From Thermoflexus sp. (GTDB lineage: Bacteria; Chloroflexota; Anaerolineae; Aggregatilineales; Aggregatilineaceae): a stretch of 35,818 nt of DNA. The position numbers were made by a program, and so were the translations under genes. Positions 1 to 35,818 of this stretch are shown one piece after another. The stretch's first letter is position 1. Each line of letters opens with the position of its first letter. A model generated the notes under the pieces. The model worked only from the letters and a program-made list of their open reading frames with translations, was not told where the DNA came from and made no database searches. The stretch is from positions 1-35,818 of the forward strand of contig DYGW01000009.1 in assembly GCA_020724485.1 (NCBI GenBank), written 5' to 3'.

Positions 1-23
1 GGGGGGGGGGGGGGGGGGGGGGG
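1..23. other. Poly-G run at contig start
   Basis: Twenty-three consecutive G residues open the window and run straight into the right half of a dispersed repeat. In the internal repeat copies the matching position has only a short G run preceded by CCGGGGA. The run is therefore more likely a sequencing or assembly artefact at a contig end than biology. This is an inference; the homopolymer itself is seen directly. Confidence 0.7.
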
Positions 24-54
24 ACAAACACGTTCACGACTTGTTCGTGGACCC
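24..54 (+). repeat. R element, right-end fragment (copy R1)
   Basis: This is the terminal part of the 185-bp R element whose full copies lie at 16814-16998 and 26404-26588. The fragment ends in the inverted terminus CTTGTTCGTGGACCC at 40-54, after the subterminal block ACAAACACGTTCACGA. The rest of this copy is cut off by the contig end. Its flanking bases (GGTGTGCGC) do not match the 9 bases outside the half copy at the other contig end. Confidence 0.85.
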
Positions 55-109
55 GGTGTGCGCAAAACCTGTCAGGCAGGAGAGGCGTATGGCGATACGC
101 CCCTACCTG

Positions 110-204
110 ACCTCACCCCCGCTCGGCGCTAACGCGCCTCACCGCCCCCTCTCCACACGCGGAGAGGAGGACAGGCCGAGCGTAGCGAGGCCAGGAGGTG
201 AGGT
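110..204. repeat. C-family palindromic repeat (copy C1)
   Basis: The element begins ACCTCACCCCCGCTCGGCGC and ends in GTGAGGT, so its ends are inverted repeats. A central CCTCTCC...GGAGAGG stem can form. Read on the minus strand it is closely similar to the copy at 23023-23096, sharing GGAGAGGGGG followed by GAGGCGCGT and CCGAGCGGGGGTGAGGT. Shorter relatives lie at 22913-22980 and 31282-31351. Confidence 0.8.
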
Positions 205-263
205 AAGGCGGCGCGCGCTAGATGCGCTTGCCCCGCCCCGAACTATGGGCGGGCGCACAACCC

Positions 264-272
264 TGGTATAAT
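264..272 (+). promoter_or_regulatory. Extended -10 promoter for the UbiA-family gene
   Basis: TGG followed by a perfect TATAAT at 267-272 makes an extended -10 element about 40 bases before the first start codon. I see no convincing -35 at the usual spacing. Confidence 0.6.
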
Positions 273-310
273 GCGCCCACAGTGAACGTTGTTGGAGTGG
301 AGGAAATCGC

Positions 311-1234
311 GTGTACTCGGTGAAGACCACGTTGCGTCCCCTGTGGAACACGCTGCCAGTCCCCTTGCGCGGCCTGATCGTGACCATGCGCCCCATCCAG
401 TGGTCGAAGAACGGCTTCGTCTTCGCCGCCATCCTGTTCGACCGCCAGCTTACGCAGGCTGAGCCGCTGGCGCGCGTGGTGACCGCCTTCATCCTGCTCT
501 GCCTGGCAGCCAGCACCATCTATCTGATCAACGACTTGGTGGACATCGAACGCGACCGCCTCCACCCGCGCAAGCGCCACCGCCCCCTGCCTTCTGGGCA
601 ATTGCCCGTCGGCTGGGCGGTCGCTGCCGCTGCCGTGATGCCGGTGATCGCGCTTGCCGCCAGCCTGCTGCTGACCTGGAAGTTGACTGCCGTCCTGCTC
701 GCGTATCTCGCCCTGCATATCGCCTACTCGTTCTTCCTCAAGAACATTGTGCTGCTCGATGTATTTGCCATCGCTGGCGGGTTTGTGCTGCGCGTGGTCG
801 CCGGCATCGTGGTCATAGACGTGACCCATTTCTCGCCCTGGCTGTACCTGTGCGCGGGGCTGTTGGCGCTCTTCCTGGCCATTGGCAAGCGTCGCCAGGA
901 ACTGATCCTGCTGGCCGAAGACGCTGAAAACGTGCGCGCGGCGTATAGGGACTACAACATGCCGCTGCTCGACGACATGCTACGCATGGTCACCACCGGC
1001 AGCGTGCTCACCTACATGCTCTACACCGTCGAAGCGACCACCATCCGCGTCAACGGCTACAGCATGATGCTGACCATCCCCTTCGTCGTCTACGGCATTT
1101 TCCGCTACCTGTACCTGATCCACGTGCGCGGGCAGGGCAGCGCCCCGGACGAATTGCTGTTCGAGGATATGCCGCTGCTGCTGGCCGTTGTCCTCTGGGT
1201 GGGCACCGCCGGCCTGGTCTTGTACGTCCTGTAA
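311..1234 (+). CDS. UbiA-family decaprenyl-phosphate phosphoribosyltransferase
   Basis: This polytopic membrane protein of 307 residues belongs to the UbiA prenyltransferase superfamily. The Asp-rich motif NDxxDxxxD is present at residues 74-82 (NDLVDIERD), followed by the RxRPLPSG segment. The later stretch around LKNIVLLDVFAIAGGFVLR is characteristic of the DPPR-synthase branch, which moves phosphoribose from PRPP to a polyprenyl phosphate and makes the arabinose/ribose donor precursor for cell-surface glycans. I read the start as GTG at 311 because GGAGTGGAGG lies just upstream. Mevalonate kinase follows after 16 bases, so both genes probably share one transcript and serve polyprenyl lipid chemistry. 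The acceptor lipid length cannot be read from the sequence, and another UbiA activity cannot be excluded. Confidence 0.85.
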   Translation: MYSVKTTLRPLWNTLPVPLRGLIVTMRPIQWSKNGFVFAAILFDRQLTQAEPLARVVTAFILLCLAASTIYLINDLVDIERDRLHPRKRHRPLPSGQLPVGWAVAAAAVMPVIALAASLLLTWKLTAVLLAYLALHIAYSFFLKNIVLLDVFAIAGGFVLRVVAGIVVIDVTHFSPWLYLCAGLLALFLAIGKRRQELILLAEDAENVRAAYRDYNMPLLDDMLRMVTTGSVLTYMLYTVEATTIRVNGYSMMLTIPFVVYGIFRYLYLIHVRGQGSAPDELLFEDMPLLLAVVLWVGTAGLVLYVL

Positions 1235-1250
1235 GGGGGCGCGCACGCCT

Positions 1251-2204
1251 ATGGTTGCCATCAGCGCCTCAGCGCCGGGCAAGATCATCCTCTTCGGTGA
1301 GCACGCCGTCGTCTACGGGCAGCCCGCCATCGCCGCGCCGCTGACCACCGTCCAGGTGACCGCCGCTGCCGAGCCAGGCCCGCCGGGTAGCGGACTCGTC
1401 ATCCACGCCGCCGACCTCGGCCAGACCGTCGTCGCCGCCCAGGCCGCGCCAGACGACCCTTTCTTCGATGCGCTGGTCCATCCCGCCCAACTGGTTTTGG
1501 AGCACCTGCGCGCGCCCATGCCAGACCTGCGCCTGACCGTGCGCTCGACGATTCCGGTCGCCAGCGGGCTGGGCAGCGGGGCCGCCCTCGCGGCAGCCAT
1601 CATGCGCGCCCTGGCCGCTGCCCTGGGCGCTCCCCTGTCCGACGAGGCGCTCAACCCGCTGGTCTATGAAGTGGAGAAACGCCATCACGGCACGCCCAGC
1701 GGCATTGACAACACGGTGATCGTCTACGCCCGCCCCGTCTATTTCGTGCGCGGGACTGCGCCGCAGACCTTCTCCGTCGCCCGGCCCTTCACCCTGCTCG
1801 TCGCCGATAGCGGCCAGAGCAGCCCCACCCGCCTGACCGTCGCCGATGTGCGCCGCCTGCACGACGCCGACCCGCCCCGCCTGGACGCCCTCTTCGCGCG
1901 CATCGGTGAGATTGCGCGTGCTGCTCGCCGGGCCATCGAGGCGGGCACTCTGGACTCGCTCGGCCCGCTCATGGACGAGAACCATGCCCTGCTACGCGAG
2001 CTAACCGTCTCCTCCGACCTCTTGGACCGGCTGTGCCAGACGGCGCGCGACGCGGGCGCGCGGGGTGCCAAGCTGTCTGGCGGTGGGCGGGGTGGTACCA
2101 TCATCGCCCTGGTGGACGAGCCGGACGCCGCCCCGGTGACCGCTGCCCTGCGCCAGGCGGGCGCGGTGCGCGTACTGTCAACCCGCATCCAGCCGAGTCC
2201 CTAG
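1251..2204 (+). CDS. mvk: Mevalonate kinase
   Basis: A GHMP-superfamily kinase of 317 residues that should phosphorylate mevalonate to 5-phosphomevalonate in the mevalonate route to isoprenoids. The N-terminal APGKIILFGEHAVVYG block (residues 8-23), the ATP-binding loop PVASGLGSGA (102-111), GTPSGIDN with the likely catalytic Asp (147-154) and the C-terminal GAKLSGGGRGG motif are all present and in order. The open frame extends upstream into the previous gene, but ATG 1251 is preferred because the family's conserved N-terminus starts there and AAGGGGG precedes it. Length matches bacterial and archaeal mevalonate kinases. No phosphomevalonate kinase or decarboxylase is next to it. A mevalonate route in a bacterium of this type agrees with Chloroflexota. 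Confidence 0.95.
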   Translation: MVAISASAPGKIILFGEHAVVYGQPAIAAPLTTVQVTAAAEPGPPGSGLVIHAADLGQTVVAAQAAPDDPFFDALVHPAQLVLEHLRAPMPDLRLTVRSTIPVASGLGSGAALAAAIMRALAAALGAPLSDEALNPLVYEVEKRHHGTPSGIDNTVIVYARPVYFVRGTAPQTFSVARPFTLLVADSGQSSPTRLTVADVRRLHDADPPRLDALFARIGEIARAARRAIEAGTLDSLGPLMDENHALLRELTVSSDLLDRLCQTARDAGARGAKLSGGGRGGTIIALVDEPDAAPVTAALRQAGAVRVLSTRIQPSP

Positions 2205-2218
2205 CTGCGGAGCGCGCT

Positions 2219-2818
2219 ATGCTGGTCGTCGCACTCATCACCGCGCTGATCCTGCTCGCTGCGACCACCGCCGTGCTGCTGCGCGCCCTCAGCTACGTTC
2301 ACCAGCACCCAGAACTGGTCACCAGCGAGACGCCGCCGGATTACCTGCGCTGTCAAACCACGCTGCAGCGCATCGTGCAACGCTACCATGAGATCGCGCC
2401 GCTCACGCTCGGTGCGAGCACCCTGGCCTGGAAGTCGCCGTCCGGCCACATCTACACGCTGAGCACGGCGGGCGTGGAGCGCCGGCGCGCTCTAGCCCCC
2501 CCAAGCGCCACTGCCACGCTGCGTTGGGCGGACATCGGCGGGGTGGGCGTGCGCATGCAGCCCGGCTTCAGCTTCGCCGACTACGACCGCGACGGCTCAA
2601 CCGACCGCCAGACCACCACCTCCTACACCTTCGCCCTGATCATCGTCCCCCTCCAGGGCAACACCATGACCATCCCCATCCCCACTGACGACCGCGCCGA
2701 CGCGGTGGACTTCGCCGCGCATGTGCTCGCCCAGGCAGAGCGGATGCACAAGCGCATCAACGTGTTCGGCTTCCATAAACCGCCCGCGCCCCGCCGCCAG
2801 CGCATCACCCGCGTCTGA
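2219..2818 (+). CDS. Conserved hypothetical membrane-anchored protein
   Basis: I do not recognise this 199-residue protein. The first ~22 residues (VVALITALILLAATTAVLL) form one membrane anchor or uncleaved signal. The remainder is a soluble domain with no cysteines clustered and no catalytic motif I know, ending in a basic tail (PPAPRRQRITRV). ATG 2219 is chosen because longer in-frame starts lie inside mevalonate kinase and encode low-complexity Arg/Gly sequence. It begins 14 bases after mevalonate kinase and probably ends this three-gene unit. The domain alternates Thr/Ser-rich strands (TYTFALIIVPLQGNTMTIPIP), suggesting a beta-rich fold, possibly PH-like. That is inference only. Confidence 0.75.
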   Translation: MLVVALITALILLAATTAVLLRALSYVHQHPELVTSETPPDYLRCQTTLQRIVQRYHEIAPLTLGASTLAWKSPSGHIYTLSTAGVERRRALAPPSATATLRWADIGGVGVRMQPGFSFADYDRDGSTDRQTTTSYTFALIIVPLQGNTMTIPIPTDDRADAVDFAAHVLAQAERMHKRINVFGFHKPPAPRRQRITRV

Positions 2819-2854
2819 TGGGCCAGCCAGCAGCAGCGCAGCGAGTTCCGACTC

Positions 2855-2990
2855 AGAGACCATGTGGAAACATGAATGCTAATTGTTCTTATGGGGAACC
2901 GACCTCCCCTGCCAGCGACTTCTCTAGCCTGGCCAGAGGAAGGGGTTTTAGGGTTAGATTGCTTAACGAGTTCCTTTCCACATGGCCTCT
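2855..2990. repeat. F-family inverted-repeat element (copy F1)
   Basis: A 136-bp element bounded by 16-bp terminal inverted repeats: AGAGACCATGTGGAAA at 2855-2870 and TTTCCACATGGCCTCT at 2975-2990, with one mismatch. A second element with the same outer nine bases lies at 25047-25191. Part of the interior (TTAGGGTTAGATTGCT) also matches the reverse complement of that copy with few changes. No open frame inside is plausible, so it is a non-autonomous element if mobile. Confidence 0.7.
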
Positions 2991-2995
2991 CAGTT

Positions 2996-3160
2996 GTCCC
3001 GTGCCCTAGCGGGTCTACTGGGCGCTGGGATTGCCCCCTATCCCCTAACCCCTTTCCCCACGCCGCGGGGGAGCAGGCCAGCCGCTTTTCTCCCTTCTCC
3101 CCCTGTAGTGGAAGGGCCGGGGATGGGAGGACAAACACGCTCACGACTTGTTCGTAGACC
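2996..3160 (+). repeat. R element, degraded copy (R2)
   Basis: From about 3019 the sequence follows the R element (GGGCGCTGGGATTGCCCC, the GAAGGGCCGGGGATGGG core at 3111-3127, then ACAAACACGCTCACGACTTG and a decayed terminus TTCGTAGACC). The left terminus is not recognisable and the 2996-3018 part is only loosely similar, so the left boundary is uncertain. Many substitutions and indels relative to the full copies mark it as older. Confidence 0.7.
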
Positions 3161-3178
3161 TGCCCGCCGCAACCAGTC

Positions 3179-3207
3179 TTGCTACCGCCCCGCCCGAAAG
3201 CTATAAT
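3179..3207 (+). promoter_or_regulatory. Sigma-70-type promoter for rseP
   Basis: TTGCTA (3179-3184), a 17-base spacer and a perfect TATAAT (3202-3207). It lies about 110 bases before the rseP start and immediately right of the degraded R element. Confidence 0.7.
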
Positions 3208-3259
3208 CTTAGCACAAGGTAAGTCAATCCCGCTGTGCGCGTCCTGACAGACCCAACCG

Positions 3260-3282
3260 GGGGCGTCCTTGCTTGACGCCCC
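3260..3282 (+). promoter_or_regulatory. Hairpin in the rseP 5' leader
   Basis: GGGGCGTC (3260-3267) pairs perfectly with GACGCCCC (3275-3282) across a 7-base loop, and GTTTACTT follows. It falls between the promoter and the start codon, so it may be an attenuator-like or mRNA-stability structure. The T tract is too poor to call a terminator. Confidence 0.45.
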
Positions 3283-3316
3283 GTTTACTTGGGTGGCAGC
3301 AGACTGAGGTAGGTGG

Positions 3317-4723
3317 ATGGATAACTTCCTGCTGGGGCTGGCCTCGTTTGTGCTGGTCCTGGTCCCCCTGGTGATCATCCATGAGCTGGGGCATTTCATC
3401 GGTGCGAAGCTGGTCGGCGTCACCGTGCTGGAGTTCGGCATCGGATTCCCGCCGCGCGCCAAGACGCTCTTCACCAAAGGGGACACGATTTACACGCTCA
3501 ACTGGCTGCCCGTCGGCGGCTTCGTGCGTCCCTATGGTGAGGACTTCGTCCGCCAGAAAAGCCCCGACGAGCTGAGCGCCGACCGCCGCGAGATCGAAGA
3601 GCGGGGCATCAAGAACCCCAAGAGCGTCTTCCAGGCGTCGCCCTGGGAGCGAATGCTCTTCCTCGTCGGCGGGCCGGGGATCAACTTTGTGGCGGCGCTG
3701 CTGCTGTTCATTTTCGTCGCCCTAGTCGGCCAGCCCTTCGCCCGCGCCGATGTCACTGTCTACGACGTGCAGCCCGCTTCGGCGGCAGCAGAGGCCGGCT
3801 TGCAGCCGGGCGACATCATCACCGCCGTCAACGGGCAGGAGATCGAGTCTGCCGATGCGTTCAACCGTCTGATTGCCAGCAATCTCGACCAGGCGGTCAC
3901 TCTGCAGATCAAGCGCGACGCCGAAACGTTCGAGACCACGCTGGTCACGACCAGCCAGACCAGCCGGACTGTCGAGCGCGTCTACATTGACTCGGTCGAG
4001 CGCAACATGCCCGCCTACGACGCCGGGTTCCTGCCCGAAGACCTGATCGTCGCCGTGGACGGCATCGAGATCACCAGCATCGAGCAGCTTCAGGACTACA
4101 CCCAGGCGCACGATCGCGAAGAGATCGTGATCACCGTTCTGCGCGGCAGCGAGCGCCTCGATCTGCCCGTCACCCCGCGCCCCGACGACAACGGCGTGGT
4201 GCGCATCGGCATCGGCATCGCCGGAGTCGAGCCGTCGGCCATCGGCCTGACGGCGGTCAACCGCAACGCGCACACCTACACGCGCGCCCTGCCCCTGGGT
4301 GAGGCCATCAGCACCGGCGTAGATGAGTTCGTAGACCTGCATCGCCTGATGGCCCAGTTCGTGGAGGACTTGGTCCAGGGCGACATCGCGCCGGAGGCCG
4401 CCCGACCGGTCAGCCCGGTGGGCATCGGCCAGCTTGGCGCGCCCATCTTCGAGCAGAGTCTCGACGAAGGGGAGATGTACCCGATCGTGCTCTTCGCCGC
4501 GATGATCAGCGTGGCCCTGGGCATCACCAACCTGCTGCCCATCCCTGGGCTAGATGGCGGGCGCATCCTCTTCGTGGTCATTGAGATCATTCGCGGCAAG
4601 CCGATGAGGCCGGAGCGCGAAGGGCTGATCCACCTGATCGGCGTGATGCTGCTGCTCGGTCTCATCTTCCTCACCGTCCTGAACGACATCTTCAACCCGA
4701 TCAACATTGACAGTATCAGATAA
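3317..4723 (+). CDS. rseP: RseP-like site-2 membrane protease (M50)
   Basis: A 468-residue intramembrane zinc metalloprotease. The first membrane segment carries HELGH at residues 22-26 with the zinc-binding histidines and catalytic Glu. The second zinc site is in LLPIPGLDGGRIL, with Asp413. Between them are two PDZ domains, roughly residues 128-205 (PASAAAEAGLQPGDIITAVNG) and 212-290 (MPAYDAGFLPEDLIVAVDG). This is the layout of RseP proteins, which cut membrane-bound anti-sigma factors or signal peptides; the substrate here is unknown. The start follows AGGTAGGTGG closely. It has its own promoter and leader hairpin. No sigma/anti-sigma pair is adjacent, and no dxr, cdsA or uppS neighbours are present as in many bacteria. 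Confidence 0.95.
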   Translation: MDNFLLGLASFVLVLVPLVIIHELGHFIGAKLVGVTVLEFGIGFPPRAKTLFTKGDTIYTLNWLPVGGFVRPYGEDFVRQKSPDELSADRREIEERGIKNPKSVFQASPWERMLFLVGGPGINFVAALLLFIFVALVGQPFARADVTVYDVQPASAAAEAGLQPGDIITAVNGQEIESADAFNRLIASNLDQAVTLQIKRDAETFETTLVTTSQTSRTVERVYIDSVERNMPAYDAGFLPEDLIVAVDGIEITSIEQLQDYTQAHDREEIVITVLRGSERLDLPVTPRPDDNGVVRIGIGIAGVEPSAIGLTAVNRNAHTYTRALPLGEAISTGVDEFVDLHRLMAQFVEDLVQGDIAPEAARPVSPVGIGQLGAPIFEQSLDEGEMYPIVLFAAMISVALGITNLLPIPGLDGGRILFVVIEIIRGKPMRPEREGLIHLIGVMLLLGLIFLTVLNDIFNPINIDSIR

Positions 4724-4764
4724 TGGAGGTACCAAAGCAATGTCGCACAACTGCTCTGGGCAGC

Positions 4765-4831
4765 GAGTCTTGAGTCAGGAGTCTTGAGTCAAGAACCTGG
4801 GGCAATCTCACGACTCACAACTCAAGGCTCA
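4765..4831. repeat. GAGTCTTGAGTC direct/inverted repeat cluster
   Basis: Two perfect copies of GAGTCTTGAGTC at 4765-4776 and 4779-4790, then an imperfect inverted form GACTCACAACTCAAGGCTC at 4813-4831. The cluster sits between rseP and the HEAT-repeat gene and overlaps the extended open frame of the latter, which argues against the most upstream start of that gene. Confidence 0.6.
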
Positions 4832-4894
4832 CAACCCATACGGTGCGGATTTGAATTGGTTTCTCCACAAGCAACAGAAAGCGAACTAGCAAGC

Positions 4895-6025
4895 ATGATT
4901 CACGGGGCCATCAACGAAGAGGAGCGCAGCGTCCGCTTCCAGCACACAGTCGCCCTGCTGCGCGATCCCGACGCATCTTTCACCGCCGAAGCGATCTACA
5001 CGCTGTCCGACCTCGGTGGCGCGCAGCTCGCCCAATTCCGCGCGCTGTGGGGCGAGATGCCGGTCGCGCGCCGCCGGACGCTGATCGCGCGCCTGGTCGA
5101 GACTGCCGAGATGAACTTCGAGCTTGACTTCAGCGCCATCGTCCATCCCGCACTCGACGACCCGGACGCCGATGTGCGCGCGGCAGCGATTGAGGGCATC
5201 CTTGAGGACAGCCCCCGCCGCGTCATCGAGCGCCTGATGCACATCGCCCAGGGCGACCCATTCATAGCAGTGCGCGCCGCCGCCGTCAAGGCGCTGGGCC
5301 AGTTCGTGCTTCAGGGCGAGTTGGGCAAGCTCCCCGAAACGCTGAGCGCGCGCCTGCAAGACCTCCTCTTCGCCCTGTATGGCGACTTCAGCGAAGACCT
5401 CGACGTTCGCCGCCGCGCCCTGGAAGCTATTGGCAACTGCGGGCGCGAAGGCGTGGCCGAACTCATCCGCGAAGCGTACTACGCCGACGAGCTGCCCATG
5501 CGCATCAGCGCTGTATTCGCGATGGGCCGCTCGTGCGACGAGCGTTGGGCTTCGCGCATCATGGACGAGCTATCCAGCGAGCGCCCGGAGATGCGCTATG
5601 AAGCGGCCCGCGCTGCTGGCGAGTTGGAATTGCGCCCGGCTGTGGCCCGCCTGATCGAGCTGGCCTACGAAGACGACCGCGAGATTCAGGAGATGGCGAT
5701 CTGGGCGCTGGGCGAGATCGGCGGCAAGCAGGCCAACCGCGCCCTCGACCAGTTGGCTACCCTGGCCGCTTCTCAGGAAGACGACGAACTGGCCGATGCC
5801 ATCGCCGAGGCGCAGTCTGCCTCCTCGCTGGCCGGTGAAGATCTCCTGCCGCTCTTCGACTTCAGCGACTTCGAGGACGATCTGCTCGAAGACGAAGACC
5901 TGCTCAACGAGGACGGCAGGCTGAATCGCCGCCACTTCTCCTACCTGGACGACGAAGACGACGAGCGCGACGACGGAGACTTCTTCGTCGTCCTCGAAGA
6001 AGACGAGGACGACGACCTCTTCTAG
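4895..6025 (+). CDS. HEAT-repeat protein with acidic C-terminal tail
   Basis: This 376-residue protein consists mostly of tandem HEAT/PBS-lyase-type helical repeats of about 30-35 residues. Recurring signatures such as VRAAAIEGI, VRAAAVKALGQF, MRISAVFAMG and IQEMAIWALGEIGG mark the repeats. Such repeats form a curved scaffold for protein binding. The last ~60 residues are very rich in Asp and Glu (ending LEEDEDDDLF) with few hydrophobics, so probably disordered. ATG 4895 is chosen; an earlier in-frame TTG at 4784 would translate the short repeats between the genes. No strong Shine-Dalgarno is visible. A TPR protein follows 68 bases downstream, so two scaffold proteins are probably co-transcribed. 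The partner is unknown, and no phycobilin lyase role is implied. Confidence 0.85.
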   Translation: MIHGAINEEERSVRFQHTVALLRDPDASFTAEAIYTLSDLGGAQLAQFRALWGEMPVARRRTLIARLVETAEMNFELDFSAIVHPALDDPDADVRAAAIEGILEDSPRRVIERLMHIAQGDPFIAVRAAAVKALGQFVLQGELGKLPETLSARLQDLLFALYGDFSEDLDVRRRALEAIGNCGREGVAELIREAYYADELPMRISAVFAMGRSCDERWASRIMDELSSERPEMRYEAARAAGELELRPAVARLIELAYEDDREIQEMAIWALGEIGGKQANRALDQLATLAASQEDDELADAIAEAQSASSLAGEDLLPLFDFSDFEDDLLEDEDLLNEDGRLNRRHFSYLDDEDDERDDGDFFVVLEEDEDDDLF

Positions 6026-6093
6026 GCCGTCCTGCGTCACACCGGCCTGCCCACACCCGCCCGACCAGGCAGACAGCACGGAGACGAGACCTG

Positions 6094-6672
6094 ATGACGG
6101 ATTCCGCTCACGATTCGCCCGCCGACCGCGCCGAGTACGACGCGCACCTTGAGCGACTGTCCGAGGAACAATTCCGCCGCCAGATGCGCCAGGCGGCTCA
6201 CCTGCTCAGCAACGGACAGGGCGAGGACGCGATCCCGCTGCTCAAGCGTTGCCATGACCTGTACTCGGACGACATAGACGTGCTGATCAACCTGGGCGGC
6301 GCGTATATCCTCGCTGGCAGGCACCGCCTGGCCGTGCCGCTGCTCGAACGCGCCAGCGAGCTAGCCCCGGACAACCCTGCCGTGTGGTCGAACCTGGCCG
6401 CCGCCTACCTGGGGCAGATCATCCTCTCGACGCGCGCCAAGCAGGATCGGGCGCTGGCGGCGTACCGGCGCGTGATCGAGTTGGACGCTGCTTATCCAAA
6501 CGCGCACTACAACATGGGGCTGATCTACATTGACCGGCGCGACTGGGACGCCGCTTACACGGCCTTCACCCTCGCCATCGAGTCGAATCCTCACGACGAA
6601 GACGCCCACGCGATGCGCCAGCGGGTCGAGCAATTGCGCGCCCGCCCCGATGCATCGCCGTCAGCCAACTGA
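6094..6672 (+). CDS. TPR-repeat protein
   Basis: A soluble 192-residue protein with about three to four tetratricopeptide repeats covering residues ~25-180. Consensus positions are clear in DDIDVLINLGGAYILAGR, NPAVWSNLAAAYLGQ and YPNAHYNMGLIYIDRRDWD. TPR units bind partner proteins in complexes; no enzymatic domain is visible. The start ATG is preceded by GGAGACGAGA. It lies just downstream of the HEAT-repeat gene in the same direction and probably shares its transcript, which may end at the stem at 6698-6732. Specific role unknown. Confidence 0.88.
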   Translation: MTDSAHDSPADRAEYDAHLERLSEEQFRRQMRQAAHLLSNGQGEDAIPLLKRCHDLYSDDIDVLINLGGAYILAGRHRLAVPLLERASELAPDNPAVWSNLAAAYLGQIILSTRAKQDRALAAYRRVIELDAAYPNAHYNMGLIYIDRRDWDAAYTAFTLAIESNPHDEDAHAMRQRVEQLRARPDASPSAN

Positions 6673-6697
6673 CTCCCCAACCGGCGCATGTGTTGCG

Positions 6698-6732
6698 GCC
6701 CCCTGACGCGCGATTGTGAGGCGTCGGGGGGC
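6698..6732 (+). terminator. Stem-loop after the TPR gene, overlapping the next promoter
   Basis: GCCCCCTGACGC (6698-6709) pairs with GCGTCGGGGGGC (6721-6732) through 12 pairs with one G-T. The following CTTGCTATAATGG is a poor T tract, so termination is possible rather than certain. The loop contains the -35 hexamer of the acylphosphatase promoter. Confidence 0.45.
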
Positions 6733-6742
6733 TTGCTATAAT
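6714..6742 (+). promoter_or_regulatory. Sigma-70-type promoter for the acylphosphatase gene
   Basis: TTGTGA (6714-6719), a 17-base spacer and a perfect TATAAT (6737-6742), ending 38 bases before the GTG start. The spacer contains half of the preceding stem-loop. Confidence 0.75.
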
Positions 6743-6780
6743 GGCAGCGCCAGAACAGCCAGACGCAGGAGACGCGAGCG

Positions 6781-7074
6781 GTGACGCAGACGCCAGGGGA
6801 TGACTTCGCCAGGTTACATGCGGTGGTGATAGGCCGCGTGCAGGGCGTCTACTTCCGCGCGACGACCCAGCGCGAGGCGGTCGCGCGTGGCCTCTCTGGT
6901 TGGGTGCGCAACCGCTGGGATGGCAGCGTCGAGGTTGTCGCCGAGGGCCAGCGCCCGGCGCTCGAATCGTTCGAGGTCTTCCTGCACCAGGGGCCGCCGA
7001 GCGCGCAGGTCACCCACGTCGAGATTACTTACAGCGCAGCAACCGGGGAATTCAACGGGTTCCACGTCCGCTAA
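6781..7074 (+). CDS. acyP: Acylphosphatase
   Basis: A 97-residue acylphosphatase, which hydrolyses carboxyl-phosphate bonds such as those of acetyl phosphate, carbamoyl phosphate or 1,3-bisphosphoglycerate. The signature GRVQGVYFR at residues 18-26 supplies the phosphate-binding loop with catalytic Arg26, and WVRN supplies catalytic Asn44. The G-W-V-R-N and DGSVEVVAEG blocks match the family and the length is standard with a short N-terminal extension. GTG is used as start; GCAGGAGACG precedes it. It has its own promoter. An unknown membrane-anchored protein follows 88 bases later. Confidence 0.95.
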   Translation: MTQTPGDDFARLHAVVIGRVQGVYFRATTQREAVARGLSGWVRNRWDGSVEVVAEGQRPALESFEVFLHQGPPSAQVTHVEITYSAATGEFNGFHVR

Positions 7075-7162
7075 TAACCACCTATCCGTGAATCGCGGGC
7101 GCGGCAGAGCAGCGTCCCCGCGCGGGCAGACTTGCGGATAGATAGCTTAAGGTCGAAGGGCC

Positions 7163-8467
7163 ATGTTCAAGTTCAACCCTCAGCGCATGGCGTGGATCAC
7201 CATGATCGGCGGTCTGGTGGTCTTTGCCCTGATGTGCACTGGCACGGTGGTCTTCGCGCGCTGGCTGGTCTTTGAGTCTCCAACGCGCCTCAACGCTACG
7301 CTGCACGTCGGTCAGGGCACGGTCGCCCTGGCTGCGCCGGACGCCGCCGACGAAAAAGCCGTGCGCAGCAGCGCCAGCGTCAACCACAACAACACGCTCA
7401 CGACCGACAACCTCTCGCAGGGCTATATCGCCTTCTCCGACCCCTACTCCGGCGAGATCATCGCCACTGTGACGCTGCGCAACGATAGCCTGGCGACGCT
7501 GCGCAGCGCCGTTCGCCCGCGCTTCAGCCTCAGCGACAACCCCTACGTGGTGCGCCTGTCCGGGGTCCTTGGCCGCCTGGAAGTGTGGGTCAGCGACGGC
7601 CTGGATCGCCAGCTCCGCATCGAGATCGAGAGTCCCCTGGGCACCACGCGCATTGACGAGCAGGGTAACTTCCTGATCGAGAGCACCACCGCCTACTTGC
7701 GCGTGACCTCGCGCGACGGCAGTGCCATGCTGGTGAGCCACGACGCCACCGCCCAACACCTGGCTCCTGGCACCGAAGGGGAGATCGTGGCCGGTAGCGC
7801 CGAAATCCTGGTCGGCTCCGCGCCTATTGACCTGCTGCCCAACAGTATGTTTGGGCAGAATCAGGAGTGGCCGACCGAGTGGGTGTGCGCCCACACCCCC
7901 GACCCCGGCTTCCCGAACGCCCCCAGCGGCACGTATGACTTCCCCACGGTGGACGGGCGTCCCTCTATCCATATCAAGCGTCTGCAGCCCAACCCCGGCC
8001 CGGCCAAAACCGGCTGTATCCAGGTGCTCGGCGAGGGAGTGCAGGGACTCGACGTGCGCCAGTACAACAGTCTGCGCCTGCGCGTGACTATGCGCGTCCA
8101 GCACCAAAGTCTGAGCGCCTGCGGCATCGCTGGATCGGAGTGCCCGGTCATGCTCAAGCTGACCTACCTGGATCAAGATGGCAACGCCCGCGTGTGGTAT
8201 CACGGCTTCTACACCGAGTACCAGCCCGCGTCAGGCGGACGGCGCATCTGCGATTCGTGCTGGGAGCCACACGAGCAGATCAACAAGGGGGCCTGGTACA
8301 CTTACGAGTCCGGCAACCTGTTCACCGACTGGCCAGAAGGCGAGCGTCCCGGTGTCATCCAGCAAGTCGAGTTCTACGCTTCGGGGCACGAATACGAGGT
8401 GATGCTCAGCGAAGTCTCGCTGGTGGCAACGCTGCCAGCGGGGGCCAGCGCCCCGGCAGAGGGATGA
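7163..8467 (+). CDS. Membrane-anchored protein of unknown function, FecR-like region
   Basis: A 434-residue protein I do not recognise by name. Residues ~10-33 form a single N-terminal membrane segment (signal anchor), so most of the chain should be extracytoplasmic. Residues ~85-215 are beta-rich; the YLRVTSRDGSAMLVSH...LAPGTEGEI stretch resembles FecR-type sensor domains, but only weakly. Residues ~220-425 resemble a carbohydrate-binding-like beta sandwich, with paired cysteines (SACGIAGSEC, ICDSCW) that could form disulfides outside the membrane. ATG 7163 follows AGGTCGAAGGG. The gene downstream encodes a zinc-ribbon membrane protein, possibly functionally linked. Function assignment would be guesswork. 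Confidence 0.85.
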   Translation: MFKFNPQRMAWITMIGGLVVFALMCTGTVVFARWLVFESPTRLNATLHVGQGTVALAAPDAADEKAVRSSASVNHNNTLTTDNLSQGYIAFSDPYSGEIIATVTLRNDSLATLRSAVRPRFSLSDNPYVVRLSGVLGRLEVWVSDGLDRQLRIEIESPLGTTRIDEQGNFLIESTTAYLRVTSRDGSAMLVSHDATAQHLAPGTEGEIVAGSAEILVGSAPIDLLPNSMFGQNQEWPTEWVCAHTPDPGFPNAPSGTYDFPTVDGRPSIHIKRLQPNPGPAKTGCIQVLGEGVQGLDVRQYNSLRLRVTMRVQHQSLSACGIAGSECPVMLKLTYLDQDGNARVWYHGFYTEYQPASGGRRICDSCWEPHEQINKGAWYTYESGNLFTDWPEGERPGVIQQVEFYASGHEYEVMLSEVSLVATLPAGASAPAEG

Positions 8468-8499
8468 TCCTCGCGCCCATCGCGGCAATCGCCCGGCCA

Positions 8500-8508
8500 T
8501 GCTATACT
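8500..8508 (+). promoter_or_regulatory. Extended -10 promoter for the zinc-ribbon gene
   Basis: TGC followed by TATACT (8503-8508) makes an extended -10 element 64 bases before the next start codon. No good -35 is visible. Confidence 0.45.
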
Positions 8509-8572
8509 GACCGCGTCCGGGGCCGCTCGGCGACAAGACTCCCGCCTGCGGCACTGCCAGCGGAGCAACGAC

Positions 8573-9127
8573 ATGTCACTGGACCGCGAAGTGCTCAACA
8601 CCATCCTGCTCTACGCCATCACCGCTGCTGGCGCAGTCATTGCTGCCACCTGGCTGGGACTGATCCTGTGGACGTGGCGCGACATCCGCCAGCGTTCGCG
8701 CGACCCGTTGGCTCCCATCGCCGCCAGCCTGATGGTCGCCGTACTCGGCCTGTTCGGCATCATCATCTACGTGTTGCTGCGTCCGCAGGAAACGCTCACC
8801 GAGGCGTATGAGCGCTCGCTCGAAGAAGAAGCCCTGCTGCAAAACATCGAAGAACGGCCCATCTGCCCCGGCTGTGGCCGCCCGGTCAAGGATGGGTGGC
8901 AGGTGTGCCCCTACTGCCACACCAAGCTCAAAAAGCCGTGCGTGCACTGCGGCGAACTGCTGGAGCTACCCTGGAACCTTTGCCCCTACTGCGCCATGAG
9001 TCAGGTCCCTGTGGCTCCTGCTCAGCCGCGCCAGTCCTCCGCTGCGCCCCCGCCCGCTTACCCGGCAGAGCCGCCCAGCGAGGCGACGGGCGAAGCCGTC
9101 GAGTTCGTCGAAGAGGACTCCTACTGA
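8573..9127 (+). CDS. Membrane protein with double zinc ribbon
   Basis: A 184-residue protein with two predicted membrane segments (residues ~10-33 and ~45-66). A cytoplasmic-type domain with four CxxC knuckles follows (CPGC, CPYC, CVHC, CPYC at roughly residues 99-140), the pattern of two zinc ribbons of the DZANK type. The C-terminal ~45 residues are Pro/Ala/Glu-rich and probably flexible. Such domains usually bind proteins or nucleic acids; no catalytic residues are seen. The start is ATG 8573, with GCGGAGCAACGAC upstream. It ends 101 bases before the end of a convergent permease gene, with a bidirectional terminator between. Confidence 0.85.
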   Translation: MSLDREVLNTILLYAITAAGAVIAATWLGLILWTWRDIRQRSRDPLAPIAASLMVAVLGLFGIIIYVLLRPQETLTEAYERSLEEEALLQNIEERPICPGCGRPVKDGWQVCPYCHTKLKKPCVHCGELLELPWNLCPYCAMSQVPVAPAQPRQSSAAPPPAYPAEPPSEATGEAVEFVEEDSY

Positions 9128-9160
9128 TCGCGCGTCCGGCGATGCCTCACACTGCCAAAT

Positions 9161-9195
9161 AAGAAACGGGGCGCTTGGGAGTGCCCCGCTTTCGT
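9161..9195. terminator. Bidirectional terminator between convergent genes
   Basis: CGGGGC (9167-9172) pairs with GCCCCG (9183-9188). The flanking A-run on the left and TTTC on the right give U-rich tails on either strand: CTTTCGTC on plus and TTTCTTATTT on minus. It serves the zinc-ribbon gene and the AEC permease gene, which face each other. Confidence 0.75.
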
Positions 9196-9228
9196 CTATC
9201 TCTGCCGCTGCGTCACCCCGCCCCGCCG

Positions 9229-10137
9229 CTACATGATCAGCGACAGCAGGACAGTCAGCGTCGCCACGCTGGCGACCGTGCTGACCAGGATCGTCGCCGT
9301 CACGAACTCGGCGTCCGCCCCGAACTCAGTCGCCAGCACGCCGGTGACGACCGCTGTCGGCATGGCCGACTGCACAATCGCCACCTGCCGCGTCAGCCCC
9401 GAAAGACCTAGCAGCGCCACCAGCCCCACCGCGATCAGCGGGCCGAGCAGTAGACGCAGCCCGGATGCCAGCAGGATCGGCTGGATGCGCCCGCGCACCG
9501 AAGCGCGCGAAAGCTGCGCGCCGAGCACGACGAGCATGATCGGGATCGTCGCATCGGCCATCAGGAGCACCGACCGCTCCACCGGCAGCGGCAGGGCCAC
9601 GTCCCCCAGATTCACCGCCAGCCCCAGCACCGCCGCGTAGGGCAGCGGCACGGTGAAGACGTTACGCAGCGCCCCCCGCGCCGACAACCGCCCGAACGAC
9701 GCCAGGAAGACCCCCAGCGTGTACGACACGATCAGAGTCGTCATGAAGAAGACAATCGCTCGCTCCTCGCCGGCAGTGCCAAAGGCGAAGCGGTTCAGCG
9801 GCAGGCCGTAATTTCCCGCGTTGATCAGCGTCGCGCTGAGGGTGAACGCCGCCGCCAGTTGCCGGTCGAAGCGGGCCTGGCGCGCCACCAGCCACGCCGC
9901 CAGGGCCACCGCCACCGACATCAGCGCAGCCACGGCAATGAGTTGCCCCGCCTCGTCGCCGCTCAGGTCAGAGTAGGCCACGCCTTTGAAGATAAGGAAA
10001 GGCGTGAAGACATAGACCAACAGGCGCGACAGCGCCCGCGAATCAAGCTCGAGTTTGCGGTCAGCAGCGAAAGAGATGGCGACCACAAGCAAGATCGGGC
10101 CGATGATGTTGTAGAGAATCTCGCCCAGCGTGGCCAT
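9229..10137 (-). CDS. AEC-family transporter (auxin-efflux-carrier-like permease)
   Basis: A 302-residue integral membrane protein with about ten hydrophobic segments in two halves. This fits the AEC (auxin efflux carrier) superfamily, whose bacterial members move malonate, malate or other small organic acids. Family traits include the N-terminal IIGPILLVVAISF segment, the TLINAGNYGLPL motif in the middle and TAVVTGVLATEFGADAEFV near the end. The start codon lies 21 bases after the pyruvate kinase stop codon, so it is probably the last gene of the enolase-pyruvate kinase transcript. That hints at export or import of an organic acid from glycolytic fermentation. The substrate is not readable from the sequence. 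Confidence 0.9.
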   Translation of the reverse strand: MATLGEILYNIIGPILLVVAISFAADRKLELDSRALSRLLVYVFTPFLIFKGVAYSDLSGDEAGQLIAVAALMSVAVALAAWLVARQARFDRQLAAAFTLSATLINAGNYGLPLNRFAFGTAGEERAIVFFMTTLIVSYTLGVFLASFGRLSARGALRNVFTVPLPYAAVLGLAVNLGDVALPLPVERSVLLMADATIPIMLVVLGAQLSRASVRGRIQPILLASGLRLLLGPLIAVGLVALLGLSGLTRQVAIVQSAMPTAVVTGVLATEFGADAEFVTATILVSTVASVATLTVLLSLIM

Positions 10138-10158
10138 GGTCAGGTCAGCACAGTCCGG

Positions 10159-11640
10159 TCAGCATGGGCTATCGTTTTCGCCCACTGTCAGCACTCTAAG
10201 GAAATTGGTCTGGCTGCCGATCCCGAACGGGACGCCGCCGATGATGACCATCAGATCGCCGTTGGCGACCAGGCCGGCGCTGCAGGCCGTCTCCACAACG
10301 ACATCAATCATCTCGTCAATCGTCTCGAACTCGTTGACCAGAATGGGCAGCACGCCCCACACCAACGCCAACCGGCGATAGGTTCGCTTGTTGGGCGTCG
10401 CCGCCAGGATGGGCGTCTTGGGGCGCACGCGGGCCACGCGCTGGGCGGTATAGCCCGACCACGTGCTGGCGACGATCAACTTGGCGTCGAGCATGTCGGC
10501 GATGCGGCTGGTCACGTGGCTGATCGCCGCTGCGATGGCGCGCTGCCGGTCAAGATGCAGCGTGCCGAGGTTCAGTTCGGCGCGATGCAGCTCGCCGTGC
10601 TCGCCCAGGTACTGCTCGGCAATCTGAGCGATGCGCACCATCGTCTCCACCGCCTGCAACGGGTACTTGCCGACCGCCGTCTCGCCGGAGAGCATCACCG
10701 CGTCCGTCCCGTCAAAGATGGCGTTAGCCACATCAGTGGACTCGGCGCGCGTCGGGCGTGGGCTGTCAATCATGCTCTGCAACATCTGCGTCGCCGTGAT
10801 GACCGGCTTGCCCACTTCGTTGCAGCGTTTGATGATGTTTTTCTGGTGGACGGGCACGCGCTCCGCCGGCGTCTCAACGCCCAGGTCGCCGCGCGCCACC
10901 ATAATCCCATCGGACTGCTCGAGGATCGCGTCAAAATTAGCGAGAGCCTCAGCCTTCTCGATCTTGGCGATCAGCGCGACCTCACCCTTCAGGTGGCGCA
11001 CCAACCAGCGCAATTCGCGCAGATCGTCTGCCGTGCGCACGAAGGACATGGCCAGGTAGTCCACGTCCTGCTCCAGCGCGAAACGGATGTGCTCGCGGTC
11101 TTCGTCGGTGATGGACGAGATGCGCAGCGCTGAGTCCGGCACGCTCACCCCTTTGTGGGAGGAGAGCAGCCCGCCGGAAACCACTTCGCAGCGCACGTCC
11201 GCGCCCTGCCGTGCCTCCACCACGAATTCAAGCTGCCCGTCGTCCAGCAGCAGCCGCTCGCCCACGTTCAGATCGTCCAGCAGTGCCTGGTGTGGCAGTG
11301 GGATGAAGAACGGCTTCTCCGGGTCAAGCACGGTAGATGCCGTGAGCGTCACCAGGTCGCCGGCGGTCAGTTCCAGCGGGTCTTGAACCAGAGCGCCGAG
11401 GCGCAGCTTGGGGCCGGGGATGTCGGCCAGGATAGCCACGACTTTGTCTTCTTCCTCGGCCACGCGGCGCACATTCTCGATATTGCGCGCGTGCGTCTCG
11501 TGGTTGCCATGACTGAAATTGATGCGCGCCACGTCCATCCCCGCGTGAACCATCGCCCGCAGCATCCCAATATCCTGCGACGCGGGGCCGATGGTCGCCA
11601 CGATCTTGGTGCGCTTGCGGTACTGTGGCATCGGTTCCAT
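10159..11640 (-). CDS. pyk: Pyruvate kinase
   Basis: Catalyses phosphoenolpyruvate + ADP to pyruvate + ATP, the last ATP-forming step of glycolysis. The protein is 493 residues. Seen are the N-terminal TKIVATIGPAS strand, MDVARINFSHGNH, the active-site block IAKIEKAEAL, the catalytic-lid motif MVARGDLGVE and the substrate motif KPVITATQML, followed by the C-terminal alpha/beta effector domain. No PEP-synthase-like extra domain is fused. ATG 11640 is preferred because GAGAGGCGAG lies just before it; the open frame extends 24 codons further with no family similarity. The gene follows enolase after a stem-loop and precedes an AEC permease, so two consecutive glycolytic steps are encoded together. 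Confidence 0.97.
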   Translation of the reverse strand: MEPMPQYRKRTKIVATIGPASQDIGMLRAMVHAGMDVARINFSHGNHETHARNIENVRRVAEEEDKVVAILADIPGPKLRLGALVQDPLELTAGDLVTLTASTVLDPEKPFFIPLPHQALLDDLNVGERLLLDDGQLEFVVEARQGADVRCEVVSGGLLSSHKGVSVPDSALRISSITDEDREHIRFALEQDVDYLAMSFVRTADDLRELRWLVRHLKGEVALIAKIEKAEALANFDAILEQSDGIMVARGDLGVETPAERVPVHQKNIIKRCNEVGKPVITATQMLQSMIDSPRPTRAESTDVANAIFDGTDAVMLSGETAVGKYPLQAVETMVRIAQIAEQYLGEHGELHRAELNLGTLHLDRQRAIAAAISHVTSRIADMLDAKLIVASTWSGYTAQRVARVRPKTPILAATPNKRTYRRLALVWGVLPILVNEFETIDEMIDVVVETACSAGLVANGDLMVIIGGVPFGIGSQTNFLRVLTVGENDSPC

Positions 11641-11672
11641 ACTCGCCTCTCTCCCGCCGCTTGGCCAGCAAA

Positions 11673-11716
11673 GCGAATGCCTGGGCTGTGCTGGCGCGCC
11701 CAGTCCAGGCATTCGC
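11673..11716 (-). promoter_or_regulatory. Long stem-loop between eno and pyk
   Basis: GCGAATGCCTGG (11673-11684) pairs perfectly with CCAGGCATTCGC (11705-11716), giving a 12-bp stem with a 20-base loop. It lies downstream of eno and just before the pyk ribosome-binding site. The T tract after it on the minus strand (CTTTGC) is weak, so it may be a processing or stability element or a partial terminator. Confidence 0.5.
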
Positions 11717-11745
11717 AGGTCATGACAGTAGGACTCGCGCCCCGC

Positions 11746-13047
<1,302 letters not shown>

Positions 13048-13141
13048 TCATCTCTCCTGTGCTTTTGCTGTGCTTTTGCCTCGCCAGGCCGGGCAGCACC
13101 CACAAGACGCCCGGCGTCGGGGGCAGCGAATGACAAATCAA

Positions 13142-13163
13142 GGGGCGTAGCGCGCTACGCCCC
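13142..13163. repeat. Perfect 22-bp palindrome (GGGGCGTA type)
   Basis: GGGGCGTAGCG at 13142-13152 is followed at once by its exact reverse complement. It lies downstream of the BioD-like gene and may act as a transcript end, but has no T tract. It resembles the GTAGGGGCGTA hairpin at 20461-20490, so I file it as a member of a short palindromic repeat family. Confidence 0.6.
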
Positions 13164-13185
13164 AGGTTGGGATTGCTAAGCGAGA

Positions 13186-14265
13186 CTACAGCTTCAAGAG
13201 CTGCATCAATTCGTCGTACTTCAGGTGCTCGGCCACAATCGCCTGGAAGCGGCTGAGCTTCTCCGGCTGGCCCAGGCTTGTCCGCCCGAACATGCTCTCC
13301 ACCTTCTCGACCGCTTCGAGCGTGTTATCTGGCACCAGCAAGACGGCGACGTTCAGTTCATCCGCACGGCGCAGGATGGTGGAGGTCGGTTGCAAATTGC
13401 CCGTCAGCACCAGGCAGGTGGTCGAAGTCTCCAGGGCCGCCGCCTGAATGTCGGTGCGGTCGCCGCCGGTGAACACAGCCTTGTTAAGCTGGCGGCGGAA
13501 GCGCGGTAGCGCCGACTCAACCGACATCGCGCCCACGCTTAGGTGCTCGACCAGACGCTCGCGCAGGTGCGAGCCGGTGAGCACTTTGGCCTTCAGCGAG
13601 TCAATGATCTCGCCGACGCTCAGCGCCTGCAGATAAGGATCATAAGGCAGCACACCCAGTACCTTGATGCCCTGTTTCTCCAGGAACGGCACCACCCGCT
13701 CGCGGATATAGACCATATCCTCACGTGGCACACTGTTGAGCACCACTCCGATGAGATGATCACCCAGGCGGCGCAGCGACGCCAGCGCGTCGTCCAGCAC
13801 GCACATGGCCGCGCGGCATTGCTCGCCATAGCTCACCACGCTCAGGGTGGGCGCTTTCAGGCGCTCGACCACGCTGAGCGTGTTGACGCCCACCGCGTAC
13901 CCCTCGCGCATACTCGCGCCACCCTCCATGATCACCACGTCGTTGTCTTCGCTGGCCTGCTTGCACGCATTCTCGATCTCGGCCAGCAGGTCGCGCTCCA
14001 TCGTGCTGTTCATCGCCTCTTCGAGCAACTCATTAGTGATGATCACCGGCGAAAGCTCCCAGGGCGGCGTTTCCAGCCCCAGCGTCCGGCGCACGAAATC
14101 GGCATCCTCGTCCAGCACGCGGCCCCCGGCCTTGTACGGCTGCGTGCTGACGGGCTTGAGGTAGCCCACCTTCAGCCCCGCCGCCTGCATACGCAGCCCC
14201 AGGCCCAGCGCAATCGCCGTCTTGCCGGAATAGGTGTTGACCGAAGTGATGTACAAACTCGTCAT
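13186..14265 (-). CDS. BioD-like/DRTGG-domain protein (phosphotransacetylase N-terminal-like)
   Basis: A 359-residue protein. The first ~215 residues resemble the P-loop dethiobiotin-synthetase fold (YITSVNTYSGKTA at residues 5-17, VVIMEGG, GVVLNSVP). The C-terminal ~130 residues form a DRTGG-type domain (TGGDRTDIQAAALE followed by CLVLTGNLQPTSTILRRADE). This architecture matches the N-terminal regulatory part of long bacterial phosphotransacetylases, but the catalytic PTA domain is absent. AAGGA lies before the ATG. It follows the ADP-forming acetyl-CoA synthetase gene after 44 bases, so a regulatory or sensing role in acetyl-CoA/acetate metabolism is plausible. That is an inference from context; biotin synthesis is unlikely without bio neighbours. 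Confidence 0.85.
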   Translation of the reverse strand: MTSLYITSVNTYSGKTAIALGLGLRMQAAGLKVGYLKPVSTQPYKAGGRVLDEDADFVRRTLGLETPPWELSPVIITNELLEEAMNSTMERDLLAEIENACKQASEDNDVVIMEGGASMREGYAVGVNTLSVVERLKAPTLSVVSYGEQCRAAMCVLDDALASLRRLGDHLIGVVLNSVPREDMVYIRERVVPFLEKQGIKVLGVLPYDPYLQALSVGEIIDSLKAKVLTGSHLRERLVEHLSVGAMSVESALPRFRRQLNKAVFTGGDRTDIQAAALETSTTCLVLTGNLQPTSTILRRADELNVAVLLVPDNTLEAVEKVESMFGRTSLGQPEKLSRFQAIVAEHLKYDELMQLLKL

Positions 14266-14309
14266 GTTTGTCTGTCCTTCTCAGCTAGCTGAATGCCCTA
14301 TCGGACGTC

Positions 14310-16412
14310 TCATTTGCTCTTGAGCACCAGACGCATGTCCAGCGTGATCGCGCCCTGCCCGGCCTCGTAGACCATCAGCGGGTTGATGTCCATTTCGACG
14401 ACCTCCGGGAAATCGGTCACCAGCTGGTTGATGCGCAGCAGGGTGTCAATCATGGCTGCGCGGTCCGCCGGGGGCCGCCCGCGCACGCCCGCCAACAGCG
14501 AGTGCGCGCGAATCTCGTCGAGCATCTCCTCGGCGTCCTGGCGGCCAAACGGCGCAACGCGGAAAGTGACATCCTTCAATGCTTCTACCAGGATACCACC
14601 TAAACCGAAAGTCACCAACGGCCCGAACTGTGGGTCTTTGCTCATGCCGACCAGCACTTCGATGCCGTTCATGGGCACCATTTGCTGCACCAGGCAGCCC
14701 CAGATGCGCGCGTCTGGCACGTAGCGCGTCGCCCGGTAAACGATCAGGTCAAAGGCATCGCGCACGTCGTTGGCGTTCTGCAGCCCTACCTTCACGCCGC
14801 CCACATCTGTCTTGTGCAGAATATCCGGGCTGGCGATCTTGAGCACCACCGGGTAGCCGATCTCGCCGGCAATGCGCACCGCCTCGTCCGCCGTCGCCGC
14901 GAGCTGGCTCTTGGGCAGGTGCAGCCCATAGGCCTCGGCCACAGCGCGCGCCTCGGCCTCGCCGACGCTCACCCGCCCCTCGGCGTATGCCTGGTCGAAC
15001 ACCTTGCGCACGGCGTCCCGGTCAACGTCGTAGGTGACAAATTCCGGCTCCGGGCGGTCGCGGGCGATGATGTAGTCGCGCATGGCAGCAAAGGCGCGCG
15101 CCGCCTGTTCGGGGAACATATAGTTGGGCACGTTGTAGCTCGCCAGTACGTCCTCGCCGGCTTTGGCCCGTTCCTCACCCATGAAGGCCGCCAGAATCGG
15201 CTTGTCTGTACGTTGGCTGAGCTTGCCCACCGCGTTGGCCGTCTCAACGATGTCGGTCATGGCCTGCGGGGTGACGATGCACAGTAGCCCGTCTACATTG
15301 GGATCGAGCGCGACCAGTTCCATTGCCTGGGCGTAGCGGTCGTGGCGCGCGTCTCCGAGCACGTCCACCGGGTTGGCGGCGCTGGCTGCGTCGGGCAAGA
15401 ACTCCTCCAACTTCTGCACGGTCTCGCGTTGGAGCCGGGCAAGCTGCATCCCACGCCGCTCCAGCGTGTCCGTCGCCAGAATGCCGGGGCCGCCCGCGTT
15501 GGTGATGATAGCGATGCGGCTGCCGTTGGGCAGCGGCTGGTTGGCGAAGGCGCGCGCGTTACCGAAAAGCTCTTCCAGGCTGTTCATGCGCAGCACACCT
15601 GCCTGGTAGAAGGCCGCGTCATAGGCCGCCTCTGCGCCGGCCAGCGATCCTGTGTGGCTGGAAACCGCCCGCGAGCCGGACTCGGTCGCGCCGCTTTTCA
15701 AGACCAGGATCGGCTTCTTGCGGCTGACTTCGCGCGCCACGCGCATGAACTCCGGCCCGTTGGGCACGCCCTCAATGTAGGCCAGCATCACGCGCGTCTG
15801 CGGGTCGTCCGCCCAGTCGAGCATCAGGTCGGTCTCGCTGATGTCGGCCTTATTGCCCAGGCTGACGAAGCGACTGAAGCCCAGGTCTTGCGAGGCCAAC
15901 GACCAATCCAGGATGGCCGTCTGCAACGCGCCGGACTGCGACATAAACGAGATGTTGCCTTGCGGCGGCGTCCCGGCGGCGAAGGTCGCATTCAGCGGCG
16001 TATACGTGTCAATGATGCCCAGGCAGTTCGGCCCGATGATGCGCATGCCGTACTTCTTGGCGATCTCGATGACTTCCTGCTCGCGCTCGGCCCCTTCCAC
16101 GCTGGCTTCACGGAACCCGGCGCTGATGACCACCACCGCCTTGATGCCCTTCTCCCCACACTCGCGCAGCGCCGCCGGCACTGCGTTGTAGGGGATTACG
16201 ATCACAGCCAGGTCGGGCGTTTCGGGCAGGCTCAGCACCGAGTCATACGCCTTGTACCTGGCAATCTGCGTTGCGCCGGGGTTGATCGGGTAGATGTTGC
16301 CCCTGAAGCCGGACTCAATGACATTAGCCAACACAGAATAGCCGAGCTTGCCAGGCTTCGTGCTCGCGCCAATGATCGCTACTGCGTTTGGTTTGAAGAA
16401 TCCCTCAAGCAT
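14310..16412 (-). CDS. Fused alpha-beta ADP-forming acetyl-CoA synthetase
   Basis: A 700-residue NDP-forming acyl-CoA synthetase that should convert acetyl-CoA + ADP + Pi to acetate + ATP + CoA, the one-step route known from archaea and some anaerobic bacteria. The N-terminal CoA-binding domain (VAIIGASTKPGKLGYSV, residues 11-27) is followed by the succinyl-CoA-ligase-like domain with SSHTGSLAG, where His253 is the likely phosphorylated residue. The C-terminal ~220 residues are the ATP-grasp beta subunit (YPVVLKIASPDILHKTDVGGV, near the end VVEMDINPLMV). Both halves are complete in one chain. GGGAG precedes the ATG. It heads the minus-strand cluster with the BioD-like, eno, pyk and AEC genes. 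Acetate is the default substrate guess; propionyl-, pimeloyl- or aryl-acyl-CoA substrates and protein acetyltransferase relatives are alternatives. Confidence 0.92.
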   Translation of the reverse strand: MLEGFFKPNAVAIIGASTKPGKLGYSVLANVIESGFRGNIYPINPGATQIARYKAYDSVLSLPETPDLAVIVIPYNAVPAALRECGEKGIKAVVVISAGFREASVEGAEREQEVIEIAKKYGMRIIGPNCLGIIDTYTPLNATFAAGTPPQGNISFMSQSGALQTAILDWSLASQDLGFSRFVSLGNKADISETDLMLDWADDPQTRVMLAYIEGVPNGPEFMRVAREVSRKKPILVLKSGATESGSRAVSSHTGSLAGAEAAYDAAFYQAGVLRMNSLEELFGNARAFANQPLPNGSRIAIITNAGGPGILATDTLERRGMQLARLQRETVQKLEEFLPDAASAANPVDVLGDARHDRYAQAMELVALDPNVDGLLCIVTPQAMTDIVETANAVGKLSQRTDKPILAAFMGEERAKAGEDVLASYNVPNYMFPEQAARAFAAMRDYIIARDRPEPEFVTYDVDRDAVRKVFDQAYAEGRVSVGEAEARAVAEAYGLHLPKSQLAATADEAVRIAGEIGYPVVLKIASPDILHKTDVGGVKVGLQNANDVRDAFDLIVYRATRYVPDARIWGCLVQQMVPMNGIEVLVGMSKDPQFGPLVTFGLGGILVEALKDVTFRVAPFGRQDAEEMLDEIRAHSLLAGVRGRPPADRAAMIDTLLRINQLVTDFPEVVEMDINPLMVYEAGQGAITLDMRLVLKSK

Positions 16413-16643
16413 AGATACTCCCAGGATTGAACACTAAAGCGAAACACCTTCCAGCACAGCATCGCAAAGTCCAGCCGGGTGACACGCCAGGCAGACCGGC
16501 GGCATCAGTGCGGGTAACTGCACAGGGCGTCTCTCCTGCCCCTGGGCAGGGGCAGCGTGTCTCGCCGCCGTCGGTACAGTCCATCATGGCATGACTGTGG
16601 CAGTGGAAATACGCGAAACGACGGTGTCGCCAAGCCAGGGGCC

Positions 16644-16649
16644 ATTATA
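16644..16649 (-). promoter_or_regulatory. -10 box upstream of the acetyl-CoA synthetase gene
   Basis: A perfect TATAAT on the minus strand (ATTATA on plus) about 230 bases before the start codon. No recognisable -35 is found at 16-18 bases, so the assignment is tentative. Confidence 0.35.
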
Positions 16650-16744
16650 ACGCCGCCCTTCGCCCCCGCCACAGAGATAAGTCACTGCCCAGCCTGCCGA
16701 ATTGCACGGGCGCTGCGATGGTGGGGCACGGGCATCCCGCGCGC

Positions 16745-16777
16745 GACTTCCGAGGTCTTTTGGAGACTTCGGAAGTC
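16745..16777. repeat. E-family palindrome (copy E1)
   Basis: GACTTCCGAGGTCT (16745-16758) and AGACTTCGGAAGTC (16764-16777) form a 14-bp stem with one G-T pair and a 5-base loop. The right arm plus the following TCT is identical to the perfect palindrome at 22855-22888, which shows a shared repeat family. Confidence 0.7.
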
Positions 16778-16813
16778 TCTGTCACAGGGCCTTTGCGGAG
16801 AAGGCAGGCTTGA

Positions 16814-16998
16814 GGGGCCACGAACAAGTCGTGAACGTGTTTGTCCCCCCCTCCCCGGCCCTTCCCCCACGAGGGGGGAAGGGAGAAAAGCGGCGGGCCG
16901 GCGCCCCTTCCCTGCGCGCAGCGTGGGGGAAGGGGGTGGGGAATGGGGGGCAATCCCAGCGCCCAAGTGCCCAGCCCTAACAGCTTGTTCGTGGACCC
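16814..16998 (-). mobile_element. R element, full 185-bp MITE-like copy (R3) with 9-bp direct-repeat flanks
   Basis: The left terminus GGGGCCACGAACAAG and the right terminus CTTGTTCGTGGACCC are inverted repeats matching at 14 of 15 positions. The element is flanked by the perfect direct repeat CAGGCTTGA at 16805-16813 and 16999-17007, as left by DDE transposase insertion. The interior holds two GC-rich stem-loops (CCCTTCCCCC/GGGGGGAAGGG and CCCCTTCCC/GGGGAAGGGG types) and no plausible gene. Strand is given relative to the plus-oriented half copies at the contig ends. It is non-autonomous: no transposase is in the window. Confidence 0.85.
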
Positions 16999-17085
16999 CA
17001 GGCTTGACCCCTGCATGGCGTTTTGCCCCGCACGCGCTACAATCTGCCCAGAGAACATCTCCGACTCCATGACGAGGCCCAGACC

Positions 17086-18270
17086 ATGCAGAGCATCTAC
17101 CTTGACTACAGCGCCACCACCCCGCTCGATCCGCGCGTCCTGGCCGCCATGCAGCCCTATTTTGCGGAGCAGTTCGGCAATTCCAAGGCCATCCACCGCT
17201 TCGGCCACGACGCAGAGACGGCCATCGAGCACGCGCGCGAGACCGTCGCCCGCTGCCTGGGCTGCTCGCCCGCCGATGTCGTCTTCACCAGCGGCGGCAC
17301 CGAGAGCGACAACCTCGCTCTGCGCGGGCCGGCGCAGTACGCCCGCGTCCACGACCGCCCCTTCACCTTCATCACTGGCCCGGTGGAGCACGCAGCGGTC
17401 GCCGTCACCGCCCGCCAGATTCGCGACACGCTTGGCGCGGCGCTGCGCGTCGTCCCAGTAGACCGCGCGGGCCGCGTGGACCCCGCCGATCTGCGTGCCG
17501 CCTTGCACAGCCTGCCCGCCAACGGGATCGCGCTGGTCAGCCTGATCCACGCCAACAACGAGATCGGCACGGTCAGCCCCATCGCCGAATATGCGGCCAT
17601 CGCCCACGAGCACGGCGCGCTTTTCCACACGGACGCCGTGCAGTCGCCGGGCCATCTCGCCCTCGAGGTCGAGGGCATGGGCATTGACCTGCTATCGCTC
17701 TCGTCGCACAAGTTCTACGGGCCGAAGGGTGCCGGGGTGCTCGTGCTGCGCCAGAACGTGCCCTACCTCTCCGCGCAGACCGGCGCCAGCCACGAGGATC
17801 ACCGGCGCGCTGGCACGCACAACACGCCGGGCATTGTTGGCACGGCGGCGGCGCTGGAAATCGCCTGCGCCGAGCGCGTGGAGAGCGCCGCCCGCCTGAG
17901 TAACCTTCGCCAACGCCTGGTTGCGGGCGTGCTGAGCACCATCCCCGACGCGGAATTGACCGGCGACCCGCTGGATCGCCTGCCGGGCCACGCCAGCTTC
18001 GCCTTCAAGGATGTGCTCAGCAGCACGCTGCTCATGCACCTCGACCAGCGCGGCATCGCCGCCTCATCGGGCAGCGCCTGCAAATCCGGCAACGAGCAGC
18101 CCTCGGCCATTCTGGAGACGCTCGGCTTCGGCCCGCAATGGACGCGCGGCGGGCTGCGTCTCTCGCTTGGGCGCAGCACGACCAGCGACGACATCGCCAC
18201 CGTCCTCGCCGCCCTGCCGGACGCCGTGGCTGCCGTGCGGCGCATCGCCGCCATGACCGCCACGCCCTAG
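17086..18270 (+). CDS. iscS: Cysteine desulfurase (NifS/IscS type)
   Basis: A PLP enzyme of 394 residues that takes sulfur from L-cysteine as an enzyme persulfide and forms alanine. Motifs in order: [14 protein letters not shown] at the N-terminus, TSGGTESDN, the base-stacking His102 in PVEHAA, Asp183/Gln186 in HTDAVQ, the PLP-binding Lys209 in [12 protein letters not shown], and the sulfur-carrying Cys332 in [14 protein letters not shown]. The longer loop with SSGSAC follows group I (NifS/IscS) rather than SufS. ATG 17086 is chosen because the family N-terminus starts there. mnmA follows after 8 bases, so sulfur from this enzyme most likely feeds tRNA thiolation. No iscU or other Fe-S assembly gene is adjacent. 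Confidence 0.95.
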
Positions 18271-18278
18271 CCCATCCC

Positions 18279-19361
18279 ATGACCGCCCGGCCTCGCGTCG
18301 TCGTCGCCATGAGCGGCGGAGTGGATAGCTCCGTCGCTGCCGCTCTGCTGGTTGAGCAGGGCTACGACGTGGTTGGCATGATGATGCGCCTGTGGTCGGA
18401 AGACTGCGGCGAAGGCGGCGCCAACCGCTGCTGCACGCCCAGCCAGATGGCCGACGCCCGCCGCATCGCCGGGCAGCTTGGCATCCCCTTCTATGTCATA
18501 GACACACAGGAAGTCTTTCGCCGCACCATCGTCCAATTCTTCATTGACCGCTACACCGCCGGAGACACTCCCAACCCGTGCCTGGAATGCAACCGCTACA
18601 TCCGCTTCGAGTGGCTGCTCAGCCACGCCCTAGCCAGCGGTGCGGATTACCTGGCGACCGGCCACTACGCCCGCGTCGAACATGCGCCGGACGGCACCGC
18701 TCGCCTGCTCAAGGGGCGCGACCCGGCCAAAGACCAGAGCTACGTCCTCAGCGTGTTGACGCAGGACAAGCTGCGCCACGCCCTATTCCCTGTTGGTGAC
18801 TATACGAAGGCGGAGATTCGCGCGATGGCGGCGGCACGCGGCCTGGCCGTCGCCGCCAAGCACGACAGCCAGGACTTGTGCTTCCTCGCCGACGGTGACT
18901 ATCGCCGCTTCCTGCGCGCGCACGCCCCCGGCGCGGCCCGCCCCGGCCCCATCCTCACCCGCGACGGTCGCCAGCTTGGCACGCACAGCGGCCTGCTTGA
19001 CTACACTATCGGCCAGCGCAAGGGCCTGGGCATCAGCCACAGCGAGCCGCTCTACGTCCTGGCGACCGACCCCATGCGCAATGCTCTGATCGTCGGCACG
19101 GCGGATGAGCTTGGCAGCAGGTCGCTCACCGCCGGGCGCATCAACTGGATTGCCGGGGGGCCACCCGCCAGCCGCTTCACGGCGGAGATCAAGATTCGCT
19201 ACAAGGCGCGCCTTGTGCCGGGGACAGTGACCGTGCTCCCAGATGGGAGCGTGCAGGTGAATTTCGCGGAGCCGCAGCGCGACATCACGCCCGGCCAGGG
19301 CGTCGTCTTTTATGCGGGTGAGGAGTGCCTGGGCGGGGGCATTATCACCAGGGGTCAGTAG
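18279..19361 (+). CDS. mnmA: tRNA-specific 2-thiouridylase MnmA
   Basis: Makes 2-thiouridine at wobble position 34 of tRNAs for Lys, Glu and Gln, using ATP to adenylate the base and a relayed sulfur. The protein is 360 residues. The PP-loop SGGVDSS is at residues 12-18. The catalytic Cys104 sits in [12 protein letters not shown] and the second catalytic Cys201 in HDSQDLCFL. The C-terminal beta-barrel region ([27 protein letters not shown]) is complete. ATG 18279 gives the standard N-terminus; longer frames overlap the desulfurase. Spacing of 8 bases from the cysteine desulfurase supports co-translation as a sulfur-relay pair. Its stop overlaps the convergent prepilin peptidase gene by 7 bases. 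No TusABCDE relay genes are nearby. Confidence 0.97.
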
Positions 19362-20194
19362 TAGTTCGAGCGCAGCAAGTCCTGCACTTCCTCGCGGAAG
19401 AGCAGCATCACCAGCGTCCCCAGGACCATGTACGGGCCGTAGGGCAACGGCGTGAAACGCCGGTAGCGCCCGATGATCGCCCGACCCACCATGTACAGCA
19501 CTGCCCCCACCGCCCCGGCGAAGACCGTGATCAGCGCGGCGAAGATGAACCCGCGCCAGCCCAACATCAAGCCGCTGAGCGCAGCCAACATCACATCGCC
19601 GAAGCCGAACGCGATCTCCTCGTTCCGGGTCAGCGTGGAAAAGGCCACTCCGCCCAGGAACATGGCGAAAAAGAGCAGAAACCCGACCGCGCCGCCCAAG
19701 AGATACTCCTCGAAAGTCCTGCCGTCTGTAGGCGCGATCGCGGCTACAACCACTGCGAACACGCATGAGGGCAAAATGACCGCGAACAGGATCAGGCGGT
19801 GCTCGATGTCAATCACGGTGATCAGCAGCAGGATCGCCACGTAGACGTACCACGCCCACAGCGCCGGCTCATCGGCGAAAGCCAGGGTCAGCCCGGCAAA
19901 CGCCAGCCCGGTCGCCAATTCCAGCAGGGGATGGCGCCAACTCAGCCGGTTGGAGTGCGGGGGGGATGGAGACGCCTCATCAGCCGGATTCACCGGGACT
20001 GCCGGGGGACCCTCACGTTTGCCGAGCGCGAACGCGCTGAGTCCCAGCCACGCCTTCGGCGGGCGCGGGCTGCCGTCCGGGTAATGCGGCAGGCGGACGC
20101 GCGCGCGGGTCGGCAGATCATCGGCCAGGATGTTGAGCACGCCCCCCACCAACAGCCCGCCCAGCCCGGCCACCCCAGCGACGACTAGTTCCAT
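19355..20194 (-). CDS. Prepilin peptidase-like A24 aspartic protease without the Cys tetrad
   Basis: A 279-residue polytopic membrane protein of the type IV prepilin peptidase family, which removes leader peptides from pilin-like proteins. The catalytic aspartates are in VIDIEHRLI (Asp129) and [12 protein letters not shown] (Asp200). The [12 protein letters not shown] and [11 protein letters not shown] regions match the N-terminal part of bacterial enzymes. The cytoplasmic zinc-cysteine tetrad of PilD is absent; that loop (residues ~38-86) is a Pro-rich stretch. ATG 20194 is preferred since AGGAG lies ten bases before it. The usual K in GDxKL is M here. Its start lies 35 bases behind a small membrane protein gene. 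No pilin genes are in the window, so the substrate is unknown. Confidence 0.88.
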
Positions 20195-20229
20195 TCGCGT
20201 CTGTCTCCTGCGCGCAAAGGGTGCTGCTC

Positions 20230-20409
20230 TCAATAGTCCAGGTGAGGCCGTGCGTCCGGTGGCCCCAGGAAATAGGGCAGAGTCGGCGTCGGCGGGCCTG
20301 GCGGCGGGGGCGGCAACAGGGCCAGCGTGCTGACCAGCACCACTGCCGTGAGCACTGCAATCATCACGCCCAAAAGGATGATGCGCCCGTTGTGCGCGCC
20401 GTGTCGCAT
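20230..20409 (-). CDS. Small single-pass membrane protein (59 aa), hypothetical
   Basis: A short open frame starting MRHGAHNGRIILLGVM, with one strong membrane segment (residues ~10-33, mostly Ile/Leu/Val/Ala), then a Pro-rich tail ending ARPHLDY. GGAAGGCGAG precedes the ATG at good spacing, and an extended -10 on the same strand lies ~125 bases upstream. It sits 35 bases before the prepilin peptidase in the same direction, so the two are probably co-transcribed. It is too short for common gene-calling cut-offs. It is not a classical type IV pilin: there is no Gly-Phe-Thr-Leu-x-Glu cleavage site before the hydrophobic stretch. Function unknown. Confidence 0.6.
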   Translation of the reverse strand: MRHGAHNGRIILLGVMIAVLTAVVLVSTLALLPPPPPGPPTPTLPYFLGPPDARPHLDY

Positions 20410-20460
20410 ACGCTCGCCTTCCCCGTCCTCACTGTCGGCGAATTCGCTGCCCGCCGGTGT

Positions 20461-20490
20461 CGTAGGGGCGTATTGCGATACGCCCCTACG
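20461..20490. repeat. GTAGGGGCGTA palindromic hairpin
   Basis: CGTAGGGGCGTA (20461-20472) and TACGCCCCTACG (20479-20490) are perfect reverse complements separated by TTGCGA. A decayed relative is at 84-105 and a shorter palindrome with the same GGGGCGTA core at 13142-13163. It sits between divergent genes with no T tract, so it reads as a dispersed short palindrome rather than a terminator. Confidence 0.65.
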
Positions 20491-20534
20491 AATGTCATTT
20501 CGCTAACGGCGTCTCCGTCACCCGCGCCCCCCGC

Positions 20535-20543
20535 ATTATACCA
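20535..20543 (-). promoter_or_regulatory. Extended -10 promoter for the small protein and prepilin peptidase
   Basis: On the minus strand TGG precedes a perfect TATAAT (ATTATA at 20535-20540 on plus). The surrounding TGGTATAATGCG is identical to the extended -10 before the first gene of the window. No -35 at normal spacing. Confidence 0.5.
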
Positions 20544-20608
20544 GAAACGCCCGCGCAGCGGATGTCAGCATCCGCGCGCCAAAGTCAGCCGTATGTCAGC
20601 GATTTCGA

Positions 20609-20637
20609 TTGCCCCCCGCCCCACTCCGCCCTATAAT
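20609..20637 (+). promoter_or_regulatory. Sigma-70-type promoter for the NfeD-flotillin unit
   Basis: TTGCCC (20609-20614), a 17-base spacer and a perfect TATAAT (20632-20637), 59 bases before the NfeD-like start codon. Confidence 0.7.
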
Positions 20638-20696
20638 TCACTTATGAGGGTCTAGCGCGGGTAATACCCCCGCAAAGCGTCCAGGGGCACACCATC

Positions 20697-21314
20697 ATGA
20701 CCATCCTCACAGCAAGCGTTCTCAGCGACATCTTCGGAGACAACCCGATCCACATCGTCTATGCCGCCGCCCTCCTGATCGGGTTGGTCTATGCCATCTT
20801 CCTGCTGTTCTTCCAGGGCATCGGCGACGCGCTGGGCGACCTCAACTTCGCCCCCGGCGTGGATGCCGACATGGGCGACATCAGCCTCATTGACACCGAC
20901 GGCGCAACAGAAGCCACCGGCGTTAGCATGTTGGCCGTGGCCAGCTTCATCTCGTCGTTCGGCGCGTTCGGCCTGATCTCGGCGACGCTGTTCGGGGCGG
21001 GCACGGTCATCAGCCTGATCGTCGCCCTGGCCGGGGGCGTGTTGGTGGGCATCGCGGCCCAGGGATTCTTCCTGTACATCCTGTCGCCGACGATCAGCAG
21101 CGAAGTACACCAGGCCCGGCTGATCGGCCAGGTCGCCGAGATCACCACGCCCATCCCGATCAACGGCGTAGGCCAGATCGCTTTCGTCGCCCAGGGCAGC
21201 CGGGTCACCTACTCGGCCCGCGCCACCGACGAGCAGCGCAGCTTCGAGCGCGGCACGCCGGTGCGCATTGAGCGCATCGTCGGCGGCATGGCCTATGTGA
21301 GCGCGATTGACTGA
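20697..21314 (+). CDS. NfeD-like membrane protein, flotillin partner
   Basis: A 205-residue protein with about three membrane segments (residues ~18-40, ~75-95 and ~100-125) and a C-terminal OB-like domain (residues ~135-205: ARLIGQVAEITTPIPINGVGQIAFVAQG...VRIERIVGGMAYV), the layout of NfeD/YuaF proteins. YuaF-type proteins sit in the same operon as flotillins and adjust membrane order and flotillin function. Start at ATG 20697 after CCAGGGG. The flotillin gene follows 141 bases downstream in the same direction. Assignment to the YuaF-like group rests on architecture and neighbourhood, not on a single residue motif. Confidence 0.82.
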   Translation: MTILTASVLSDIFGDNPIHIVYAAALLIGLVYAIFLLFFQGIGDALGDLNFAPGVDADMGDISLIDTDGATEATGVSMLAVASFISSFGAFGLISATLFGAGTVISLIVALAGGVLVGIAAQGFFLYILSPTISSEVHQARLIGQVAEITTPIPINGVGQIAFVAQGSRVTYSARATDEQRSFERGTPVRIERIVGGMAYVSAID

Positions 21315-21455
21315 GACATCTACCACTGCGCGGCGTTCGGCACCCACCGCTCACACCTCAGTCACAGGCCGGACGCTGCCTGCTTGTGCGATGCACCGGC
21401 TTCGCACAATTGACGCCAGTCGTTTAGCTTGTGAACCCAGAAAGGACAACCACTC

Positions 21456-22838
21456 ATGGTAGCCGTAGGCGCAATCGTCATCCTGTTGTTCCTCTTCATC
21501 CTCTTCACGCTGGTCGCAGTCTATGCCAGCCGCGTGAGGAAAGTTGGCCCCAACGAAGTCCTGATCATCTCAGGCCGCCGCACGCGCAACGCCGAGACAG
21601 GCGAGATCGAGCCGTACCGCATTGTCAAGGGCGGGCGGGCTTTCATCTGGCCTATTCTGGAGCGCGTGGATACGCTCTCGCTGGAGATCATGACCATCGA
21701 AATCATCACCGACGACGTGTATACGCGCCAGGGCGTGCCGGTCACGCTGGAAGGCGTCGCCCAGATCAAGATTGCCAGCGACGATGTGTCCATCCGCACC
21801 GCCGCCGAGCGTTTCCTGTCCAAGACCCGCGCCGAGATCACCAACGTCGCCCACGAGACGCTGGCCGGGCACCTGCGCGCCATCATCGGCAACATGACCG
21901 TCGAGGAGATTTACCGCGAGCGCGACAGGTTCGCCCAGGAAGTCCAGGATGTCTCGGCCAGCGACCTGGCCAACATGGGCCTGGGCATTGACACCTTCGT
22001 GATCAAAGACGTGCGCGATAAAGAGGGCTACCTCGACGCGCTGGGCCGCCCGCGCGTGGCCGAAGTCAAGCGCGACGCGACCATCGCCGAGCAGCTTGCC
22101 CTCACCCGCGAGGCCGAGGCCCGCCGCGACTATAACCTGCAGCAGGCCAGCTACGACAGCGAAGTGGCCCGCAAGCAAACCGAGGCCAACCTGGCCGGGA
22201 CGCTCCAGGAGCGCATCACCAACCAGACGATCCGCGCCGAGGAAGTGCAGATCGAGCTGATCGAGAAGCAGAAGCGGATCGAGGTACAGGAGCAGGAAGC
22301 CCTGCGCATGGAAAAGGAACTGGAGGCGACGGTCCGCAAGCCAGCCGCCGCCGAGCAGTTCCGCATCGAAACGCTGGCTAACGCCCAGAAATATGAGTTG
22401 GAGGCGCGGGCTGGCGGTGAAGCCGCCGCCATCCGCCAGCGCGGTGAGGCCGAAGCGGACGCCATCCGCGCGCGCGGTCTGGCCGAAGCCGAGATCACGC
22501 TGCAAAAAGGGTTGGCCGAAGCGCAGGCAATGGAGAAGAAAGCCGCCGCCTGGCAGCAGTACAACCAGGCCGCGATCATCCAGCAGATCGTCGAGGCGCT
22601 GCCGCAGGTCGCTGCCGCCATCGCCCAGCCGCTCGCCCAGACCGACCGCATCGTGATCATCAGCAGCGGGGACGGTGCCAGCGCCGGCGCCTCGAAGATC
22701 AGCGGCGACATCACCAACATCATCGCCCAGGTGCCAGCTACCGTCGAGGCGCTCACCGGCCTGAATCTCAGCGAGTCGATCAGCCAGCTTCCGGGCATCA
22801 TGAACGCCAAACCGGAGGGCGAGCCAAAGCCGGAGTAA
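21456..22838 (+). CDS. Flotillin-like SPFH-domain protein
   Basis: A 460-residue membrane scaffold of the flotillin family. Residues ~3-27 form an N-terminal membrane anchor. An SPFH/band-7 domain covers ~30-190 (VGPNEVLIISGRRT, VPVTLEGVAQIKIASDD, LAGHLRAIIGNMTVEEIY). A long Ala/Glu-rich coiled coil spans ~200-380 (GEAEADAIRARGLAEAEI), followed by a C-terminal oligomerisation stretch with VAAAIAQPLAQTDRIVIIS. Bacterial flotillins gather proteins into lipid-ordered membrane microdomains. AAAGGACAACC precedes the ATG. It is paired with an upstream NfeD-like gene, as in YuaF-YuaG units. A perfect 34-base palindrome begins 16 bases after the stop codon. Confidence 0.95.
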   Translation: MVAVGAIVILLFLFILFTLVAVYASRVRKVGPNEVLIISGRRTRNAETGEIEPYRIVKGGRAFIWPILERVDTLSLEIMTIEIITDDVYTRQGVPVTLEGVAQIKIASDDVSIRTAAERFLSKTRAEITNVAHETLAGHLRAIIGNMTVEEIYRERDRFAQEVQDVSASDLANMGLGIDTFVIKDVRDKEGYLDALGRPRVAEVKRDATIAEQLALTREAEARRDYNLQQASYDSEVARKQTEANLAGTLQERITNQTIRAEEVQIELIEKQKRIEVQEQEALRMEKELEATVRKPAAAEQFRIETLANAQKYELEARAGGEAAAIRQRGEAEADAIRARGLAEAEITLQKGLAEAQAMEKKAAAWQQYNQAAIIQQIVEALPQVAAAIAQPLAQTDRIVIISSGDGASAGASKISGDITNIIAQVPATVEALTGLNLSESISQLPGIMNAKPEGEPKPE

Positions 22839-22854
22839 CGCCCGGCCCAAAACC

Positions 22855-22888
22855 AGACTTCCGAAGTCTGCGCAGACTTCGGAAGTCT
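22855..22888. repeat. E-family perfect 34-bp palindrome (copy E2)
   Basis: AGACTTCCGAAGTCTGC (22855-22871) is followed without a loop by its exact reverse complement. Each arm is itself a smaller palindrome (AGACTTC-C-GAAGTCT), so a cruciform or cloverleaf can form. It could end flotillin transcripts, but the following TCTCTCGG is a weak tract and the second copy at 16745-16777 is not behind a gene, favouring a dispersed repeat. Confidence 0.75.
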
Positions 22889-22912
22889 CTCTCGGAAAAT
22901 GGCGTCTGGCTG

Positions 22913-22980
22913 ACCTCACCCCCTGGCCTCGCTGCGCTCGCCTTTTCCCCCTCTCCGCTGCGGAGTTCAGGGGCGGACAG
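22913..22980. repeat. C-family repeat, half copy (C2)
   Basis: Begins ACCTCACCCCCTGGCCTCG and runs through CCCCCTCTCCGCTGCGGAG, matching one half of C1 read on the minus strand (CTGGCCTCGCTACGCTCG). The expected closing GTGAGGT half is missing; a full C copy starts 43 bases later. Confidence 0.6.
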
Positions 22981-23022
22981 GTGTTGAGCGAACGTGAAAG
23001 CAGGCGAACGTCTCACGTTTAG

Positions 23023-23096
23023 CCTCACCCCCCGGCCCCCTCTCCACGTGGTGGAGAGGGGGAGGCGAGGCGCGTCAGCGCCGAGCGGGGGTGAGG
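23023..23096. repeat. C-family palindromic repeat (copy C3)
   Basis: Ends CCTCACCCC and GGGGGTGAGG are inverted. The centre CCCCCTCTCCACGTG pairs with the following GGTGGAGAGGGGG. The right half is nearly identical to C1 read in reverse. Confidence 0.8.
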
Positions 23097-23163
23097 TAAA
23101 CCGGACGCGGGCAAACGATCTGACAGATTTTGCACACACCTCCTCCACCCGCACCTATAGATC

Positions 23164-23190
23164 ACAAAGACCGCCGTGTGGCGGTCTTTG
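23164..23190. terminator. Bidirectional stem-loop terminator downstream of ferredoxin 1
   Basis: CAAAGACCGCC (23164-23174) pairs perfectly with GGCGGTCTTTG (23180-23190) across a 5-base loop. On plus the tail is TTTGTTCT. On minus it starts 26 bases after the ferredoxin stop and ends in TTTG. It can serve the convergent flotillin and ferredoxin genes. Confidence 0.65.
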
Positions 23191-23215
23191 TTCTGCGCAA
23201 TCAGAGCGCGGCGAA

Positions 23216-23566
23216 CTACGGCGCGGAGTCGTAGCCAGGGCCGTTCTTGAAGAACTCGTAGTTCCACTTAATGTCGCCGGTCAGGTCAACGACTTCGCCG
23301 CCCGCCGCCGCCTCGCGCTTCTTCGACTCCCAGGGGATGCGCTCCTGGCCGGCAGCCATCTCGTAGGCATCCGGCACTTCCTCTTCGACGAAGATCGCCT
23401 CGAATGGGCATTCTGGCACGCACGCGCCACAGTCAATGCAGGTGTCCGGGTCAATGAAGTACCACGGCCATTCATTCTCCGGGAAGCCGGGTATGATGCA
23501 GTCAACCGGGCACACCTCTACGCACGCCCCGTCGCGCAAGCACAGGCTGGTAATGATATGGGTCAT
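23216..23566 (-). CDS. Dicluster ferredoxin (7Fe-like), paralogue 1
   Basis: A 116-residue ferredoxin. The first motif is Cys9-x5-Cys15-x3-Cys19-Pro with an additional Cys23. The second is the classical Cys43-x2-Cys46-x2-Cys49-x3-Cys53-Pro. A CP-terminated first motif with a wide first gap resembles 7Fe ferredoxins of the Thermus type, where Cys9, Cys15 and Cys53 would hold a [3Fe-4S] cluster and the others a [4Fe-4S] cluster; two [4Fe-4S] clusters remain possible. The ~60-residue C-terminal extension ends in DIKWNYEFFKNGPGYD. AGGAG precedes the ATG. It carries low-potential electrons, partner unknown. It has its own promoter and terminator and lies 245 bases from a close paralogue. Confidence 0.92.
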   Translation of the reverse strand: MTHIITSLCLRDGACVEVCPVDCIIPGFPENEWPWYFIDPDTCIDCGACVPECPFEAIFVEEEVPDAYEMAAGQERIPWESKKREAAAGGEVVDLTGDIKWNYEFFKNGPGYDSAP

Positions 23567-23708
23567 GTGTTCCCGCTCCTTATTGGGTCTAGACGACTAA
23601 TAACGTCCGTCCAGCAATCTCTCGCTGAACCGTGCCAATTGAACCCAGCGGCACACGCGCCCTGCTTCAACCAGCGCCGTCCTGTGTGCCGCGCCATACG
23701 CCAGCCCC

Positions 23709-23738
23709 ACTATAGCAAACGGACGCCCAATCGCGCAA
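23709..23738 (-). promoter_or_regulatory. Promoter for ferredoxin 1
   Basis: On the minus strand TTGCGC (23738-23733), an 18-base spacer and TATAGT (23714-23709), about 140 bases before the start codon. Confidence 0.55.
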
Positions 23739-23769
23739 GGTTTGCACAATGATAAGTACAGGTAATGAA

Positions 23770-23795
23770 GAGGGAGCGTTACCATACGCTCCCTC
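23770..23795 (-). terminator. Terminator of ferredoxin 2
   Basis: GAGGGAGCGT (23770-23779) pairs perfectly with ACGCTCCCTC (23786-23795), loop of 6. Read on the minus strand it is followed by TTCATTACC and begins 17 bases after the stop codon of ferredoxin 2. Confidence 0.65.
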
Positions 23796-23811
23796 CTGGT
23801 TGTTCATCTGG

Positions 23812-24156
23812 CTACGAAGCGTCGTGGCCTGGCCCGTTGCGGAAGAACTCGTAGTTCCACTTGATGTCTTCGGTCAGGTCTACGATCTCGCCGCCCTGCG
23901 CAGCGTAGCGTTTCCCGCCGTGCGGCACGCGCTCCTGGCCGGGGGCCATCTCGTAGGCATCCGGCACTTCTTCCTCGACAAAGATCGCCTCGAACGGGCA
24001 TTCGCTCGCGCACGCGGCGCAGTCAATGCACGAATCGGGGTCAATGTAGTACCAGGGCCATTCGCTCTCCGGCATCCCAGCGACAATCGCCTCGGATGGG
24101 CACACGTCCGCGCAGACACCGTCGCGCAGGCACAGGCTGGTTACAACATGCGTCAT
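23812..24156 (-). CDS. Dicluster ferredoxin (7Fe-like), paralogue 2
   Basis: A 114-residue paralogue of the downstream ferredoxin, about 70% identical by eye. Both motifs are kept (Cys9-x5-Cys15-x3-Cys19-Pro; Cys43-x2-Cys46-x2-Cys49-x3-Cys53-Pro), but position 23, Cys in paralogue 1, is Ala here (CPSEAI). The remaining seven cysteines exactly satisfy a [3Fe-4S] plus [4Fe-4S] protein, so paralogue 2 is the cleaner 7Fe candidate. ATG 24156 is chosen because GAGGAG sits eight bases before it; an upstream in-frame ATG would add 12 unrelated residues. The shared C-terminal WNYEFF-NGPG segment points to a common partner. It has its own promoter and terminator, so the two copies are separately expressed. 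Confidence 0.92.
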   Translation of the reverse strand: MTHVVTSLCLRDGVCADVCPSEAIVAGMPESEWPWYYIDPDSCIDCAACASECPFEAIFVEEEVPDAYEMAPGQERVPHGGKRYAAQGGEIVDLTEDIKWNYEFFRNGPGHDAS

Positions 24157-24204
24157 GCTGATTTCTCCTCTGGGCGGTACAAGCCGCAACAACTCTCATG
24201 CATC

Positions 24205-24232
24205 ACTATACCGCTCCTCACGGTTCTGTCAT
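24205..24232 (-). promoter_or_regulatory. Promoter for ferredoxin 2
   Basis: On the minus strand ATGACA (24232-24227), a 16-base spacer and TATAGT (24210-24205), about 50 bases before the start codon. Confidence 0.5.
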
Positions 24233-24305
24233 GTGAAAAAACACAGACAGAACATATGACGTTAGGCACAGCTTTGCCGCGACAGGTCCCTACCCCAAAC
24301 GAAAA

Positions 24306-24331
24306 GACCGGGAGCGCCTGCTCTCCCGGTC
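24306..24331 (-). terminator. Terminator of the superoxide dismutase gene
   Basis: GACCGGGAG (24306-24314) pairs perfectly with CTCCCGGTC (24323-24331). On the minus strand TTTTCGTTT follows, a good U tract, 26 bases after the stop codon. Confidence 0.8.
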
Positions 24332-24357
24332 CGATTTCATCGCCTTAACCGTGCGTC

Positions 24358-24969
<612 letters not shown>

Positions 24970-25314
24970 GAGATGTTTCCCTCCATCAATTCGTGAAATT
25001 CGGTCAGGCAGGGCGGCAGGCGGCCCCCGCACACGCCCTGCAGGTGAGAGACCATTTGAAAAGACCAGCAACCCCACCCTAAGTCCCTCCCCGCCTGCGG
25101 GGAGGGACTTCAAGAGCAGGCCTTTCTCCCTTCTCTCGCTTGCGGGGGAAGGGCCGGGGATGGGGGTAAAGATACTTATCAAATGGCCTCTGATAGTAGC
25201 TCCGCGCCAGCGCGCTCAATCAGAGCAGATTATAGAGAAGCTACGTGGGAGGCGACCACAAGATTCGTGTATGAATGGCCGCCATACTCATGGGGAGATC
25301 AGTTCAGGCCCGCG
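24970..25314. other. Intergenic region between sodA and mreB
   Basis: The 345-base gap holds an F-family element at 25047-25191. I see no supported gene, no clear sodA promoter and no convincing mreB terminator in the rest. Confidence 0.7.
25047..25191. repeat. F-family inverted-repeat element (copy F2)
   Basis: A 145-bp element between AGAGACCATTTGA (25047-25059) and TCAAATGGCCTCT (25179-25191), inverted repeats with one mismatch. The outer nine bases at both ends are identical to those of F1 at 2855-2990, including the same mismatch. Inside are a GTCCCTCCCCGC/GCGGGGAGGGAC stem and GAAGGGCCGGGGATGGG (25148-25164), a core also present in the R elements. Confidence 0.72.
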
Positions 25315-26322
25315 CTACAACCCCACCAGCGTCCGGCGCAGGAAAGCCAGGTCTTCCAGCGCGCGCCCGGCACCGACGGCTGTGGCGACAATGGGGTTTT
25401 CGGCGCGGTAGGCTGGCACGCCGACCTTGCGCGTGATGTACTGGTCAATGCCGCGCAGCAGCGCGCCGCCGCCCGTCAGCACAATGCCCCGGTCTATGAT
25501 GTCTGACGCCAGCTCTGGGGGAGTCTTTTCCAGCACGGCCTGGGCCGCCCCGACAATCGTCGCCAGCGGCTCAGCGATGGCCTCCACCACCTCGCTCGTC
25601 GTGACGGTGATCGTGCGCGGCAGACCACCCACCTGGTCGCGCCCCTGAATCTCCATGCTCATCTCCTGGCCGATGTCCACCGCAGCGCCGATCTGAATCT
25701 TGATCGACTCGGCGGTCGGCTCACCGATGACCAGGCTGTACTTGCGCCGGACGTAGTTAATGATCGCCTCGTCCAGGCGCATACCGCCCATGCGCACGCT
25801 GTCCGCCACCACAATGCCGTTCATCGCCAGCACCGCCGCTTCGCTGGCCCCGCCGCCCAAGTTGAAGACCATGTTGCCCGCTGGTGTGCTGATCGGCAAT
25901 CCGGCCCCCAGCGCCGCCAGCAGCGGCTCCGGCAGCAGGTACGCTGCGCGCGCACCGGCGCGCACCGCCGCCTCGTGGACGGCGCGCTTCTCGACGCTCG
26001 TCACGCCATAGGGCACGCTAAGCATCACCTCCGGGCCGCGAAACTGCATCCGCCCGCTCACCTTGCGGAAGAAATAGCGCAGCATCGCCTCGGTCACTTC
26101 GTAGTCAGCGATCACGCCGTCGCGCAGCGGGCGCAGCACCTCGATGTGCTCAGGATGGCGCCCGTACATGTCGCGCGCCTCCTGGCCCACCGCCACAACT
26201 CGCTCCTCTTCGATTGTCAGCGCGACCATCGCCGGCTCTTGCAGCACGATCTGCCCGTCGGCATAGATCATGACGTTGTTCGTGCCGAGGTCTACGCCCA
26301 GTTTTCGTGAGAACATGCCCAT
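25315..26322 (-). CDS. mreB: Rod-shape/actin-like protein MreB
   Basis: A bacterial actin homologue of 335 residues that polymerises under the inner membrane and guides lateral wall synthesis. Actin-fold ATPase motifs are seen: phosphate-1 loop GVDLGTNN (residues 9-16), the connect-1/phosphate-2 region [18 protein letters not shown], and adenosine motif [14 protein letters not shown]. The start is MGM at 26322 or the second Met at 26316; the longer open frame would run into the R element and is rejected. Neither start has a strong Shine-Dalgarno. No mreC, mreD or rodA follows, so this gene is outside a standard mre operon. The phosphate-1 loop ends NN rather than the more usual AN, and [12 protein letters not shown] differs slightly from the usual IV.S.SIRVGGD. 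Confidence 0.93.
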
Positions 26323-26403
26323 GGGAGAATCGCTTTCTCGCGGTGTTCGTCTGCACGCCGCATCACAAGATATACCGCAAGCCGCCCCAACACGCGAAAA
26401 AAG

Positions 26404-26588
26404 GGGGCCACGAACAAGTCGTGAACGTGTTTGCCCCCCCATCCCCGGCCCTTCTCCCACGAGGGGGGAAGGGAGCAAAGCGGCGGGCCGGCTCCCCTTC
26501 CCTCCGCGCAGCGTGGGGGAAGGGGTTGGGGAATGGGGGGCGATCCCAGCGCCCAAGTGCCCAGCCCTAACAGGTTGTTCGTGGACCC
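26404..26588 (-). mobile_element. R element, full 185-bp MITE-like copy (R4)
   Basis: Same length as R3, same 15-bp termini (GGGGCCACGAACAAG and CTTGTTCGTGGACCC) and by my count about ten substitutions with no indel. Both flanks are A-rich: CGAAAAAAG on the left and CAAAAAGCA on the right. This may be an imperfect 9-bp duplication in an A-tract, but the flanks do not match base for base. It abuts the T tract of the atp terminator. Confidence 0.85.
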
Positions 26589-26589
26589 C

Positions 26590-26625
26590 AAAAAGCATCG
26601 CGCCGGGCGTTCCTCTGCGCGATGC
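26590..26625 (-). terminator. Intrinsic terminator of the atpAGDC operon
   Basis: On the minus strand GCATCGCGC pairs perfectly with GCGCGATGC (26625-26617 with 26603-26595) and is followed directly by TTTTT (26594-26590). It starts 33 bases after the atpC stop codon. The R4 element begins on the other side of the T tract. Confidence 0.88.
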
Positions 26626-26658
26626 CTCTGGCTCTGTGTGCGGAGCGCCGCAGCCCGG

Positions 26659-27102
26659 TCAGTTTTCGTCTTCCAGGCTGCGCACGCGCTGTCCGCGCCC
26701 CTGCACCCGCCCGTGAACTTTGGCAGCGATCTCGACCCGGCGCAACTCCTGGGCGATCTCCGCCCGCCGTTCCGCATTGGGGCTGGCCGCCATCAGATCG
26801 CGGGCGCGGTTGCGCGCGTCTTCGATCTGCGCCATGTCCAGCTCGTAGACCGACTCTGCGTCATCGGCCAGCACGGTCACCTTGTCCGGGCGCACTTCCA
26901 CCACGCCGCCATACACGACGAAGCTGACCACGTCTTCGCCCTCGACAATGCGCAGTTCGCCAAAGGCCAGCGTCGTCAGCAGCGGCGTGTGGTTGGGCAG
27001 CACGCCCATCTCGCCCTCGCTGCCGGGGATGATCACCATGTCGGCGCGTTCGGTGTGGTAGAGCCGGCGCACGCGCGATACGACTTCCACCTCAAGCGGC
27101 AT
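26659..27102 (-). CDS. atpC: ATP synthase F1 epsilon subunit
   Basis: A 147-residue epsilon subunit with the N-terminal beta sandwich (IIPGSEGEMGVLPNHTPLLTTLAFGEL, the hallmark segment) and a C-terminal helical hairpin of about 50 residues. Epsilon couples the central stalk and can inhibit ATP hydrolysis by extension of the C-terminal helices. It ends in a basic stretch (RVQGRGQRVRSLEDEN) longer than the usual C-terminus. AGGAGGA lies before the ATG. It is the last gene of the minus-strand atpA-G-D-C unit, 56 bases after atpD, followed by the operon terminator. Confidence 0.95.
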   Translation of the reverse strand: MPLEVEVVSRVRRLYHTERADMVIIPGSEGEMGVLPNHTPLLTTLAFGELRIVEGEDVVSFVVYGGVVEVRPDKVTVLADDAESVYELDMAQIEDARNRARDLMAASPNAERRAEIAQELRRVEIAAKVHGRVQGRGQRVRSLEDEN

Positions 27103-27158
27103 CCTGTCCTCCTCCTTCGGGCGAGGGCACCTGCCCCCACCCTTCGGCGTCCGCGCCG

Positions 27159-29575
<2,417 letters not shown>

Positions 29576-29611
29576 GGCTTATCTCATTCCCTTCTGCGCG
29601 GGGGCCCGCCC

Positions 29612-31138
<1,527 letters not shown>

Positions 31139-31281
31139 ATAAGAGTTTCTCCTCGCAGCCTGGGAAGACGATGCCCTCTACCTGATCAACTCGCGAGCCA
31201 GACCGCTTTCCTGCGCCCGCGAGCAGTGTCCCCGCCACAGATCGTGCGCGACAATCTCTCGGCCCTGATCGCCAGTTATCC

Positions 31282-31351
31282 ACCTCACCCCCGTTTCGCT
31301 TCGCTCAACTTCCCCCTCTCCGCCGGCGGAGAGGGGGTCAGGGGGTGAGGT
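31282..31351. repeat. C-family palindromic repeat (copy C4)
   Basis: ACCTCACCCCC and GGGGGTGAGGT close the element as inverted ends, and CCCCCTCTCCGCC pairs with GGCGGAGAGGGGG in the centre. It lies in the transcribed leader of the atp operon, so it will be a strong RNA hairpin there. Confidence 0.8.
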
Positions 31352-31413
31352 TGCGAGCGGCAAGGAACAGACTGGCGATCAGGGTCAATCTCTCGCGCCC
31401 GTAAACATTGTTA

Positions 31414-31442
31414 AATATAGATCAATTGAAGCAAATAATCAA
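31414..31442 (-). promoter_or_regulatory. Promoter for the atpAGDC operon
   Basis: On the minus strand TTGATT (31442-31437), a 17-base spacer and TATATT (31419-31414) in an AT-rich block. The predicted leader to atpA is about 270 bases and includes the C4 hairpin. Confidence 0.55.
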
Positions 31443-31487
31443 AAATATATGATACTTTCTCCCCGGCATTCCGCCGCCCTATCTCTT

Positions 31488-32363
31488 TCACCCTTCATCC
31501 TGATCGTGGTTATTGTCAGGGTCTCGCCCGGCCAGCCGTGAGACTTTGCGCCCGCCGCCCAGTCCCACGCTGCGCTGGTACGCCGCCCAGATCGCCCGCG
31601 AGATGACCGTGCGCAGCCCGCCCTTCTCCAGTTGGTAGAGCGCCTCCGCCGACGTGCCACCAGGGCTGGTAACCTCGTTGCGCAGCATCGCCAGGTGATC
31701 GCCCGACTGCGCCGCGTACTCGACCGACCCGCGCATCGTCTGCAAGACCAGCTTCTCAGCGATGTGGCGCGAGAAGCCGAGATGCACCCCGGCGTCAACC
31801 ATCGCCTCCATGAACAGGAACACGTAGGCCGGGCCGGTGCCGCTCAGCGCCGTCGCCATGTCCAGATAGTCTTCGTCCTGCACGAAAATCTCTTCGCCAA
31901 ACGCCTTGAGCAGCATCCGCGCCTGCTCGCGCTGCGCTTCGGGAACTTCGTCGGTGGCCGTCCACACGCTGATACCCTGGCCGATGCGCGCTGGCGTGTT
32001 GGGCATCACGCGCACCACGCAGGCGTTAGCCAGCCCGTCGGCGATCATCTTGATCGGCGCGCCAGCGACAATGCTGACCACCAGCGAGCACGTGCGCGCC
32101 CCTCCGCGCACTTCAGGCAGCACGCGGTCGAGCACCTGCGGCTTGACCGAAAGCACCAGGATGTCGGCCTTGGTCGCCCCCTCCAGGTTATCGGTCGTGG
32201 TGCGCACCCCGTAAGCTGCGGCCAGCTCCTCGAGCCGCTCTGGACGCGGGTCAACAGCGATGATCTGCTGTGGCAGCACCATACGCTGCTTGAGCAGCCC
32301 TTGAATCATGGCCTCGCCCATGTTGCCGCTGCCGATGAAGGCGATGGTCAGGTCTCCAAACAT
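31488..32363 (-). CDS. proC: Pyrroline-5-carboxylate reductase
   Basis: Last step of proline synthesis: reduces 1-pyrroline-5-carboxylate with NAD(P)H. The 291-residue protein has the Rossmann motif GSGNMG at residues 11-16 and SVKPQVLDRVLPEV. RVMPNTPARIGQGI lies in the middle, and the dimerisation/active-site block SGTGPAYVFLFMEAM with the later TSPGGTSAEALYQLEKGG is in the C-terminal domain. The last ~20 residues (KVSRLAGRDPDNNHDQDEG) are a charged extension. It is on the same strand as rex, 199 bases downstream of it, and may be read from its own promoter. No other proline genes are nearby. Confidence 0.96.
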   Translation of the reverse strand: MFGDLTIAFIGSGNMGEAMIQGLLKQRMVLPQQIIAVDPRPERLEELAAAYGVRTTTDNLEGATKADILVLSVKPQVLDRVLPEVRGGARTCSLVVSIVAGAPIKMIADGLANACVVRVMPNTPARIGQGISVWTATDEVPEAQREQARMLLKAFGEEIFVQDEDYLDMATALSGTGPAYVFLFMEAMVDAGVHLGFSRHIAEKLVLQTMRGSVEYAAQSGDHLAMLRNEVTSPGGTSAEALYQLEKGGLRTVISRAIWAAYQRSVGLGGGRKVSRLAGRDPDNNHDQDEG

Positions 32364-32562
32364 CCCGTCAGGTCCTCGCTCAAGCCAATTGGCGCAGCCA
32401 CAAGAGCGGGGGCATATGCGCCGTGTGTGCCCTCCGCCAACGAGCCACCATCTTACCGCAAGAACGGCCCGATCAACACAAGCGATGCGGGGCCGCCCTA
32501 TGATCGGCGCAATCGTCCCCTGCGCGGCATAACCGCGATGCTGAAATCCGGCGTGCCCTGCG

Positions 32563-33189
32563 TCAGGGCGTCAGGTAGTAGGTCATGTGCTGGAGGTGCG
32601 CCGCCGGATCAATATACTGCACGCGCACGCCCGGCGGCACTGCCAGCGTGATCGGCGCGTAGTTGAGCAGCGCGGTCACGCCCGCCTCGATCAGCCGGTC
32701 GGCGACAGCCTGCGCTTCTGCGGCGGGCACCGCGATCATGGCGATGCGGATACCCAGGCGCTGAATTTCGGCGGCAAGCTGCTCCATCGGCAGGATGGTC
32801 AGGTCGCCGATGCGCTCGCCGACCAGCTTCGGGTCGGCGTCGAACAGCACCGCGACGCGGAACCCGCGCGCCTGAAAGCCGCGATAGTGAGCAATGGCGT
32901 GCCCCAGATCGCCCACGCCGACGACTGCCATCAGCCACTCGCGGTCTACCTTGAGAATGTGGCGAATCTGCTCGTAGAGATACTGGACGTTGTAACCTGT
33001 GCCCTGCTTGCCGAACTCGCCGAAGTGCGACAGGTCTTTGCGAATCTGCGCCGAGCTGATCCCCAGCCGCTCGCCCAGTTCGTGCGAGGACGTGTACTCT
33101 TTCTCTTCCTGGATCATCCGGCCTAAAGCGCGCAGGTAAATCGGTAACCGCCCAATGACGATGTCTGGAATGCTGGCTCTGATACCCAT
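32563..33189 (-). CDS. rex: Redox-sensing transcriptional repressor Rex
   Basis: A 208-residue Rex protein. The N-terminal winged helix (residues ~1-80) contains the HTH block [29 protein letters not shown]. The C-terminal Rossmann domain has GVGDLGHA at residues 91-98 for NADH. The final helix serves domain swapping in the dimer. Rex dimers bind DNA when NAD+ is high and let go when NADH rises, which turns on fermentation and alternative respiratory genes. ATG 33189 is chosen because AAAGGAG precedes it; 34 further upstream codons look unrelated. The upstream region to 33406 is AT-rich and might hold operators, but I see no clean TTGTGA-N6-TCACAA site. The acetate-forming cluster is a candidate regulon member, by inference. 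Confidence 0.96.
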
Positions 33190-33339
33190 CTGGCTGCGGC
33201 TCCTTTCTCGATTGGTGGCCCTGGTCACGTACCAGGCCGATAATAGTGATAGAAATAGGGGAAAATGTGAAGAGCATAACAATCGTAGCACGCTTCATTC
33301 ATAAAAACAATAATGTTTCAGAAAAATTCGCAAACCTGG

Positions 33340-33368
33340 TTGCCCCGCCCCGCCGCCGCTGCTATGAT
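33340..33368 (+). promoter_or_regulatory. Promoter for the Tat-exported amidase
   Basis: TTGCCC (33340-33345), a 17-base spacer and TATGAT (33363-33368), 38 bases before the start codon. Confidence 0.65.
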
Positions 33369-33406
33369 CCGCGCCAACGCTGCTTGAGTACGGGGCGCAA
33401 CCGTCT

Positions 33407-34189
33407 ATGCCACCTTCACCGCCGTCCGTCCGCCGTCTCTCGCGCCGCGACTTCCTCGGCCTGACCGGCATGGCCGCCATCGGCGGCGCGCTGACCTGCG
33501 TGGGCGCGTCACTCGGCTACCTGGCCGTTGACCGTCTCAGCCGCGCCCGGCGGACACCGCTCCCCACACAGACACCCGTCGCGCTCCCCGCCTACTCCAA
33601 GCAAATTGACCGCCCCGGCATCCTGGAACGCCAGGACTGGGGCGCGCACGCGCCGGATCACGACGCCGAGAACGAGCGCGGCTTCTACGGACCGGACAAC
33701 CGCGAAGGCTGGCGCGTCTATGAGGGCGATCTGCGCGCCGTGTACCGCACCGTCGTTGTGCACCATTCCGTGCTCTACGAGACCGACGATCCCGGCACCA
33801 TGCGCGCCATCCAGCAGCAGCACATGGAGCTACGCGGCTGGGCCGACATCGCCTACCATTTCGGCGTCGGGCAGAACGCGCAGGTCTTCGCCGGACGCCT
33901 GCTGAACGTGCGCGGCACGCACGTCGAGGGCTTCAACACCGGCAGCGTCGGAGTCGTCTTCCTCGGCGATTTCAGCCTGAGCGTCCCCACCCCGGCCCAG
34001 ATCGAGGCCGGTCGGCGGCTAATTGACTGGCTGGCCCTGCGCCTGGAGCTGACCCACCTGACCGGTCACAGCGACTTCAACAGCGACACCGACTGCCCCG
34101 GCCAGCATCTGCGCGAAGTGCTGAGCGCGCTGGCCCAATCCGCAGGGCTGGCGCTGGGCACGGGTGGCTATGTATCTGAGCAGACCTGA
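33407..34189 (+). CDS. Tat-exported N-acetylmuramoyl-L-alanine amidase (PGRP/Amidase_2 fold)
   Basis: A 260-residue protein with a twin-arginine signal (SRRDFLGLTG from residue 12) and a hydrophobic stretch to ~42, so it is exported folded. The remainder is a PGRP/amidase-2 domain: the zinc ligands are a His of VVHHS (119/120), His221 in HLTGHSDFNSDTDC and Cys230 (DCPG). The GWADIAYHFGVG and NTGSVGVVFLGDF blocks are conserved. Such enzymes cut the bond between muramic acid and the first alanine of peptidoglycan. Export by Tat fits a zinc enzyme. There is no cell-wall-binding repeat. It has its own promoter, divergent from rex. A hairpin follows the stop codon. Confidence 0.93.
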   Translation: MPPSPPSVRRLSRRDFLGLTGMAAIGGALTCVGASLGYLAVDRLSRARRTPLPTQTPVALPAYSKQIDRPGILERQDWGAHAPDHDAENERGFYGPDNREGWRVYEGDLRAVYRTVVVHHSVLYETDDPGTMRAIQQQHMELRGWADIAYHFGVGQNAQVFAGRLLNVRGTHVEGFNTGSVGVVFLGDFSLSVPTPAQIEAGRRLIDWLALRLELTHLTGHSDFNSDTDCPGQHLREVLSALAQSAGLALGTGGYVSEQT

Positions 34190-34214
34190 TCCGCCGCGCG
34201 CCCGGAATCAAATA

Positions 34215-34234
34215 GCGCCCCGGCAAAGGGGCGC
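34215..34234. terminator. Stem-loop between convergent amidase and surface-protein genes
   Basis: GCGCCCC (34215-34221) pairs with GGGGCGC (34228-34234) across GGCAAA. It lies between convergent stop codons, with no strong T tract on plus (GCTGTC) and ATTTGATT on minus. It is a reasonable shared terminator. Confidence 0.55.
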
Positions 34235-34254
34235 GCTGTCAGTCTGGCCCGCGC

Positions 34255-34941
34255 TCACACGAATTCACGGCGTCCGCGATACCACACGAAGGCCGCCGCC
34301 GCCATCACCACCAGCAGCGCCGCCGCTCCGACCGCCAGCACCGAAGGCTCGCCCTGGCCCGGCAGGTCGTCGGCGGGCGGGTACCCGGTCGCTGGCAGGC
34401 CCGTCGGCACAAACACCTCACCGACCGCGCTCTGAGTGAACGGCCCCGCTGGCCCGGCTCCCGCCAGGATCACCTGGTTAACCAGCACGCCGTTCGCCGG
34501 GCCGCGCATCACCGTCGTATGCACGCGCATGGCGACGGTCTGGCCTGGACGCAGTTCCGGCACGGTAAAAATCACCGCGCGGTCACTGATGGCGACTTCT
34601 CCGTAATCTGTATCGGCGTTGTCAATGCGCAACTCCTCGCGCAGCGTGTTGGTCACCAACAGGTCCGTGCCAGCGGAAGCCCCGGTATTGGTCAGCGTGA
34701 TGACCCAGGTCACCGCCTCGCCCGGCAGCCCCAACGCCCCGTCCGCCAGCTCAGCAGCGACCGTCAGCGTCCCCTGGAAGCCGGCATCGCGCATCTGCCA
34801 CGCAAGGCCCAGCGCACCGGTCAGGGGAGCGCCTTGCTGTCCAGACGCACACGGGGCAGCCCCCGCCGCCCACACGCTTGTTCCCCCGGTGAGCCACAGC
34901 GCCAGAAGCATCACGCCCGCCAGCGCCAGTAATCTGCACAT
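34255..34941 (-). CDS. Secreted surface protein with DUF11-like domain and LPATG anchor motif
   Basis: A 228-residue protein. Residues ~1-26 form a Sec signal peptide (cleavage near VWAAGAAP). Residues ~55-180 are an Ig-like DUF11-type beta sandwich with the tell-tale VTWVITLTNTGASAGTDLLVTNTL, then PELRPGQTV. LPATG at 182-186 is followed by 14 residues, a hydrophobic segment at ~201-220 and the basic tail YRGRREFV, i.e. a sortase-type sorting signal, although the spacer between motif and membrane segment is longer than in Firmicutes. GGGGGATC precedes the ATG. It has its own strong promoter. No sortase is in the window, so anchoring by sortase or simply by the membrane segment both remain possible. 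Confidence 0.85.
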   Translation of the reverse strand: MCRLLALAGVMLLALWLTGGTSVWAAGAAPCASGQQGAPLTGALGLAWQMRDAGFQGTLTVAAELADGALGLPGEAVTWVITLTNTGASAGTDLLVTNTLREELRIDNADTDYGEVAISDRAVIFTVPELRPGQTVAMRVHTTVMRGPANGVLVNQVILAGAGPAGPFTQSAVGEVFVPTGLPATGYPPADDLPGQGEPSVLAVGAAALLVVMAAAAFVWYRGRREFV

Positions 34942-34980
34942 GATCCCCCTCAGATGGTGAAGATCGGCTCCTCACTTGTT

Positions 34981-35009
34981 ATTATACCCCCTTCGCCGCC
35001 GTCTGTAAA
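34981..35009 (-). promoter_or_regulatory. Promoter for the LPATG surface protein
   Basis: On the minus strand TTTACA (35009-35004), a 17-base spacer and a perfect TATAAT (34986-34981), 39 bases before the start codon. Confidence 0.72.
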
Positions 35010-35057
35010 AGCCGTGTGCGGGCAGGTGGCAAACCGTCGGTTGGTCAGCCCCAACCC

Positions 35058-35086
35058 TTGTCACGTCCGGCGCGGCCTGTTACCAT
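35058..35086 (+). promoter_or_regulatory. Possible promoter for the GbsR/MarR-type regulator
   Basis: TTGTCA (35058-35063), a 17-base spacer and TACCAT (35081-35086), about 100 bases before the start codon. The -10 matches only four of six positions. Confidence 0.4.
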
Positions 35087-35186
35087 TTGTCCAACGCGGC
35101 GGCTGGGTTTCCGGCGGCAAGCCCGGCCAGACTCACAGCCCGCCGCGCTAGCGGAGATTCACCGATCAGCACAAGTGAGCACACGT

Positions 35187-35753
35187 ATGGGCGCTCCAGC
35201 AAACAGACCGCCACTGAACGCCACGTTCCAGGCCGTCAACGCCAGTATCATCGAAGGGCTGGGCCAGCTTGCGGGCTATTTCGGCTTCTCAAAGGTCATG
35301 GGCCAGTTGTTCGGGGTGCTCATGCTCAGCCCCGAACCACTCAGCTTGGACGACTTGATGGAGCGCCTGGGCATCTCCAAGGCGGGCGTCAGCACGACAA
35401 TGCGCACGATGGAGCACATGGGCATCGTCCGCGAAGTGTGGGTCAGGGATGACCGGCGCAAGTACTACCGGGCTGAAAGCGACTTCTGGCAGATTCTGAC
35501 CAATATCCTGCGCAGCCGCGAGCTACGCGATGTCAACCAGGCGCTGCACGTCCTGGGCGACAGCGCAGAGCGCCTGCAGGAAGCGATCCCGGACATGGAG
35601 CCGGAGGATCGCCAGCTTGCCGAGTATTACCTGGATCGCTTGAGCCAGCTTCAGGAGTTTTTCCGCCTGGCGCAGATGCTGCTCATGTCGTTGATCGAGC
35701 GCGCCCAGGATCAGCCGGGTACCGAGCACGCCCGCCGCGACGGTCTTGAGTGA
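35187..35753 (+). CDS. GbsR/MarR-family transcriptional regulator
   Basis: A 188-residue winged-helix DNA-binding protein. Residues ~30-95 hold the HTH (LSLDDLMERLGISKAGVSTTMRTMEHMGIVREVW) followed by the wing RDDRRKYYRAES. The C-terminal ~90 residues are helical and likely dimerise. This layout matches GbsR-type MarR relatives, some of which sense choline or glycine betaine and others control transport or osmolyte genes. ATG 35187 is preferred; an in-frame GTG 12 bases upstream is an alternative, and neither has a good Shine-Dalgarno. No target operon is visible: the next DNA is a repeat and the contig end. The effector cannot be deduced. Confidence 0.85.
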   Translation: MGAPANRPPLNATFQAVNASIIEGLGQLAGYFGFSKVMGQLFGVLMLSPEPLSLDDLMERLGISKAGVSTTMRTMEHMGIVREVWVRDDRRKYYRAESDFWQILTNILRSRELRDVNQALHVLGDSAERLQEAIPDMEPEDRQLAEYYLDRLSQLQEFFRLAQMLLMSLIERAQDQPGTEHARRDGLE

Positions 35754-35767
35754 GCGCGGCGTGGCAG

Positions 35768-35818
35768 GGGTCCACGAACAAGCTGTTAGGGCTGGGCACT
35801 TGGGCGCTGGGATTGCCC
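35768..35818 (+). repeat. R element, left-end fragment at contig end (R5)
   Basis: Begins with the terminus GGGTCCACGAACAAG, followed by CTGTTAGGGCTGGGCACTTG and GGCGCTGGGATTGCCC, identical to the reverse complement of the right ends of R3 and R4 apart from a base or two. The contig stops within the element. Confidence 0.85.

Follow-up and report, generated by a model that had tools for sequence, protein, structure and literature searches.

The locus considered here raises the question of what a protein resembling the regulatory half of a long phosphotransacetylase (Pta), with no catalytic half attached, does beside the gene of an ADP-forming acetyl-CoA synthetase (Acd). The preliminary description of the window, that is, of the whole stretch of 35,818 nucleotides that was analyzed, proposed that a Pta-type sensor controls the synthetase.

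The locus and its two proteins

Both reading frames were confirmed exactly where they had been described, on the minus strand and 44 bases apart. Pfam analysis also bore out the reported neighbors, enolase and then pyruvate kinase, downstream on the same strand, resulting in the order acd, BioD/DRTGG gene, eno, pyk. The features are as follows:

14310..16412, minus strand: acd, NDP(ADP)-forming acetyl/acyl-CoA synthetase, fused alpha-beta, 700 aa (ORF, Pfam, TIGR02717)
14266..14309, minus strand: gap of 44 bases between acd and the BioD/DRTGG gene (ORF coordinates)
13186..14265, minus strand: free-standing BioD-like (AAA_26) and DRTGG protein, 359 aa (ORF, Pfam)
13142..13163, minus strand: terminator-like hairpin of 9 pairs between the BioD/DRTGG gene and eno (terminator scan)
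11746..13044, minus strand: eno, enolase, third cluster gene in many relatives (ORF, Pfam)
10159..11712, minus strand: pyk, pyruvate kinase, fourth cluster gene in some relatives (ORF, Pfam)

The terminator scan returned no terminator-like site in the 44-base gap of the window. Hits occurred in 3 of 48 gaps between the BioD/DRTGG gene and eno, namely the window itself (scanned as L211), a near relative with the same hairpin (L075) and a locus with another hairpin (L070), and in 2 of 110 gaps between acd and the BioD/DRTGG gene. The scan was overall not above chance (5 hits observed against 4.0 expected), and a terminator marking a two-gene unit was set aside as weakly supported.

The synthetase carries the CoA_binding_2, Succ_CoA_lig, Ligase_CoA_2 and ATP-grasp_5 domains in one fused chain, matching the make-up of ACD enzymes. 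It scored 579.4 bits against the curated model TIGR02717, over the cut-off of 567.15, and 710 against NF045493, below the cut-off of 1300, while its closest solved relative was a 4-hydroxybutyrate-CoA ligase. His253, which we take to be the active-site histidine that becomes phosphorylated, was present in 96/96 paired or other rows and in 16/16 unpaired rows of the alignment. Judged from its sequence, the protein is an NDP-forming acetyl/acyl-CoA synthetase with acetate as a putative substrate. Acd is the enzyme linking acetate and ATP in many archaea and uncultured bacteria.

The 359-aa protein shows AAA_26 followed by DRTGG, in the order found in the class II Pta regulatory half, and the Pfam scan detected no PTA_PTB catalytic domain, in agreement with the reported absence of the catalytic half. 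Single-chain structure prediction returned a confident fold, which matched dethiobiotin synthetase (BioD) with a Z score of 21.1 over 214 residues; the N-terminal half of E. coli Pta (7T85), part of a longer chain whereas the window protein is free-standing, gave a Foldseek TM of 0.73 for a 173-residue target. The protein has in common with BioD both this fold and the ATP-site residues, i.e., the P-loop GKT at 14-16, K37, D54, E114 and N177, whose Mg-ATP roles are presumably those of dethiobiotin synthetase. Unlike BioD, it bears a DRTGG domain inserted near the C-terminus and falls far below the curated bioD cut-off (24.7 against 83.3 bits).

The ATP site was then compared across relatives, using a first set of 127 proteins, duplicate genomes included, and a later set of 171 merged at 99% to 150. 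The six Mg-ATP residues were retained in 103/107 Acd-paired proteins, 3/3 haloarchaeal proteins and 5/5 proteins encoded beside eno only (one of these, in G128, at a contig end), as well as in 9/12 nuo-linked and 14/23 other proteins. None of 13 long Pta proteins kept the set: D54 was replaced in all 13, 11 had R in place of K37, 11 had I in place of E114, and in 2, E. coli among them, L stood for K15. The claim that the window protein equals the N-terminal half of long Pta thus holds for the domain order and fails for the ATP site; having retained the BioD-type residues, the protein is not simply a Pta sensor half.

Conservation of the pair and its exceptions

A search of 150 genomes of the class gave 103 places, 30 of which, the weakest (E 3e-17 or worse), were dropped, comprising Pta-type frames of about 700 aa, frames of about 560 aa, contig-cut pieces and others. 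In 60 of the remaining 73 free-standing places an acd gene lay adjacent on the same strand, among the Acd matches listed, the comparison being made with the first 70 Acd rows. A second collection of genome contigs, partly sharing genomes with the class set, showed the pair in 73 of the 80 loci listed, nearly all of which came from Chloroflexota. Outside the class, 66 places were found, 41 of them within the 40 loci examined, and in other classes of the phylum the pair occurred in 17/40 loci. It was also present in 9/9 annotated hits on haloarchaeal plasmids, with the two genes overlapping by 4 bases in the three regions opened, and in one Poribacteria MAG (L131). At family level, both genes were adjacent in 25 families, the BioD/DRTGG gene occurred alone in 2, acd alone in 1 and neither in 23 (Fisher p 3.5e-11, families tallied by hand among the matches listed and their relatedness not removed). 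The recurrence of the arrangement across many families, together with this co-occurrence, led us to reject chance pairing. The pair is therefore conserved well outside this genome, and is a real arrangement of many bacteria of one phylum and some archaea.

The pairing is also selective among Acd paralogues. One 39-row group (98*) contained 29 of the 31 rows to which paired Acds had been thinned, plus the haloarchaeal Acds and those of family f39, and 15 of the 16 unpaired Acds, a selection from the class matches, fell outside it. The restriction to nearly one subfamily counts for control of Acd by the neighboring protein.

Neither Pta nor acetate kinase passed the cut-off in a profile search of the window's own genome. 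One class genome (G049) has both the pair and a long Pta, so the occurrence of the pair extends beyond genomes that lack Pta. The PF01515 hits in the 150 class genomes (E <= 1e-20) consisted of long Pta of about 700 aa with their own N-half, lower-scoring frames of about 620-1170 aa, frames of about 300-440 aa with E from 1e-46 to 1e-30, a piece truncated by its contig and just one strong short frame, of 323 aa. As the genome encoding the latter (G129) returned no free-standing BioD/DRTGG protein, a short pta lacking the N-half and co-varying with the 359-aa protein was rejected for both the class set and the own genome.

Several genomes depart from the pair. In four class genomes (G028, G062 and G090, all of one genus, and G002) the BioD/DRTGG gene lies beside eno, and the search for an NDP-forming Acd gave only weak ATP-grasp matches of about 400 aa. 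In G104 (87% complete) the BioD/DRTGG gene is kept elsewhere, and in G101 the two genes are on different contigs; all these cases count against control of Acd. Twelve non-redundant copies have nuo neighbors, in the contexts nuoE/nuoF and nuoD-[gene]-nuoH, and the order in Thermoflexus is CoA-transferase, BioD/DRTGG, Acd. In a distant branch (families f60, f72 and f80), three copies have panC as a neighbor, encoded on the other strand, which had suggested a link to CoA synthesis. The five genomes of family f39 have no usual copy, and the view that they lack the partner turned out half wrong: a distant relative was found in 3/5, divergent from acd in two and reading through one in-frame stop in G068, while in the other two (G095 and G036) Acd was present and the BioD/DRTGG search found none. 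The two distant copies that were aligned keep all six ATP-site residues and have lost the GGDR motif.

A mirror-tree analysis of 37 loci gave a partial r of 0.42 between BioD and Acd given Eno, and of 0.50 between BioD and Eno given Acd, indicating no co-evolutionary preference for Acd. Copies beside eno in genomes without Acd and copies beside nuoE/nuoF argue against a sensor dedicated to Acd, and all three observations weaken the idea of a dedicated partner. Regarding the proposed Pta-type sensor for Acd, the conserved pairing speaks in its favor, and the BioD-type ATP site and the eno-only and nuo contexts speak against it.

Known relatives

The pairing had been put forward as possibly undescribed, but relatives of the protein already occur in databases and in Desulfovibrio vulgaris genetics, with no function assigned. 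The best PDB sequence match was AF_1212 of Archaeoglobus fulgidus (2IOJ, E 1.8e-24; PDB name "hypothetical protein"), with a Z score of 20.3 over the DRTGG part, the only part solved. As the crystal chain is numbered 206-319, an N-terminal part must precede it. Judging from the locus numbers, AF_1212 would lie next to AF_1211 as the BioD/DRTGG gene lies beside acd. AF_1211, a fused Acd, is reportedly active on its own, which counts against control of Acd; it is listed as an acetate-CoA ligase (PMC8359953).

In haloarchaea, a "phosphotransacetylase family protein" stands beside an "acetate--CoA ligase" in the gene order of the window. The nine annotated proteins are 34-39% identical to the window protein, and three of the Acds join the paired group. 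The one from L051 has both AAA_26 and DRTGG with no PTA_PTB found, so the database name misleads.

DVU3031 of the D. vulgaris luo operon is described in PMC4481167 as a free-standing AAA and DRTGG protein without PTA_PTB, beside acetate-forming genes. It resembles the window protein by description, but its neighbors are pta-ackA and lldG instead of acd. According to PMC10102598, this gene of the pta-ack operon is important on L-lactate, a point in favor of control of Acd; PMC4481167 sees no part for the homologue in lactate oxidation and notes that it is usually missing, which counts against such control. For the class II Pta N-half, PMC12724200 describes a regulatory role, G273D in the DRTGG domain of the Salmonella enterica enzyme altering pyruvate activation, which likewise counts for control of Acd, and calls DRTGG function unknown. 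A literature search that took in few subscription papers turned up no report of an ADP-forming synthetase partnered by a free-standing BioD/DRTGG protein and, not being aimed at Acd regulators in general, no protein regulator of Acd.

Possible roles of the free-standing protein

We tentatively read the 359-aa protein as a free-standing, ATP-binding energy or redox sensor with Acd as its main client, a role that falls a little short of probable. As a probable Mg-ATP-binding relative of the class II Pta regulatory half, it would sense the energy or redox state through a nucleotide at the BioD-type site, while the DRTGG domain would take a small metabolite or form a subunit interface. Acting in trans, it would contact the Acd encoded just before it and tune, in either direction, the conversion of acetyl-CoA to acetate and ATP in a genome with no recognizable Pta-AckA.

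It is rather unlikely that the protein is an enzyme in its own right. It would then be a BioD/CobB-type ATP-dependent ligase or kinase serving acyl-CoA or central carbon metabolism, where it would activate a carboxylate or a carbamate, and pathway logic would keep its gene close to those of Acd and Eno. The near-complete retention of the Mg-ATP residues in Acd-paired proteins, the dethiobiotin synthetase fold and the divergent f39 version, which keeps the ATP site without GGDR, fit such an enzyme, but the low bioD score does not, and DRTGG is part of the regulatory region in solved pyrophosphatases (3L2B/3L31 titles). We know of no substrate or pathway gap for it. Less likely still, the protein might sense the energy or redox state in general and serve more than one client, namely Acd, the enolase/pyruvate kinase step and NADH-module enzymes, without being an Acd regulator as such. 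The variety of contexts, the Thermoflexus order and a mirror-tree signal no weaker for Eno than for Acd agree with this, against which Acd is by far the commonest neighbor, beside 107 of 150 non-redundant proteins plus three haloarchaeal ones in a sampling that favors close relatives of the window, and the pair occurs with no eno in L131 and in the three haloarchaeal regions opened, unlike in the window.

That the genes merely share a conserved cluster of central metabolism, their products making no direct functional contact, seems the most improbable of these accounts. Eno and pyk do belong to the same cluster, and acd and the BioD/DRTGG gene are each lost without the other; however, eno is missing downstream in the haloarchaeal regions opened and in 10 of the 17 pairs from other classes, one of them truncated by a contig end, 14 of 110 gaps between the paired genes are 4-base overlaps, and nearly one Acd subfamily alone is paired.

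A broader and more speculative possibility, which we consider doubtful, is that the free-standing proteins represent a mobile control subunit driven by ATP, which predates the Pta half and which bacteria and archaea have attached in trans to enzymes at the acetate-ATP/reducing-power switch (Acd, the enolase/pyruvate kinase step or NAD(H)-linked complexes). In that case the Pta half would have arisen by fusion of such a copy, and its ATP site would have decayed.

Returning to the sensor with Acd as main client, a conserved two-gene unit that Chloroflexota have in common with haloarchaea and one Poribacteria MAG, and in which the ATP-site set is kept, makes the 359-aa protein a testable candidate regulator of Acd. 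The pair may also help to explain the L-lactate phenotype of DVU3031 (PMC10102598) and the function of the DRTGG domain (PMC12724200).

The acd locus in the window

The gene for the NDP(ADP)-forming acyl-CoA synthetase (acd) and that for the free-standing AAA_26 and DRTGG protein (BioD/DRTGG) were located as follows.

16412-14310, minus strand: acd, open frame of 700 aa, NDP-forming acyl-CoA synthetase
14265-13186, minus strand: BioD/DRTGG gene, open frame of 359 aa, AAA_26 and DRTGG
13163-13142, minus strand: GC-rich hairpin of 9 perfect pairs followed by a T-rich tail, in the gap that separates the BioD/DRTGG gene from eno
13044-11746, minus strand: eno, enolase, downstream of the BioD/DRTGG gene
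11712-10159, minus strand: pyk, pyruvate kinase, downstream of eno

These positions confirmed the preliminary description of a 700-residue synthetase followed after 44 bases by its partner gene, with eno and pyk adjoining. Profile searches of the Acd returned all expected domains, with TIGR02717 above cut-off, and its active-site histidine is residue 253. The closest solved structure is a 4-hydroxybutyrate-CoA ligase, and acetate is a likely substrate. In the 359-residue protein the domain search found AAA_26 together with DRTGG, whereas PTA_PTB, the domain of phosphotransacetylase (Pta), was absent. Loci L069, L070 and L075 hold proteins 93-94% identical to those of the window, and by this measure the window is assigned to a MAG of the Chloroflexota, class Anaerolineae.

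The window's genome, 91.6% complete, encodes one DRTGG protein; searched for Pta and acetate kinase, it returned no Pta over cut-off (a single weak match, 22.9 bits) and no acetate kinase match. A second NDP-forming Acd, 48% identical and lacking a BioD/DRTGG partner, occurs at L195 (G000:C348:943-3021).

Conservation of the pair

The proposed pairing was found to be conserved outside the window's genome. In 150 genomes of the class, the free-standing protein occupies 73 places in 68 genomes, a count leaving out 30 weaker rows. At 55 places a same-strand Acd lies immediately upstream, at three (G034, G044, G088) the upstream Acd is cut by a contig end, and at two (G012, G086) BioD/DRTGG is split across contigs with its N-terminal piece right behind Acd, giving 60/73 paired; among the other 13, G128 runs into a contig end. 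In a second collection of 80 loci, which partly overlaps these genomes, Acd lies directly upstream in 73, while two are at an edge and five lack it. Outside the class, 40 fetched loci showed the pair in 17, a position beside nuoE in 7 and neither in 16. Matching plasmid records numbered 13, ten haloarchaeal and three pta-type or unannotated in Pseudomonas and Deinococcus; in all 9 annotated haloarchaeal records the match covers genes named as 'phosphotransacetylase family protein' and acetate--CoA ligase, and the genes overlap by 4 bases in 3/3 regions opened. By family code, both are adjacent in 25, BioD/DRTGG only in 2, Acd only in 1 and neither in 23 (Fisher p 3.5e-11, families tallied by hand and kinship among them ignored). 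Genomes that have a Pta may also carry the pair, as G049 does alongside a long Pta.

In a quick 58-row Acd tree with long branches, one 39-row group (98*) collects 29/31 paired Acds, the three haloarchaeal Acds and the five of family f39, together with L145 (paired, cut) and one unpaired G101 row; 15/16 unpaired paralogues lie outside it, and the L167 and L169 Acds are paired, yet also outside. In f39, acd adjoins eno and the usual BioD/DRTGG gene is missing. In its place, 3/5 f39 genomes have a more distant relative about 420 aa long, which in two lies beside acd:

L045:5761-7017: distant BioD/DRTGG, divergent from acd
L048, about 5912-7144: distant BioD/DRTGG, divergent from acd

The L045 protein, the copy scanned, has both domains over cut-off, and two aligned copies keep all six ATP-site residues considered below and lose the GGDR motif. 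No version, distant or usual, was found in f39 genomes G095 and G036.

Already on record are the partly solved AF_1212, the annotated haloarchaeal copies and DVU3031 of D. vulgaris. The pairing can thus be seen in databases, though our literature search found no account of it. According to the extract of PMC10102598, DVU3031, a neighbour of ackA and lldG, is important for D. vulgaris on L-lactate, and its function is given as unknown; an earlier paper (PMC4481167) judged that it is usually missing and takes no part in lactate oxidation, and reported a putative ADP-forming synthetase replacing Pta and Ack in six other species.

Other neighbours

Eno lies within 1.5 kb downstream in 27/80 loci of the second collection, 7 being at an edge. 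In G028, G062 and G090 (one genus) and in G002, BioD/DRTGG adjoins eno and NDP-forming Acd is absent from the genome, the ATP-grasp matches being only weak, in frames of ~400 aa; G104 has BioD/DRTGG with neither. In a comparison of distances over 37 loci, BioD/DRTGG tracked Acd no more closely than Eno (partial r 0.42 and 0.50, respectively).

The gene directly precedes nuoE/nuoF-type genes in L036:4604-6863, L037:134-2577, L161, L163, L174, L179, L184, L188 and L189, in tandem in L036 and L037. In L036, the locus scanned, a molybdopterin oxidoreductase whose N-terminus resembles NuoG follows, and by eye the set is perhaps an NAD-linked formate dehydrogenase. In G059 and L038:4398-5456 the gene sits inside the complex I cluster, between nuoD (49-kDa) and nuoH (NADHdh). 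One locus of the five without upstream Acd (Thermoflexus, L132:3082-8523) has the order CoA-transferase, BioD/DRTGG, more distant Acd, the first being an acetyl-CoA hydrolase/transferase that carries a GNAT domain at its C-terminus. A distant BioD/DRTGG branch adjoins panC on the opposite strand (L175, L176, L180); upstream of it, on its own strand, L175 and L180 carry a ~200-aa protein without Pfam match.

ATP site and putative role

The protein had been held equal to the N-terminal half of long Pta. The set K15, S/T16, K37, D54, E114 and N177 (window numbering), which we take to be the ATP-site residues of BioD, is complete in 0/13 long Pta (12 from the class and one of E. coli), where these positions read K-S-R-N-I-N in 11 and L-T-K-S/T-E-N in 2, E. 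coli included; judged on these residues, BioD/DRTGG differs from the Pta half and is no copy of it. A count over 150 non-redundant free-standing proteins found all six residues in 103/107 Acd-paired, 3/3 haloarchaeal, 5/5 eno-only, 9/12 nuo-linked and 14/23 with no recognised neighbour.

The main alternative is that the protein is an enzyme of the BioD type. E. coli BioD (dethiobiotin synthetase) has the same six residues at the same alignment columns, and the confident AlphaFold2 model (pLDDT 94.1, pTM 0.88) finds its full-domain structural matches among dethiobiotin synthetases (1dbs, Z 21.1 over 214 aligned residues). The AF1212 structure 2ioj matches the DRTGG part (Z 20.3), and 7t85, the N-domain of E. 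coli Pta, comes 14th in Foldseek. As the BioD alignments reach residue 353-359, the DRTGG domain (about 214-327) looks, in the model, inserted into the BioD fold ahead of its final helices.

A sensor acting on Acd is the reading we favour, because no other partner is as common or as widely shared as Acd, the residues of the ATP site are strongly conserved, and AAA_26 with DRTGG forms the regulatory half of class II Pta, according to the extract of PMC12724200. An analogous adaptor is B. subtilis AcuB, which with Ap4A controls, through a CBS domain, the deacetylase reactivating acetyl-CoA synthetase (PMC13039410). We tentatively propose, at somewhat less than even chances, that BioD/DRTGG is a putative free-standing ATP-binding sensor that would act on Acd and, in some lineages, on other clients.
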